Shown: positions 1 to 64,000 of the stretch, one piece after another
Layout: each line of letters opens with the position of its first letter
Position numbering within the stretch: position 1 is the first letter of the stretch
Source: Planctomycetota bacterium
GTDB lineage: Bacteria; Planctomycetota; UBA11346
Assembly (NCBI GenBank): GCA_014193115.1
Contig: BJHQ01000002.1
Coordinates: forward strand, 382,815 to 446,814
Length of the DNA stretch: 64,000 nucleotides
Reading direction: 5' to 3'
Program-made: the position numbers and the translations under genes
Notes under the pieces: model-generated
What the model saw: only the letters and a program-made list of their open reading frames with translations
Told to the model about the DNA's origin: nothing
Database searches by the model: none

Positions 1-1
1 C

Positions 2-2566
2 GTCGCTGGGCCGCTGCCCGGCGTCGATCAGGCCGAATTGATCCGGGTGCTGGCCTATGGGGGGACGGCCTTCGTCGCCGAGGGGCCGCGCTGGACGACC
101 GTGAACGCGCCGGTGCCGGTTGGCCTCGGCCGACGCACCGACCACCAGGACACTCCCCGCCTGGTGGGCGGCGTGGCTGACGACAGCCTGGTGGTTCCGC
201 CCTTCGCCCTGCGCTGGTGGGATGGTCCGGCCATGGCCACGGAATATCCCCGACCGGCCCAGGGCGACGGGGTGATCGGGGTGGTGGCCGACGGCGGCAT
301 CACCGCCGTCCTGACCGATGTCGAACGACCGGATCCCTGGGCCCAGGTGCCGGCTGGTCGCACCCTGGTGGTGCGCAATGTCGCCAATGGTGTGCGTCTG
401 TGGACCCGGGCGGCACCCAAGGGCATCGCAGTGGCCATGGGCGGCGGCCGGATCTTCCTGCTTGATAACGCCGGAGTGACCGCCCTCTCCGCCGACACCG
501 GCACGGAGGTCTGGTCCAGGCCCCTGCCCACCCGGCGTGGAACCCGGCCCATCGCCTGGACTCCCAGCGCCGTGGTGGTGGGCGGCCTCAACCAGATCGA
601 GCAGTTCGCCTGCGCCGAAGGCACGCCGCTGGGCAAGCAGGTGGACATCAGCGATTGGACCTCCGTCGATGACTCGGTGATCAGCATCGCCATGAATGGC
701 GCCGTGACCCGGTGGCAGGCCGGCAAGCCGGTGTGGACCTCCACACCTGATCCGGCCCTGGCGCTGCCGGCGAAGACTTTCAGTTCGAACATCCGCGTCT
801 CCGGCGTGGTCGGCGATCTGGTCGGGGTCACCGGCGGGACGCCGGTCATCCTGCGCACCTTCAATTTGGCGGATGGGAAACCACGCTGGACCGCGACAGC
901 GCCGCCCAGCCAGGACGCGAAGTCCCACTTCATCCGCAATCCTATCTTCCCCTGGGGCGGCGGAGTCGCCTGGGCGACCCAGGTCTTCGATCCCGCCACC
1001 GGCGCGGCCCGGGGGCAGGCGCCGGAAGCCAGCGGCAGCCGTTGCACCAACGGCACCGTGACCCCTCGATTCGTGTCGGACGGGCGCGGCAATTATCTGC
1101 TGCCGGGCGCCACCAAGCCGGTCTACGAACACGGCCTGCGCGGCGGTTGCTGGGCAGGCCTCGCCATCGCCCAGGGCCGCCTGCTGGCGGTGCCGACGGT
1201 GTGCAGTTGCGTGAATTACATCCTGCCGGGCTGGTCCGGGCTGGCGGCGCAGCAGGCGCCGCGTCCCGGTGGCCAGGAGCGGGAAACCGGCCAGGCCAAG
1301 GCTCAGGGGCAGCCGCCTGCGGCCACAGATTGGCCCGAGCACCGGCGCAGCGGCACCCGGGGTGCCGCCTCGCCGGTGGCGGTTCCTGCCGACTTGACCC
1401 TGCGCTGGTCAGCGACCGTGGCGGCGACCGTGGCCACGCCCCTGGCCGAGCAGTGGCGGATGCGTGCGCCCCGGCTGACTCCCCCGGTGGTCGCCGGCGG
1501 CCAGGTGGTGGTGGCGGATGGCGATGGCCATCAGGTGATCGCCCTGTCGCTGGCCGACGGCACTGAACGCTGGCGGTACACCTTATCGGCGCGCATCGAC
1601 AGCGCCCCGACCCTGGTCGGCGGCGCTTGCATTTTCGGGGGCCGCGACGGTGCCGTCACCGCCCTGGATGGGTCCTCGGGCGGCTTGATCTGGCGGGTGC
1701 GGGTAGCCCCGGCTGAAGACCTGGTGGTCTCCGCCGGCCAGGTGGAATCCGCCTGGCCGGTGCCGGGTGCGGTGCTGATGGTCGGGGGCCTGGTGCATGC
1801 GGTGGCCGGACGCACCGGCGGCATCGATAACTCCGCAGCCTCGACCATTCCCACCACCAAGCACGGGGGAAATACGATCATCACCAGCGGGATGGCGTAT
1901 GCGGCCATCGACCTGGCCAGCGGCGAGGTGAAACGCCGCACCGCCGTCGGCGGCCGCAACGATCTGCCGATCCTGGGGGAGGGCAGCTTGCTGCTGGGTG
2001 GTGGCAGCTTGCTGCTGGGTGAAGGCACCGCAGTGGATCTGTCCACCGGAACCAATCAACGTCTGCGCAAATTCCCCAGTCCCTCGCGCCCGCTGGAGCG
2101 CGGCCATCCCGCCGCCGGCCTGATCGACGGCATGCGCACCCAACGCGGCATCGCCCAACCTTGGGTGGCGGCCTGGGACGATGCAGGCAAGGACGGCGGC
2201 GCCGTTTTCGCCGGTCAGTTGGACCCGACCAGGCAACTGGCCCAGGACACATCCAGCCGCCTGGCCGAGACCTGGGTCCGGTTGGTCGACGACGACGGCA
2301 AACTGCGCTGGTCCCAGGAACTCCCCAAGGATTCCCTGCCGACCGCGATCATCCTCGCCGGGGATGCGGTGGTGGTGGCGGGTGGGACGAAGGCCACGGG
2401 GACGGCGCCAGCCTCGGCCTGGATCCAGGTCCGCGCCCGCGGCGATGGCCGCCTGCGCCAGACCGTGCCGCTGCCCGACCTGACGGTTCCCGATGGCCTG
2501 GCGGTGGTCCCCGGCGCCCTGGTGGCCACCACTCGGGATGGCCGGGTGCTGTGCCTGGGCCGATGA
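2..2566 (+). CDS. PQQ-binding-like beta-propeller repeat protein, 5' end cut by the window; residual methyltransferase-like N-terminus
   Basis: Frame is open from base 2 (VAGPLPGVDQAELIRVLAYGGTAFV...), so the listed TTG at 38 is probably not the start. Repeated propeller blades such as VVADGDGHQVIALSLADGTERWRYTL and GGRDGAVTALDGSSGGLIWRV. Paralogous to the 15909-18896 protein. Confidence 0.85.
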   Translation, partial: VAGPLPGVDQAELIRVLAYGGTAFVAEGPRWTTVNAPVPVGLGRRTDHQDTPRLVGGVADDSLVVPPFALRWWDGPAMATEYPRPAQGDGVIGVVADGGITAVLTDVERPDPWAQVPAGRTLVVRNVANGVRLWTRAAPKGIAVAMGGGRIFLLDNAGVTALSADTGTEVWSRPLPTRRGTRPIAWTPSAVVVGGLNQIEQFACAEGTPLGKQVDISDWTSVDDSVISIAMNGAVTRWQAGKPVWTSTPDPALALPAKTFSSNIRVSGVVGDLVGVTGGTPVILRTFNLADGKPRWTATAPPSQDAKSHFIRNPIFPWGGGVAWATQVFDPATGAARGQAPEASGSRCTNGTVTPRFVSDGRGNYLLPGATKPVYEHGLRGGCWAGLAIAQGRLLAVPTVCSCVNYILPGWSGLAAQQAPRPGGQERETGQAKAQGQPPAATDWPEHRRSGTRGAASPVAVPADLTLRWSATVAATVATPLAEQWRMRAPRLTPPVVAGGQVVVADGDGHQVIALSLADGTERWRYTLSARIDSAPTLVGGACIFGGRDGAVTALDGSSGGLIWRVRVAPAEDLVVSAGQVESAWPVPGAVLMVGGLVHAVAGRTGGIDNSAASTIPTTKHGGNTIITSGMAYAAIDLASGEVKRRTAVGGRNDLPILGEGSLLLGGGSLLLGEGTAVDLSTGTNQRLRKFPSPSRPLERGHPAAGLIDGMRTQRGIAQPWVAAWDDAGKDGGAVFAGQLDPTRQLAQDTSSRLAETWVRLVDDDGKLRWSQELPKDSLPTAIILAGDAVVVAGGTKATGTAPASAWIQVRARGDGRLRQTVPLPDLTVPDGLAVVPGALVATTRDGRVLCLGR

Positions 2567-2638
2567 CCTCCTGACGGCGAAACCCATCGGTGGATTTCCA
2601 TCGGTCCCCTCGATTCCTTCACCCAGTCAGGGCTTTCC

Positions 2639-5251
2639 ATGATCCGCTTCCTCGTCCCGTCCATCATCGTCGTCGCCGCCGTGGCCAGCGCCGAGGACGC
2701 CGCCGCCTGGCGCACCGGCTGGCCGAACTACCTGGGTCCCAACGGCAACTGGTCGGCCAGCGATGCGGTGCCCCTGACCGACGATCCCCGCCAGGCGCCG
2801 GTGGTGTGGCAGAGCGAACAACCGACACCCGCCGGCATCGCCTGGGGCATCCAGAAGGCCTCGGGCGGCGGCTCGTCGCCGGTGCTGGCGGACGGCCGGG
2901 CCTTCGTGTGGTATTACGAACCCTCCGGGGGGATTCCCGGCCGGGTGGCCAGCCGGCCGGCCGGCGCCATCGAAAAAGGCATCGTGCCGCCATCGGTGCG
3001 CTGGGTCGATGCCGATGACGTGACCCTGGCGGTGGACGCGGCCACCGGTCAGACCCTGTGGCTCAACCGCATTGCGAATTCCCTGGCCAATGTCCAGTCG
3101 GACAAGACCTGCGCGCCCGAGAACAACACCGCGGTGGTGGCCGCCCTGGCCGACGGCCGGCAACGGGTGGTGGTGCTGTCGGCAGCCTTCCGGCTCAGCG
3201 CCTATGACGCCGAGACCGGGGCCTTGGCCTGGCAGAACCATATCGGCCAGGCCACCCGGGAAGCCGTGCTGGACCACGCCCAGGCCGTCCACTGCCGCAG
3301 CATCGACTTCGGCCATGTCCACGGGGCCGGATCCTCCGCCTTGGCTGCGCTGGCCGGGGTGGTGCTGGTGAAGGATCAGTACGAGCATCTGCTGGGGTTC
3401 GACCTCGCCACCGGCGTGCAGCGCTGGTCGCTCAAGGTCGACTCCGCCCGAGGACTGTGGGAGGCCGCCACCATCATCCCGTGGCGGGGCAAGGTGCTGA
3501 TCAATGGGGTGAAGGGTGCCCTGCTCTGCGTCGACCCGGCCAATGGAGCGGTGGTGTGGAGCCTGCCCATGGGCAGCACTCCCCATGTCTGCCTGGTGGG
3601 TGACGACCTGATCGTCAGTTCCAGCGCCAAGCCCCAGGATTTCGTCTATCGGGGAAAACTGGAGGCAGCCAGCCAAGGCCGCGATTACTTCCATAATTTC
3701 GGCTCGCCCGGAGCCTGGCGCCTCAGCGATACCGGCGGGACCAGGTTGTGGGATCGCGAAGACCTGATGAGCGGCACCGCCGATGTGCCCTATGCCCTGC
3801 CGGAAGGCCGGGTGGTGCTGGTGCGCTATTCCAAACCCCCGGCGGAGGTCGAGAGCGATACCGGCCTGATGCTGCTGGACGCCGCCACCGGCCGCAGCCT
3901 TGGCCCGCCTTTGTCGGGCAAGGGCGCGCCGGCACCGCAGCAGATGATCGTGCAATCCGGGGGCGTCTCCCAGGGCGACCGCATCCTGTTCCAGCCCTAT
4001 GTCTACAAGGCGCGCTCGACCATCGCCTATGCCAGCGGCGGTCCTGATGGCCTGCGCTATCTGATCCCCATGGCTGAATCCTGGGTGATCAAGAGCACGC
4101 CAGTGCCCGGCGGCTTCGGACCGTATGCGCAGGACATCACCACCAGCCTGGGAGCCCCCGTCGCGTCCTATGGTCTGCCGGTGGCCAAACCCCTGGCCGC
4201 CGGCTTCTTCATCGTGCGCTGCCAGGACCACCTGCGCTGCTGGGATCTGCGCGCCGACCGCAAGGTCCCGGCGCCGTACCTGACGGCGAAGCCCCTGCCT
4301 GCCGCCGTGGCGGCCGCACCGCCGGCGGTGCGCGATCTCGGCGACCGCCACGCCAGCGTGCGCGCCGCAGCGGTCGCCCGCCTGGGGAAGCTGCCCGAAC
4401 ACGCCGACGCGGTGGCGGCGCTCCTGCCCGGCAGCGACGCCCTGACCGCCCAAGCCGCTGCATCGGTGCTGACCGCCCTGCGCCCGGCCAATGCCGTGGC
4501 GGTACTGCGCCAACGCCTGGACACCGCCATCGCCCAGAACGAACGCGAAGTCGCCGGTGCCTGCGCCGCCGCGTTGACCGCCCTGGGCCAGCCGATTCCA
4601 ACGGACGGTCCATTGACCATCGGTCGCCTGAGCGCCTTGGCCGGCGCCGGCGACCAGGCTCAGGCGGCCCTGCCACAGGTGATCGCGGTGTTGAAAACCA
4701 CCGATGATCCCCGGCTGGCCCAGGTGGCGGTGCAGACCGTGGCAGCGATCGGCGGCGGCAGGATCGAGGCGGTGCAAACCCTGGTGACCGCCGCCGGCCA
4801 CGCGGATCCTCTGGTGGCCGCCGATGCCTGGCGGGGCCTACGCGACCTGGTCGCCAGCAGACGCCTGGGCACCGACCAGGCCGCCCTGGTGGCCGCTGCC
4901 AGTCCCCTCACCGTCTCCGTACCGAAGGAAAAAACGGATGAGGCCGGACTGCGCTATTATGCCCGGCTGGTGGTGCTCAGCGCCGCTGGCGACGAGGGCA
5001 TCAGCGTGATGACCAAGGCACTGGCCGCCTCAAGCAAAGGCGACCAGACCCGGACCGCGGCCCTGGTCGCCGCCCTGGCCGCGCATGCCGCCAAGCCCGA
5101 CGTGGCGGCGGCCCTGCGGGTCGCCGTGGACCGCCTGCAGGAACCGATCTCCGGCATCGCCCAATTGGCCATCGAAGGCAAGGAGTCGGCGACGGCCAGC
5201 TGGCCGGAGATCCGCGCTGCGCTGGAACGGGTGAAGTCAGCTAGAAAATGA
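2639..5251 (+). CDS. Secreted PQQ-like beta-propeller protein with C-terminal HEAT-like repeats
   Basis: Signal-peptide-like N-terminus MIRFLVPSIIVVAAVASAEDA; blades such as VDAATGQTLWLNR and YDAETGALAWQN; C-terminal alanine-rich helical repeats (RDLGDRHASVRAAAVARLGKLPEHADAVAALL). Confidence 0.85.
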   Translation: MIRFLVPSIIVVAAVASAEDAAAWRTGWPNYLGPNGNWSASDAVPLTDDPRQAPVVWQSEQPTPAGIAWGIQKASGGGSSPVLADGRAFVWYYEPSGGIPGRVASRPAGAIEKGIVPPSVRWVDADDVTLAVDAATGQTLWLNRIANSLANVQSDKTCAPENNTAVVAALADGRQRVVVLSAAFRLSAYDAETGALAWQNHIGQATREAVLDHAQAVHCRSIDFGHVHGAGSSALAALAGVVLVKDQYEHLLGFDLATGVQRWSLKVDSARGLWEAATIIPWRGKVLINGVKGALLCVDPANGAVVWSLPMGSTPHVCLVGDDLIVSSSAKPQDFVYRGKLEAASQGRDYFHNFGSPGAWRLSDTGGTRLWDREDLMSGTADVPYALPEGRVVLVRYSKPPAEVESDTGLMLLDAATGRSLGPPLSGKGAPAPQQMIVQSGGVSQGDRILFQPYVYKARSTIAYASGGPDGLRYLIPMAESWVIKSTPVPGGFGPYAQDITTSLGAPVASYGLPVAKPLAAGFFIVRCQDHLRCWDLRADRKVPAPYLTAKPLPAAVAAAPPAVRDLGDRHASVRAAAVARLGKLPEHADAVAALLPGSDALTAQAAASVLTALRPANAVAVLRQRLDTAIAQNEREVAGACAAALTALGQPIPTDGPLTIGRLSALAGAGDQAQAALPQVIAVLKTTDDPRLAQVAVQTVAAIGGGRIEAVQTLVTAAGHADPLVAADAWRGLRDLVASRRLGTDQAALVAAASPLTVSVPKEKTDEAGLRYYARLVVLSAAGDEGISVMTKALAASSKGDQTRTAALVAALAAHAAKPDVAAALRVAVDRLQEPISGIAQLAIEGKESATASWPEIRAALERVKSARK

Positions 5252-5328
5252 TGGCCACGAATCACCAGAAGCGAACCGGGTTCTGAGCAGCCTCAGCTTG
5301 CACGGGGAACGCCGGAAGCGAGTCATGA

Positions 5329-5441
5329 GACAAGGCGGACCACTGCGGAAGTGGCCATTTGGGCAGCTGGCGCTCGGCGCTCCCAGGCCACCCGGAGCGC
5401 CGGACAAGGCGGACCACTGCGGAAGTGGCCATTTGGGCAGC
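5329..5441. repeat. Two identical 39-bp direct repeats (5329-5367 and 5403-5441) around a 9-bp-stem palindrome (5375-5402)
   Basis: GACAAGGCGGACCACTGCGGAAGTGGCCATTTGGGCAGC occurs twice with a 74-bp period. Each copy holds CCACT-GCGGA-AGTGG. Between them is CGGCGCTCC...GGAGCGCCG. Confidence 0.9.
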
Positions 5442-5767
5442 CCACAGTCAAACGCCAGTTCGGGACGAAAAAGCCGACTCCCCGGCCATGGCGGAGCCTG
5501 CACAGCGATGGGCACTTGACGAGTTCCCGCGGAGGCTCAGCGCCATCGCAGTGCCGATGCGGTCCACACTGACGGGTATCCTGCTGTTGACGCTGCTGCT
5601 CGATGCCTTGGTTACCCATGCCACCACCTGATCTGGCTACGTCAGGACGCCGCCGGACCGGTTCGGCGCTTATGGACCGGCTGGGTCGTTCCCGTCCGCT
5701 GTCGTCTGCTGAGGATGTCGGCCACGGATGTGAAACCGGACAGTACGCGCCAGGAGCAAGGATCCTC

Positions 5768-8488
5768 GTGAATCACCTCTTATTTCACATGCTTATCGTG
5801 GCTGCCGGCGTCCTGGCGGCGGCTGAGGGTCCGCCTGCCAAGGTTCCAGATCCCGGCCAGGCCACCTGGCACCTCGGTATGTCCGGGTTTCTGGGGGTCA
5901 CCCCAAAGGGGGTCAGCCGAAATCTGGATATCTACGCCACCTTCGCCGATGGCAGGGTGGTCAACTGCCTGGGAACGGCCCCGACCTACAACAAATCCAT
6001 CCACCTTCCGGAGCGCTGCGACATCGCCGTGGCGCCCAACCGCACGGTGGCCGGCAGTGTGCGCATCCAGATGACGCCGGATCCCTGGATCCCTGCCGAC
6101 CACCAGGCGTTCTCGGTGGACTTCACCATTTCCGGCACCTTGGACGCGGCCGATCGGCTGAGCGGTTCGTGGTCGGCGCAGCGGGTCGGCGATGGACCCT
6201 TGGGCGACCATCCCGGCTCCGCGACCGGTGCCCTGGTAGGCGGTGCAAGTGCGACCGAAACCGGTTGGGGCGATGCGTCCTGGACGATGGGAATGAACCA
6301 GATCACCCCGGTGGGCGGCATCGATACTGATGTGATCGTGCTCAGCTTCGGGGTCGCTTCCGGGGCAGTGCGCTGGGCCGGCCTTGGTCTGACGGCGAAT
6401 CCCGCATGGCCAGCCTGGCGGATCGCGCCGGTGCCGGTCGATGGACTGACCGTCAGCGGCCAGGGCAGCCTGGTGCAGGGCTCGATCATCGTCAGCGGCC
6501 GAAACCTCCATCCCGGTGGCGATCCGGCCGCCCGTTTCCGCCTCGATGTCGATGCCCGCCGGGTCCAGGGCCTGAGCGGCGGCCGGGCCCGCATTACTCC
6601 GCTGGACGCCGCCGGGAAACCAGCCGGCGAGAGCTGGAGCGCCGCCGGTCGCGGCACCTGTCGCAAAGGTGATGGCGAAACGGATCCCACCGGTGCGGCC
6701 TTGTGGCGTCGCAGTCTCGACCAGCGCCCCTGGTGGGTGCCGGTCGCCGGTCACGTCCCGGTCCAGCCGGACGAACACCCGCGCCTGCTGTTCCGCAAGT
6801 CCGATCTGCCCGCCCTGCGCCAGCGCGCCGCCACCGCCACCGGTGCAGCTCTGATCGGCCGCCTGCGCGAGGTCCTGGGCAAGAACGGCGAGGCCATCCC
6901 GGACCAGTTCAACCCGACGCCGCCGAACAATGGCAACCCATCCCCCAACCTTCCCTTAGGCACGTTCACCACCTGGCACGCCGCCGGGTTCGGATTCCTG
7001 CACCAGATCACCGGTGAGGCGACCTACGCCGAGCTGAGCCGCCAGTGCGTGCAGCTGATGCTCGATGGCAAGGGCGACATCGACGCCCGCTATGGCTGGT
7101 CCATGCCCGGCCTCGACATGCGTTGCGGCAGCGTCCTGGCAGCCATGGCCTATGCCTATGATTTCTGCCATGACGCTTGGCCGGACGAATTTCGTCGGAA
7201 AATCGCCCTGGAAATCCAAGATTTCAAAAAATCGACGGCCGGGGGTGGCGCCAGGAAGACCGATATTCCTGAATTGGCCGGCCGTACCGGCTATCCGCCT
7301 GGATCGAACCATTATGGATCCCTCATCGGCGGTGCCGCCGTGGCCCTGCTCGCCGTCCGCGGTGACGCCGGCACCGACCTGGCCTTCGTCGATCGTCACC
7401 TGGAAGAGATCCGTTCCAACGTCCCGCGCATGCTGGAACTGGGCTTCGGCGACGCCGGTATGTACGCTGAGGGGATTCCGCCCAGCCGGCTGTCCAGCAA
7501 TGGCGGTCTGCTGGAGATGTTCCTGGCCGAGCGCCATGCCGCCGGCCGGGATTGGGTCGATGGTCCGCGCCCCAACGCCGCCTGGATCACCTTGCGCTGG
7601 ATCACCCATCTCGGCGACACCTTCGCCATGTATCCCAATCGCGGCATCTATGGGAATGATTCCATGTACGCCCGCGAGGGGATGCTCTCCCACGAGGGCG
7701 ACTTTGCCGTGGGCTTCGCCACCATTCCTGAGAAATACCGCGGCGCCTTGCTGTGGAGCTGGAAAACCTATGTCGAAGCAGGCGAGTTGACGGAATGGGA
7801 TCCGAAAAACCGTCCCAAGTTCAACTGCATCCGTTATCCCCACCGCGCCTTCCTGGCCTTCCTCAGCTGGCCGGTGGACGAGGCGCCCACCGACCCGGCA
7901 ACGGTCATCCCGCGCTGCACCGTTGACCGCGTGCATGGCTGCATCGTGGCCCGCGAACGCTGGCGCGATGCCCAGGACATCATCGTCACCCAGGCGTTGG
8001 AAATCGGTCCCAAGGGCTATTACCAGCTGAAGGACGGCAAGCGGTCGAGCGACCGCGCCGGCACCTTCCGCATCTGGGGGCGGGGCTTGCAGACGTTGCT
8101 GACCACCAACCTGGCAGGCGCTTTGCCGGTGGCATTCGCCCGCGCAGACAACGGCAGCTATGCCATGACCGTGCTGAAGAACTCCAAGCGGAGCGCGTTC
8201 GCCGTGGACTTCAGCGGCCGCAGCGGCGCCTTGGCGGTCGTCCTGGCGGTCGGCCCGGATGCGGTGTCGGCCAAGGTCGCGGATCCACCGGCGGCCAAGG
8301 GCACCGTCAGCACCGCCGTGCAGGTGCTGGCCCTGGCCGACAGCAGCCCGGTCAACCTGGTCACTCTCCAAGAAGGCGCCGCCCCGCCGGTAACGGTCAA
8401 CGGCCAAAAGATCTCGGTCGGCGGCCAGATCTTCGCCTGGGATGGGAACCAGCTGTCCTTCGACGGTTTCACCCCGGTGCCGGAGTGA
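5768..8488 (+). CDS. Heparinase II/III-like (polysaccharide lyase fold) secreted protein with an extra N-terminal domain
   Basis: GTG at 5768 gives signal peptide MNHLLFHMLIVAAGVLAAAEG. Contains HPRLLFRKSDLPALRQRA, YGWSMPGLDMRCGSVLAAMAYAYDFC and NHYGSLIGGAAVALLA, typical of the alginate lyase/heparinase toroid family. Confidence 0.75.
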   Translation: MNHLLFHMLIVAAGVLAAAEGPPAKVPDPGQATWHLGMSGFLGVTPKGVSRNLDIYATFADGRVVNCLGTAPTYNKSIHLPERCDIAVAPNRTVAGSVRIQMTPDPWIPADHQAFSVDFTISGTLDAADRLSGSWSAQRVGDGPLGDHPGSATGALVGGASATETGWGDASWTMGMNQITPVGGIDTDVIVLSFGVASGAVRWAGLGLTANPAWPAWRIAPVPVDGLTVSGQGSLVQGSIIVSGRNLHPGGDPAARFRLDVDARRVQGLSGGRARITPLDAAGKPAGESWSAAGRGTCRKGDGETDPTGAALWRRSLDQRPWWVPVAGHVPVQPDEHPRLLFRKSDLPALRQRAATATGAALIGRLREVLGKNGEAIPDQFNPTPPNNGNPSPNLPLGTFTTWHAAGFGFLHQITGEATYAELSRQCVQLMLDGKGDIDARYGWSMPGLDMRCGSVLAAMAYAYDFCHDAWPDEFRRKIALEIQDFKKSTAGGGARKTDIPELAGRTGYPPGSNHYGSLIGGAAVALLAVRGDAGTDLAFVDRHLEEIRSNVPRMLELGFGDAGMYAEGIPPSRLSSNGGLLEMFLAERHAAGRDWVDGPRPNAAWITLRWITHLGDTFAMYPNRGIYGNDSMYAREGMLSHEGDFAVGFATIPEKYRGALLWSWKTYVEAGELTEWDPKNRPKFNCIRYPHRAFLAFLSWPVDEAPTDPATVIPRCTVDRVHGCIVARERWRDAQDIIVTQALEIGPKGYYQLKDGKRSSDRAGTFRIWGRGLQTLLTTNLAGALPVAFARADNGSYAMTVLKNSKRSAFAVDFSGRSGALAVVLAVGPDAVSAKVADPPAAKGTVSTAVQVLALADSSPVNLVTLQEGAAPPVTVNGQKISVGGQIFAWDGNQLSFDGFTPVPE

Positions 8489-8543
8489 CCTACCGCCGTC
8501 ATCCAGATTTCCTTGTTCGCACCGGCCCTCGGACCATCTCGCC

Positions 8544-10724
8544 ATGACCCACGACAATCTGCGCACCGTCACCAGCCAAGACCCCCACCAGGTCTCGCCC
8601 ATCGCCGGCAACGGCGAGATCGTCACCGCGTTCGGTCCCAGCGGCTACCACGACACACCGATCCGGGACGGTCATCTCGACACGCGGCAGATCGCCTGGT
8701 CCGGCCGGCGCCTCCACGGTCCCACCCATCCACTGATCCGTTTCGGGCGCATCCAGCGCAGTCTCACCGTGGATGGAGCTGCCATCATCGACCGCGACTG
8801 GTCGCAGACCATCGACTACGACCACGGCTGGATCGACTCCCACCTGACCCACGGCAATCTGCATGAGACAACGCGCAGTCTGGTCTGCCTGAGTGAAAAT
8901 CTGCTCATCTTCCGCAGCCGGTTCCACAACCAGGGACCAACGGCGATCGATCTTGTCCTGGCTCTCAGCTATGCGTTTCCCACCACCATCGACCCGAACC
9001 TGCATGCCCCCGGTCCGCATCAGCGGGTCGAGGGCGAATCGGAGGTCGCTGGCGCCGAGACCATCCGCCTGCGTGTGAAGACGCGTTCTGATGGGTTCAG
9101 CGTGTACTACCACATCGGACAGCACCTCGGCGAGGTCCGGCTTGCCGGCAATCCCATCAGCGTGGTGGCTACCACCACCCAAGGCGGATCCTGCACCCAT
9201 CGCCTGACCCTCGCCCCAGGCGCCGAGGCCGAAGTCTGGACCTGGGTCGCCTTCTGCGACCGCGTGCATTTCACCCATTTTCCCGACCTCACCCGGATCC
9301 GCACCTTGGTGGAAGACCACGCCCGTGGCTGGCAGGCCTTCTGGGCGACCAGCCAGGTCGAGTACGACGACCCGCAGCTCACCGCCTTCCGGCAGGCGTG
9401 CCTCTACACCATCCGCTGCAACGCTTCGCCCTGGTCGATCCCGCCAGGGTATTTCCACATCTATTGGGAGGGTCGCACTTTCCATGATGAACTCTATCCA
9501 TTCCTGGCCTTGTTGTCTGCGGGACATGGCGAGCTGGCCCAGCGCATCCCGCAGTTCCGCCTGACGACGCTCCCGCAGGCGTTGGCCACCGGAGGCGGCC
9601 TCGCTGCGCACTATCCTTGGGAGACCACCGAGGCCGGCCTCGAAGGCGGCCCCTATGGCCATTGGCACGATGAGCGGTTCCACATCGGCCAGATCGCCGA
9701 GACCGCCTGGCGGCTGTTCCTCTATCAGCGCGACGATGACGATTTGCGCCGCTTCTATCCCTTGCTGCGCGGATGCGCGGAGATGTTCGTGAAAGATGTC
9801 CTGGTGCGCGATGCCCAGGGCAGCCTGCGCACCCGGCTGCTGACGGATTTCGATGAAAACTGGGGTCCCCTCTCCAATGGCATCTTCACTCTCGCCGCCG
9901 CGATCCGCACCCTGGAAAACGCTGCTTCGGCAGCCGAGCGGCTCCAGGTCGACCTGCGCACACGTTCGGCCTGGCAGGCGATGGCCAAGGAACTGCGCCT
10001 GGCCATGCCCGGTGCAGAAATCTATACGGCTGCTGACGACGCTCCGGCCGGCTATCGGCACATAGCCCAGGTCGGCCCCCTGCATCCCTTTCCCGTCGAT
10101 TCCACCAGTGCCAAGGCGCGGGCAACCCTCACCGCCCTGCACCAGGACCTGAAGACCTCACGCAACGCCACCGTCGGTGGCGGGGTCAGCAATCCCCAAG
10201 GTTCGCATTGGATCTGGGCCACCGCCCTGCTGGCGACGGCGTACAATCAGCAGGGGCGGGGAGATGAGGGCTTCGCTCTGCTGCGCCAGATGCTCAACAG
10301 TGCAGGACCATTCCTGTGCTCGAATGAGCGATGGCAGGAAGATCGCCCGCAGCCCATCGTCCTGCCCTGGTTCACCACCTCGGCCGGGGCGGCGGTGTTC
10401 GCCCTGCACAGCACGTTCGTGCAGGTGGATGAGACCGGGACCATCCTGCTCAATGGCATTGGACCGAACTTCGGCAGCGCGCGTTTCACCGGGCTTGCCG
10501 CCAGCCACGGGGTGACGGTGTCGGGCGAGATCCGCGCCGGCGCCGTCGTACGCCTGAGCGTGAACGCCCCCGTCGCCGTAAGCTGGTCATTCGCTGTGCC
10601 GCAACGCATCGCGACCGCCAATGGCCTTGCCGGCCACTGCGATGGGAACGACCTCTGCCATTGCGAATTCGATCTGCCGGCCGGCCAGACGGTCCTGGTG
10701 GGTGGTGACATCCTCGACCGGTGA
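8544..10724 (+). CDS. GH65-like (alpha/alpha)6-barrel glycoside hydrolase/phosphorylase
   Basis: HIYWEGRTFHDELYPFLALLSAGHGELAQ...HYPWETTEAGLEGGPYG and FYPLLRGCAEMFVKDVL resemble six-hairpin GH65-type enzymes. ATG at 8544. Confidence 0.7.
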   Translation: MTHDNLRTVTSQDPHQVSPIAGNGEIVTAFGPSGYHDTPIRDGHLDTRQIAWSGRRLHGPTHPLIRFGRIQRSLTVDGAAIIDRDWSQTIDYDHGWIDSHLTHGNLHETTRSLVCLSENLLIFRSRFHNQGPTAIDLVLALSYAFPTTIDPNLHAPGPHQRVEGESEVAGAETIRLRVKTRSDGFSVYYHIGQHLGEVRLAGNPISVVATTTQGGSCTHRLTLAPGAEAEVWTWVAFCDRVHFTHFPDLTRIRTLVEDHARGWQAFWATSQVEYDDPQLTAFRQACLYTIRCNASPWSIPPGYFHIYWEGRTFHDELYPFLALLSAGHGELAQRIPQFRLTTLPQALATGGGLAAHYPWETTEAGLEGGPYGHWHDERFHIGQIAETAWRLFLYQRDDDDLRRFYPLLRGCAEMFVKDVLVRDAQGSLRTRLLTDFDENWGPLSNGIFTLAAAIRTLENAASAAERLQVDLRTRSAWQAMAKELRLAMPGAEIYTAADDAPAGYRHIAQVGPLHPFPVDSTSAKARATLTALHQDLKTSRNATVGGGVSNPQGSHWIWATALLATAYNQQGRGDEGFALLRQMLNSAGPFLCSNERWQEDRPQPIVLPWFTTSAGAAVFALHSTFVQVDETGTILLNGIGPNFGSARFTGLAASHGVTVSGEIRAGAVVRLSVNAPVAVSWSFAVPQRIATANGLAGHCDGNDLCHCEFDLPAGQTVLVGGDILDR

Positions 10725-10799
10725 TCCTGAAACACGCAGGTGGACCCACACGGAGGAACGGAGGCAACTGAGGCGACCATGGTGAGCGAGCCGATGGAC

Positions 10800-11645
10800 T
10801 CAGGCGCGACCGAGGCTGGATGGTGACAAACCGAAGCGGCGGCGGAAACGCTGGCAGAAATGCGGGTACGACGGCATCCCCACCTGGCGGGCCACGGCGG
10901 ATAATGGCACTCGGGTAGTAGTGATCAGCTCCATCGCGCGTTCCAGCCGCCGATCGATGATCCAGGCGTAGGGACTGAAGCCGCGGTGCGCTCGGAATTG
11001 GCGCGCGAAGTGGGCCGGACTGATTCCCGCGGCAGCGGCCAGATCGGTCACTCCCAGGGTCGGATCATCAAGTCGCTCTTCCGCCGCGGCGAGGGCGCGC
11101 GCGAGCGCTGGCGGGCAGCGGCTGGGCTGCTGGTGCTGGCGCCAGAGGCTGTGCACAAGGCGGTGCAGCAATTCAGCCGCTATCAGCGGGTCGGCCCGGG
11201 TTGAGCGGGCATGCTCGTGCAGGGCGTGCAGCAGGCGCCGTCCTGGGGCACGCGGGTCGAGATCCCACACCGGTCCATGAGCCGCATCGAGAGCGGTGGC
11301 GTGGGCGGCGATCCCTGGACCCTTGGCAAGCAGCCAGAGGAAATCCCAGTCACTGCCCTCGGCGCGCCAGTACTGCGTTGGCGAGGGGAACGGCACGATG
11401 AAGGCCGTTCCTGGCGGCAGCGGGATCTGGCGTCCGGTGCGATCGTCGGCGAATATCCCCATCCCTGCCAACGTCAACTGGACCACCCAGGCCGATGGAC
11501 GCTGATGATTGCGCCAATGGAAGGGAACCTCGCGAGGCTGGTATTGGCGGGCGATGACCAATGGCTGGTAGTCGGCCGGCAGGTGCTGATCCGGAACGGG
11601 GAAGGGGATCGCGCCCAACGGCAATCGGTCGAGAATACCGCTCAT
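10800..11645 (-). CDS. AraC family transcriptional regulator
   Basis: C-terminal double HTH: GVTDLAAAAGISPAHFARQFRAHRGFSPYAWIIDRRLERAMELI...VGMPSYPHFCQRFRRRFGLSPSSL. Confidence 0.9.
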   Translation of the reverse strand: MSGILDRLPLGAIPFPVPDQHLPADYQPLVIARQYQPREVPFHWRNHQRPSAWVVQLTLAGMGIFADDRTGRQIPLPPGTAFIVPFPSPTQYWRAEGSDWDFLWLLAKGPGIAAHATALDAAHGPVWDLDPRAPGRRLLHALHEHARSTRADPLIAAELLHRLVHSLWRQHQQPSRCPPALARALAAAEERLDDPTLGVTDLAAAAGISPAHFARQFRAHRGFSPYAWIIDRRLERAMELITTTRVPLSAVARQVGMPSYPHFCQRFRRRFGLSPSSLGRA

Positions 11646-11751
11646 GGTGCCATGATCGATCCGTTTATACAGCTGCACAGCAGGAATGCGCAGGAGCCTG
11701 AGCGAAACGTGCTGTTGCTCGCCGCCAGATGACGTCGCTAGAATGACGGGC

Positions 11752-12564
11752 ATGACCACCCCGATCTCTCTGCCGCCGCTCAGCGACGAGCAACGCTACC
11801 TCTTCGACCTGCAGGGCTTCCTGATCCTCCGTCAGGTGGTGCCGGCCGCGCAGATCAAGCGCGCCAATCTGGCGATGGAGCGGCTGGAAGCGCTCAGCGA
11901 TGCCGAATTCCCGCCTCGGGTCGTCCTGGGCAGTCCGCGCACCGCTGCCAACCTGTACATCTCGAACCTGCTCGAATCCGGAGCCGAATTCGACGATTTT
12001 ATCGACGTTCCTGCCGTGCTGGGGGTGATCCGCGGCGTGATCGGGACGCAGTTCCGGCTCAACCACGCCTATTCCATCACTCGGCATGAGACGGGATTCA
12101 CCGGCCTGCACATGGGCGGAACCCCGTTGGTGCCCCAGGCGCCCTATGCCGTGCTGGGCGGCAGCATCTATTCGCCCCTGACCAAGGCGGTCTTTCCCCT
12201 GCTGCCCTGTCGGAGTGAAGACGGCTGCTTCGCCGCCATCCCGGGTTCGCACAAGAGCAGCTTCCGCCGGCCCTGGGGCGACCATCCGCAGCAGAATCCC
12301 GCCCTGGTGCCGGTTATCGCCGATCCCGGCGACGCCATCGTGTTCAGCGAGGCGATGACCCACGGATCGATGGTGAACACCTCCGGCCGGTTGCGCCGGA
12401 CTTTGTATTTCTGCTACAGCCAGGCGTGGACCACCGACTGGACCAGCCAGGGTCTGCGCTTCAGCAATGAATTGCTGGCCAGGCTCGTCCCCGACCGGCG
12501 CGCCCTGCTCGCCCTCGCGGATGGCGCCGGCAGCGCGCCGGTGCCGATGCGGTACCTGGATTGA
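11752..12564 (+). CDS. Phytanoyl-CoA dioxygenase (PhyH) family protein, HMG variant of the iron motif
   Basis: LFDLQGFLILRQVV N-terminus; GLHMGGTP; DGCFAAIPGSHKSSF; MTHGSMVNTSGRLRRTLYF. Confidence 0.85.
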   Translation: MTTPISLPPLSDEQRYLFDLQGFLILRQVVPAAQIKRANLAMERLEALSDAEFPPRVVLGSPRTAANLYISNLLESGAEFDDFIDVPAVLGVIRGVIGTQFRLNHAYSITRHETGFTGLHMGGTPLVPQAPYAVLGGSIYSPLTKAVFPLLPCRSEDGCFAAIPGSHKSSFRRPWGDHPQQNPALVPVIADPGDAIVFSEAMTHGSMVNTSGRLRRTLYFCYSQAWTTDWTSQGLRFSNELLARLVPDRRALLALADGAGSAPVPMRYLD

Positions 12565-12650
12565 TGCGACCTCTTTGGATGTCCTGTTCAGGCGATTAGA
12601 CGCCCTTGCGCCGTCCTGGCAGGTCCGTTCCGCCGAGGTAAATTCGCAAC

Positions 12651-13550
12651 ATGCAACGTCTTCCCGGTCCCCTGCCGCAGGCGAAAGGGCAGCATCATTG
12701 GAGCGTCGAGGAATGCTTTCGCCCCGGCATGGCTCGGGTGAAAGAATTCTTGCACCGCGATTACGCCATCGGCATGCACACCCAGGGCTTCATTGAGGTC
12801 AACATCATCTCAGCAGGCCAGGGCTGGCATCACCTGGAGGAGCAGGTTTTCGCCGTCGCGGCCGGAGACGCCTTCGTCATCCCTGAAGGCGCCCGCCACG
12901 GCTATGAACGGCGTGGCCGATTGGACGTCCAACACCTGCTGCTCCATCCACAGTACGTGGCTGAGCACCTGCATCGGCTCCTTGCGGTGCCGGGCTTCCT
13001 GCAATTGTTCACCGTCGAGCCGTTCTTCCGTGCCGAAGAAGGCGTCCGTCATCGCCTTCGCCTGGATCGCGCTACCACGACCGAACTGGTCCGTCTGCTG
13101 GCAAGCATCACCAAGGTATCCAATCGTTCGCCTGCCGCGATTCTTACTGCCGAGGCCCTGGCGTTAGCGGCGCTGGCCCGCCTCTGCCAGGCCTGGTCTG
13201 ACGATCATCCGGGTTCTACCGCCACCAGTCCACGCTTGAATGCGGTGCTGGCGGTGATCGACACCATCGAACAACGCTTCGCGGAAACCCTGCCTTTGTC
13301 CGATCTTGCCAGAGCCGCCGACCTGACGCCTTCGGCCTGCTGCCGCCTGTTCCGCACGGTCACCGGCACGACCCCGATGGTGCACCTACGCCAGGTGCGT
13401 TTGCGCCACGCAGGTGTCTTGTTGCGCTCTGGACTGCCTTTGGCTGAGGTCGCCACGCGCACCGGCTTCTACGACGCCGCCCATCTGGCACGGGTGCACC
13501 GGCGGATCCTGGGCATCACGGCCGCGTCGCTGCGCCGTGGAGAGGCGTGA
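12651..13550 (+). CDS. AraC family transcriptional regulator
   Basis: N-terminal cupin-like sensor (HTQGFIEVNIISAGQGWHHLEEQVFAVAAGDAFVIPEGARHGYE) and C-terminal HTH (PLSDLARAADLTPSACCRLFRTVTGTTPMVHLRQVRLRHAGVLL...TGFYDAAHLARVHRRILGITAASLR). Confidence 0.9.
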   Translation: MQRLPGPLPQAKGQHHWSVEECFRPGMARVKEFLHRDYAIGMHTQGFIEVNIISAGQGWHHLEEQVFAVAAGDAFVIPEGARHGYERRGRLDVQHLLLHPQYVAEHLHRLLAVPGFLQLFTVEPFFRAEEGVRHRLRLDRATTTELVRLLASITKVSNRSPAAILTAEALALAALARLCQAWSDDHPGSTATSPRLNAVLAVIDTIEQRFAETLPLSDLARAADLTPSACCRLFRTVTGTTPMVHLRQVRLRHAGVLLRSGLPLAEVATRTGFYDAAHLARVHRRILGITAASLRRGEA

Positions 13551-13676
13551 ACCGCGGACTGGACCAGCCAAGGCCTGCGTTTCAGCATCGTATGGCTTGC
13601 ACCCGAGCGGCGCGCCCTCCTCGCCTATGCGGATGGCAACGGCAGCGAGCAGGTGCCGATGCGGTACCTGCACTGA
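13551..13676 (+). pseudogene. 3' fragment of a PhyH family gene
   Basis: Frame reads TADWTSQGLRFSIVWLAPERRALLAYADGNGSEQVPMRYLH*, closely matching the C-terminus of the 11752-12564 protein (TTDWTSQGLRFSNELLARLVPDRRALLALADGAGSAPVPMRYLD*). It directly follows the stop codon of the AraC gene. Confidence 0.8.
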
Positions 13677-13690
13677 TGCGTCTGCGCAGA

Positions 13691-14518
13691 TCACCAGCTG
13701 GTCATCTCACCCAGCAGCAATCTGGTCCGGGATGAACCCTGCTCACGCAAACGTTTGACTTTGGGGCCATCAAATTTTTCTCGCGATTTTGTCCATGCAT
13801 GCTGGTAGCTGAACAAACATACCCGACGCGGGGCTGGTCCCTGATGGGCACCCCCGCGATGCCACATATCGCTATCGAACAGCACGGCCTGACCAGGGCG
13901 GGGAAATAGTCGCACCTCTTCAGGATGGCGGTTGGAGGATCCAGCCGATTGGATTTTCCCCCCGCGTTGGCTTCCAGGAATGCAGATGAACGGTCCTGAG
14001 TCGGGATCCACGTCGAGGTAATATCCACAGACGATCTGGGAGGGGATTCCGCCATGTGGGATTCCGATCTGATCGACTGCCCAAGGAAAATCACGGTGCC
14101 AATGCTGATCCCCCTTTCCCGGGGGAACGATGCGGGCAGTGGCAGAGTGGAGCTGAAGCCATTCACCAAGGATAGCATGGAGTCGCCGCATAACGGCTGG
14201 GACTTCCAGCAATACCGCAAACCGATCGTCCTCTTCCAGCAGGGCGTGGATGAGCTCCTGTTTTGGATGGCGTTGTACCAGCCCATCCAGCGCGAGGCGC
14301 AGGTCGGCGATGGTCGCCGCATCCAAGACATCATCGATCACCAGCCAGCCATGCCGAAGGAAATGGAGGACGTCGGGATCCTGGAACGCGGCTGGGCCCT
14401 GGCCCAGGGTTGTTGGTAATTGCAATTTGGTTTGGGTGTAGGGCTCCGCAGTCCGTTCGGCCACCACTGACGGTTTCGATCCGGTGGCCGTAGAGGCAGG
14501 CGATGAAGGATCTTTCAT
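13691..14518 (-). CDS. Phytanoyl-CoA dioxygenase (PhyH) family protein, canonical HxD
   Basis: FLRHGWLVIDDVLD; GKGDQHWHRDFPW; SGPFICIPGSQRGGK; SDMWHRGGAHQGPAPRRVCLF. ATG at 14518. Confidence 0.85.
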   Translation of the reverse strand: MKDPSSPASTATGSKPSVVAERTAEPYTQTKLQLPTTLGQGPAAFQDPDVLHFLRHGWLVIDDVLDAATIADLRLALDGLVQRHPKQELIHALLEEDDRFAVLLEVPAVMRRLHAILGEWLQLHSATARIVPPGKGDQHWHRDFPWAVDQIGIPHGGIPSQIVCGYYLDVDPDSGPFICIPGSQRGGKIQSAGSSNRHPEEVRLFPRPGQAVLFDSDMWHRGGAHQGPAPRRVCLFSYQHAWTKSREKFDGPKVKRLREQGSSRTRLLLGEMTSW

Positions 14519-14636
14519 GAACACTATTATATCACGGGATTGGCCTGCGATTTGCACACCCTGGTCATCCGCTTGGATGGGATTGTCTCGCGTTTTCTGG
14601 TTTCAACTGCGATGCTCGGTACGCGCGATCAGGTGA

Positions 14637-14825
14637 TTCCGCCGCATCGAAGATCCCCGCCTGGAACGCGCGCAGAATCTGCTCCCCGATCAGTGACGTT
14701 CGATCGGTGACATCGCCCATGCCCTCGGCTACAGCTATCCTGGTCATTTCATCCGTGTTTTCAGGCAGCGGTACGGGATGCCTCCTGGGCGGTCACGACG
14801 AGCCGCGGACGATGGCAGAGCCTGA
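14637..14825 (+). pseudogene. Decayed C-terminal HTH of an AraC family regulator
   Basis: Frame reads FRRIEDPRLERAQNLLPDQ*RSIGDIAHALGYSYPGHFIRVFRQRYGMPPGRSRRAADDGRA*. Canonical AraC HTH2, interrupted by TGA at 14694 and with a stop directly upstream at 14634. Confidence 0.75.
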
Positions 14826-14842
14826 CTGTACGTCCTGCGAGC

Positions 14843-15793
14843 TCAGCCGCTCCGAGCGGAGGGCTTCCAAGCCCGCGGATGGTCGCCCAGGACCATGCGG
14901 CAGCGCCGCACCAGCGTTTCACGCTTGCTCCAGCCGACGGCCCGCGCCACCGCCGCGAGGCTGAGCCCGCCGGCGCGGATCAGGCGCACCGCCTCATTGA
15001 TGCGCACTTCGTCGAGATAATCGCCGGCGGGGCGTCCACGGCTGAGGTGGTAGACGGCAGAGAATCGGGGCCGGCTCATGCGCGCCACCTCGGCCATGCC
15101 GGCGACATCCGCCCCTGCCGCCAAATGGCGGCGCGCCCAGATTTCGGCCCGGTCGAGGGGATCCGACGGCGGTGGACCTTCGCTGCGCAGACTGGCGACG
15201 AGTTCGAGCAGCCACTCGCTGACCACCAGGTTGGCGCGCATGTGGTCAAGTGGCGACAGCCACCAGGTGCGGTTGGCGAGGGCCAGGGCGCGCCGCGCCG
15301 CAGGCCAGTCCTGCTCGGGCAGCGGCACCGGCAGCTCGACCGCCCAGAGCTCGGCTGGGGAAGGCTGGACGGTATTATCGACGGCGGCGCGGGAGCCGCT
15401 GTAACCAACCTGACGACGCTGATAGACGGTATCGAAGACCAGGCAGGCGCAGACGTCATGCTGGCCGGGGTGGACGGTCCAGCCGCTCAGCGGTGGCAGC
15501 AGGGCGCAGCCGTGGCGAGGCAGGGTACGGGTCTCGTCGCCGCGGCGCAGTACCAAGCGTCCGTTGATGGCCATCCACAGGGCGTAACGGCGCCTACTCC
15601 CGGCGAGTTCGCAGTAGTCGCGGTGCTGGTCGGTGATCCGCGTGCGGCCGTAATGGATGAACGGCCCGTAGGGCAGGTCGAGGGCCGGCAGGGACACAAC
15701 TACGATCAGAACGGCTGCCCGGCCGTGGTCCACGGCGGCCGTCGCCGATCCGCCGGACGTGAGGGCAACAGAGTGAAGCCTCACGGCGGTCAC
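14843..15793 (-). CDS. AraC family transcriptional regulator
   Basis: C-terminus ADVAGMAEVARMSRPRFSAVYHLSRGRPAGDYLDEVRINEAVRLIRAGGLSLAAVARAVGWSKRETLVRRCRMVLGDHPRAW is a double HTH, with a divergent second helix. Confidence 0.8.
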   Translation of the reverse strand: MTAVRLHSVALTSGGSATAAVDHGRAAVLIVVVSLPALDLPYGPFIHYGRTRITDQHRDYCELAGSRRRYALWMAINGRLVLRRGDETRTLPRHGCALLPPLSGWTVHPGQHDVCACLVFDTVYQRRQVGYSGSRAAVDNTVQPSPAELWAVELPVPLPEQDWPAARRALALANRTWWLSPLDHMRANLVVSEWLLELVASLRSEGPPPSDPLDRAEIWARRHLAAGADVAGMAEVARMSRPRFSAVYHLSRGRPAGDYLDEVRINEAVRLIRAGGLSLAAVARAVGWSKRETLVRRCRMVLGDHPRAWKPSARSG

Positions 15794-15908
15794 CAGCGAT
15801 GGCCAGGACCAGCAGTGGGACGGCGCCTTGCCGACCAGCCGATCAGTGCGGCGGATCCCAAAGCACCTGCATGCGCCCCCGGCGCTCCCTCACGCAGTCC
15901 ACGGCAGG

Positions 15909-18896
15909 TTATGGCGCCTTCCCTATCGCCACCACGCTGCCATCCAGACAGGTGGCGTAGAGCATCCTGCCGCTGACCGCCAGGCCGTTGGGCACCACCA
16001 TGGCGGGCAGTTCCAGGCGTTGAAGTTCAGCGCCATCGCTGGCAGCGCACACCAGCAGCCAGCCCGGTCCGGCGCCAGTGCGGTCGCCGCCGCCCAGGTA
16101 CAACCGCTCACCCGCCACCACCAATCCGCCGGGGGCGCTGTTGACCATGGTGAACTTCAGCTCAGCCGCGGTCTTCTGCCATAGCGGTTCGGGGATCAGG
16201 AGGTCGGGCTTGTCCGGCCGGGGCTTGGTGCTGGCCGCCGCCAAAATCACTCCCTCATAGCTGGTATAGATGCGATTTCCTGCCACGGCCAGGCGCAGAC
16301 CGTTGATCGGTCCGCGCCGGACCGGCCTGTTCCAATTGTGGGTCGATCCGCCGGTTCGCACCTTTCCTCGTCCGATATGGCAGAAGCGCACCAGGGAGCT
16401 GCGGCGATCGAAGATGATGCGCTCCGGATCGCTGGCCTCCTTGCTTTTCTGGTTGAAGGTCATCGAGCCATCCGCCTGCATCTTCATGCCCCAGGACAGG
16501 AAGCCCGCCGTGCCGGCGGCATCCGCCACCAGGAGATCGTTGCTGGCCAGCGCCACATTGCCGGAGGGTCCGTCCTGGTACCGACCATTGGCCAGGGCCT
16601 TGCCGGTGGCGGCGTCCAGCACCCAGCCGGCGATCCCGCCTAGCTGGGCATGCCAGCCGGTGGTGGCGAAGACCTTGCCATCCAGCACCAGCACCGAACC
16701 CACCGCGGGATAAGCAGAACTGATCCGGCCGAAGGCCACCGCCGTCTGCCGAGCCGGGGCGGCATCGAATGTCCACACCCGCTGGCCGTCGTTCAGACGC
16801 AGGGCGTGGATGGTGCCGGCAGCGGTGCCGACGATGGCCAGTCCGCGGTACAGGGTTGGCGGAGCGTCGATGGCGCCGTCCAGCGGTGTAGTCCAGAGAA
16901 CCTTGCCGCTGGGGGCGTCGAGTCCGGCCACCGCCCCAGCATCACCGAGGGCGACGACCACCCGATCGCCCACAGCGGTGGGCGCGGTCAGCGGACCCGA
17001 CCAATATTCACTCAGGGCCCGGTCGTTGGCCACCAGGCCAGGCACCGCCGTCGGGGCGGGTTTCACCGTCCATTGCACGGCCAGGCGATCCGCCAGGCGC
17101 TGGGCGGTGGCATTGGTGCGCTGCGGGGTGCCGCAGAAGATCGGCCAGCCATCGGTGGGATCGGCGGGCCCGAGCGGGGTCTCGACTCCAGGGTCCAGAC
17201 GCCCGGCCTCGGGCAGCGCTGGCGGAGTGGTACAGGCCATGCCGACGTAGCCGCGCAGGTAGTCCGAGCAGTCGCAGCCGCCGGGATTGGCGAAGACCAT
17301 GCCCTGGGCCGGGAAGTTGCCGGATCCGCAGCCGCTGCGCACCGCCGGCCGGTGGACCGGGGCGCCGCCGTCCACCGGCACGAACGTGGTGGAACACATG
17401 ATGATCCACTGGGAAGTGGCCCGCGGTCCGCTGCACGCGCCGCCATAGCCGCCATAGGTGTAGTTCACGCGCTTGGTGAAGGGACGCTTCTCGGCGCCGC
17501 TGGCCAGATCCCACACCGTCCAACCGGAGGCGCCGTGGCCGCCCACGAACCAGGCTTCGCCGGGCCTCAGGAAGATCTTGCAGGCAGAATCGGTGCTCGC
17601 CCATTTCCCTGGCAGATTGTCGTTGAGGGGATGGCGCCAGCGCCTGGCGCCGGTGGCCAGGTCGAGGACTTCGACGAAGGCCCCTCTGACATGGGTCTGG
17701 TAGCTGCTGGCGTAGAGCAGGACGCTGTTCTGCCCGACGGTCAGATTGCGCAGGCAGAGATGGTAGCTTTCACCGATGTCTTCCGCATTCGGCGACCATT
17801 CCACCGGATTGCGCCAGCGTTGCGCGCCGGTGGCCAGGTCCAGGACCACGACATATTTCGGGGTCTGCGTATTGTCGATACGTCCTCGGGTGCCGCCGGA
17901 GGTGCGGTCGGCCTGGACCGCCACCACTGCGCCGGCTGCGACGTCCACGGCGGTGCCGAACCACACCAGGCCATTGGGGGCTGCGACGGTCCACCGGCGG
18001 GAGCCACTCGCCCGGTCCACCGCTGCCAGCTCCTGGCCCACCTGCATGACGATGGTCCCGCCCACCACCAGATCGGTGGGGAAATAACGATCGCCTTTCG
18101 CCATCGCCGTGATCGCCGGCCCTTCGCCATAGGTCACGAGGTCGGCTCCGGTGGCCAGATCCAGTGCGTGCAGCGGACCGAATTCCCGCGAACTGCTGTC
18201 CGCTGGCGGTATCCGCAGGTAGACCCGGCTGTCGTGCAGGCTGAGATCCGCCAGCTCAGGCAGGGCCTGGGCGCTCCGCCACCGGATCAGGCCGTTGCCG
18301 GCGCTGCGCACCACCAGGGTGCCGCTGGCATTGTCGAGGCAGGCGTGGGCGCCCTGGGCGATACGCGGATGTTTGACGCTGGTCCCGTCAGCAAAGAAGG
18401 GCCCAGCCACCCACTGGACGGCCGTGGTTGGCCCGACCTTGGTGTCGGGGGTGGTGCCGTTTCCGGTCTCGTCCGCCCACTTGCTGGCCCAAGTGCCCAG
18501 GCCGGCCTCGGGAGGGCGCACCTTGGGCGGGGCGCCGTTGATCACCAGCTGGGCCTCGACATTGGCGATCCGGATCAGCTCAGGTTCGCCGATGCTGCCG
18601 TCCGCCACCACCAGGTCGGCGAAGCGGTCAGGCTCGGCCAGGCGGCCATCCGCCGGCAACGGGGCGACGCTGATGCGGTCCGCCAGGCCAGCGCTCAGCC
18701 AGGATTGGCGCTCAGCGGCGACCTGGGCCGCCGGGACATATCGCCGCACCAGAAAAGCTCCGCTGCGGGCCAGGGCCGCTGCCGCCGCTGCCGGCTGGCC
18801 GATCTGGACCGCCAGGCCGCTGGGCACGGGCTCGGCGGCGACAGCCAGGCCGAAGGCGAAAGACAGGAAAACTGAGCGAAGGAGATTGGTGGCCAT
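15909..18896 (-). CDS. Secreted protein: methyltransferase-like (degenerate) N-terminal domain plus PQQ-like beta-propeller
   Basis: Signal peptide MATNLLRSVFLSFAFGLAVAAEP; DRFADLVVADGSIGEPELIRIAN resembles late class-I methyltransferase motifs; DTKVGPTTAVQWVAGPFF linker; many WxxDxASG/DLATGAxxW blades. Confidence 0.85.
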   Translation of the reverse strand: MATNLLRSVFLSFAFGLAVAAEPVPSGLAVQIGQPAAAAAALARSGAFLVRRYVPAAQVAAERQSWLSAGLADRISVAPLPADGRLAEPDRFADLVVADGSIGEPELIRIANVEAQLVINGAPPKVRPPEAGLGTWASKWADETGNGTTPDTKVGPTTAVQWVAGPFFADGTSVKHPRIAQGAHACLDNASGTLVVRSAGNGLIRWRSAQALPELADLSLHDSRVYLRIPPADSSSREFGPLHALDLATGADLVTYGEGPAITAMAKGDRYFPTDLVVGGTIVMQVGQELAAVDRASGSRRWTVAAPNGLVWFGTAVDVAAGAVVAVQADRTSGGTRGRIDNTQTPKYVVVLDLATGAQRWRNPVEWSPNAEDIGESYHLCLRNLTVGQNSVLLYASSYQTHVRGAFVEVLDLATGARRWRHPLNDNLPGKWASTDSACKIFLRPGEAWFVGGHGASGWTVWDLASGAEKRPFTKRVNYTYGGYGGACSGPRATSQWIIMCSTTFVPVDGGAPVHRPAVRSGCGSGNFPAQGMVFANPGGCDCSDYLRGYVGMACTTPPALPEAGRLDPGVETPLGPADPTDGWPIFCGTPQRTNATAQRLADRLAVQWTVKPAPTAVPGLVANDRALSEYWSGPLTAPTAVGDRVVVALGDAGAVAGLDAPSGKVLWTTPLDGAIDAPPTLYRGLAIVGTAAGTIHALRLNDGQRVWTFDAAPARQTAVAFGRISSAYPAVGSVLVLDGKVFATTGWHAQLGGIAGWVLDAATGKALANGRYQDGPSGNVALASNDLLVADAAGTAGFLSWGMKMQADGSMTFNQKSKEASDPERIIFDRRSSLVRFCHIGRGKVRTGGSTHNWNRPVRRGPINGLRLAVAGNRIYTSYEGVILAAASTKPRPDKPDLLIPEPLWQKTAAELKFTMVNSAPGGLVVAGERLYLGGGDRTGAGPGWLLVCAASDGAELQRLELPAMVVPNGLAVSGRMLYATCLDGSVVAIGKAP

Positions 18897-19121
18897 AGGG
18901 ACACGTCAGTTCCATGGGTGACACGCAGCGTTGGATCATCGGGAGGGTCGGTGACCAGGACAAGATGGCCGATCCACGATCAGACGAACCGATTAGAGGA
19001 CATCCTCGGGAGCCGTTTGCCCCCGGTTCTGTCGATCACCGTCGCGGCCCGAACACCACGACGCAGAGCCGTGTAACATGGATGCAGCCCAGAGTTGCGC
19101 TGCCGCCCGTTCGAGGTCCCC

Positions 19122-20681
19122 ATGACACTCTTCCCGCTCCGCTCCATCGCCTGCCTCGTGGTCGCCTGCACCAGATTGCTGCTGGCCGCCGAGCCTTCCG
19201 TTCCGGCGATCACCGGCCAATCGGCCGATTACTTCGGCCCCAACGGCGCCTATGCCGATGCGGGTGGCGTCAAACTGGTGGATCAGGTCAAGCAGATCAC
19301 AGTCGCCTGGGTCAGCGAGGAAGGCGGCATCGGCTTCGGCAAGGCATTTTCCGGAGCGATGGGCGCAGGTTATCTCAAGGGCAGCGGCCTGCCGCCGTCG
19401 GGCGCAGCCCAGCCGATCATCGCCGGCGGCCTGGTCATCCAGTCGTACTTCCTGCCCCGGGGACCGCTGACCATCACCGCCGCTGAACAGCGGCTGTCGG
19501 AAAAGCACGGCGATGAATTCAAAAGTTTCTCCTTCATTGCAGCGGATGATGTGGTGATCGCCATCGACGCCGCCACCGGCAAGACCCGCTGGAAGCAGGT
19601 GTTCGAGGACCGGGGCATCAATTTTCAGCCGGGCAAACGCGGCGAATGGAACATCACCCCCTGCGCCGCCGACGGCAAAGTCGTCGCCTCGGGCACCACC
19701 GGCCGGCTCTACTGCCTGGAACTCGCCAGCGGCAAGGTCCTGTGGGAATCCAACGTGGGCGAGGCCCACACCCGGCTGGAGGCCGCCAAGAAGGAAGCCC
19801 TCGCCACTCGCACCGCGATCAAGAAGACCCGGGATGGTTACGGCCAACTGATCACCCTGGATGGCGTGGTGGTGTCCCCGGACTGGAACGAGGGTCTGAT
19901 CGCCCTCGATCTCGCCACCGGCGCCGTCCGCTGGACTTTGAACGACAAACACGGCCTGACCTCGGGCTATAACGCACCGGTGCCGGTGACGATCGACGGC
20001 ACCAGCTATCTCTGCACGATCAACGCCACCGGCGACCTCCGTCTGATCGATCATCGCACGGGCAAGGTCCTGTGGACCCACGCCCTGAACACCCAGCACC
20101 TCAATGCGCCGGTCTTCGGCAAGGAATTGCTGCTGGTCCAGGATCCGGTGGAGGGCGGAGATGGTAAAAAGAAGTATGGCGTCATGGCCGGCTATCGCCT
20201 GAGCCTGCAAGGCGCCACCCGGGTCTGGCAGCTCGACCCCAAGAGATACCCGGTGCCCTGCTGGATGGATGCCGGTCCCACGCGAAAGGTCAGCACCCGC
20301 CGAGATGGCGTCCTCTATTATGCCGCGGCCGTCGGCTTCGAAGGGAAGCTCGCCACGGTACGCGAATCCGATGGCCAGATCCTCGCCAGCATCGATGACT
20401 GCGACCACTACTGGGCGAGCTACCTGTGGGGCGACAAGTTCTACTTCCTGACCGACATCCAGCACGGAAAACACGACAAATGGCAGGTCTATGGCAATGA
20501 TCCGGCGAACCTGACCAAGCTCGACGAGGCCCTGTTCCCGTCCTATGGGACGCACCGGGTGGTGGGCTATGAGGTGCCCCTGCACGAGGTGTACGCCGAC
20601 GGCTTCATGTACGTGCGCGAGGCCAAGGACCGCTGGGGCGGCATCGTGTGCTACGACCTGCGCAAGCCATCACTGCCGTGA
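19122..20681 (+). CDS. Secreted PQQ-like beta-propeller protein
   Basis: MTLFPLRSIACLVVACTRLLLAAEP signal; blades AIDAATGKTRWKQVF, LELASGKVLWESNV, ALDLATGAVRWTLN. Paralog of the N-terminal part of 2639-5251 (YFGPNGAYAD vs YLGPNGNWSA). Confidence 0.88.
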   Translation: MTLFPLRSIACLVVACTRLLLAAEPSVPAITGQSADYFGPNGAYADAGGVKLVDQVKQITVAWVSEEGGIGFGKAFSGAMGAGYLKGSGLPPSGAAQPIIAGGLVIQSYFLPRGPLTITAAEQRLSEKHGDEFKSFSFIAADDVVIAIDAATGKTRWKQVFEDRGINFQPGKRGEWNITPCAADGKVVASGTTGRLYCLELASGKVLWESNVGEAHTRLEAAKKEALATRTAIKKTRDGYGQLITLDGVVVSPDWNEGLIALDLATGAVRWTLNDKHGLTSGYNAPVPVTIDGTSYLCTINATGDLRLIDHRTGKVLWTHALNTQHLNAPVFGKELLLVQDPVEGGDGKKKYGVMAGYRLSLQGATRVWQLDPKRYPVPCWMDAGPTRKVSTRRDGVLYYAAAVGFEGKLATVRESDGQILASIDDCDHYWASYLWGDKFYFLTDIQHGKHDKWQVYGNDPANLTKLDEALFPSYGTHRVVGYEVPLHEVYADGFMYVREAKDRWGGIVCYDLRKPSLP

Positions 20682-20783
20682 CCGGCTGGTTGTCCGCCTG
20701 GCACCTGCCCGGGGCAGCCCGATCCGGAAGAACTGGCACCACCTGCGGACGCACGGACAAGCCGAGCCGTTAGGATGCCGCCC

Positions 20784-21656
20784 ATGGACACCTTCCAACG
20801 CTACGAGTTCGACCGCCAGGGCTACCTCGTCCTCCGCAACCTGATCCCCGCCGACCTGGTCTCCCGCCTGAGCGCGACCGTGGAACGGATCGAGGAATCC
20901 GCCAGCGCGCTTGCGCCGGACGATCGTCCACACCGATCCCTGTGGGGCAGCACCTATCATCATGACCGGCGACAAGGGGTGCTGATCCACGGGCAGCGCA
21001 AGCAAGGTGGAACGTTCCTGATCGAGGATTTCTGGAACGCCGACCCGGTGTTCGATCAGCTCATCGATTTCCCGGCGACCATGGACATCGTCCGTGCGGT
21101 GGTGCGCGACCGGGTGACGATCAACAATTCCGAGATCCGGATCCGTTATCAGGGCAACTACACCGGAGCCCATATGGGCGGACCGATCGGCAAAAAATAC
21201 CAGTACCGCACTGATGTGGATGGCATCGACTGCACCATGGTGCGGATGGTGTATTTCCTTCAGCACGTCAAGGCAGAAGATGGAGCCTTTTCGGTGGTTC
21301 CGGGCACCCACAAAAGTGCTTTTCCGCCGCCGACAGCCAAATTGCCCGAAGATGAACCCGGCGCGATCCCGCTCGAAGTCGGACCTGGCGATGCGATCTT
21401 TTTCACTGAGCACCTGCGCCACGGCGGCTTCACCAACCGCGGCAATCAAACCCGCCGCACCCTGCACGTCGGCTACGGACCGTGCTGGATGCGTTCCCAG
21501 AACATCGCCACCATGGATGAGATGCCGTACCTGACCCCCGCGACCTGGGAGCGCCTGACTCCGGCGCGACGCGAGCTGTTCCTTGCCGGACCGATAGAGA
21601 ACCAAGGTTCACGCCTGCCCCACGGCAGCCGAGCGGCGCTGCTCTCGGCTGGCTGA
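20784..21656 (+). CDS. Phytanoyl-CoA dioxygenase (PhyH) family protein, HMG variant of the iron motif
   Basis: FDRQGYLVLRNLI; GNYTGAHMGGPIG; EDGAFSVVPGTHKSAF; EHLRHGGFTNRGNQTRRTLHVGY. Confidence 0.87.
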   Translation: MDTFQRYEFDRQGYLVLRNLIPADLVSRLSATVERIEESASALAPDDRPHRSLWGSTYHHDRRQGVLIHGQRKQGGTFLIEDFWNADPVFDQLIDFPATMDIVRAVVRDRVTINNSEIRIRYQGNYTGAHMGGPIGKKYQYRTDVDGIDCTMVRMVYFLQHVKAEDGAFSVVPGTHKSAFPPPTAKLPEDEPGAIPLEVGPGDAIFFTEHLRHGGFTNRGNQTRRTLHVGYGPCWMRSQNIATMDEMPYLTPATWERLTPARRELFLAGPIENQGSRLPHGSRAALLSAG

Positions 21657-21661
21657 CCGGG

Positions 21662-22525
21662 TCACTCGGCGGAGCGCGTCCGGGCGGCGAAGGCCGCTGG
21701 CGGTTCCCCAACCAGGCGGGAGAAGACCCTGGTGAAATGCTGCACGTTGGCGAACCCGGCGCGCCGTGCAGCGGCCTTGACGGTCATGCCGCCCCATTGC
21801 AGGTCGGCCTTTGCCCGTTCGATCCGCGATCTCCTCCGATAGGCCATCGGCGCCAAACCGTAGTGCCGGGTGAAGGCGGCGGCAAAGGCGCTACGGCCGA
21901 GATGGGCGACGGCGGCCACGTCTTCCAACCGAACCGGGCCATTGGCGTCGTCCAGATGGCGACGGGCTCGTTCAAGGTGCGGATCCGGCGCAGGCAGCGA
22001 CCCGCCGGATCCGAACCGGCGCAGCACCACCGCGAGCAGCTCCAGCATCGACGCCCGCTGGACCAGCAGGTCGGAACCAGCGGCCGCAGGCCAGGTCCGG
22101 GCCAGTCGGCGAAATGCGGCTACATACGCGGCTGGGGGGTGCACCGTCAGCACGTGGACCTGGTCGGCGGGCAATGGCCCTGGCGCCCCCGGCGGCCGGG
22201 GCCGACGGGCATCCTGATGCCAATGCACTGCCGTCGAATCCGCGCGCTGGGCCGGGTCGTAGTGGACGTTGAGCAGATTGACTCCGGAGAGTTCTTTGAG
22301 CGAAAACGCATGCTCGCGATCCGGCGGGACGACCAGGACTGTTCCCGGCCCCACGGCCTGATCCCGTCCGTCGGTTTGCAGGGTGCCCTCCCCGCGGTGG
22401 ATGTAGAGCAAGGCATGATCGTTTATGCGCCGTGCGGGCAGATGAAAAATCTGACCGGCCTGGAAATCGTGAACCAGCCGGACGAACGGAGCGCAACCGG
22501 CGATCGGATCGGCCATGCCGGACAT
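21662..22525 (-). CDS. AraC family transcriptional regulator
   Basis: VRLEDVAAVAHLGRSAFAAAFTRHYGLAPMAYRRRSRIERAKADL...TVKAAARRAGFANVQHFTRVFSRLVGEPPAAF. MSGMADP start at 22525 favoured over 22597. Confidence 0.9.
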   Translation of the reverse strand: MSGMADPIAGCAPFVRLVHDFQAGQIFHLPARRINDHALLYIHRGEGTLQTDGRDQAVGPGTVLVVPPDREHAFSLKELSGVNLLNVHYDPAQRADSTAVHWHQDARRPRPPGAPGPLPADQVHVLTVHPPAAYVAAFRRLARTWPAAAGSDLLVQRASMLELLAVVLRRFGSGGSLPAPDPHLERARRHLDDANGPVRLEDVAAVAHLGRSAFAAAFTRHYGLAPMAYRRRSRIERAKADLQWGGMTVKAAARRAGFANVQHFTRVFSRLVGEPPAAFAARTRSAE

Positions 22526-22715
22526 GGTGTCTTCCTGGACGAACGGACAAGGACGCCGGACAGGCCAATCCAGCCGAACCTGCGCCTTCGCCAACACCCA
22601 AATTCCTCACCAAAAACGATGCGCAGGCCCCGCGATGCGTAATGCCAGTTCAGGAAGTCTGAACTTCCTGATCACCAGGTTGATTGCAATTGATCGGCGC
22701 ATGCCGACCCCCTCA

Positions 22716-24164
22716 TCATTGAGCACTGACCGGTATGGGCGCCAGGATGGCTTCCTGACTTGGTCGCAGTTCGATCCGCTGGACGCCACCACTCGCTGGT
22801 CCAACGATGGCGTCGGTCGGCGCGATCGCAGTCCATAGATGCTGAGGCAGGACGACGAGCGTGATGATGCGGATGATCGCTCTGGCAGTGATGCTGAGTG
22901 GCGTCACTCCGGAGCTATCGACCCGCACGGTCTGGACGTCGGAGCTGTTCCCCAAGGTCCACGCTCCGACGGTGGCGGATCCGAAGGCATTGGTGAACGA
23001 TGAACCTCCGGCGACCGTGCCGCCACCGCTGGTGACCGTGTAGCTGATCGGAGCTCCGATCAGCGGATTGCGGAACCCATCGAGCAGGGCGACCGCAGGC
23101 GTGATTGGCAGGGTCTGGCCGGGCTCTGCGCTTTGGCCTGTTCCGGCAGTACAGGTGAAGCGCGCACCCAGGGTCTTGTACCAGACGATATTCGCGGATT
23201 TGTACGAGCCGCCGCTGATCCGATCATTGTCCGTCACGGTGAAGAACCAACCATCGCCCGGAGTTCCATCGGGGCGGCGTGCCGGGGTCACGGCGATGCC
23301 CTCGACGTTTCCGGATTGCGGACCAGTGAAGATGGCCAATTGCTGCAGACGCAGGCTTCCGACCGTGCCGGTGGAGGTCAGGCTGGTGACCTCGATCGGA
23401 TTTGCACCCGTGTTATGGGAGATGAACAGCCGGTGGTTGCTGCGATCGAATGCCAGACCGCTGGATTCCCCCGCCCCGGTCAGGAAGCGACCCAGGTAGG
23501 TCGCTGCCGAGGTGGCGGATGCCGAGGTGGCGGGCAGGTCGTAGGCATAGACATAGCCGCCATTCTGTGACGCGATCAGGAAGATGCCCCCCAGACCGCC
23601 CTGTGAGGCTGGATAGGCGGTGCCAACATCAGGCACACCATCACCCTTACGGAAGCCGCTTGCGCTCAGAGAAGCATCGGGAACGAAGGTCAGTCCTTCC
23701 GGGCCGCTGTTCCCGGACGAGACCAGACTGGTCGCCATGCCGGTGTAGTCGGTGATCTTCGCCCCGGTATCGGCCCGGTACGACGTCACCTTCTCCGGTC
23801 CTTCGTGCAGAATGTAGAAGATATTGTCATCCATCGCCTGGGTGATGCCTTCCCCGTCGCTGCCGATAGCAAAACGGTGGACGGCGGTGAATGCGGTTCC
23901 CGCCGGATTGGCTTGGAACGCATAGACGTAGGTTCCGGATCGGGCGTCCGCGGTCCACAATTGCCGGGTATTGGCATTCCAGAAGGCATCGCTCATCTCG
24001 TAGAAATCCGCAGCCGTAGTCAGACTAACGGTGGCCGAAGACAGCGCTGCCGGAGTCAGGTCGGTCGCCTGAGCCACGGTCTCGCCTGGCCAGGGTTCAC
24101 TGGCAACCAGGTGGCTGGCGCAGATGCCGAGCAGCAGACTGAGCAGCCGACGAATGGTCATCAT
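22716..24164 (-). CDS. Secreted SdiA-regulated/phytase-like beta-propeller protein with a C-terminal Ig-like segment
   Basis: Signal MMTIRRLLSLLLGICASHLVASEP; propeller segments FIGS...GEGITQAMDDNIFYILHEGPEKVTSYR, GESSGLAFDRSNHRLFISHNTG; C-terminal NPLIGAPISYTVTSGGGTVAGGSSFTNAFGSATVGAWTLG. Confidence 0.65.
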   Translation of the reverse strand: MMTIRRLLSLLLGICASHLVASEPWPGETVAQATDLTPAALSSATVSLTTAADFYEMSDAFWNANTRQLWTADARSGTYVYAFQANPAGTAFTAVHRFAIGSDGEGITQAMDDNIFYILHEGPEKVTSYRADTGAKITDYTGMATSLVSSGNSGPEGLTFVPDASLSASGFRKGDGVPDVGTAYPASQGGLGGIFLIASQNGGYVYAYDLPATSASATSAATYLGRFLTGAGESSGLAFDRSNHRLFISHNTGANPIEVTSLTSTGTVGSLRLQQLAIFTGPQSGNVEGIAVTPARRPDGTPGDGWFFTVTDNDRISGGSYKSANIVWYKTLGARFTCTAGTGQSAEPGQTLPITPAVALLDGFRNPLIGAPISYTVTSGGGTVAGGSSFTNAFGSATVGAWTLGNSSDVQTVRVDSSGVTPLSITARAIIRIITLVVLPQHLWTAIAPTDAIVGPASGGVQRIELRPSQEAILAPIPVSAQ

Positions 24165-24303
24165 GGACTGATTCTCCTCAACCACTGGTGTCGCCTCCAA
24201 CCGTCCCGTCACAGGAACTTGAACCGGGTCGATGCCGGCCCACCCTGAGTTTGAAGTGAACCTGGTGCGTGACGGATCACAGGGTGGCGACACCAGTCAG
24301 CAG

Positions 24304-24852
24304 ATGGACTTGCCCAACCTCTGCCGCCTGGCCGCACAAGGGGATGCCATGGCCTTCACCCGTCTGGTCGATGCAACCCAGGATGACCTGATGCCCCTGG
24401 CCTGCCTGTTGACCCATGACTCCACCCTGGCGGAGGATTGTCTGCAGGAATGCTACATGATCGCCTGGAGAAAACGCTCGGTGCTGGACGGGATCCGTGA
24501 TCCGGCCGCCTGGCTGCGCGTGGTCCTGCGCCAGGTCGCCGCCAACGCGCGACGGCGACGCGACACCCTCCGGGCCCACGAACGTCCGCTGATCGAAGGA
24601 CTGGTGACGGCACAGAGCGAGCTGACCGAACTGGCCGAGGACTGGGGGGCCGAGCTGGTGGCCCGGTTGCGCAGCTGCGTCGAAGGCCTCTCACCGACCG
24701 CCAGGCATCTGGTCGAGGCCCATTATCGCGAAGGGACTCCATTGAACGAACTCGCAACCGAGGCTGGACGCAGCGCATCGTGGAGCCGTATGACCCTGCT
24801 GCGCATCCGCCAGGTTCTTGCGACCTGCCTGGCCAGGGCTGCCCAACCGTGA
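24304..24852 (+). CDS. ECF-type RNA polymerase sigma factor
   Basis: Region 2 (AFTRLVDATQDDLMPLACLLTHDSTLAEDCLQECYMIAWRKR) and region 4 (LSPTARHLVEAHYREGTPLNELATEAGRSASWSRMTLLRIRQVL). Could start at 24232. Confidence 0.85.
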   Translation: MDLPNLCRLAAQGDAMAFTRLVDATQDDLMPLACLLTHDSTLAEDCLQECYMIAWRKRSVLDGIRDPAAWLRVVLRQVAANARRRRDTLRAHERPLIEGLVTAQSELTELAEDWGAELVARLRSCVEGLSPTARHLVEAHYREGTPLNELATEAGRSASWSRMTLLRIRQVLATCLARAAQP

Positions 24853-24866
24853 CAGGACGATCCGAC

Positions 24867-26261
24867 ATGGCCACCGACCCGAGTGATGAACCGTCGCCGG
24901 TTGAAGACCAGGCGACCGAAGACGTGCAGGATCTCCTGCCATTGCTGTATCGGCCCCGTCCCGATCTGGCCAGCCGGGTCCGCCGGGCCATCGACCGCGA
25001 GCGTTTCCGCCGGGTCGTGCTGGCTGCCGCAGCGGTGCTCGCCCTGATCTTCGGCGCCATCATCTGGTCGATGGCGACGACCCGGGCAGACCATGAACCA
25101 CGCTCGTCCACTGGGGTTGTCGCCGTTGCCGGGACCTCCCTGGGCGAGGCCACGGTCGAGACTCGCTGGAGTTGGGGCCTGACAGCAGCCAAATTTGCTC
25201 TGGCCCCTGGCACCGTGGCCCGGGCCGGTGCTGAACCAGGCCTGATCGACCTGACCGCGGGATCGATCACGGCGAGCGTGGACCACAGCCGCCAGCGCCA
25301 AGCGCTGGTCATCCGCACTCCGCATGCGGTGGCGACCGTGATCGGGACGGTATTCACCATCCGGGTCGATGCCCGGACGACCCGACTGACGGTTGAAAGC
25401 GGATCGGTGAGGTTCTCCTTTGCCGACCGCAACGAGGTGGTCAGTGGTCCGGGAATGATGGAGACTCCGGCACCGATCGCCGTGGCACCCACCAGCTGGA
25501 CCGTGCGCGAACTCAGCCGCTGGATCATCACCGACCGGCGGCTGCGGGAATTGAGCGCCCTGGCCGTCGACCCGATGCACCCTGATCGTCTTTGGGGATG
25601 CGGCGATCACGGCAACCCGGCCTCGTTGTTCGCCATCGACCCTGGCACCCAGCGGATCACCGAATACCCGGTTGCCCGAGCGGTGAACCATGATTGGGAG
25701 GATCTGGCCCCGATGGTGATGGATGGTCGGCCGCTGGTGGCGATCGGCGATATCGGGAAAAGCCGGAAGAATCAGCCCGCCAGGATCCTCTTGGTCGAGG
25801 CGGACCCACCGCTGGCGGTCCAGCAGACCCTGGTCATCAACCTGCCGGCTGACGTGATCGATCTCGACTGCCTGGCCTGGGATGCCAGGGAACAGTCCTT
25901 CTATCTGGTGGGCAAGGATGGCGACCACCCGGTCCTGCGCTGTCCGTTCACGACCCAGGAAACGACCACGGCGAGCGTGGTCGGAGCAGTCGTGGCCCGG
26001 CGACCAGCGGCCTTGGCCATCGATACCTCAGCCGAACGGATGGCGCTCTTGGATGAGGACGGAACCATCACCTTCTTCGGCCGGACCGGCGGCGTTTGGG
26101 ATCTGGCCAGGCCCCGCGGCTCCTGGGTGGTCAGCGGCATTCCCATTGCCCAAGCCCTCGCCTGGAGCGATGCCGGTACCCGGTTGTGGGTCAGCGGCGA
26201 AGGCCCCACCAAACCGCTGTGCCAACTTGCCGTCGAGGCCCATCAACACGGGGATTTTTGA
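24867..26261 (+). CDS. Membrane-anchored FecR-like protein with a C-terminal beta-propeller
   Basis: TM helix RRVVLAAAAVLALIFGAIIWSMA; FecR core LTAGSITASVDHSRQRQALVIRTPHAVATVIGTVFTIRVDARTTRLTVESGSVRFSF; C-terminal LWGCGDHGNPASLFAIDPG...HDWEDLAPM...VAIGDIGKSRKNQPARI. An in-frame GTG at 24849 overlaps the sigma-factor stop. Confidence 0.8.
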   Translation: MATDPSDEPSPVEDQATEDVQDLLPLLYRPRPDLASRVRRAIDRERFRRVVLAAAAVLALIFGAIIWSMATTRADHEPRSSTGVVAVAGTSLGEATVETRWSWGLTAAKFALAPGTVARAGAEPGLIDLTAGSITASVDHSRQRQALVIRTPHAVATVIGTVFTIRVDARTTRLTVESGSVRFSFADRNEVVSGPGMMETPAPIAVAPTSWTVRELSRWIITDRRLRELSALAVDPMHPDRLWGCGDHGNPASLFAIDPGTQRITEYPVARAVNHDWEDLAPMVMDGRPLVAIGDIGKSRKNQPARILLVEADPPLAVQQTLVINLPADVIDLDCLAWDAREQSFYLVGKDGDHPVLRCPFTTQETTTASVVGAVVARRPAALAIDTSAERMALLDEDGTITFFGRTGGVWDLARPRGSWVVSGIPIAQALAWSDAGTRLWVSGEGPTKPLCQLAVEAHQHGDF

Positions 26262-26496
26262 CCCGTTGGGTTCTACGGTCCGTCCGACTGAGTCGCGGGT
26301 CCCTACTGCTTCCCCAGCTCAGACTTCGAACAACCACCGCGTAGAATCGCAATGCTGAGCCGAATTCGCGCCCCGGTTGCGATGCTGCAAATCGCTTGGT
26401 CCCTTGTCCATCCAGATGTCCCTGAGGGCGCTCAGCAAGCCCTGACCCCGGGTGGAACCGGTGCGCACGTCCATGGAGACACAGGCGACGTTGCCG

Positions 26497-26534
26497 AAAA
26501 AAAGCGAACCTGGACCTTATGGGCCCAGGTTCGC
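26497..26534 (-). terminator. Rho-independent terminator of the tRNA-Gln transcript
   Basis: On the minus strand: GCGAACCTGG ... CCAGGTTCGC perfect 10-bp stem followed by a 7-T tract, just downstream of the tRNA. Confidence 0.92.
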
Positions 26535-26548
26535 ATAGCTGTCTACAC

Positions 26549-26622
26549 TGGTTGGGGTGCAGGGATTCGAACCCCGATAGGCAGAGCCAGAATCTGCAGT
26601 CCTACCGTTAGACGACACCCCA
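26549..26622 (-). tRNA. tRNA-Gln (anticodon CTG), CCA encoded
   Basis: Minus strand TGGGGTGTCGTCTAACGGTAGGACTGCAGATTCTGGCTCTGCCTATCGGGGTTCGAATCCCTGCACCCCAACCA; 7-bp acceptor TGGGGTG/CACCCCA, anticodon stem GCAGA/TCTGC with loop TTCTGGC, T-loop GGTTCGAATCC. Confidence 0.96.
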
Positions 26623-26786
26623 GTGCCAAGCGCCCCAGCATTTTCGGGGCGCCGGAAGCATGTGGCTGTCGCGGGCAGTTCAACCCTGTGGCCGCGGTGG
26701 CGGCCCGAACCGTCGCTCGCCGCTGGTGCAGAACCGTGCTGCCGCTGCATTGTCCCATCTCTTCACGCCCCTACGGTTCGCGACCC

Positions 26787-27305
26787 ATGCTGACCATCCC
26801 GCCGCCGCTGGCGGCCTCCCTCATCGATCTGGCCCTCGCTGGCTATCCCGGAGAGATCTGCGGACTGCTTTTCGCCGCTGGGTCTGGTGGTGACCAGGCG
26901 GTGCGGGTCCTGGCCATGGACAACCTGGCGGATCGGCTGCATGCCCTCGATCCGGTGGAGCATCCCCACACCAGTCGCAACTATTTCACCATGAATGAGT
27001 TGAAGGTTTCCAAGGCGGTTGCTGCGGCCGAGGCCGCCGGCGAGCGCTGGCTGGCGATCTATCACAGCCACATCAATTGCGGCGCCTATTTCAGCGCCGA
27101 GGACATCGCCGCGGCAGCCCCCGATGGCGCGTGCGTCTATCCCCAGATCTGGCAGGTGGTGATCGACGTGCGTGGCGGTGATGCCTCGCCCGGACAATCG
27201 GTGCCCGAGGCCAAGGCGTTCCGCTGGGATGGCCGGCGGTTCGCAGATCATGGCGTCATCGCTGGACTCGCCCGGGTCGGCAGCCGTAGCGAGCCGCCAC
27301 GCTGA
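26787..27305 (+). CDS. JAMM/MPN (M67 family) metallopeptidase
   Basis: GEICGLLF plus HSHINCGAYFSAED (H-x-H-x7-S-x2-D). ATG at 26787; the longer ORF from 26352 would run through the tRNA on the opposite strand. Confidence 0.85.
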   Translation: MLTIPPPLAASLIDLALAGYPGEICGLLFAAGSGGDQAVRVLAMDNLADRLHALDPVEHPHTSRNYFTMNELKVSKAVAAAEAAGERWLAIYHSHINCGAYFSAEDIAAAAPDGACVYPQIWQVVIDVRGGDASPGQSVPEAKAFRWDGRRFADHGVIAGLARVGSRSEPPR

Positions 27306-27363
27306 TGGCCAGACAGCGCCGTCTGCAGCCCAAACAACGCAATTACTGACCTGAGGATTCCTG

Positions 27364-28545
27364 ATGGCCCGTTCGATCGACACCCTGGCCGTGCACGCAG
27401 GCGAGCCCCGCGACAAGGCCCATGACTCCCTGGTCACGCCGATCATCCTGGCCACCGCCTATCCTTTCGACGACACCGACGAATTGCACCGCTATTTCCG
27501 CGGCGATTACCAGCGAGGCGAGGAATACGGCCGTTACGGCAATCCGACCCAGGAGGTTGCCGAGGCCAAGCTGGCGGCGCTGGAATGCGGCCCCGAGGGC
27601 ACCAGCGCCCTGCTCACCAGCACCGGAATGTCTGCCATCGTCACCACCCTGCTGGCGATGGTGAAGCCAGGTATGCACCTGGTGATCACCAAGGACAGCT
27701 ATCGCAAGACGCGGGTCTTCGTCCGAGAATTCCTAGCGAAATTCAATGTCGAGCACACCAGCTGCGAGCCGTCGGTGGCGGGCATCGAGTCGGCGGTCCG
27801 GCCGAACACCCGGCTGATCATCACCGAAAGCCCGACCAATCCATATTTGAACTGCATCGACCTGGCGGCGCTGGCGAGCTTCGCCAAGGCCAACCGGATC
27901 AAGACCCTGATCGATGCGACCTTGGCCACGCCGTTCAATTTGCAGCCATTGGCCTTTGGCATCGACCTGGTGGTGCATAGCGCCACCAAGTACCTGGGTG
28001 GGCACAACGACCTGATGGCCGGCGTGGTGATCGGCAGCAAGCCTTTGATCGACGCTATCCGCGAGCACCAGGGGATGTTTGGCGCCCTCGCCAGCCCCTT
28101 CACCGCCTACATGCTGATCCGCGGCTTGAAGACCTTCGCCGTGCGCATGCGTCATCAGAACGAGAGCGGTCTACGCGTCGCGCGTTTTTTGGAGGCCCAT
28201 CCCAAGGTCGAGCAGGTGTGGTACCCAGGGCTGGAGAGCCATGGCGCCCACGCTATCGCCAAACGCCAGATGCGCGGCTTCGGAGCTCTGATCAGCTTCG
28301 CCATCCGCGGCGATCTGGTCGCCGGCAGCCGGATGGTCGACGCCTGCCAGATTCCCTTTCTGGCACCGTCGCTGGGCGGACCGGAGTCGCTGATCGAGCA
28401 ACCGGCACTGATGAGCTATTACGACAAATCACCGGAAGAGCGCACTGCGCTTGGAATAAAGGAAAACCTGATCCGGTTGAGCGTCGGCCTGGAGTCCGCC
28501 GATGATCTGATTGAGGACCTCGACCAGGCGCTTGCCAAAGTCTGA
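27364..28545 (+). CDS. Cys/Met metabolism PLP-dependent enzyme (cystathionine gamma-synthase / C-S lyase family)
   Basis: YGRYGNPTQEVAEAKLAALE; TSTGMSAIVTTLLAM; ESPTNPYLNCIDL; VVHSATKYLGGHNDLMAGVV (PLP lysine). Confidence 0.93.
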   Translation: MARSIDTLAVHAGEPRDKAHDSLVTPIILATAYPFDDTDELHRYFRGDYQRGEEYGRYGNPTQEVAEAKLAALECGPEGTSALLTSTGMSAIVTTLLAMVKPGMHLVITKDSYRKTRVFVREFLAKFNVEHTSCEPSVAGIESAVRPNTRLIITESPTNPYLNCIDLAALASFAKANRIKTLIDATLATPFNLQPLAFGIDLVVHSATKYLGGHNDLMAGVVIGSKPLIDAIREHQGMFGALASPFTAYMLIRGLKTFAVRMRHQNESGLRVARFLEAHPKVEQVWYPGLESHGAHAIAKRQMRGFGALISFAIRGDLVAGSRMVDACQIPFLAPSLGGPESLIEQPALMSYYDKSPEERTALGIKENLIRLSVGLESADDLIEDLDQALAKV

Positions 28546-28609
28546 GGCTTTCTTTTCCTTTGGGGGCTTCCGCCTCCACGGGCTGTTGGCCCTGGTCCAG
28601 TTTCGCTTC

Positions 28610-28844
28610 GCTCCGCCCCCGCGGCCTTGGTCGGCGCTCGCTTTCCTGCGGAAAACGTGGGCGGATGGGCTTCGCCCATGTTATCCGCCCACCGCTTCTC
28701 CGTTGGCCGTTCCCCTCGCTGCGCGTGGGGACCCCTTCCCGCTCGGCCCCGGTCGGCGTTCCCCTCGGTGCGCGTGGGGACCCATTCCTGCCGCCCGGGC
28801 CACAACGGGTGGCCCAGTTCCAGCTCCGCCCCGCGGCCTTGGTC
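28610..28844. repeat. Intergenic repeat cluster with a strong palindrome (28657-28692) and short direct repeats
   Basis: GTGGGCGGAT...ATCCGCCCAC stem with inner ATGGGC-TTC-GCCCAT; GCTCCGCCCC(C)GCGGCCTTGGTC at 28610-28632 and 28823-28844; GTTCCCCTCGSTGCGCGTGGGGACC at 28709 and 28758. Confidence 0.8.
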
Positions 28845-28900
28845 AGTGAGGTTACTTTTCGACAGGTTTTCGCCACTCTCTACCATGGCGGAATCCTGGA

Positions 28901-28923
28901 ATACCTGCATACCATGCAGGTAT
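28901..28923. promoter_or_regulatory. Operator-like perfect inverted repeat overlapping the PhyH start codon
   Basis: ATACCTGCAT-ACC-ATGCAGGTAT, 10-bp arms; the ATG of the 28922 CDS lies in the right arm. Confidence 0.65.
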
Positions 28924-29866
28924 GAACGCCCCCCTCCGCCAGCCCGCCACTGCTTCTGTCCAGGTTGCTGATGCCGTCTCTGACGCCCAGGTGAGATCCT
29001 TCGTCGACGACGGTTTCCTGGTCGTTCCTGATCTGGTCGCGCCGGCTGAGATCGAGTTGCTCAAGCGGGACACCGCCGACCTCGCCCGGGGCAAGTATCC
29101 CTGCAAGAGCCTCCAACCGCTGCCAGCGGACCTGGATGACCAGCAGGTGCTGGAAAGCCTGCTGTGCATCCACCAACCCCACAACGTCAGTCCGGTGATC
29201 AAGGATTTCGTCACCCACGCCGGCATCTGTGGGGTCCTTGGGCGGATCGTCGCTGCCCACCTGCCGCACTGGGACGGGGCGGTGAAATGCATGCAATCCA
29301 TGCTGTTCGTGAAGCCACCAGGCAAACCAGGCCAGGCCTGGCACCAGGACGAGATGTACATTCCGACCCGCGATCGCAGCCTGTGCGGAGCCTGGATCGC
29401 CATTGATGACGCCACCATCGAGAACGGCTGCCTGTGGGTGGTTCCCGGATCGCATCGCGATGGTTATCTGTTCCCGTCGAAGTCCCCTGAAGATCTGGTC
29501 GAGTATGATGGCTCCAACCAATGCTACGAATTCGACGAAGCGAAAGCCGTCCCGGTCGAAGTGAAAAGCGGATCCGTGGTCTTCTTCAATGGCTACCTGC
29601 TCCATAAATCCCTGCGCAACCGCAGCACGATCTATCGTCGGGCCCTGGTCAGCCACTACATGAACTCGTGGTCGCTGCTGCCCTGGTCGATCCCTAAGGA
29701 AGGAACCTCGGTGGCTACCGCCGACATCCGCCGCGTGATCCAGGTCTGCGGCACCGATCCGTACGCTCACAAAGGCTATGATCCCCCTGGCGATGATGTC
29801 CACCTGCGTAAATGGGGCGAAGCGTGGCAGAAGGTCAAAGCTGCTGCGGCGGTCCCAAAAAGTTGA
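28922..29866 (+). CDS. Phytanoyl-CoA dioxygenase (PhyH) family protein, canonical HxD
   Basis: FVDDGFLVVPDLV; KPPGKPGQAWHQDEMYIPTRD; NGCLWVVPGSHRDG; YLLHKSLRNRSTIYRRALVSHY. Confidence 0.92.
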   Translation: MNAPLRQPATASVQVADAVSDAQVRSFVDDGFLVVPDLVAPAEIELLKRDTADLARGKYPCKSLQPLPADLDDQQVLESLLCIHQPHNVSPVIKDFVTHAGICGVLGRIVAAHLPHWDGAVKCMQSMLFVKPPGKPGQAWHQDEMYIPTRDRSLCGAWIAIDDATIENGCLWVVPGSHRDGYLFPSKSPEDLVEYDGSNQCYEFDEAKAVPVEVKSGSVVFFNGYLLHKSLRNRSTIYRRALVSHYMNSWSLLPWSIPKEGTSVATADIRRVIQVCGTDPYAHKGYDPPGDDVHLRKWGEAWQKVKAAAAVPKS

Positions 29867-29990
29867 TCTACTCCATCAAAACGAAGGCATCCGATTGCGC
29901 ACCGATGCCGGAGCGTGGAAGCGACTGACGGCGCATCCGGGGGTGAGGCGGCCCCCGGACCACCTTATGATCCTAGAGAAGCGCTACGAT

Positions 29991-31439
29991 TCAGCCTGGT
30001 GCTGTGTCCGACCGCACGCCGGACAGATCGATGCCGGGCACGTCCTCGCACACCACGGCTGGGCGCACGTCACTCGATGCCAGGCGGAATCGGACCCGTT
30101 GCAACACCAGGTCGTCGACGTGGCGTGCGAACAGGGCGTAGGCAGGCGGTACACCGAACATGAACGGAGTCGGATAGGTACGGTCTAGCTCAGGGATCGG
30201 CCGGGCCGCGTCTTCGAGGGTGCCGCCGCCAGGATAGGTGACATCGATCTGGTCAAAGGTGATGCGCGCTGGCCGGGTAGCCGTTGTTCCGGTCACGGTG
30301 ATGCAGGTTTTCTCATTGGCTTTGAAGGTGCGGCTCTCCTTGGGTGTGCCTTCCAGGAAATAGCGCGGCACCCGTGCCCGGATGTTGCTGAACAGCACGT
30401 CGCTGAGGCTGCCCTCCTGCCAGCGGCTGTCGTCCAGGAACCACGGCTTCACATTGTCGTCGCCATCGCGCCAACCGCCAAGGCGGATCGAGATCGGATT
30501 GCACACCCTGTCCATCACCAGGTTGGCGAAGACCAGGTCGCGGATGCGGCCGCCGTGGGCCACTTGCAGGCAGATGCCACCCATTCCGGTATCACGGATG
30601 AGGCAATTGCTCACCGTGACCCGTTCGATGTCGGCCAGGGTTTCCGGCCCGACCCGGATCGCCTGGCAATAGGAACTGAGCTGGCAATCGCTGACGGTCA
30701 CGTCGCGGCACGGGAAACCCGGCCTGGTGGCTTTCAACGCGATGCTGTCATCGCTGGTGGTGATCGAACACCGGGTCACGAAGACCTCTGAGCATCCGTC
30801 GATGTCCAGTCCATCGTTGGTGGCATGATCGACGCTGCGGATGGTCAAATCCTGGTAGCGCACCTGCTGGCAGCCGATGGCGTGGATGGTCCACGAAGGC
30901 CCATCGCGCAGCGACAGGTCTTGGACCCGGACCTGGCGACAATCGCGGAAACGCACCAGGACCGGTCGCGACGCCGCCATCTTCTTTTCGAACCGGCCCG
31001 CATTCCCATCGATCGTGCCGGTGCCGGTGATGGCGACATCGGTGCACTCCTGGGCGAAAATCAGGACCTGGCCGATGATGCCCGGGGCATAGGTCTGCTG
31101 GTCGTCGCGGTCATACGCGCCCAAGTCGGGACTTCCGAGCAAGGTCGCTCCCCCAGCCACATGCAGGGTGACGTGGGAGCGCAGATGCAGGGTTCCCGTG
31201 ACGAAGGTTCCGCCGCCACCCAACACCACACGGCCGCCGCCCTGGGCTGCAACCGCGTCGATGGCGCGCTGGATGGCGACGGTGTCGATGGTGCGGCCAT
31301 CGCCGACCGCACCGAACGACCGGACATCGGCCGCATGGGGATCGGTTACAGACTGGTGAGCTTCGGGCATGCCTGAACTTGGACCGTTCGGTGCATCCGA
31401 CAATGCCCGATCGGAGCCGCGAGTGGACGTCAGATGCAT
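29991..31439 (-). CDS. GH28 (polygalacturonase-type) right-handed beta-helix glycoside hydrolase
   Basis: VRSFGAVGDGRTIDTVAIQRAIDA; GTGTIDGNAG; DHATNDGLDIDGCSEVFVTRCSITTSDDSIALK matches the GH28 NTDGxDxxxS / DDxxxxK region. Start uncertain (31502, 31439 or 31370). Confidence 0.9.
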   Translation of the reverse strand: MHLTSTRGSDRALSDAPNGPSSGMPEAHQSVTDPHAADVRSFGAVGDGRTIDTVAIQRAIDAVAAQGGGRVVLGGGGTFVTGTLHLRSHVTLHVAGGATLLGSPDLGAYDRDDQQTYAPGIIGQVLIFAQECTDVAITGTGTIDGNAGRFEKKMAASRPVLVRFRDCRQVRVQDLSLRDGPSWTIHAIGCQQVRYQDLTIRSVDHATNDGLDIDGCSEVFVTRCSITTSDDSIALKATRPGFPCRDVTVSDCQLSSYCQAIRVGPETLADIERVTVSNCLIRDTGMGGICLQVAHGGRIRDLVFANLVMDRVCNPISIRLGGWRDGDDNVKPWFLDDSRWQEGSLSDVLFSNIRARVPRYFLEGTPKESRTFKANEKTCITVTGTTATRPARITFDQIDVTYPGGGTLEDAARPIPELDRTYPTPFMFGVPPAYALFARHVDDLVLQRVRFRLASSDVRPAVVCEDVPGIDLSGVRSDTAPG

Positions 31440-31563
31440 GAGGACCGCCGTGCGGATCACCCAAGTCGAACTGCGATCGGCCGTTCCTGATGGCGGCTCC
31501 ACATGGCGGCAAGGCAGGATTTGTCCTGGGATCTCGCTGACAAAACCGAGCAGACCGAGAATT

Positions 31564-32280
31564 TCACCGCGGTGGTATGTCCAGCGCTTTTACGGCTGAT
31601 CTCAGTTCTGCCATGCTGTTGGGATGCAGACGACCTGGTGACGCGAAGGTCCCCAGGCACACGCCCTCGCCATCCCAACGACCAGCCCAAGAGGCACAGG
31701 AATGCCACTGGTGGGTACGGCATTCGATCCAGCCTTGCCTGCGCAGCCGGCGCAGTTCGTGATCCAGCTCGTCGCGCAACAGGATGCCCGGCCACTGGCG
31801 TGGCTGGGGTAGGCCGAGGTGGGCGATGAGCAGGTTCCGATGACGCGGGGCGAGATGGGCGAGAAGCAGCCGGCCGGTGGCGGTGCCATACAGGTCCTGA
31901 TCCTGGGCGCTGGAAATCTCGGCGTTGTCGCCCTGCGGCGAGCGTAACAGCAAAACCTGACGACGATCACCGCGCAGACGCACCACCACCACGCTCTGGC
32001 CCAGGCGCGCGGCCAGCCGGGCAGCCACCGGTCGCACGTTTCGCACCAACTCCTCCAGGTAGGGCCGACGTTCAGCGAGGAGCTGGGGGCGGAGTCCCAG
32101 GCGATAAGGTCCCCGCGGCGCCACTTGGTCGGCCCAGTCCAGGCGCACCAGAGCGGCAAGTAGGCGTGCGCAGGTCGCCGGGGGCAGGTGGCAGCGCTCT
32201 GCGAGTTCACCGAGGCTGGCCAGCGGTCGCTCGGCGAGCGCATCGAGCAATGCGGTTGTCCGCGCCAAACTCCGGCTCAT
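31564..32280 (-). CDS. IclR family transcriptional regulator
   Basis: N-terminal winged HTH SLARTTALLDALAERPLASLGELAERCHLPPATCARLLAALVRLDWADQVAPRGPYRLGLR plus C-terminal effector domain. Confidence 0.85.
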   Translation of the reverse strand: MSRSLARTTALLDALAERPLASLGELAERCHLPPATCARLLAALVRLDWADQVAPRGPYRLGLRPQLLAERRPYLEELVRNVRPVAARLAARLGQSVVVVRLRGDRRQVLLLRSPQGDNAEISSAQDQDLYGTATGRLLLAHLAPRHRNLLIAHLGLPQPRQWPGILLRDELDHELRRLRRQGWIECRTHQWHSCASWAGRWDGEGVCLGTFASPGRLHPNSMAELRSAVKALDIPPR

Positions 32281-32297
32281 GCGACCATCCTGGCTGA

Positions 32298-32314
32298 ATT
32301 CCACCTAATGGAAT
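32298..32314. promoter_or_regulatory. Candidate IclR operator: inverted repeat ATTCCA-CCTAA-TGGAAT
   Basis: Perfect 6-bp arms, 5-bp spacer, in the intergenic space between the divergent IclR and PhyH genes. Confidence 0.45.
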
Positions 32315-32364
32315 CCGGGCAGCGGGATGTGCAGCCGATCGAGTGGCCAGTAGCATCACAACCC

Positions 32365-33123
32365 ATGATGAACCTTACCGACAACGACGTTGAGCGCTAC
32401 CACGCCGACGGATTCCTGCACCTGCCAGGGCTGCTCGATCCGGCGCGTATGGCCGCTGTTGCAACGGCGGTGGATCGCCTTCCCCAGACCCACTCCCACC
32501 TGATCCATGAGGACAACATCAGAATCGAATACAGCCTGGCCAAGCCAAAGGGCGTCTGGAAATGGGATCCGGTGATCGACATCTGTCCAGAGATCGCGGC
32601 TCTGGCTGCAGATACCATCCTGATCGAGGTGCTCACCCGGATCTTTCGCGGATCGCCGCCACGCCTGTTCAAAGATAAAATGATCCTGAAACCGCCGGGT
32701 TCACAGGGCAACGATCTGCATCAGGACTATACCTGGTGGCAAGGCTTCCCCGACAGCCTGCTGACCGTGACTATCGCTATTGATGGCGCGGACGAACAGA
32801 CCGGCTGCACCGAACTGTGGCCCGGCATGCACCGACAAGGTTTGTACCATGCGCCCGGAAAAATGGCCATGATCGATCCGGCTGTGGTCGCTGGAAGGCC
32901 GTCCCGCTTGTTCGTTTCGCGGCCAGGCGACGTTGCCCTCTTTCATTGCTTGACGCCGCATCGTGCTGGTGCCAACCGCAGTGACCGGAACCGTCGGCAG
33001 CTGTTCCTGACCTATCACGACAGTGCTGCTGGCGATTATTATCAAGCCCATTACCGCCACTTTCTCAGCTATCGGAGGGCCATGCTGCCGCCTGAACGGC
33101 GTGCTGCATGTCATTTGGCGTAG
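32365..33123 (+). CDS. Phytanoyl-CoA dioxygenase (PhyH) family protein, canonical HxD
   Basis: YHADGFLHLPGLLD; KPPGSQGNDLHQDYTWWQGFP; TGCTELWPGMHRQG; LTPHRAGANRSDRNRRQLFLTYH. Confidence 0.9.
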   Translation: MMNLTDNDVERYHADGFLHLPGLLDPARMAAVATAVDRLPQTHSHLIHEDNIRIEYSLAKPKGVWKWDPVIDICPEIAALAADTILIEVLTRIFRGSPPRLFKDKMILKPPGSQGNDLHQDYTWWQGFPDSLLTVTIAIDGADEQTGCTELWPGMHRQGLYHAPGKMAMIDPAVVAGRPSRLFVSRPGDVALFHCLTPHRAGANRSDRNRRQLFLTYHDSAAGDYYQAHYRHFLSYRRAMLPPERRAACHLA

Positions 33124-33328
33124 CCGTCCTAAGCGGCCCTTGCCTCCCCTAGCCTAGCACGGTCGACCGGAGCAGAAGCGCCGGGTTGCTTCGACTCGAT
33201 CGGCCACAGGCCGGCAGGCGAGGCATGCCCTGCGAGCAGAGTTGGGCTGGGGCGCCCCACTGTTCGCTGCTGAGGTGTGGACTCCCTGAAAATACAGGTG
33301 TCCGCCCACAGGAAGCGATCAGACCGGG

Positions 33329-34054
33329 TCAACCCGCCGGCTTCCGTCCGATGAAGCGGTAGTACGGCACGCGCAGCACCGGCAGGTACGGGACCTTGGC
33401 TTTGCATTCGGCCAGGTGCAGGCGTTCGAGCCGGCTCAGCAGCCAGGGCAGATGGTCCTGGCTGGGGCGGACGCCGTCGTGGGCGAACCACAGCGGCCAG
33501 AAGTGGCGGGCGAAGCCGCCGTGGCGCACCAGGCCGTCACCCGGTTCCTTGCGCGAGACGTAGAAATCGACCACGCCGAGCACGCCGCCCGGTTTCAGGC
33601 AGGCGATGGCGTTCTCGGCCGCCCGCCACCAGTCCGGCACCATGGTCAGGCAATAGCTGAAATAGATCGCGTCGAGGGGTTGATCGGGCCGCCAGGTGCA
33701 GACATCGGCGTTGACTGTGCGCACGTTGGTCCAGCCGCGCTCGCTGATCCGCTGGTAGGCCTGAGCGAGCAGTGGCCGGCACAGGTCGACCACGGTGGCC
33801 TCGGCGCAATCCTTCAGCCGGTCGCCAAGGAATTCCAGGTTGCGGCCGGTGCCGCCGCCGAATTCGGCGATCCGGGCACCGGGCGCTAAAGGCAGATTCG
33901 TGAGCAGATCGCCGCGGCCTTGCAGCAGCCGTTCGCGGAACTGATCGTAGTCCTTGGCCTGGCCGCCATAGAACCCTTCGAGCCGATCCTGATGGCTGCC
34001 TGCGCTGGGCATGCCCCGCACCAGCCGCCACAGCACGCTGAAATCTCCGGCCAT
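33329..34054 (-). CDS. btaB: SAM-dependent methyltransferase, BtaB-like (betaine lipid N-methylation)
   Basis: ARIAEFGGGTGRNLEFLGDRL motif I, IYFSYCLTMVPDWWRAAENAIACLKPGGVLGVVDFYVS; overlaps the end of the btaA-like gene. Confidence 0.82.
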   Translation of the reverse strand: MAGDFSVLWRLVRGMPSAGSHQDRLEGFYGGQAKDYDQFRERLLQGRGDLLTNLPLAPGARIAEFGGGTGRNLEFLGDRLKDCAEATVVDLCRPLLAQAYQRISERGWTNVRTVNADVCTWRPDQPLDAIYFSYCLTMVPDWWRAAENAIACLKPGGVLGVVDFYVSRKEPGDGLVRHGGFARHFWPLWFAHDGVRPSQDHLPWLLSRLERLHLAECKAKVPYLPVLRVPYYRFIGRKPAG

Positions 34055-35343
34055 CAGCGGACGCCCTTGGCCAGATGGGCGATGTGGAAGCCGCCATAGG
34101 TACCGACCCGATCCTGCTTGTGCAGGCGATCGGCCAGCGGCCGGTCATAGGTCAGCACCTTGCCCAGCGTGCTGGTGCCGTCATTGGGGATTTTCACCGG
34201 TACGCCGTCGAGCCAGTCGACCTGGGCCCTGGCGCTGCGGAACAGGATCATGGTCTCGGGCGCAGCCCGGGCGAGGATCTCGTCCCATTCCTCGCCCAGG
34301 TCATCGGGCCGGTGGCTGGCCATCCAATCCATGTGGTCGAGCAGCACGAACCGGCTGATGGCGGCCTGGCCGCGGCTCTCTTGAAGGAACCCGGTGATGG
34401 TGTTGGTGTGGCTGGTGACCCGATCGACCAGTCCGGATTTGAGCGCGGCGAAACCGGCGACGGTGAGGTATTCCGGACAGCAGTTCCGGGTGTAATGGCC
34501 GCGGATGTACAGCGTCCAGAAATAATTGGTCCAGATCGGCAGCTCGCGGAAGACGTAGTCGATGGCGCCGCGGATGAAGCCGGCGACGCCCTGGGCGGTG
34601 GCCTGGGCGGACATCGGGAGATCGCCGCCGTGGTGCTGCATCGCCACTTCGCGGGTCTGGGACGGTGGCACGCCGAGCAGGCTCATGGTGGTCTGGCGGC
34701 TGATCGCCCACTGCACGTGCTTCGACCACAGGCGCGGAGCGACCTCATGGTCGTACAAGGCGCGCTGGGTCGCCAGATCGGTGCAGTCGACCAATTGATC
34801 CAGAGCCCGACGCAGGCGCGGCCGGACCTGGAAATAACTGCGCAGCAGGCGCGCCACCAAGCCTGACAGGCCGTGGAAATAGAAGCTGTCGCGCCAGCCG
34901 CGGCCGTTGAACCAGTGCTGGTGGCGATCCCAGAAGGCACGGGCGCCATCGGGCAGCTCGGCGCGGATCCGGCTGCGGTACAGCTGGCGGAAATCGGGAT
35001 GCCAGCCGTCGCCGAAGATGCGGAAGAAATCGTCGTGTTCGAGGCTGCGGATGCCGGCGATCTTGAGGTCGAGCAGGGCATTCTGGCGCGGATTGGCGTC
35101 CACCGCGTGGACGTGGGCCGGGCCGCACAGGGCGTAATCGAGGGCGTTGCAGCCGCCGCTGGTGATGACCAGCACCCGGTCGTTCGCGGTCAGGTGCAGG
35201 GCCTGGCGATCGCAGGCCGGATCCTCCCAGCAGGCGTTGTAGAGCAGGCTGGTGCGATACAGAGCGTCAAAAACCGATTGGGAAAGACGGCTTCCCACGC
35301 CGCTGCTGCGGGCCGGGGCGCGATTGGCGAGGGTGGTGGTCAT
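34054..35343 (-). CDS. btaA: BtaA-like S-adenosylmethionine:diacylglycerol 3-amino-3-carboxypropyltransferase (DUF3419)
   Basis: LLYNACWEDPACDRQAL; VLVITSGGCNALDYAL; VHAVDANPRQNALLDLK; C-terminal FVLLDHMDWMASH, LFRSA. Recognisable DUF3419 family. Confidence 0.88.
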   Translation of the reverse strand: MTTTLANRAPARSSGVGSRLSQSVFDALYRTSLLYNACWEDPACDRQALHLTANDRVLVITSGGCNALDYALCGPAHVHAVDANPRQNALLDLKIAGIRSLEHDDFFRIFGDGWHPDFRQLYRSRIRAELPDGARAFWDRHQHWFNGRGWRDSFYFHGLSGLVARLLRSYFQVRPRLRRALDQLVDCTDLATQRALYDHEVAPRLWSKHVQWAISRQTTMSLLGVPPSQTREVAMQHHGGDLPMSAQATAQGVAGFIRGAIDYVFRELPIWTNYFWTLYIRGHYTRNCCPEYLTVAGFAALKSGLVDRVTSHTNTITGFLQESRGQAAISRFVLLDHMDWMASHRPDDLGEEWDEILARAAPETMILFRSARAQVDWLDGVPVKIPNDGTSTLGKVLTYDRPLADRLHKQDRVGTYGGFHIAHLAKGVR

Positions 35344-35427
35344 GGGGGCAGCTCGCGCGGAGGTGTACGACGGTGGCGGATCGGATGAAGCCGGCGTGAA
35401 GGCCGGCCCCGCGCCCGGTGGCGCGGA

Positions 35428-36738
35428 TCAGGGCGGCATGATGGGACCGCGGGGGATGGGACCAGTGGCAGGCCGGGTGGTGCGGGCATTGCGATTGGTG
35501 GTCCGGACCGTGGTAGCCGGAACCGGTGCGGCATCTGGGTCGGGCCTGGTCTCGACCTTGACCTGGTTCCGGCCGGCCTCTTTGGCCAGGAGCATCGCCG
35601 CGTCAGCGCGAGCGATCAGCTCGGGGGTGGAGTCATGCTGGTGGCAGACGGCCACGCCCACCGAGATCGTGACATGGGGCAGGATTTTCCCGCTCGACAG
35701 CGCCTCGACCGCCTGGCGCAGCCGCTCGCCGACCTGCACCGCGCCTTCCGGCGTCGAACCAGGCAGGATGCAGAGGAATTCCTCTCCGCCCATCCGGCAG
35801 CACAGGTCGCCGGTGCGCAGCTGCATGACCAGGCAGGACCCCACCGCCGCCAGCACCCGGTCGCCGACCGAATGCCCATGCAGATCGTTGACCAGCTTGA
35901 AATGGTCGATGTCCACCATGAGGGCCGCCAGGACCTCGCCCGAATCGATCAGCTCGGACAGACGGGCTTCGCCATACCAGCGCCGCCAGGTTCCGGTCAG
36001 ACCATCGCGACGGGCGAGCAGCTCCAGGGTCGCGTAGCGTGCGACCCGGCTGAGACCGAGGGCGAACTGGCCGCGCAGAACCTCGGCGACAAACCGCCGC
36101 TGCGGCCCATCGCGGCCGTCCAGGCTGGGCTGATCGTAGACTTCGCGCAAGATCATCGCGGCCTGGCCGGTGACCCCGGTGGAGAGATCCAGCACCAGAT
36201 CCTGTCCTGGCTGGCCGGGCAGGCTGACCGGCAAGGACAGCTGCGGCGCCTGGGCGCCGGGGGCGGCACCGCGGTGGCGCCACTTGCCTTTCTCCCAGAT
36301 CCACAGCTCGGCTGCCGAGAACCGCCACCACCGGCGCAGGGCGGCGGCGAAACGCACCCTGGCGTCCTCCTCATCGACGCAGCCCACCAGCTCAGCGCTG
36401 ACCTCGAACACGCCGCGCAGGAGATCCTCGGCATCTTCGAGATCATCGGTGGCCGATTCGGTGCCGGTGACCGGATGCAGCAGCCAGAGCCCGATCAGCG
36501 AAACGACCAGCGCAGCGGCCAGCCCAACCGTCCCGGTGGCCAGTCCGGTCATCACCGTGGTCACCATCGCCAACACCACCGCGACCCAGCCGAGCACCGG
36601 CGCCGGCAGGACCCAGGATCGCGCACCGGGCTGGACCTCGATCGGAAAGACATCGGACGGCGGTCGGATCCGCCAGCTGCTGCTGCTGTCGTGGCCGTGC
36701 GTGCGTTGCCGGCGATGATCGGCGGAGCTCATGGCCAA
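35428..36738 (-). CDS. Diguanylate cyclase (GGDEF) with N-terminal membrane region
   Basis: RRDGLTGTWRRWYGE; DIDHFKLVNDLHGHSVGDRVLAAVG; RTGDLCCRMGGEEFLCILPG (GGEEF active-site variant). Confidence 0.92.
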   Translation of the reverse strand: MAMSSADHRRQRTHGHDSSSSWRIRPPSDVFPIEVQPGARSWVLPAPVLGWVAVVLAMVTTVMTGLATGTVGLAAALVVSLIGLWLLHPVTGTESATDDLEDAEDLLRGVFEVSAELVGCVDEEDARVRFAAALRRWWRFSAAELWIWEKGKWRHRGAAPGAQAPQLSLPVSLPGQPGQDLVLDLSTGVTGQAAMILREVYDQPSLDGRDGPQRRFVAEVLRGQFALGLSRVARYATLELLARRDGLTGTWRRWYGEARLSELIDSGEVLAALMVDIDHFKLVNDLHGHSVGDRVLAAVGSCLVMQLRTGDLCCRMGGEEFLCILPGSTPEGAVQVGERLRQAVEALSSGKILPHVTISVGVAVCHQHDSTPELIARADAAMLLAKEAGRNQVKVETRPDPDAAPVPATTVRTTNRNARTTRPATGPIPRGPIMPP

Positions 36739-36783
36739 CCGCCGCCAGGCATGGGTTCACCGGTAAACCGAGCAAAGCCCCAT

Positions 36784-36893
36784 GAACCAAAGCGCCAAGA
36801 CGACAAGAGAAAAAAAGGAGGATGGTCTGGTACCCGGTCCTGCAATGAGAATTCTTCTGAAAATACTCTGGCGTCTTGGCGCCTTGGCGGTTC
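36784..36893. repeat. Imperfect inverted repeat between the two GGDEF genes
   Basis: Left GAACCAAAGCGCCAAGACG (36784-36802); right CGTCTTGGCGCCTTGGCGGTTC (36872-36893). Confidence 0.7.
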
Positions 36894-36919
36894 AGGCCCG
36901 GATGTTCCAGGAGCCGGGA

Positions 36920-38383
36920 TCATTCCGCCACCTCGGTGCGGTCACGACCGGCGGCCTTGGCCCGATACAGCGCGATGTCGGCGCGTTGGATCAGGGCATG
37001 GATCGTTTCATCCTTGCGCAGGACGGCGATTCCCAGAGAGGTCGTGATGGTCTGAGGCGACTGCGCAGTGGCGATCGGAGTCTTCGCCACCTCCCCGCGC
37101 ACCTGCTCGGCCACCTCTCGCGCCTCGGCGATGGTGGTTCCCGGCAGGATCACTGCGAACTCCTCGCCGCCCTGGCGGCAGGCGATGGCCCGACGCGGGA
37201 TCGAGTCGCGGATCGCCTTGGCCACCGCGATCAAAGCCCGGTCGCCAGCGGCATGACCGAAGCGGTCGTTGAACTGCTTGAGGTGATCGAGATCGGCGAG
37301 CACCAGGCAGAGAGGCCGATCCTTGCGCCGGGATTCGGCCGACTGTTCTTCGAGCCGGCGCATGAACTCATCATGGCCGTACAATCCGGTCAGATCATCG
37401 CGCAGGGCTGCAGCCCGGGTCTGCTCCACCAGATCCACCGCCGCCAGACCCAGACCGCCGATCCGGCCGAGGGCTTCCAGCGCCTCGCGACGCAGAGGAT
37501 CCAGCGCGGTCCCGGTGGGCAGCGCCACCGTCAGGCAGCCGCGGGTCGGGCCGGAATCGGTGGTGGCGTGGCCGCCGGACGCTTCCTTGTCGATTCCGCC
37601 GTCACGTCGGCGATCGCCGCGCAGCGGCAGCAACATGCGCAGTCCGTGCTTGGTCCGGCGGAGCAGCGACCGCGATTCGGCCACGACATAGCGGACGTCC
37701 TGGGCCGATTGGGCCACCGCAGCCAGGTCGGATTCGGCTCCAGACTGCTGATCGACCCCGGCCTGAGCCACCAGGCGCAGGCGCTCGCCGCGGCCCAGGT
37801 GCACGTTGACCGACCGGACATCGCCGGCCACCACGTTCGCCCGGGCGCACAACGCCTGGGCGAATCCCTCACCGTCGCGGGCCAGGGAGAGCTCCTGACA
37901 GGCGTCGAGCAGCGCTGAAAAGCGGTCGAGGTGACGGGCGAGCTGGTCACGGCGGATGTCGGCCCGGCGATGGGCGACGCCAGCGGCCAGAGTCATGGCT
38001 CCGCCCGCTGCGGTCCACGCCAGCCACCACAGCCACCCTCCCCCAGCTAAAGCCAAGCACGGCAAGGCCGCGCCGGTGATCCGGGGACCGATGGCGAACC
38101 ATCCGGCGCAGACCCAGAACCCCGCCGCGGTCGCAGCCAGCCAGGCCGGAGCCGGCGTCCACGGTGGGATCCCCGACCACCTGAGCCAGGTCAGCTCGGC
38201 AGCAGGCAAAGCCGCCGCAGTGCAGAGGGCGATGATGGCGACGATTGCCAGCGCCTGGACATCCTCCCAGGAATCCCTGCGACGCACCGGGACGTCAGGC
38301 ATGGCGGAGTGTCGCTGCGATATCCCCGCGAGGCAAGGAGGGATGATCCAACGCGGCGGAAGCCGAGCGCTCTCAGTGCGCAT
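36920..38383 (-). CDS. Diguanylate cyclase (GGDEF) with N-terminal membrane region
   Basis: RDDLTGLYGHDEFMRRLEEQ; DLDHLKQFNDRFGHAAGDRALIAVA; CRQGGEEFAVILPG; ITTSLGIAVL. Start may be 38302. Confidence 0.92.
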   Translation of the reverse strand: MRTESARLPPRWIIPPCLAGISQRHSAMPDVPVRRRDSWEDVQALAIVAIIALCTAAALPAAELTWLRWSGIPPWTPAPAWLAATAAGFWVCAGWFAIGPRITGAALPCLALAGGGWLWWLAWTAAGGAMTLAAGVAHRRADIRRDQLARHLDRFSALLDACQELSLARDGEGFAQALCARANVVAGDVRSVNVHLGRGERLRLVAQAGVDQQSGAESDLAAVAQSAQDVRYVVAESRSLLRRTKHGLRMLLPLRGDRRRDGGIDKEASGGHATTDSGPTRGCLTVALPTGTALDPLRREALEALGRIGGLGLAAVDLVEQTRAAALRDDLTGLYGHDEFMRRLEEQSAESRRKDRPLCLVLADLDHLKQFNDRFGHAAGDRALIAVAKAIRDSIPRRAIACRQGGEEFAVILPGTTIAEAREVAEQVRGEVAKTPIATAQSPQTITTSLGIAVLRKDETIHALIQRADIALYRAKAAGRDRTEVAE

Positions 38384-38567
38384 GCAACAACAAGGCGTGC
38401 GTTTCGGAGCGGCGATGCCCTCATTGCCGGCGCAACGCTGGTTCCGGTGGCAGCCTGATCAGACCGTGGCCGCTGGTTTGGGTTTTCGATGGTTTCGCGA
38501 CTCACTTCAATTCCGGCGATGTGGGCATCGCAGCACGGCATCCGTGCAAGGTCATCCAACGCGAGCG

Positions 38568-40052
38568 CTAGCTGGCCGCGGCCGGTTCCGGGAACAGGGT
38601 TGATTCGAGCCGTGCCAGCTGCCGGCGTTGGGCCGCATAGCGCAGCTTCAACGCAGGTCGCGGGTCGACCGTGCGACCGCCAATTCCACTGATCCGGTCA
38701 GCCGCGCCGAGCCGCTCGATGGCGCAGACCGCGGCGCCGCGCAGCGAGGTCTCCGGTTCCTCGCAGGCGACCAGGCGCAGGCCGGTGATGTCGGCCAGGC
38801 GTTGCAGGCTGGCGACGGATTTCTGGATGCCGCCACCGACAATCGCGGTCGGTCGTCGGCCGGGCAGCAGGTCGGCGATGGTCGCCAACCGCTGATAACC
38901 CGCCTCGGTGATGGCGTGGAGAAGATCCACCGCTGTGGTCGATTGGGTGATGCCGGCGATCACCCCGGTCAGATCCTCACGCCACGTCGGCGCCCGTTCC
39001 GCCATCCAGAACGGCAGCACTGACAGGCCGTGGTCGGGACCCGGACGATCGGCCAAGGCCGCTTCGATCGCGGCCTCATCGGGCAGACGCAGGTGCTGCA
39101 AGCACCAGGCCCGTAGCGACCCGGCATTGCTGATCGCTCCGCCGATCAGATGGCGCTGGGCATCGACCCGATAACAGAACAGGCCGAACGGCGCCAGCGG
39201 CCGGGTCCTGGCGTCATCGCGGCGCAGCAGCCGTATCGCCGCCGAGGTGCCGACATTGATCGCAGCCAACCCCGGTGCCGTCGCGCCGGCCCCCAGGTTG
39301 TTGGCGGCGCCATCGCCGATCCCCGGAAACCAGGCCGTGTCCGCCAATTCCGGAAACAATGCCATCGGTGATTGGCGCAGCCCAGCGTCATCAATCGCTA
39401 GCAGTGTCCGCCGATCCAGCCGGCATGCTTCGAGCATGCCCGGATCCCATGCCCGGGTCCCTGGATCATAGCATCCGGTACCGGTGGCCATGCCGTGGGC
39501 GGTGCGCAGTTTCTCTGGAGGCAACCCGGCCAACTGCCCGACCAGCCAGTCCGCCGGCGACAGGAACCAGGCGATCGAGCGGAACACCGCCGGCTGGGTA
39601 CGCCGCAGCCAGCGCAGTTTCGCCGGCCAGAACGATACCCTCAGCATGCACCCGGTGCGGCTGTGCACCTCCCGCTCGTCCAGTTCCTTGCGCAGGCGCT
39701 GGGCATCATCCTTGGCCCGGCTGTCGGCCCAGGTCAGCACCGGGGTCAGGGCCGTGCCATCATCCGAACAACCGACCAGCGAGTGCCAAAAGCAGGACAT
39801 GCCCACGGCGGCGATCGGCCGGCTGGCCAGCGCTCGTTTTCCGGCGCGATAGCTGAGCGCCCCGGTGATCACCTGCCTGGCGCCGGCAAGTAGATCAACA
39901 GCGGACAGCTCTGCCTTTCCCGCCCGATCGGTGTGCAGCGGATACGTCGCCTGGACCAGGCTGTCGGCCAACCGCACGCCGTTCAGATCGAACCACCCGG
40001 CCCGGATCGATGACGTGCCAAGATCGAGGGCGAGGATCAGGGGTGTGGCCAT
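38568..40052 (-). CDS. FGGY family carbohydrate kinase
   Basis: LALDLGTSSIRAGWFDLNG; WADSRAKDDAQRLR; GDGAANNLGAGATAPGLAAINVGTSAAIRLL; AIVGGGIQKSVASLQRLADITG. Confidence 0.9.
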   Translation of the reverse strand: MATPLILALDLGTSSIRAGWFDLNGVRLADSLVQATYPLHTDRAGKAELSAVDLLAGARQVITGALSYRAGKRALASRPIAAVGMSCFWHSLVGCSDDGTALTPVLTWADSRAKDDAQRLRKELDEREVHSRTGCMLRVSFWPAKLRWLRRTQPAVFRSIAWFLSPADWLVGQLAGLPPEKLRTAHGMATGTGCYDPGTRAWDPGMLEACRLDRRTLLAIDDAGLRQSPMALFPELADTAWFPGIGDGAANNLGAGATAPGLAAINVGTSAAIRLLRRDDARTRPLAPFGLFCYRVDAQRHLIGGAISNAGSLRAWCLQHLRLPDEAAIEAALADRPGPDHGLSVLPFWMAERAPTWREDLTGVIAGITQSTTAVDLLHAITEAGYQRLATIADLLPGRRPTAIVGGGIQKSVASLQRLADITGLRLVACEEPETSLRGAAVCAIERLGAADRISGIGGRTVDPRPALKLRYAAQRRQLARLESTLFPEPAAAS

Positions 40053-40123
40053 GTCAGCGCCTCCATAGTGATTGGGTCACGTGATTCGCGTCTGCCGGGT
40101 ACTCGGGCGCCGCCGAGAGGCGA

Positions 40124-40153
40124 TGGGCGGTTAATGGCGAGGCCATCCGCCCA
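40124..40153. repeat. Nested palindrome similar to the 28657-28692 element (opposite orientation)
   Basis: TGGGCGG-TTA-ATGGC-GAG-GCCAT-CCGCCCA between the SDR and kinase genes. Confidence 0.75.
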
Positions 40154-40239
40154 AATCTTCGGCTGCAAAGCAAAAAAGCCCTGACAAAGCCCGGGGATAG
40201 GACCGCAGGTCCGCAGGGTCGAAGCCGGCGAAGCCCCAG

Positions 40240-41055
40240 TCAAATCGTCTGGCTCAGGAATCCGCCATCCACCCGCAGGTCACTGCCGGTGACGAAACCG
40301 CTGGCTTTCGCGCTGGCCAGGAACACCACGGCGCCGACCAGCTCCTCGTCCTTGCCGAAGCGACCCATCGGGGTGTGGCCGAGGATCTGCCTGGCCCGCT
40401 CGGTGGGGCTGCCGTCCTCCTGGAACAGCAGTTTGCGGTTCTGCTCGGCGGGGAAGAACCCCGGAGTGACGGTGTTGACCCGCACCCCGTGTTTGGCCCA
40501 TTCCCGGGCCAGGAACTGGCTGAGCGACAGCACCGCGGCCTTGGCCGCGCTATAGGCCACCACCCGCGACAGCGGGATGTGGGCCGACACCGAGGCGATG
40601 TTGATCACCGATCCGACCCCGCGTCGGCACATCCCCGGCCCGAATTCCTGGCAGGGCAGCAGGGCGCCGCCCACCAGGTTCAGATCGTAATTGGCCTTCC
40701 AGTCCTCGATCCGCAGATCTTCGAAGCGCTTGTCGCCAACCACCGTCACCTTGGGGTCGTTGCCGCCGGCGGCGTTGACCAGCACGGTCGGCTCGCCAAG
40801 GGCGGTGCCGACCTCGGCGTGGGCGTTCTTCAGGCTGAGCTGATCGGCCGCATCGCAGGAAACGAAGATGGCCTTTCCGCCTGCGGCGCGAATCCGGCTG
40901 GCGCGTTCCTCGCCGCGTTCGCGGTTGCGTCCGAGCACTGCCACGGCAGCCCCGGCCCGGCCCAGACCCTCGGCCAAAGCCCCGCCGAGCACACCGGTAC
41001 CACCGATGACCACGGCGACATCGCGGGAGAGATCGAAAAGGGCGTGGTCGGGCAT
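40240..41055 (-). CDS. Short-chain dehydrogenase/reductase, sugar-acid (mannonate oxidoreductase-like) type
   Basis: VAVVIGGTGVLGGALAEGLGRAGAAVAVLGRN; LVNAAGGN; VVAYSAAKAAVLSLSQFLAREWAKHGVRVNTVTPGFFP. Confidence 0.88.
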   Translation of the reverse strand: MPDHALFDLSRDVAVVIGGTGVLGGALAEGLGRAGAAVAVLGRNRERGEERASRIRAAGGKAIFVSCDAADQLSLKNAHAEVGTALGEPTVLVNAAGGNDPKVTVVGDKRFEDLRIEDWKANYDLNLVGGALLPCQEFGPGMCRRGVGSVINIASVSAHIPLSRVVAYSAAKAAVLSLSQFLAREWAKHGVRVNTVTPGFFPAEQNRKLLFQEDGSPTERARQILGHTPMGRFGKDEELVGAVVFLASAKASGFVTGSDLRVDGGFLSQTI

Positions 41056-41274
41056 GGTTTGGCACGCTCCGATCGGGTGCATGCCTGTCAACGCGATGGG
41101 CTTCGTCGAGCAGCAGTGCTGAATGGCTCGCGGGTCGCTGCCCTCGCCCGATATGGGGCCTTATTGAGACATCGACCACATGACTCGGGAGGACGCTGGC
41201 TCGCTGGATGCTAGTGAGGGAAGACGATCCCTGGAGGTTGCTGTCGAGGCCGGCCGAATACACTGCCGCCAGAG

Positions 41275-42060
41275 ATGCAGATCGCAGCCCGCTCCGAGGT
41301 CGTCGAAGCCGCCGCCCAGCTCGCCCGCTGCCAGCGGTTGCTGGTACTGACCGGCGCAGGCAGCAGCGCCGATGCCGGGGTTCCGACTTTCCGCGGCGAG
41401 GGCGGGCTGTGGAACGACCGCCGGGTCGAAGAGCTCGCCAGCCCGGAAGGCTTCGCCAACGATCGCGATGGCGTGTGGACCTGGTACCGCGAACGCCGCC
41501 TGCAAGTCGCCAGCTGCCAGCCCCATCCCGGACAGCGCGCCTTGGCCCTGCTCCAACGCCATCTGACCCAGCCAAACCAGGTCCTGATGGCGACCACCAA
41601 CGAAGACGACCTGCTCGATCGCGCCGGAGTGAAGGGCGTAGTCCATCTGCACGGTTCGCTGTTCGACACCCAGTGCAGCGCCGAATGCGGCTGGATCGCC
41701 CGGGACGACGCCGACAACGCCCTCAGTTTCCTGCCCTGCCCGGAATGCGGCGCCCCCTCCCGGCCGGGTTCAGTGTGGTACGGCGAGACGGTTCCGCGCT
41801 CGGGATTGTCCAAGATCGCCGCCTTCGATCCGGATGGCTGCCTGGTGGTGGGCCTGTCGTGCCTGGTCCAGCCCGTCGCCGGCATTCCGCCCGAACTGGT
41901 CAACCACGGCTGCCCGGTGGTCGAGATCAACCCGAGCGAAACGCCCATTTCGCCGGTGGTGTTGACCAGCATCCGTTCCACCGCCAAACACGTCTTGCCG
42001 ATTCTGGTCGACCTGCTGACCTCGCACACCGTGCGCGACCAGACCAGGCGACTGACGTAG
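41275..42060 (+). CDS. Sir2 family NAD-dependent protein deacylase
   Basis: LTGAGSSADAGVPTFRGEGGLW; HLHGSLFDTQCSAEC ... PCPECGAPSRPGSVWYGE; Zn-binding CxxxC/CxxC. Confidence 0.87.
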   Translation: MQIAARSEVVEAAAQLARCQRLLVLTGAGSSADAGVPTFRGEGGLWNDRRVEELASPEGFANDRDGVWTWYRERRLQVASCQPHPGQRALALLQRHLTQPNQVLMATTNEDDLLDRAGVKGVVHLHGSLFDTQCSAECGWIARDDADNALSFLPCPECGAPSRPGSVWYGETVPRSGLSKIAAFDPDGCLVVGLSCLVQPVAGIPPELVNHGCPVVEINPSETPISPVVLTSIRSTAKHVLPILVDLLTSHTVRDQTRRLT

Positions 42061-42066
42061 GTCGAC

Positions 42067-42552
42067 TTACCGCGCCGCTGGAATCCGCGGCATGCTCAGG
42101 TTCTTCCATTGGCCGCCAGCTGCACTCTTGGCGAGCAACACGATCTGCCCGGCATGGTAAGCGGTGTGAGCCAAGGACCGGGCTAACGCCAAGGCCACCG
42201 TGAGTTCCGAGCCGCGGATTTTTACGGATTTTCCCAAATCGCCATCGCTCAACCCGCCCAGCGTCGCGAACAAGGTCGACCAGCCTTGCCGCCACACGTC
42301 CATCAGCTCGGCCCGCTGCGTTCGATCAAAATCGAACTCGCCATCCCGGTTCCGCCACGGTTTTTCGCCATCGCTGGTCAGGAAATCGGTGAATCGTGAG
42401 TGCAAATTGCCGCCGACATGCTTGACATAGACCGCGATCGAAACCTCGCCGTCCAGCGTAAAGAACGTCGCATCGTCGACCTGGGCCAGCGCTTTTTCAG
42501 CGACGCTCTGGTAACGACGGTATTCTTCGGTGATGGCGGGGATGACGAGCAT
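42067..42552 (-). CDS. DinB-like / DUF1572 family protein
   Basis: HVGGNLHSRFTDFLTSDGEKPWRNRDGEFDF; LAHTAYHAGQIVLLAK (metal-binding helix pattern). Confidence 0.75.
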   Translation of the reverse strand: MLVIPAITEEYRRYQSVAEKALAQVDDATFFTLDGEVSIAVYVKHVGGNLHSRFTDFLTSDGEKPWRNRDGEFDFDRTQRAELMDVWRQGWSTLFATLGGLSDGDLGKSVKIRGSELTVALALARSLAHTAYHAGQIVLLAKSAAGGQWKNLSMPRIPAAR

Positions 42553-42563
42553 GACCGGTCCAG

Positions 42564-44870
42564 TTACTTTCCGACCGCCCGCTTCACCGCAGCGACGATG
42601 TCCTCGGCCCACACCAGATAAGCTTTTTCCATGCCCTTCGCCTGGGGGCTGATGCTGTCGGCGGCGCCGAGGCGGATCGGCGGGGCGTCGAGCCAGTCGA
42701 AGGCGCGGGTGACGATGCCGTCGGAAACGTCGGCGGTGAAGCTGCCGATGCGCACTGCCTGGCTGGCGATGACGACCTTGCCGGTCTTCTTGACGCTGCC
42801 GATGACGGTGTCCCAGTCGAAGGGCACCAGGGTGCGGGCGTCGATGACTTCGAGTTCGATGCCATCCTTGGCGAGCAACGAAGCGGCCTTCACTGCTTCG
42901 TTCACCACATACGACCAGCCGACAAAGGTGCAGTGCCGGCCGGGGACCTTCACCGCCGCCTGGCCGAAGGGGATCAGGTAATCGGTGTCGGGCACCACGC
43001 TCTTTGTGCCGTAGAGCAGCTGGCCCTCGACGTACAGCACCGGATTGTCGTCACGGATGGCGGTTTTCAGCAGGCCTTTGGCGTCATAGGCGTTCGACGG
43101 GATGGCGATGCGCAGGCCCGGCGTGTGGCAGAAGATCGACTCGATCGATTGGCTGTGCTGGCCGCCATAGCCTTTGCCGCCGCCAGCGCTGGCCCGCACC
43201 ACCAGGGGCAAGGTGCGCTCGCCGCCGGACATGTAGTGCCATTTCGCGGCCTGATTGCTGATCTGATCGCTGGCCTGCAAGGCGAAGTCGAAATACATCA
43301 GTTCGACCACCGGGCGAAGGCCGGCCATGGCGGCGCCGACCGCGGTGCCGCAGATCGCTGATTCGCTGATCGAGGAATTGAAGATGCGGTCGCGACCAAA
43401 CTGTTCGAGCAGTCCGGCGGTAACGAAGAACGCTCCGCCATAGTCAGCGATATCCTCGCCCCAGGTGACCACCCGATTGTCGCGCAGCATTTCTTCTTGC
43501 AGGGCTTCCTTGATCGCATCTTTATAAGTGATCTGGCCCTGGTCGTCGCGTTTGGCCTTGTCGGCCTTGGCGATGGTTTTGCCCGGCGAAGCCGTCGCCG
43601 GCACCGTCGCGCTGGTGCTGGTGGTGTACAAGTACTGATAGAGCGCCTTGGGATCGGGATCGGGACTGGCGGCAGCCCGCACCGCCTGCTCGGCGTTGCG
43701 CTGGAAGCACTTGTCGTAGATCGCGCCCAGGGATTTCTCGTCAGCCAGGCCGTTGTCGATCAACTGCTTGCCGAAGGTCACCAGCGGATCGATGTCGCGC
43801 CACGCCTGCTCTTCTTCTTTGCGGCGATAGGCTTTACGCGGGTCCGACAGCGAGTGGCCATAATAACGGTACGTGATCAATTCCTTGAGCATCGCGCCTT
43901 CGCCGGCGCGGGTGCGGGCGACGGCCTCGCGCATGCAACGGCGCACCGCCAGCACGTCCATGCCGTTGACCACTTCGGCGTGCATCGCGTCCTGGGCGAA
44001 ACCCCAGGCCCGGGCGGCGAGGTACGACACGTCGCACAGCTCGCCGTGGGTCTGACCGGTCATCGCGTAGAGATTGTTCAAGATGCAGAAGATGACCGGC
44101 ACGCCGGCTTTGCGCGCATGCAGGCCGTTGTCGAACTGCGGCATGGTCGCCATCTGCAGCGATTCCAGCGTGATCCCGTTGGAGAACGCGCCGTCACCGA
44201 CAAAGCACACCGCGACCTTGCCGTCGTCGAGGTAGCGGCTGGCATAGGCCGCTCCGGTCGCGATCGGAGTTCCGCCGCCGACGATAGCGTTGGCACCCAG
44301 ATGGCCGAGCGTGAAGTCGGCGATGTGCATCGATCCGCCCCGGCCCTTGCAATAGCCGTGCTCTTTGCCGAACAGTTCGCAGATCGAGCGGTACACGTGG
44401 TCGGCCAGCAGCTCTTGGCGCAGGCCCTCGGTATCGGTGGATTTCACCGCGATCTTGTAGTGGGCGACCCGGGCATCCATGGCGGTGCGGTCCATCGCCA
44501 GGATCGCGGCATAGCCCTTGGCCATGGAATCGCCGTGACCTCGGTGGGTGCTGGTGATGTAGTCGTCCCACTTCAGCACGCTGCACGCGCCGACGCTGGC
44601 GGCTTCCTGGCCGATGCTCAGGTGGGTCGGCCCTTGGTATTCGTATTTGCCCTTCAGCGCCTCATAGGCGCCGGAGCGCAGCTGATAGATCATTTCCTCA
44701 AGCGCCCGCACCGCGCCCATCTGCTCGTAGAGCGACAGGGCCTCGGCCGGGGTGATGGTGCCGGCCGCCAGCTCCTCACGCAGCGTGCTGGTGGTCTGGA
44801 AGACCGGGATGTCCCGCGCCTTGAGCGTGGCGGGGGTGAAGACAGGCATGCAGTCGAGGGCGAGGACCAT
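42564..44870 (-). CDS. 2-oxo acid dehydrogenase E1, alpha and beta subunits fused
   Basis: Alpha part: YQGPTHLSIGQEAASVGAC, GDGAFSNGITLESLQMA...ILNNLYAMTG; beta part: ITYKDAIKEALQEEMLRDNRVVTWGEDIADYGGAF, FNSSISESAICGTAVGAAMAGLRPVVELMYFDFA. Confidence 0.92.
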   Translation of the reverse strand: MVLALDCMPVFTPATLKARDIPVFQTTSTLREELAAGTITPAEALSLYEQMGAVRALEEMIYQLRSGAYEALKGKYEYQGPTHLSIGQEAASVGACSVLKWDDYITSTHRGHGDSMAKGYAAILAMDRTAMDARVAHYKIAVKSTDTEGLRQELLADHVYRSICELFGKEHGYCKGRGGSMHIADFTLGHLGANAIVGGGTPIATGAAYASRYLDDGKVAVCFVGDGAFSNGITLESLQMATMPQFDNGLHARKAGVPVIFCILNNLYAMTGQTHGELCDVSYLAARAWGFAQDAMHAEVVNGMDVLAVRRCMREAVARTRAGEGAMLKELITYRYYGHSLSDPRKAYRRKEEEQAWRDIDPLVTFGKQLIDNGLADEKSLGAIYDKCFQRNAEQAVRAAASPDPDPKALYQYLYTTSTSATVPATASPGKTIAKADKAKRDDQGQITYKDAIKEALQEEMLRDNRVVTWGEDIADYGGAFFVTAGLLEQFGRDRIFNSSISESAICGTAVGAAMAGLRPVVELMYFDFALQASDQISNQAAKWHYMSGGERTLPLVVRASAGGGKGYGGQHSQSIESIFCHTPGLRIAIPSNAYDAKGLLKTAIRDDNPVLYVEGQLLYGTKSVVPDTDYLIPFGQAAVKVPGRHCTFVGWSYVVNEAVKAASLLAKDGIELEVIDARTLVPFDWDTVIGSVKKTGKVVIASQAVRIGSFTADVSDGIVTRAFDWLDAPPIRLGAADSISPQAKGMEKAYLVWAEDIVAAVKRAVGK

Positions 44871-45085
44871 GGGGGCTCCGAAGGGCGGTCAGACGCTAGG
44901 AACGGCGAGGGAACGGGTCAACGCAGTGCCTGACCGGGCGATGCCATGCGCTGGCCGCATGCATGACGGCAGCGTTGGTCGATGCCGCCGCGGCATGGAC
45001 ATACCGCCACCCACCATTTCACGAAGGTTCCTCGATCCACAGGGTTGTGCCGGAATTCGGGCCGAACCCATGCCCAAGAAAAAAG

Positions 45086-46393
45086 CTACAATCCGAGGAT
45101 TTCCCGGACCACCGCCTCGGTCTGCGGATCGCCGCGTTCGCGCAGCCGGCTGAGCAGCCGGTGCTGCAATTTGTTGGCTACCCGGCGCAGGCCATAGCGC
45201 ACATCGTCGCGCAGCGCCGCGTCTCCTGCGCGCTGCGCCACGTCACCCAGCCGCGCCGCCAGTCGGGCGTCCTCCGCCGCCACCACATCGTCGAACCACG
45301 CCGCTACCGCCGCCAGCAGGCTGTCGCGGCCGGGGCGGCGCTCCTCGAGGAATTCCGCCAGCCGGGTATCGATCAGGGTTTCGGCGGCGGTGACCTCGGC
45401 CGAGCGCTGTTCGCGGTGGCCGGCCACCACCCGCTCCAGGTCATCGACATTGTACAGATAGACATCGCCTTGATCGGCTACCGCCGCTTCGACATCCCGA
45501 GGTACTGCCAGGTCGATCAGCACCAGCGGTTGCCTCCGGCGGCGCACGGCCGCGGCCACCATCGCCGCGCCGATCACCGGATGCGGAGCCGCGGTGGAGC
45601 TGACCACCACGTCGTGGCTGGCGAGGGCGGCGCCCAGCGCCGACCAGTCGGCGACCTCGCCGCCCAGGCGCTCGGCCAGCGCCACCGCCCGTTCACGCTT
45701 GCGGTTGACCACCGTGACGGCGTGGACTCCAGCGCTTTTCAGGTAGGTCAGCACCAGTTCAGCGATCTCGCCGGCGCCCACCACCAGGACCTTGGCCGAG
45801 GCCAGATCGCCGAGGACATGCTTGGCCAGATCCACAGCGACCGATGCGACGCTCAGCTTGTGGCGGGCGATGCCGGTGGAGGTGCGGACCTCTTTCGCGA
45901 CTGCCAGGGCCCGCTGGAACAGTCCATTGAGGTGCTGCGCCGTGGCGCCGTGCTTGCGGGCCAGCTCATAAGCGTCTTTGACTTGGCGCAGGATCTGGTC
46001 TTCACCCAGCACCAGGCTGTCGAGTCCGCTGGCGACGCGAAAGGCATGGCGGACGCCTTCGGCGCCGGTGCGGGTGGTGGCGATGACCAGCTCAGCCGGA
46101 TCGATCCCCTGACGCTGCGCCAGCAGGGTCAGCACCGCCGCCGCCGGAACCCTGCCGGCGACATAGCACTCGACCCGGTTGCAGGTCGACAGCACCGCCG
46201 CCTCGCTGGCTCCTGGCAACGAGCGCAGCTCGCCAAGCAGGTCGGGAACAGCCGTGTCGGCGACCGCCAGCCGTTCGCGCAGCGCCACCGGTGCATGGTG
46301 GTGGTCGATGCCGACGATCAGCAGCGGGAAGGCTTCGTCCGCCGGAGTGTCTTCCTGGCCCTGAGCAGCTCTTTCCGCATCTTTCCCTCGCAT
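45086..46393 (-). CDS. hemA: Glutamyl-tRNA reductase
   Basis: IVGIDHHHAPVALRERLA; AVLSTCNRVECYV; SGLDSLVLGEDQILRQVKDAY; KVLVVGAGEIAELVL. An ATG at 46405 would overlap the upstream gene. Confidence 0.95.
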   Translation of the reverse strand: MRGKDAERAAQGQEDTPADEAFPLLIVGIDHHHAPVALRERLAVADTAVPDLLGELRSLPGASEAAVLSTCNRVECYVAGRVPAAAVLTLLAQRQGIDPAELVIATTRTGAEGVRHAFRVASGLDSLVLGEDQILRQVKDAYELARKHGATAQHLNGLFQRALAVAKEVRTSTGIARHKLSVASVAVDLAKHVLGDLASAKVLVVGAGEIAELVLTYLKSAGVHAVTVVNRKRERAVALAERLGGEVADWSALGAALASHDVVVSSTAAPHPVIGAAMVAAAVRRRRQPLVLIDLAVPRDVEAAVADQGDVYLYNVDDLERVVAGHREQRSAEVTAAETLIDTRLAEFLEERRPGRDSLLAAVAAWFDDVVAAEDARLAARLGDVAQRAGDAALRDDVRYGLRRVANKLQHRLLSRLRERGDPQTEAVVREILGL

Positions 46394-46394
46394 C

Positions 46395-47204
46395 TCAGAG
46401 GCCATGGGCGAGCACCAGGACAGCCATGCCACCGGCGGCGGAGAGCGCCAGGCTGACCACCGCCACCGTTGCCAGCCGGTGGCGAGGCAGGCGTCCCGTC
46501 GCCCGCAGACCCAGGGCGAACAGCAGCACCACCAGATGTCCAAGACCGATCAGCGCCGCCGGGCTGACCAGCGTGAAACCGGTGCTGATCTGCATCGCGG
46601 CGCCGCCAGTGGCGATCCCCGCCGACAACAAGGCGGTGCCGACCACCACCGCCCGCTCGGTGAGTTGTTCGAGCAGCGGCAAAGGCGGAAGCCGCAGACC
46701 GCGGCCGGAATCACGCTTCAAGGCCCGTCGCGCCACCAGGTACAACGCGCCAGCAGCACCTGCAACCAGCAGCACCGCCATCGCCGCAAGCATGAAACCG
46801 ACGTGGATCCAGACGATCACCGGGGTTCCGCCAAGCCGGGTCAAATCACCCTGGCCGGCGCCCAGGCGGAAGAACCCGGCCATCGCCAGCAGCAGGGCCA
46901 CCGCCGCGATCGGCAGCATCAGCAGCGGCAGGCTGGGCGTCGACAGGCTGCGCCCGACGAACAGCGCCGCCGCCACTGCTGCCCACACCGCCAAGACGAA
47001 ATAGCAGAAATCGCGATGCCCGGCCTCGACCAGGCTGGCGAGCAGACCGGCGGTCAGGCATGCGAATGCCGCCCACAGTGCTGCGACCCAGGCCCGGCCA
47101 CGGTCGTCCGCGGCCGATGTCCCCAGCCCGGTCCAACGCAACCAAGCCGACCATCCGGCCAGCAATCCGGCCAAGGCCAGCAACACGACCGCTGCCAGGT
47201 GCAT
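46395..47204 (-). CDS. HemX/CcsA-like integral membrane cytochrome c assembly family protein
   Basis: About eight hydrophobic segments, WIHVGFMLAAMAVLLVAGAAGALYLVARRALK, adjacent to hemA. Confidence 0.75.
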   Translation of the reverse strand: MHLAAVVLLALAGLLAGWSAWLRWTGLGTSAADDRGRAWVAALWAAFACLTAGLLASLVEAGHRDFCYFVLAVWAAVAAALFVGRSLSTPSLPLLMLPIAAVALLLAMAGFFRLGAGQGDLTRLGGTPVIVWIHVGFMLAAMAVLLVAGAAGALYLVARRALKRDSGRGLRLPPLPLLEQLTERAVVVGTALLSAGIATGGAAMQISTGFTLVSPAALIGLGHLVVLLFALGLRATGRLPRHRLATVAVVSLALSAAGGMAVLVLAHGL

Positions 47205-47366
47205 AGCCCGACGCTGGAAGCGACAGCCACCCGGTCAACCCTTGTTTGCACCGACTCGCCGACCGGGACGGCTTCTCCGGTGGAATTGACCGATGCACAC
47301 CGGGCCACAGGAGAAACCGGTTCGTGCCTCAGTCGTGACCGGCAAGCTGGACCGGCTGCTCCCGGT

Positions 47367-50300
47367 TCATCTCAGCACCCGGACCGCATGCTCTCGCCCG
47401 TCCTCGACCAGCGGGATGCGGCCATCCGCGCACACCTGGCCATCACACGTGGTCTGCGGCGTGCCTGAGCCGGTGGTCACCTGGATGTTGTAGGTCGCGG
47501 TGCCGGCCCGGTAAACCACGGTGAAATCGCCAAAGTCGGCTGAGGTGGTAGGTGAAACCCGCAAGTATCCGCCGGTCTTGGTGAGGCCGAGCAGGGATTC
47601 CAGGATCAGGCGCAGCATCCAGCCGGCGGAACCGGTGTACCAGGTCCAGCCGGCGCGGCCGATGTGGCCAGGGGCGCGGTAAACGTCGGCGGCGAGGACA
47701 TAGGGCTCGCCCTGCCAGCGATCGGGGTCGGCGCCGTGGCGGATGGGGTCGATCAGGCGGGTCAGCTCCAGGGCCTTGGCGCCGTCGCCGAGGGCGGCGA
47801 AGGCCATGGCGGTCCACACTGCGGCGTGGGTGTACTGGCCGCCGTTTTCACGCACCCCCGGCGCATAGCCTTTGATGTAACCGGGCTCCACCGGGCCATG
47901 ATCGAAGGGCGGGTCGAACAGCAGGATCAGGCCCTGATCGCGGAGGACCAGCAGACGTTCCACGGTGTCGAGGGCGATCCTGGCCCGGGCGGGATCGCCG
48001 GCTCCCTCCGGTCCCTTGGCCAGCGAGAGCGCCGCCCAGGCCTGGGGCAGGGCGTCGATCCGGCATTCCACCGACGTGGCGCTGCCCAGGGCGACGCCGT
48101 CGTCAGTCCATGCCCGCAGATACCGGTCATGCTCCCAGGCGGTGGCTTCGATCCGGGTGCGCAGGCCGATTGCCTCTGAGAGCAACCGAGCCGACAGCTC
48201 GGCATCGCCCACCGACTGGGCCACCGGAACAAACCGGCGCAGGCAATCGATCAGGAAGAATCCCAGCCAGACGCTTTCCCCTCGGCCCAGGCGGCCGACC
48301 CGGTCCATGCCATCGTTCCAGTCGCCGCTGCCCATCAAAGGCAAGCCGTGGCTGCCGAAGCGCAGCCCGTGCAACAGCGCCCGCACCGCATGCTGATAGA
48401 TGGTGGCCTGTTCATCGCTGATCTGGGGCAGGTCATAGACGGAATCAAGTTCCGCCGGCACCGCCGCGGCCTTCAGGAAGGGCAGCCGCTCATGGAGCAG
48501 CGCCGGATCGCCCCCGGTCTCCAGGTACCGGCAGAGGGCGTAGGGCAGCCAGAGATAGTCATCGCTGATCCGGGTACGGACCCCGCGGCCCTGGGGCGGA
48601 TGCCACCAGTGCTGGACATCGCCTTCGCTGAACTGCCGGCCGGCGCAGCGGCGGATCTGCTCCTTCAGGAAATGCGGAGCGTGGTGGACCAGGGCCATGC
48701 TGTCCTGGAGCTGGTCGCGGAAGCCCCAGGCCCCACCGGACTGCGAAAAGCCGCTGCGGGCGAGGATGCGGGCAGAGATGATCTGGTAGCCCAGCCAGCC
48801 GTTGGCGAGCAGATTGATGGTCGGATCGCAGGTGGACACCTGCACGGTGCTGAGCAAGTGCTTCCAGTGCTCATAGACCCGTGACAAGGATTCCCGGGCA
48901 GGCCCGGCACCCCGGCGGGCCAGGGCCTGGCTGCGGGCGTGGGCCCGGTCGCGGCCGCAGCCGATGGTGAAGACCACTTCCTGCTCTTCGCCCGGGGCCA
49001 GTTGGATCAGCACCTGGGCGGCTGCGCAGGGGTCGAAGCCGGCTCCGCAGCGACCGAGCAGGTTGCCGGCGGCCATGGCATCAGGGCGGTCGGCCAGGCT
49101 GCCGCGACCGAGGAACTCCGTGCGATCGCAGGTCCATCCGTGCAGGCGGCGGCTGGCGGCGAGGAAGGCATGGCGCTGGGATTCGTCGTCGTGCAGGGGA
49201 TTGCGGGCGAACAGCACGCCGTCCTCGTGCTCGGTGACCAGGTTGCCCTGGGTGCGTTCGCGCAGTTCGCCCAGGGTCCATTCCAGGAACATGGTCACGG
49301 TCAGCCGGCGTTCCCGGCCGCTGCGGTTGGCGATCAGCAGGCGCAGGTGCTTGACCGGCTCCACCGCATCGACCCAGGTGTGCAGTTCCGTGGCCAGGCC
49401 TTCCTCGCCTGCCATGAAAGCGCTGTAACCGAAACCGTGGCGGACCACCCGGGTGCTGCGGCCGGGCAGCGGGCCCGGGGTCGGCGACCACACCGCGCCG
49501 GTGTCCTCATCGCGGATCAGGGTTAGCTCGCCAAAGGGATCGGCCACCGCGTCGCAGCGCCAGGGAGTCAGGCGGAACTCGTGGCAATTACCGGCCCAGG
49601 TATAGGCGGCGCCGCGTTCGCTGACCACGGTGCCGAACGATTCGTTGGCCAGGACATTGCACCACGGCAGCGGCGTGGTCCGGCCCGGCGGCAAGATGAT
49701 GATGTATTCCCGGCCATCGCTGGTGAACCCGCCCAGTCCGTTCCATTGCGACAGGGTGAAGGTTGACGCCGCCAGCGGTTCATCGCGCAGCTGCGGCCGG
49801 GTCGGGCGGAAACGCGGCGCAGGGCTGTCAGGACGCACCCGTCGCTCCGAGAACTGGCCGAGGTTCCCCACCACATCGGCGATCACCAGGCTCGCCACCG
49901 CCGCCAGCAGGTGGCGGTCTTCCTCGGGGACCTGGTCGAGGCGGCGCACGAAGATGCCCCCCGGCCGGTCGATCTGGCCAGCCGACGGACCGGCCATGAC
50001 CAGGCCGAGGATGCGCTCGGTCTGCTCTTGCCGATAGATCGACGGATCTTCGATCAGGATCACCAAGTCCACCGCCAGGCCGCGTGAGCGCCACCAGGCA
50101 TGGGCGCGCAGGACCTGACGGACCAGGTCGGTGCGCTGGCTGTCCGTGACCCGCATCAGGCAGATCGGCAGATCGCCGGAGATGCCGTAGCTCCACAACC
50201 CGGCCCGGGTCCGGCGATTGCGCAGCATGGTGGCTGGGGCCGAACGTCTGTGAACCACCGGCACCACCAGGGAACCGGCCAGTCTGGCGAAGACCTGGGC

Positions 50301-53300
50301 CTCGGCTCCGCTGGCACCGATCTGCGACAGGACCACCTGGCCGTGGGTGTAGGCGAGGCCGAAAACCCGGTTGGCGATGTGCTCGTCCCGATAGCGTTGA
50401 GCCAGGGCCAGGGCCGCCGCCCGGGTCGGAGCCACGGCATAGATCACATCGACGATGATCCGGCCGCCGGCCGGCACGGTCACCTGCCGGCGCAGGGCCA
50501 GCACCGGATCGAGCACGCCTCCCACGGTGCCACCCAGGGCTTTGCAGGGACCTTGCAGCGCCTGCGGGGCGTGGAGGTGGCCGCCGCGGCCGAGGAAGGC
50601 CCGCCGATCGGTCTCGAAGGAGATCTCTCCGCCTGCCGCCTCGCCTCTCGGCACCAGGAGATGCACCAGCCACAACCGGGCGTCCTCGGGATGGCGCGGC
50701 CGCCGGGTCGCCAGCACCGCCTCGGCTTCGGGCACCATCTCGGTTTCGATGAACAGGTTGCTGAAGGCGGGATGGGACAGGTCGGCCACCGCCGGCGCCA
50801 GCACCGGTTCGACATAGGTGGTCAGTTCCAGCCGGCGATCGTCCTCGCCATGGTTGGCCAGATGCAGCCGGCGCAGCTCGACATCGTCCTCCGGGGAAAT
50901 GGCGATCTCAGTATGGGTGCTGAGGTCGCCATCACGCCGGCGGAATTCGGCCCGTCCCTGGGAGAACACCGCTTCGTAGAGTCGAGCCGTGCGATTACTC
51001 GGAAAATGGCAGGCCGACCAGCAGGCACCGGCGCCGGAGTGGTCATCAGAACGGTCGCCAGTGAGCACGTCGCGGAGATAGAGCCCGGGGCCGCCGCCAT
51101 CGCCGGTCGGATCCGCCCGCCACCGGGTCACGCTCAGATCGTTCCACCGGCTGCCGCCGGAACCCGAGGCGAACACCAGGCAATGGTAACGGCCATTGGA
51201 GAGCAGCTGGACCTCGGCTGCGGCGGGATGGGGCTGGGTGATGACCCTCAGGGCGGAATCCTGGCCAAGCGACAGGCTGCCTCCGGGCTGGTCGGTCTCT
51301 TCGCTCGGCCCCTGGATCGGCACCGGCCGCTCCTCAAGCAATAGTCGATGTGCCAGCAGTTGCGGATCAGCCAGGAACCGCCGGCGCATCGGTGCGTCTT
51401 CCAGGACGTGCAGGAACGCGAGCAGGGCCATGCCCTGGTGGTGGGCCATCCAGGAACGGATGACCACCAGCGGCACCCCCACCGGCAGCCGGCTGGGGGT
51501 GAAATCGATGGCATCGCAGAAGCCGAACCGCCCCATGGATCCCAGGGATTCCAGCTTGTGGAGATTGGCCACTGCCGCCTCGGGATCGATCAGCAGGCCG
51601 AGGGCGCAGGCATAGGGCGCGACCACCAGATCCTCGGCCAGGCCGCGTTTCATGCCCAGGCTGGGCACGCCGAAGGCCCGATACTGCCAGTTGAGCGAGG
51701 CATCGGTGTGGTAGTAAGCTGACTCCGAGATGCCCCAGGGCACACCTCGGCTGGCGGCGTAGCGGATCTGTTCGGCCACCGCCGTGCGGTTGCTGTCATC
51801 GATCAGGGTTCCCGGCTCTTCGGGCATGACCAGGGACGGCATCAGGTATTCGAACAGGGTTCCGCTCCACGAGACCAGGACCTGACCGCCGCCGCCCAGC
51901 CAGCCGGCGGTGAGATCCGCCGCCACGCCTCCGGCCAGTCCATCGGCCAGAGTGCGGACCTGACGCCGGCCGAGATGGAACCAATGGTCCTGGCTGATCG
52001 AGCCGGTGGCGATCGCGACGTACGAACCGAGGCGCGATTCGCTCGCCAGCAGATCATAGGAACTGTCATCCAGCCTCGTGTCGTCGCACCGGTAGCCGAT
52101 GGCGAACAGCTTGGTCCGACGGTCGTACAGGAACGGCCACTCCATCCCCAGGGCCAGGGCGGTCATCGCATCGGCCAGCGACCGGGCCCGGTCGAGGTCC
52201 GCGGCCAAGACCTCCGGCTCGGCCTGCTGCTCGGCCCAGGTCTGCCTGGCGGACGCCAGCCACATCCCGGCTTCGGACTTGGCGGTTGCATCCCTTGGTT
52301 CCGACATGCTGTCCAGCAGCTGGTCCAGGCGCAGCCCGATCCCGGCCAGGTCGCAGGTCAGCACGTCGTTGGCCAAGGCTAGGGCCTGCGGAGTTCCGGC
52401 GCAGGCAAGGGTGGCAGCCAGTCCGCGCCGCCGGCGAGCGGTTTCGACTCTGTCCGGCAGGGCCCGCAGGCCAGCTGCCAGGACCAGCAGATGCCCGGCC
52501 AGGTTGCCGCTGTCCACGGTGGAGACGTAGCGCGGAGTCAGGACCTGGCCGGTGCGGGTGTCATACCAGTTGAACAGATGCCCGCGATGGCGGGCGAGGG
52601 CGTTGGTCGAGTCCCAGGTGAGCTCCAGCCGGCGGATCAGTCCGCCGGTGGTCAGCCAGCCGAGGTCATGGGCGGCCAGATCGGCGAGCAGGGCCAGGCC
52701 GATGTTGGTCGGGGAAGTGCGATGAGCGATGGCCTGAACCGGTTCATCCTGGACGTTGTCGGGCGGCAGATAGCGATCCTCGGCGCTCCAATTTTCAGTG
52801 AAGAACCGCCAGGTTTTCCGCGCGCAGACATCAAGATACCGCCGATCAGATAAACCCAGGATGACCGTGGCGGAACGGCGCGGACGGGACAACCCCCACG
52901 CCATGAACGGGGCCAGGATCCACAGGATGCCCAGCGGGACGGCAACGACTCCCAGCCCTGGGCGGAACCCGGCCAACAGGATGGCGAGGACCCCAGCCGT
53001 TGGTGCCGGCCACATGGTCAGGATCACGTCGGTCAGGCGACCGCTGGCCAGGCGTTCCGCCTCGGACGAGGTCTGCCATTCCTGGAGATGGCGATGGCTG
53101 ATCAGCAGGCGCCACATGGTGCGCAGCACTGCCCGGGTTTGAATGACGGCCTCGAAGGGCAGGACCGCCAGCCCACCCGCCGCCACCAGGGATCCCTGAC
53201 CGAACCGCTGGCGGGCCAGGCGGAGATGGCTGGACCACGGCAGTTCAAGATCCTTGTGCAGGATGCCCAAGGCCCCGAGCACGGTCGGCAGCAACGCCAG

Positions 53301-55907
53301 TCCGAGGATGCCTGCACTCACCACCAAGGCCGATGGCATGTCTGCGCCAATCCACACCGCTGCCAGCAGGCCCACGGACGCGGCCGCCAGCAGGCTGCGG
53401 CGCAGGTTGTCCAGGATCTTCCAACGGGCCAGTTCTCCGAGCACATTGGCCGCATGCCCATGGGCGCTGGCTACGCTCCGCGCCAGCCACGGCAGCAGCT
53501 GCCAGTCGCCCCGGATCCAGCGGATCCGCCGGGCGACGTCCGCCAGGTAACGGGCAGGGTGGTCTTCGACCAGCAACACGTCGCTGATCAGGCCGGCGCG
53601 GGCGAAGCTGCCTTCGATCAGGTCGTGGGACAAGATGGCATTGTCGGGAAAGCGGCCGTCCATCACCGACGCAAAGGCAGCCAGGTCATAGATGCCCTTG
53701 CCGATGAATGAGCCCTGGTCGAACAGATCCTGGTACACATCCGAGACGGTGCGGGTGTAGGGATCGAAACCGGCTTCGCCGGACCACCAGGTGGCGAACC
53801 AGGAACGGGTCGAGCTGCCCAGGCTGGTCACGATCCGGGGTTGCAGGATCGCGTGGCCGGCAACCACCAGGCCATCGCGCACGACCGGCCAGTTGAGCGG
53901 ATGGGCCATGGCCGCGACCAGGTCGCGGCCGGCATCCCGGGGCAGCCTGGTGTCGGCGTCGAGGACCAGGACGTAACGGACCGCGGTCAGACGGGTCGCA
54001 TCACCAACCACCACGGTGAAGGCCGAGCGCTCGCCGCGCAGCAGGAATCCGTTGAGATCCTCGATCTTGCCGCGTTTGCGTTCGCGGCCCATGAACACCC
54101 CTTCGCCGGCATTCCAGCACCGGGGCCGGTGGAACAGATGGAAGCGATCGCCGTGGCGGCGGTTCAACGCAGCGATCGCCGCCGTCGCGCTGCTGAGCAG
54201 CAGGGCGTCGGCGGGCATGTCCACCCGATCGGCATCGGCGAAATCGGTCAGCAGGGCGAATCTCAGGCCCGACTCCCGGTTGGCCAAGGAGCGCACCAGC
54301 AACCCGTCGGTCAGTTCCTGGACATCGATGGCCGAGCGGAGCAGGCAGGGCACCACCACCAGGCAGGTCCGGTCTGCCGGGATGCCTTCGGAATAATCCA
54401 TGCGCGGCATCCGTTCGGCCCTGGCGCAACAAGTCGAGATCCAATTGGTGACCGCCACCGCCGCCTGGCTGGCGGGGATGACCGACAGGATTCCGACCAG
54501 CACGGCGAACCAGGTCTGCCCACCCATCAGCAGCCACGCTGCGCCGGTGAGAACTGCGGTCAGCACCAGGATGGACAGGACGAACCAGGCCAACGCCAAT
54601 GGTCTGGTGCCCCGATCGCTCGGATGGCGCAGGCCGTGGACTTGGGCCAGGTGCTGCTCCAGCTGCCGCCGGCCGTCGCCGATCAGCCACCACCCGACGT
54701 GCTGCTGCGCAGGATGTCTCACGGATCCGGTCTGCTGTCCGGCATCGGCTGGCGCTTGGGCCAGGGCCATGGCGGCCTCCGCCACCGCCCGCTCGGCGGC
54801 CGCTCCGGGCGGATGGCAGCGGCGGGCCAGGCCCTCGATCGCCTTGCGGTAGCGGTCCCTGGTGCCGGGATCCATGGCCGGATGCACCGGATCCTGGCGC
54901 AGAACCGCCTCGACCGGGCTCTGCTCCTCGACGAACGTCCGCCAATCGATGGTCGCCATCCGGCGCAGGCTGGTGATGGCGTGCTCGACCGCGAGCTGAT
55001 CGCTGGCCTGGACCTGGTGGTCCGCCCGCACCAGATCGGTCACCATCTGGTGGTGGTCGGCCAGGCGCTGGTCCAGCCACTGCATGACCAGGGCGACCTG
55101 GGGATTGAGGCCCTGGACCCGGCGATGAAGTTCGGCCACGAAGGCCTGGCTGAGCACCACCGAGCGGGCCAGCTCGCTGATCACGATGACCAGAGAGCTG
55201 GGCTGCTCATCGGCGATCTGGCCGAGGCGGGCCGCCCACAGCGCCGCCAGCCGCCGCTGCTCCTCATGTCCGGCGACCCGCACCGCGACCCGGCGCAGGT
55301 TCTCGATCAGGGCCAGACGCAGCATGATCGGTACGGCCCACAATTCGCCCAGGGTCAGCGGAGCGATCTCCTGATACGCGGAAATGAACGCCGAAAGGCT
55401 GTCAGCATCGACCCGGCCGTCGGCATGGGCGATGAGCTCGATCGACAGGGCGTAGACCCGCGGCGCACCGGCGGGATCTCCGGTGGTCAGGCGGGGCAGT
55501 TCCCGGCTGTACCCCCGGGGCAGATGCCGCCGGGCGGTGGCGATCTGCTCCATGATCAGGTGCTGGTTGTCGAGCAGCCAGTCGCCGGCCGGCACCAGGG
55601 GCGCTGACAATGGCGTGGAAGCGGGGCCGTCGACCAACCGCTCCAGAATCCCGCGTAAGGTGGATTCGTTGTCCCGCAGCCGCTGCAACAGCTGGTTGCC
55701 GCCCCGGCGGACCTCCAGGCGGTGCCAGCCAGCAAGGTCGCGGCCGTGTCGGACCAACTGCGGAGTGGAGAAAATCTCCGCCCGCAACAGGCCATCCCCG
55801 GCCAGGATCTCATCCGGCAAGGGAGCCGGGGATAAGGACGGGATCAGGGTGGGCAGGACCACGGTCCGCTCCCGGTGCGCCTTCGCGGCTGGTGGGGCGG
55901 TGGTCAT
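47367..55907 (-). CDS. ndvB: Cyclic beta-1,2-glucan synthase (NdvB/ChvB type; GT84 plus GH94-like domains)
   Basis: 2846 aa. GT part RFHLFHRPRCWNAGEGVFMGRERKRGKIEDLNGFLLRG...VLDADTRLPRD...DLFDQGSFIGKGIYD...LSHDLIEGSFARAGLISDVLLVEDHP; phosphorylase-like C-terminal part QLQDSMALVHHAP...MGSGDWNDGMDRVG...GQYTHAAVWTAMAFA...WTWYTGSAGWMLRL. Confidence 0.95.
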   Translation of the reverse strand: MTTAPPAAKAHRERTVVLPTLIPSLSPAPLPDEILAGDGLLRAEIFSTPQLVRHGRDLAGWHRLEVRRGGNQLLQRLRDNESTLRGILERLVDGPASTPLSAPLVPAGDWLLDNQHLIMEQIATARRHLPRGYSRELPRLTTGDPAGAPRVYALSIELIAHADGRVDADSLSAFISAYQEIAPLTLGELWAVPIMLRLALIENLRRVAVRVAGHEEQRRLAALWAARLGQIADEQPSSLVIVISELARSVVLSQAFVAELHRRVQGLNPQVALVMQWLDQRLADHHQMVTDLVRADHQVQASDQLAVEHAITSLRRMATIDWRTFVEEQSPVEAVLRQDPVHPAMDPGTRDRYRKAIEGLARRCHPPGAAAERAVAEAAMALAQAPADAGQQTGSVRHPAQQHVGWWLIGDGRRQLEQHLAQVHGLRHPSDRGTRPLALAWFVLSILVLTAVLTGAAWLLMGGQTWFAVLVGILSVIPASQAAVAVTNWISTCCARAERMPRMDYSEGIPADRTCLVVVPCLLRSAIDVQELTDGLLVRSLANRESGLRFALLTDFADADRVDMPADALLLSSATAAIAALNRRHGDRFHLFHRPRCWNAGEGVFMGRERKRGKIEDLNGFLLRGERSAFTVVVGDATRLTAVRYVLVLDADTRLPRDAGRDLVAAMAHPLNWPVVRDGLVVAGHAILQPRIVTSLGSSTRSWFATWWSGEAGFDPYTRTVSDVYQDLFDQGSFIGKGIYDLAAFASVMDGRFPDNAILSHDLIEGSFARAGLISDVLLVEDHPARYLADVARRIRWIRGDWQLLPWLARSVASAHGHAANVLGELARWKILDNLRRSLLAAASVGLLAAVWIGADMPSALVVSAGILGLALLPTVLGALGILHKDLELPWSSHLRLARQRFGQGSLVAAGGLAVLPFEAVIQTRAVLRTMWRLLISHRHLQEWQTSSEAERLASGRLTDVILTMWPAPTAGVLAILLAGFRPGLGVVAVPLGILWILAPFMAWGLSRPRRSATVILGLSDRRYLDVCARKTWRFFTENWSAEDRYLPPDNVQDEPVQAIAHRTSPTNIGLALLADLAAHDLGWLTTGGLIRRLELTWDSTNALARHRGHLFNWYDTRTGQVLTPRYVSTVDSGNLAGHLLVLAAGLRALPDRVETARRRRGLAATLACAGTPQALALANDVLTCDLAGIGLRLDQLLDSMSEPRDATAKSEAGMWLASARQTWAEQQAEPEVLAADLDRARSLADAMTALALGMEWPFLYDRRTKLFAIGYRCDDTRLDDSSYDLLASESRLGSYVAIATGSISQDHWFHLGRRQVRTLADGLAGGVAADLTAGWLGGGGQVLVSWSGTLFEYLMPSLVMPEEPGTLIDDSNRTAVAEQIRYAASRGVPWGISESAYYHTDASLNWQYRAFGVPSLGMKRGLAEDLVVAPYACALGLLIDPEAAVANLHKLESLGSMGRFGFCDAIDFTPSRLPVGVPLVVIRSWMAHHQGMALLAFLHVLEDAPMRRRFLADPQLLAHRLLLEERPVPIQGPSEETDQPGGSLSLGQDSALRVITQPHPAAAEVQLLSNGRYHCLVFASGSGGSRWNDLSVTRWRADPTGDGGGPGLYLRDVLTGDRSDDHSGAGACWSACHFPSNRTARLYEAVFSQGRAEFRRRDGDLSTHTEIAISPEDDVELRRLHLANHGEDDRRLELTTYVEPVLAPAVADLSHPAFSNLFIETEMVPEAEAVLATRRPRHPEDARLWLVHLLVPRGEAAGGEISFETDRRAFLGRGGHLHAPQALQGPCKALGGTVGGVLDPVLALRRQVTVPAGGRIIVDVIYAVAPTRAAALALAQRYRDEHIANRVFGLAYTHGQVVLSQIGASGAEAQVFARLAGSLVVPVVHRRSAPATMLRNRRTRAGLWSYGISGDLPICLMRVTDSQRTDLVRQVLRAHAWWRSRGLAVDLVILIEDPSIYRQEQTERILGLVMAGPSAGQIDRPGGIFVRRLDQVPEEDRHLLAAVASLVIADVVGNLGQFSERRVRPDSPAPRFRPTRPQLRDEPLAASTFTLSQWNGLGGFTSDGREYIIILPPGRTTPLPWCNVLANESFGTVVSERGAAYTWAGNCHEFRLTPWRCDAVADPFGELTLIRDEDTGAVWSPTPGPLPGRSTRVVRHGFGYSAFMAGEEGLATELHTWVDAVEPVKHLRLLIANRSGRERRLTVTMFLEWTLGELRERTQGNLVTEHEDGVLFARNPLHDDESQRHAFLAASRRLHGWTCDRTEFLGRGSLADRPDAMAAGNLLGRCGAGFDPCAAAQVLIQLAPGEEQEVVFTIGCGRDRAHARSQALARRGAGPARESLSRVYEHWKHLLSTVQVSTCDPTINLLANGWLGYQIISARILARSGFSQSGGAWGFRDQLQDSMALVHHAPHFLKEQIRRCAGRQFSEGDVQHWWHPPQGRGVRTRISDDYLWLPYALCRYLETGGDPALLHERLPFLKAAAVPAELDSVYDLPQISDEQATIYQHAVRALLHGLRFGSHGLPLMGSGDWNDGMDRVGRLGRGESVWLGFFLIDCLRRFVPVAQSVGDAELSARLLSEAIGLRTRIEATAWEHDRYLRAWTDDGVALGSATSVECRIDALPQAWAALSLAKGPEGAGDPARARIALDTVERLLVLRDQGLILLFDPPFDHGPVEPGYIKGYAPGVRENGGQYTHAAVWTAMAFAALGDGAKALELTRLIDPIRHGADPDRWQGEPYVLAADVYRAPGHIGRAGWTWYTGSAGWMLRLILESLLGLTKTGGYLRVSPTTSADFGDFTVVYRAGTATYNIQVTTGSGTPQTTCDGQVCADGRIPLVEDGREHAVRVLR

Positions 55908-56154
55908 TGGGCCTGGGGACGATCCATCGTGCCGAGCTGGTAAGCACCCGGCGGTCCAGCCGGCCGTCAGCCACGCGGATCCCGCTGGATCCGCTGATTG
56001 AACACCTCTGCGCTCTGGAATCCGGTTTCAGCCTGTGCGCCCAAAGCGGAAGGAATCCTGCTGAATGCAGGATTCCCGCCCGGTGATCCTGCTCGACGCA
56101 ATCCAGGTCCATCGGGACGCTGGCCTGGGCTGCGGCTCAGACGATCCTGCGCCG

Positions 56155-57141
56155 ATGACTGCGGTGTCTGATCTGCGTGTACCCGCGGCAGCGGTGGCGG
56201 CATTCATCGCTGAGCTGCGCGATGCCCGGGGCAGCAGTCCGCATACCCTCCGGGCCTACGCGACGGAATTGGCCCGGTTGGTGGCCTGGCTGCCGACCGG
56301 CGCACCGGATTTGACCGACATCGCCCTGCTTGATGCGTCGACGTTGCGCGCCTATGTCGCCGATCGGGCAGCGGGAGCATTCCCCATTCCCGCAGGAACC
56401 TCAGGGAAAAAGCATGCGGCAGCGGTCGGACTGGCGCCAGCGAGCACTGCCCGGCTGGTGGCCTGCCTGCGCGCCTTCTGCCGTTATTGCGCCCGCACCG
56501 GGCTGCGGGCCGGCGATCCGTCGGCGCTGCTCCGCGGACCTCGGCAGCGCCGCAAACTGCCGCATTGGCTCGAACCGGACGAGATCTCCGCCTTGCTCGC
56601 CGCACCCCAGGGCGATGACGAGGCCGCCCTGCGCGACCGGGCGCTGCTCGAAACCCTGTATTCCACCGGCATGCGGGTCGGGGAACTGGTGGCGGTGGAC
56701 GACGCCGATCTTGATCCGGCCGCTGGTACCTGCCTGATCCGGGGTAAAGGCCGGAAGGAACGGCTGGGCCTGCTCGGCGGACCGGCGCTGGCGGCGCTCG
56801 CGGCATACCGGATCCGCCGCGATGCCGTCCACGGCGCCGGAACGTCTGATCGCGGCAGCTTCCTCAGCGTCCGTGCCCGCCATCCGGGCGGCCGGCGGCT
56901 GACCGATCGCGATGTGCGCAGGATCCTGCTCCGCCATCTCGTCGCCTGCGGCCTGTCGCTGAAGACCACGCCCCACACCCTGCGCCATTCCTTCGCCACC
57001 CATCTGGTCCAAGCCGGTGCCGACATCCGCTCGGTGCAGGAGCTGCTCGGCCATGCCAGCTTGTCGACCACCGCCATTTACACCCACCTGTCGCTGGACG
57101 CCTTGCGTGAAGTGTACCGCAAGGCCCACCCCAGGGCCTGA
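56155..57141 (+). CDS. xerC: Tyrosine recombinase, XerC/XerD type
   Basis: Catalytic residues in [49 protein letters not shown]. Confidence 0.9.
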
Positions 57142-57159
57142 AGCCGGATCGGACCACCT

Positions 57160-57981
57160 ATGAGCGCCTCGGACACCTCGAGAACGACGCTGATCCTCGG
57201 CTGCGGCGCACTAGGCGCGGCGGTCGCCGAACGATTACGCCGCCGCGGAATCCCGGTGCTCGGCGTGCGTCGCTCAGGAGGCGCAGGCCTGCTCGCGGGC
57301 GACGCCGCCGAACCTGAGCTCTACCAGCGGCTGCCGCTGACCGAGATCACCTCGGTGCTGCTCGCTGCTTCGCCTGGCCTGCGTCGCGGCCGTGACAACC
57401 GTCTGGCCGCCGCCGTTACACTGATCACGCGGTTTTTACCTGCGGCACACTTGGTCTATTCCGGCACCACCGCGGTCTATGCCGATGCCGGCGGCGGTGA
57501 TGCCGATGAGTCCGCATCGCTGATCGGCGAGGGTCCTGGAGCGGGGCTCGTCGCCATCGAGCAGGCAGTGCTCGCCCACCAGCGCGCGCTGGTGCTGCGC
57601 TTTCCCGCCCTGGTCGGAGCCCAACGCCGCCATGCGCGGGACCGGGTCGAGGCGGCGCTCGCAGCGGCGGTCCCCTGCGTCGTCGCCGGCGATCCCGACC
57701 GGCCGTTTTCGTACTGCCACGACGAGGACGCCGCCGATCTGTGCGCCTTGGCTGCGACCGGCGGATTGGCGGTGGAGGGCAACCGCGTGCTCAACGCCGC
57801 GGCTCCTGACCGGATGACCGTGCGGGGATATTATCAGGGATTCGCCGACCAGATCCTCGCCGGCCAGCCGGCGCCGGCAGGGTTCACCATTGTCGGTGAC
57901 GGCTCGGCCCAACCGCGCCGACGGATCGATGCCGGTCGGCTCCATCATCTGCTGCCGGACTGGCGGTGGCGCCGGCCTTGA
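57160..57981 (+). CDS. NAD(P)-dependent epimerase/dehydratase-like SDR
   Basis: TLILGCGALGAAVAERLRRRGIPVLGVRR; HLVYSGTTAVYADAGG. Confidence 0.75.
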   Translation: MSASDTSRTTLILGCGALGAAVAERLRRRGIPVLGVRRSGGAGLLAGDAAEPELYQRLPLTEITSVLLAASPGLRRGRDNRLAAAVTLITRFLPAAHLVYSGTTAVYADAGGGDADESASLIGEGPGAGLVAIEQAVLAHQRALVLRFPALVGAQRRHARDRVEAALAAAVPCVVAGDPDRPFSYCHDEDAADLCALAATGGLAVEGNRVLNAAAPDRMTVRGYYQGFADQILAGQPAPAGFTIVGDGSAQPRRRIDAGRLHHLLPDWRWRRP

Positions 57982-58066
57982 TCCATCGATCGGTGGCTGC
58001 TGGTCTGGTCACCACGATCTTCGTCCAGCCCTTGCGTCTGGCGGCGCCCGCCATGCGCTTGACCAC

Positions 58067-60913
58067 ATGACCCCCGCCGCCGCCCTCCGCCGCCGCCACC
58101 TCACCGACCGCGCCGGACTGGAACGGATCGAAGCCCAATGTCGCTTCGCCGACGGCCTGGGTGCTGACGGAAAAATCCTGGCGCAGCAGGCCCGGGAACG
58201 TGCCTCCGCGGTGCTCGCTGGCGGCGATGTGGCGGCAGCGGTCGCAGCTGCCGAAGCGGTGCTCGACCCCCTCGCGGCCACCGCCAAGACCTTCACCGTC
58301 CACGCTGTCGGCCACGCCCACATCGATATGAACTGGATGTGGGGCTGGCATGAGACCGTCGCCATCACCTGCGACACGGTGCGCACCGTATTGAAGCTGA
58401 TGGATGAATTCCCTGCGTTCCGCTTCGGCCAGTCCCAGGCCTCGGTGTACCGGATCCTGGAACAGCACGCGCCGGACCTGTTGCATGGCGTCAGAGCCAA
58501 GATCGCCGCAGGCCAGTGGGAGGTCCTCGCCGCACACTGGGTCGAAGGTGACCGCAATGTCCCGAGCGGCGAAGGCATCGTCCGCCAGCTGGTCGAGACC
58601 CGCAGTTACGTCGCTCAGCTGCTCGGTTTGTCCCCGGCCGATGTGCCGGTGGACTGGTCGCCAGACACCTTCGGTCATGCCGCCAGCATTCCCGCCATCT
58701 CGGTGGGTGGCGGAACCCCGTATCTGTACTGCTGCCGCACCGGGACCACCGATCGTCCAGCGGTGTTCTGGTGGCGCGGCCCGGACGGATCCCGGGTGCT
58801 GGTCAATCGCGAGATCGCCTGGTACCAGGAAAGCTGGTACGCCGGCATGCCGATGCCGAGCGCGATCGCCAAACACGCCCTGGATTTCCAGCGCCGCACC
58901 GAACTGAAGGACTGGATGATGGTCTACGGAGTCGGCGACCACGGTGGTGGACCGACCCGACGGGACCTGCGCCTGATCGAGGAGATGACCCGCTGGCCGG
59001 TGTTTCCGCGGATCATCCCGGGACGGGTGGGCGAGTTCTTCCGCCTGCTCGAACGCGACGGCGCCCGCTGGCCCGAGGTGGCCAGCGAGCTCAATGTCGA
59101 GTTCACCGGCTGTTATACGTCGCAATCGGTGATCAAGCGCGGCAACCGCCGGGGCGAGGCGCTGTGCCTGTCGGCCGAAACCGCTGACGCCATCGCCGGC
59201 CGCATCGCCGGTCGTGCGCCGGGCGACCTGCGCGAATCCTGGCGCAAGGTCCTGTTCGGTCATTTCCACGACATCCTGCCTGGTTCCGGCGTGACCCTGA
59301 CCCGGGAATACCAATCGGCACTGTATCAAGATGTCCAGGCCGAAGCCGGGCAGATCCGCCAGCAGAGCCTGGCCGCCATCACCGCCCAGCTCGACACCTC
59401 GTTCGGCGGAACGCTGGCCTCGTCCGGGGCATCCAACCTGCCAGCCGCCTTGACCGGATTGGGAACCGGATCGGGCTCAGGCCGGCTCGACGGCGACCTG
59501 TCGGTGGGCTCCCAGGTCGGTGACGGACCGCGGCCGATGGTGGTGGTGAACCCTTCGGCCTGGGAACGCCGTGAGGTGGTCACCTGCACGGTGTGGGATG
59601 GCGACGGCGACGACGACCGCCATCCCGGCAAACGGGCGTGGACCGCGGTCCTGCCTGATGGGACGCGCTTGGCTCCGCAACAAGTCGGGCAGGGACGCAG
59701 CTGGAGCCACGACTTCGTCAAGCTGGCGGTGCCTGTGACCGTGCCGGCCCTTGGCTGGGCCACGGTTGCTTTGATTGAGGGCGAGCCGGCAGCGACCCCG
59801 CCCACCACTGCGGGTGCGTCCATCGTTCGCCAGCAAGATGGCGGACACGGCCAGGTCCAGCATCGCGCCGATGGGTCTTGGTCGCTGGTGAACGAGCATC
59901 TGTCGGTACGGATCGATCGGGTCACCGGCGGCCTGGCCAGCATCATCGACCGCGCTACCGGGGCCGAACTGATCGCCGGCCCCTGTGGCGTGTTGGAAAT
60001 CATCCAGGAACGGCCAGGGACGATGACCGCGTGGCTGTGCGGCGATGCCGATGCGCCGCTGCCGCTGCATATCGATAAGGTCGAGCTGATCGAGGAAGGT
60101 CCGCTGCAAGTGGCGGCGCGGGTCCAGCTCAGCCGGAACGCGACGCAACTGACCGCGACCTGGCGCCTGGCTTCGGGCAGCCGCCAGATTGATCTGACGG
60201 TCGAAGCAAAATGGCGGGAGATCGGCACCAAGGACGGCGGCGTGCCTCGCTTGCAGCTGAGCCTGCCGACCGCCTTGGTCGAAGCGTCGGGCCGTTACGA
60301 GACGCCTCACGGCGCCGTCCGCCGCCCTGCTGAAGGCCGGGTGATGCCAGCGGTGCGCTGGGCGGCGGTAGATGGCAAGCGCCCCCAGGGCCCGGGCTCG
60401 TTGGTGGCGCTGACCCAGGGTCAGCATGCCTTCGACCTGCGCCCCGATGGCACCTTGATCGTGCATCTGCTGCGTTCGTCCTGGGATCCGGACCCCCTGC
60501 CCGAGGTTGCCGACCATGTCCTGCGCCTGGCGCTGGTCCCCTGCTCCGCCCTGCCCAGCGATGCCGACTGCCTGCGCTGGGCCATGGCCCACGACCAGCC
60601 CGTGGCCGTGATCCCGGCCACGGTCCATCCGGGCCGGTTGCCGAGCAGCGCCACGTTGCTGACCGCAGATGACGCGGCGGTCGTGGTGGTGGCGGTCCGC
60701 CGGACCAGCGACGGCCTGGTGGTCAGACTGCTCAACACCGCCGCCGAACGCACCTCTGCTCTGTCGGTCGATCCGCTGCTCGGGCGGATCGTCGCAGCCC
60801 GCTCCGCCGACCTGCTCCAGCGGCCGCAAAGCGATCTGACGGTGACTGGCCAGCAGATCAGCATCGCCCTGGGCGGATTCGCCATCGCGACCGTGCTGAT
60901 CACGCTGGCCTGA
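58067..60913 (+). CDS. GH38 alpha-mannosidase
   Basis: VGHAHIDMNWMWGWHETVAIT; WEVLAAHWVEGDRNVPSGEGIVRQL; DWSPDTFGHAASIPAI; WYQESWYAG. Confidence 0.93.
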   Translation: MTPAAALRRRHLTDRAGLERIEAQCRFADGLGADGKILAQQARERASAVLAGGDVAAAVAAAEAVLDPLAATAKTFTVHAVGHAHIDMNWMWGWHETVAITCDTVRTVLKLMDEFPAFRFGQSQASVYRILEQHAPDLLHGVRAKIAAGQWEVLAAHWVEGDRNVPSGEGIVRQLVETRSYVAQLLGLSPADVPVDWSPDTFGHAASIPAISVGGGTPYLYCCRTGTTDRPAVFWWRGPDGSRVLVNREIAWYQESWYAGMPMPSAIAKHALDFQRRTELKDWMMVYGVGDHGGGPTRRDLRLIEEMTRWPVFPRIIPGRVGEFFRLLERDGARWPEVASELNVEFTGCYTSQSVIKRGNRRGEALCLSAETADAIAGRIAGRAPGDLRESWRKVLFGHFHDILPGSGVTLTREYQSALYQDVQAEAGQIRQQSLAAITAQLDTSFGGTLASSGASNLPAALTGLGTGSGSGRLDGDLSVGSQVGDGPRPMVVVNPSAWERREVVTCTVWDGDGDDDRHPGKRAWTAVLPDGTRLAPQQVGQGRSWSHDFVKLAVPVTVPALGWATVALIEGEPAATPPTTAGASIVRQQDGGHGQVQHRADGSWSLVNEHLSVRIDRVTGGLASIIDRATGAELIAGPCGVLEIIQERPGTMTAWLCGDADAPLPLHIDKVELIEEGPLQVAARVQLSRNATQLTATWRLASGSRQIDLTVEAKWREIGTKDGGVPRLQLSLPTALVEASGRYETPHGAVRRPAEGRVMPAVRWAAVDGKRPQGPGSLVALTQGQHAFDLRPDGTLIVHLLRSSWDPDPLPEVADHVLRLALVPCSALPSDADCLRWAMAHDQPVAVIPATVHPGRLPSSATLLTADDAAVVVVAVRRTSDGLVVRLLNTAAERTSALSVDPLLGRIVAARSADLLQRPQSDLTVTGQQISIALGGFAIATVLITLA

Positions 60914-61025
60914 GACCGGACCGCCTGAACCAGCTGCGGAAACGCAGCCGCTGCCTCGGTCCCACGTGTGATCCGCGACAGGGATTCCGCAGCTCGTCGG
61001 TTGGCTTTCGATCGGAAATGGTCGT

Positions 61026-63545
61026 ATGCATCCAACGATGCCGTTCGACCTGAAGCCTGCTGCGCGCCCCTTTCCGCTACTCCTCGCGGTCACCGCCCTC
61101 GCGCTGGGATCGCTTCGGCCGGTCATCGCCGGCGAAGCGAAGGTGGATCCTCGGCTGATCAGTCCGGCCGCCGAATTCATTCCGGCGGCTGCTTTGCAGC
61201 CTGCGATCAATGGCGCCGTCGCCAGCGGCCTGGCCTCGCTGCTCGCCAGGGCCACTGCTCCTGAGAACGATACCCACTTCGTCTTCCCGCCGGTGCGGAC
61301 CCGCAAAGTGGTCAGCTACGACGAGAAACAGGTGCCGCATAAGTGGGTCACGATCAAGGAGCCGACTTATCAGGACGAATACAAAGACGTCGATCAGCTG
61401 GTGCCGATCAGGGATCAGTACGGCACCATCACCGGCTACGAACGGAAAATGGTCAAGGTTCTGGCCAAGCGCACCCAGGTCGGAACCCACGATGCGAAGC
61501 GCCTGGTCGCCGATCCCGCTGGCGACGTGATGGTGACCAAGCGGTCCCCGATCTACGGACCTGGCGGTCCTGATGTCTATCCGCACGGCATGCTCGGCTG
61601 CAACGGCATGGCCCTGTATGTGTTCGCCCGGGCCGGACTCGGCGACCATCCCGCAGTGCGCGATCTGGCCCAGGCCATGATCGACAAGATGATGGCCTAT
61701 GGCATCCCTGATTACACCTTCGATGTCGCCTGGATGTCCGCGGGGTTCTCCGCCCTCGGCCGTGATTCGAGTTACCGATTGTGGTCCGACAAGCTGATTT
61801 CCCGGCTGATCGACGGCCAGATTCGCGACAAAGGCGACGCCGCCGGCCTGTGGGGTCCGGTGTGCATCCACTACACCTATATCGCAAAGTTCTTCGACAT
61901 CGAACTCCTTCTGCGCGATGAACTGAAGAAATTGGAGGATGTCCTGAGCGGGGCGGATGCCGCCACCCTCAAGTCGATGCAACCCCGCCGCGCCGATCTG
62001 GCCAATGCCTTGACCGAGGTCGTCACCGCCCTGCGCGATGCCACCAGCCAAGGCAAGCGACTGATGGACATCACCAATCCCTGGAAACCTGCCGAGGACA
62101 CCATCTTCCCTGGATTGCCGGTGTACATCTACAACCGGATCCTCGCCGATGTCGATTCCACCGCCAACGCGGCGTTCGCCATCGCCGAGGCCGAACGGGT
62201 CGGCATCCTGCCCAAGGAGACCCGGCGGGTGAATCCCCGTGGGAAAAAGCTGCTCGCTCCGGAATCCACCGATCTGAGCATCAAATCGGCGATCGAACGG
62301 CTGGCCAAGGTTGAGCAGACCGATGGCGCCTTCACCGCGACCACGCTCCAGCAGGTCAACACCGCCTTTGATACGTCGCGAACGCTGACCCTGATGAACG
62401 TGCCGTTCCAAGGAGCACATCCGGCACTGGTCGATCAGCAGAGCCTGGAAACCAATGTGAATGGGTCTGCTGCCTTGCTCTTTCTCGGCTGGACTCGGCC
62501 GGACTTGACCAAAACGGTGACAGCAAAGGTCGATCCCGCCCGGGTCAGGGCCGAAGCCGTCGCCAAACGCTGGTACGGCGCAGGCAATGACTTCGTCCGC
62601 GACTGGCCCAGGGATTTCACTGGAAAATCCACACCAGCAGATGAGCTCCTGAAGAACAAGGGAATCCTGCAATGGCCGGCAGTGCAATTCACCGCGACCG
62701 CGATCGACCAACTGCCCTGCGGAGGATCCTGGTCCCCCTACAGCCTGATGCCCTCGCTGGTTGCATTAGCCCGAGACCGGACGGCCCAGGACCCGTTGCG
62801 GATGGATCTCTATCGCCAACTCGCCTACCGGTTGTTGGCGCTTCAGGGGAACGACGGCCAGTGGCGTTTCCGCGGCGAAGGCGCCGCGTCGGTGTCCAGC
62901 GCCGAGGACGCGGTCAGCCTCGCGAATTCGGCAGAAAATCTCTACCAGCACCTCTCCCGCCAAGCCGCCGTGCAGGCGGAGGTCCCAGAGAAGGGCAAAG
63001 GGAAAGGCAAACCCGATCCAGCCGCTCCCAAGCCGAAAACAGGCAAGGATCCGAAACCGGCCAACCCGGAGCCGGCGCCAAGCCCGACCAAGAAGAAACC
63101 CACCGATGATTTCATCTGGCTCAACCAGCTGAAGCAACATCGCAACAGCGATTTTTTCCGGTATCCAGTCGACCTCTACCCGACCTTGGCCAGCCTGGTG
63201 CTGCTGGTCGAAGGGCTGAACGGCCAGGTCAGTCTGGACGGCCTCGCGATCTTGCCGTTGCCTCCGACCCCAGGCTCGACCACCGCGGCCAGCCTGGGTT
63301 CAGCCAGCGCCCCAGCCGTACCTGCGGAGCCAGCCGGACCGATGACGCCGGCCCAGGCGGCGAGTGGCGCCACCCGGAGCAATCCGGCCCTGTTTTCCCT
63401 GTACGAAGCCGTCCTGAAGCTCCAGGGAGAAAAAACCCTCGATGCACCGCCGCTGGCCGCCCCCAATCCGGCCCTGCCTGCCGTGGACCCGCAGGCACCG
63501 GGAACGAAATCGATCGACGACCTGCTCGGGCCGGCCGCTCCCTGA
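61026..63545 (+). CDS. Secreted protein of unknown function with an alpha-toroid-like repeat character
   Basis: Signal FPLLLAVTALALGSLRPVIAGEA; segments such as GCNGMALYVFARAGLGDHPAVRDLAQAM and LLALQGNDGQWRFRGEG; Lys/Pro-rich linker PEKGKGKGKPDPAAPKPKTGKDPKPANPEPAPSPTKKKPTDD. Confidence 0.65.
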   Translation: MHPTMPFDLKPAARPFPLLLAVTALALGSLRPVIAGEAKVDPRLISPAAEFIPAAALQPAINGAVASGLASLLARATAPENDTHFVFPPVRTRKVVSYDEKQVPHKWVTIKEPTYQDEYKDVDQLVPIRDQYGTITGYERKMVKVLAKRTQVGTHDAKRLVADPAGDVMVTKRSPIYGPGGPDVYPHGMLGCNGMALYVFARAGLGDHPAVRDLAQAMIDKMMAYGIPDYTFDVAWMSAGFSALGRDSSYRLWSDKLISRLIDGQIRDKGDAAGLWGPVCIHYTYIAKFFDIELLLRDELKKLEDVLSGADAATLKSMQPRRADLANALTEVVTALRDATSQGKRLMDITNPWKPAEDTIFPGLPVYIYNRILADVDSTANAAFAIAEAERVGILPKETRRVNPRGKKLLAPESTDLSIKSAIERLAKVEQTDGAFTATTLQQVNTAFDTSRTLTLMNVPFQGAHPALVDQQSLETNVNGSAALLFLGWTRPDLTKTVTAKVDPARVRAEAVAKRWYGAGNDFVRDWPRDFTGKSTPADELLKNKGILQWPAVQFTATAIDQLPCGGSWSPYSLMPSLVALARDRTAQDPLRMDLYRQLAYRLLALQGNDGQWRFRGEGAASVSSAEDAVSLANSAENLYQHLSRQAAVQAEVPEKGKGKGKPDPAAPKPKTGKDPKPANPEPAPSPTKKKPTDDFIWLNQLKQHRNSDFFRYPVDLYPTLASLVLLVEGLNGQVSLDGLAILPLPPTPGSTTAASLGSASAPAVPAEPAGPMTPAQAASGATRSNPALFSLYEAVLKLQGEKTLDAPPLAAPNPALPAVDPQAPGTKSIDDLLGPAAP

Positions 63546-63588
63546 CCACTCTTCGGGTGGATGACTGCCGGTTGATGACCTGAAAGTC

Positions 63589-64000
63589 TCAGGTTTCAGC
63601 AGCCGGCTGCACCACGGCCCGGCGCCAGGCGGCAGGCGACGTGCCGACCTGGGCCAGGAAAGCGGTGTGGAAGGTGCGTGCAGAAGCGAACCCGGCGACG
63701 CTGGCCGCCTGGGCGACGCTGTCGCCAGCGATCAACCGGCGCTGGGCCTGGGCGACGCGGAAAGCCTCCAGGAAACCGCGGGGAGTGAACCCGGTGTGGC
63801 GACGCACGGCCGTATAGGCGTATTTTGCGTTCATTCCGGCGCTGCGGGCGGCGGCCTCCACCGAGACCCGGCTGCGATGGCCTGCGACCAGCCGGTCGAG
63901 CAGCCCGGCGACTGCCGGTGACGGGATGGTGGTGACTGCCGGCTCGGCTTCGGTGGCGAGCAGCCGGGCAAACCGGGAACGCAGTTCGAGCAGGACGACC
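63589..64000 (-). CDS. AraC family transcriptional regulator, 5' part outside the window
   Basis: VSVEAAARSAGMNAKYAYTAVRRHTGFTPRGFLEAFRVAQAQRRLIAGDSVAQAASVAGFASARTFHTAFLAQVGTSPAAWRR; frame remains open to base 64000. Confidence 0.88.
   Translation of the reverse strand, partial: VVLLELRSRFARLLATEAEPAVTTIPSPAVAGLLDRLVAGHRSRVSVEAAARSAGMNAKYAYTAVRRHTGFTPRGFLEAFRVAQAQRRLIAGDSVAQAASVAGFASARTFHTAFLAQVGTSPAAWRRAVVQPAAET

Follow-up and report, generated by a model that had tools for sequence, protein, structure and literature searches.

In the FecI/FecR/FecA and PupI/PupR/PupB systems, the gene for an ECF sigma factor is followed by one for a single-pass FecR protein with a FecR core. The periplasmic fragment of PupR has two subdomains, both of which are required for binding the signalling domain of the transducer (PMC9249621). 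The RsgI anti-sigma factors of Clostridium thermocellum carry outer CBM3, CBM42, 2xPA14 or GH10 domains, bind polysaccharides and control the matching enzymes; the GH10 domain of RsgI6 shows very little activity and functions in binding (PMC4711584). Sigma output is joined through a transmembrane (TM) segment to an outer regulatory domain in IutY and SCO4117 (ECF52), and ECF57 sigma factors have WD40-like repeats in their C-terminal extension (PMC9249621, PMC8999054).

The locus described here lies in a 64,000-nucleotide stretch of Planctomycetota DNA (the window). As in the FecI and PupI systems, an ECF sigma factor gene precedes the gene for a single-pass FecR protein with a FecR core, and RseP-type processing is likely. 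The unit differs from these systems in having no FecR_C subdomain and no STN transducer, and in carrying a beta-propeller in place of the transducer-contact subdomain. Unlike in IutY, ECF52 and ECF57, the sigma factor and the putative sensor are here parts of different proteins, with FecR as the connection. On balance, we think it probable that the two genes constitute a transmembrane ECF sigma signalling unit in which the propeller is the input.

Gene order and layout of the sigma–FecR pair

The features of the locus, together with those of a related fusion from another genome, are collected in Table 1. The sigma factor ORF, which might begin further upstream at an in-frame ATG (24232), has the make-up of an ECF sigma factor, with Sigma-70 regions 2 and 4 only in about 180 residues, region 4 being weakly matched. 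It matches Pfam Sigma70_r2 above the cut-off (6.3e-9), Sigma70_r4_2 below it (0.016, 15 bits), and the TIGR02937 superfamily model with 56.8 bits against a cut-off of 42.9. Its best NCBIfam match, TIGR02989 (the Rhodopirellula/Verrucomicrobium sigma family; 1e-23), falls under the curated cut-off of that model. A FecR gene is listed behind seven of the ten best non-self relatives of this sigma factor.

Table 1. Positions of the features discussed (window coordinates unless a contig is named)
Feature	Position	Strand	Remarks
ECF sigma factor gene	24304..24852	+	182 aa, regions 2 and 4; Sigma70_r2 and TIGR02989 matches
FecR-propeller fusion gene	24849..26261	+	470 aa, single-pass; overlaps the sigma gene (GTGA)
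Cytosolic N-terminus, ~55 aa	24849..25014	+	match to the sibling N-terminal module confined to its model positions 71-131
Single transmembrane helix	25014..25082	+	hydropathy mean 2.58; long helix 38-80 in the predicted model
FecR core, PF04773 positions 37-97	25227..25412	+	Pfam 2.3e-8; own profile 2.2e-19
C-terminal beta-propeller, DWED/GDIGDN family	25539..26258	+	family homology, profile match, fold matches
Divergent neighbour, signal-peptide protein	22716..24167	-	weak phytase-like/SdiA-regulated propeller similarity; weak Big_1 match
ECF sigma-propeller fusion (G281:C422)	L171:1240-2988	-	sigma regions 2 and 4, TM-like segment and DWED-family propeller in one frame

The initial annotation had read the locus as an ECF sigma/FecR pair whose second gene starts at an in-frame GTG (24849) overlapping the sigma stop codon, and both points hold: the Sigma70_r2 and PF04773 matches identify the pair, and the stop codon is the TGA at 24850-24852. 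The two genes look like a two-gene operon, because a tRNA-Gln gene and unrelated genes lie downstream. The short N-terminus, single TM helix (residues ~56-78) and FecR core (residues 127-188) that it described for the second protein are likewise present, the core scoring 34.8 bits against a PF04773 gathering score of 24 and thus belonging to that family. The ~240 C-terminal residues fall into no Pfam family. GC3 is high and even over all parts of the 470-codon frame, so that the whole of it looks coding.

The C-terminal propeller and its relatives

The propeller, which occupies residues ~231-470, is homologous to stand-alone proteins in relatives, in Dyadobacter, in Jatrophihabitans and elsewhere. 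These form a widespread secreted family without a Pfam model of its own; judged by eye, most stand-alone members start with a signal peptide. The motifs E.SG, NDSG, DWED, GD(I/V)GDN, D.E and a C-terminal SE are common to these proteins. The window propeller matches the family profile with an E-value of 8e-77 (the query being included in the profile), at pairwise identities of 20-31% to stand-alone members. It has no match at the gathering scores of the Pfam SdiA-regulated and Phytase-like models, which its relatives match only below threshold, and a scan of viral contigs found no further relatives.

The nearest solved relative by profile is E. coli YjiK (SdiA-regulated family; 3QQZ, 2.4e-4), to which the propeller family is distantly related. 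Among the structure matches listed, 3QQZ also has the highest target-normalised TM-score (0.47), at ~12% identity over the fold match. YjiK stands alone, unlike the domain in the window fusion. A first full-length model was poor except for the TM helix and part of the propeller. In two AlphaFold runs with five sequences, a reasonably confident all-beta region (pLDDT mostly 70-90) extends only over residues ~231-390, with low confidence for residues 380-470. Foldseek matches of the models are overwhelmingly propellers (LRP4/LRP6, LRRK2 WD40, CyRPA, Vps11, 6-phosphogluconolactonase, TolB and YjiK), and the propeller call therefore stands. The initial annotation had proposed this fold and suggested a domain search as a check. 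Homology to the secreted family, the 3QQZ match and the fold matches all support it, with the limits corrected to those given above.

The window copy is divergent. Of 28 columns with a conservation of 80% or more, it departs from the family at 14, against 0-13 departures in the 72 other copies, and keeps the most conserved positions (DWED, GDIG). A Glu found without exception in those 72 copies has given way to Asp in the window and to Asn in the G281 fusion of Table 1. The changes at conserved residues are consistent with a captured domain that may have kept its fold and lost its ancestral function. They would fit a change of role comparable to that of the RsgI6 GH10 domain (PMC4711584), although, in a propeller as divergent overall as that of the window, the two sigma-linked Glu replacements are not proof of one.

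By profile search, the propeller is present in 83 of 392 genomes of the phylum. Fusions were surveyed by inspecting all listed propeller matches with an open frame of at least 430 aa as well as the 30 best, and among these the window protein is the only one with a FecR in frame with a propeller. Conservation therefore cannot vouch for the fusion. In G281, the propeller is instead fused to the sigma factor itself, and the gene directly behind, which overlaps with it, encodes a stand-alone propeller from the same family. This protein resembles the C-terminally extended sigma factors IutY, SCO4117 (ECF52) and ECF57. As judged from these two fusions, ECF signalling and the DWED-family propeller have been joined independently at least twice, by different routes. 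A domain without a known ligand has thus been linked twice to this type of signalling.

Swapped FecR domains and the probable lack of TonB coupling

The listing of FecR matches for 23 genomes of the taxonomic family runs to more than 150 entries. Our census took in 65 FecR ORFs from three gene-rich genomes of this family, the genome to which the window belongs and a few others. An ECF sigma ORF lies directly upstream on the same strand in 64 of the 65 cases, among them all six FecR genes over the cut-off in the window's own genome. The survey for sigma/FecR-propeller neighbours proposed by the initial annotation thus returned abundant sigma/FecR pairs, and the fusion to a propeller only here among 392 genomes. 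Every census ORF continues for 127-610 residues past the FecR core, and these C-termini fall into 29 sequence clusters (E 1e-3). Pfam matches on them include PA14 (7), Laminin_G_3 (6), beta-helix, 3keto-disac_hyd, GH10, CBM96, CBM11, NPCBM and IU_nuc_hydro, among others. The propeller unit is a singular member of this wider sensor-swapping FecR repertoire, which runs through the lineage.

Several other loci were noted along the way. In G015:C69, a FecR with a GH10 domain (L095:158-2830, -), the outer-domain type of RsgI6 in C. thermocellum, is encoded in an ECF sigma operon, and an ORF similar to the PA14-type C-termini adjoins its gene. In G015:C60, a beta-helix FecR gene (L099:3-1190, -) lies beside a divergent gene for a homologue (L099:1620-3527, +; 1.6e-47), which makes the two a candidate sensor/target pair. 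A sensor domain resembling the product of a neighbouring gene was seen in only two of the 65 census loci, which is suggestive at best. In the window's own genome, the C6 sigma gene is followed by one for a divergent TM protein whose C-terminal domain falls below FecR detection.

FecR_C (PF16344), the subdomain that contacts the transducer, is absent from the window protein, from all 65 census C-termini and from the window's own genome (94% complete). No STN domain in that genome exceeds the cut-off; two matches below it lie in other places, neither of them on a plug protein. In the census FecRs, a variable domain takes the place of the second subdomain of a PupR-type protein. The unit accordingly belongs neither to the TonB-coupled FecR class nor to systems with a FecIR-type STN transducer. 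A conventional FecIR arrangement, in which a TonB-dependent transducer still drives FecR and the propeller is an accessory, could draw on the FecR core and on the five TonB plug proteins encoded in the genome. None of these is near the sigma–FecR locus, however, and no receptor gene was found in its neighbourhood. Together with the absence of FecR_C from protein and genome and of above-threshold STN domains, on plug proteins or elsewhere, this makes that arrangement very improbable, and we disfavour it.

With swapped C-terminal domains, no FecR_C and no STN above the cut-off, the arrangement would work like RsgI, with FecR as the adapter. As in SigI/RsgI, a sigma factor gene is paired in an operon with one for a putative anti-sigma protein, and PA14, GH10 and CBMs are among the exchangeable outer domains of the census FecRs; the window system differs in its ECF sigma class, its periplasmic FecR adapter and its N-terminal module. 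It is not a member of the RsgI group, as its sigma factor is of the ECF type and neither Pfam nor NCBIfam gives an RsgI-type match. The initial annotation had regarded the propeller as a direct input in a different input architecture. Direct input, with the propeller replacing contact to a TonB transducer, is plausible given the missing FecR_C and STN domains; the architecture is not a one-off, because sibling FecRs of the taxonomic family bear many different swapped C-terminal domains.

Enzyme-like domains among these siblings (GH10, IU_nuc_hydro) would also suit a propeller that is a membrane-tethered enzyme or binding protein, with a signal such as envelope stress or proteolysis acting on the FecR core instead. 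Since the window copy is changed at the invariant Glu and at further polar residues that the stand-alone family conserves, and since the recurrence of a single adapter with many different outer domains is to be expected under sensor swapping, we judge this unlikely. A broader reading, to which we give about an even chance, is that FecR in this family was uncoupled from TonB transducers and is now a plug-and-play adapter for dozens of unrelated outer domains, captured from secreted enzymes and binding proteins and each a dedicated sensor; the window propeller would have lost ancestral conserved residues and the sigma contact would have shrunk to a short membrane-proximal segment. The repertoire suggests that many outside substances are sensed with one standard adapter in this bacterial family. 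If so, FecR would be a general periplasmic adapter tied neither to iron nor to TonB signalling, and each outer domain, as with those of RsgI, would hint at what the bacterium senses, so that for dozens of sigma factors in this poorly explored lineage both ligands and regulons could be predicted directly. Our literature search, which did not take in the principal paper on ECF classification (doi 10.1093/nar/gkaa1229), found nothing on FecR proteins with PA14, LamG or propeller domains.

Sigma binding, proposed signalling route and gene neighbourhood

In the signalling unit that we favour, the FecR protein would be anchored in the inner membrane. Its core and propeller would face the periplasm, whereas its short N-terminus would lie in the cytoplasm and hold or chaperone the sigma factor. 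The propeller, probably recruited from the secreted family to the place of FecR_C, would serve as the input and bind either a ligand or a partner protein. This signal would in turn free or activate the sigma factor, probably through regulated proteolysis by an RseP-like site-2 protease; the genome encodes an M50 site-2 protease candidate (732-aa frame).

Sigma binding is the weakest link of this route, since ~70 positions at the start of the siblings' N-terminal module are missing from the window protein. The siblings carry a conserved helical module (DGxLs helices; consensus LLEAYLDGTLSEAERAELAAALEADPAARRELLALLRLHALL) and have a median cytosolic N-terminus of ~93 aa, against ~55 aa in the window protein. 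Siblings with an intact module (model positions ~7-130) score 29.6-88.6 bits, whereas the window protein matches positions 71-131 only (22.5 bits) and so lacks the full DGxL module. A start at GTG 24780 would add 23 aa but no DGxL module, and there is no earlier ATG, GTG or TTG in frame. A FecR-less single-pass protein encoded directly behind another ECF sigma gene (G000:C4, L068:4370-4963, -) carries the same module (63 bits). Because of this occurrence, the DGxL module is likely to be the sigma-binding part, and it suggests an anti-sigma domain specific to the lineage, for which Pfam has no model. The initial annotation was thus right that the N-terminus is short, while the missing module weakens the case for sigma binding.

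Either the membrane-proximal half of the module suffices, or the window unit is decoupled. In the second case, the FecR-propeller protein would have lost its sigma-binding module and would no longer control the sigma factor, or would survive only as a membrane-anchored periplasmic binding protein. This would agree with the truncated N-terminus, with the alteration of half of the conserved propeller columns and with the finding that the genomes surveyed yield no orthologous fusion. However, the frame is open over 470 codons with normal coding GC3, the overlap with the sigma gene is kept, and so are the DWED and GDIG residues. According to work cited in an mSystems study (PMC7406223), sigma activity requires the 59 N-terminal residues of E. 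coli FecR; even a short N-terminus can thus be important, and its length does not by itself disqualify the protein. We regard decoupling as unlikely and retain the signalling unit as the preferred reading.

The divergent neighbour is the most obvious candidate for a target of the sigma factor. Three further genomes of the phylum encode homologues of it, with no sigma or FecR gene detected on the short stretches examined. It was considered as a further member of the propeller family, but the propeller profile gives no match, and when profiles are compared the alignment is confined to a short segment at the N-terminus (probability 41%); that the sensor matches its target gene is therefore unproven here. 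A common ECF promoter motif was also sought upstream of the census sigma genes, GGAACTT at 24214 included, and rejected: GGAAC occurs in 19 of 64 regions, where 13.6 would be expected, and in 6 on the other strand, and no gapped -35/-10 pattern upstream of these genes rises above shuffles. A tRNA-Ala(CGC) call at 21997-22073 (-) lies inside a same-strand AraC-type regulator gene and is probably a false positive. Genes for two PhyH-type oxygenases and for a GH28 polygalacturonase-like protein flank the region (20775-21656, 28922-29866 and 29991-31502).
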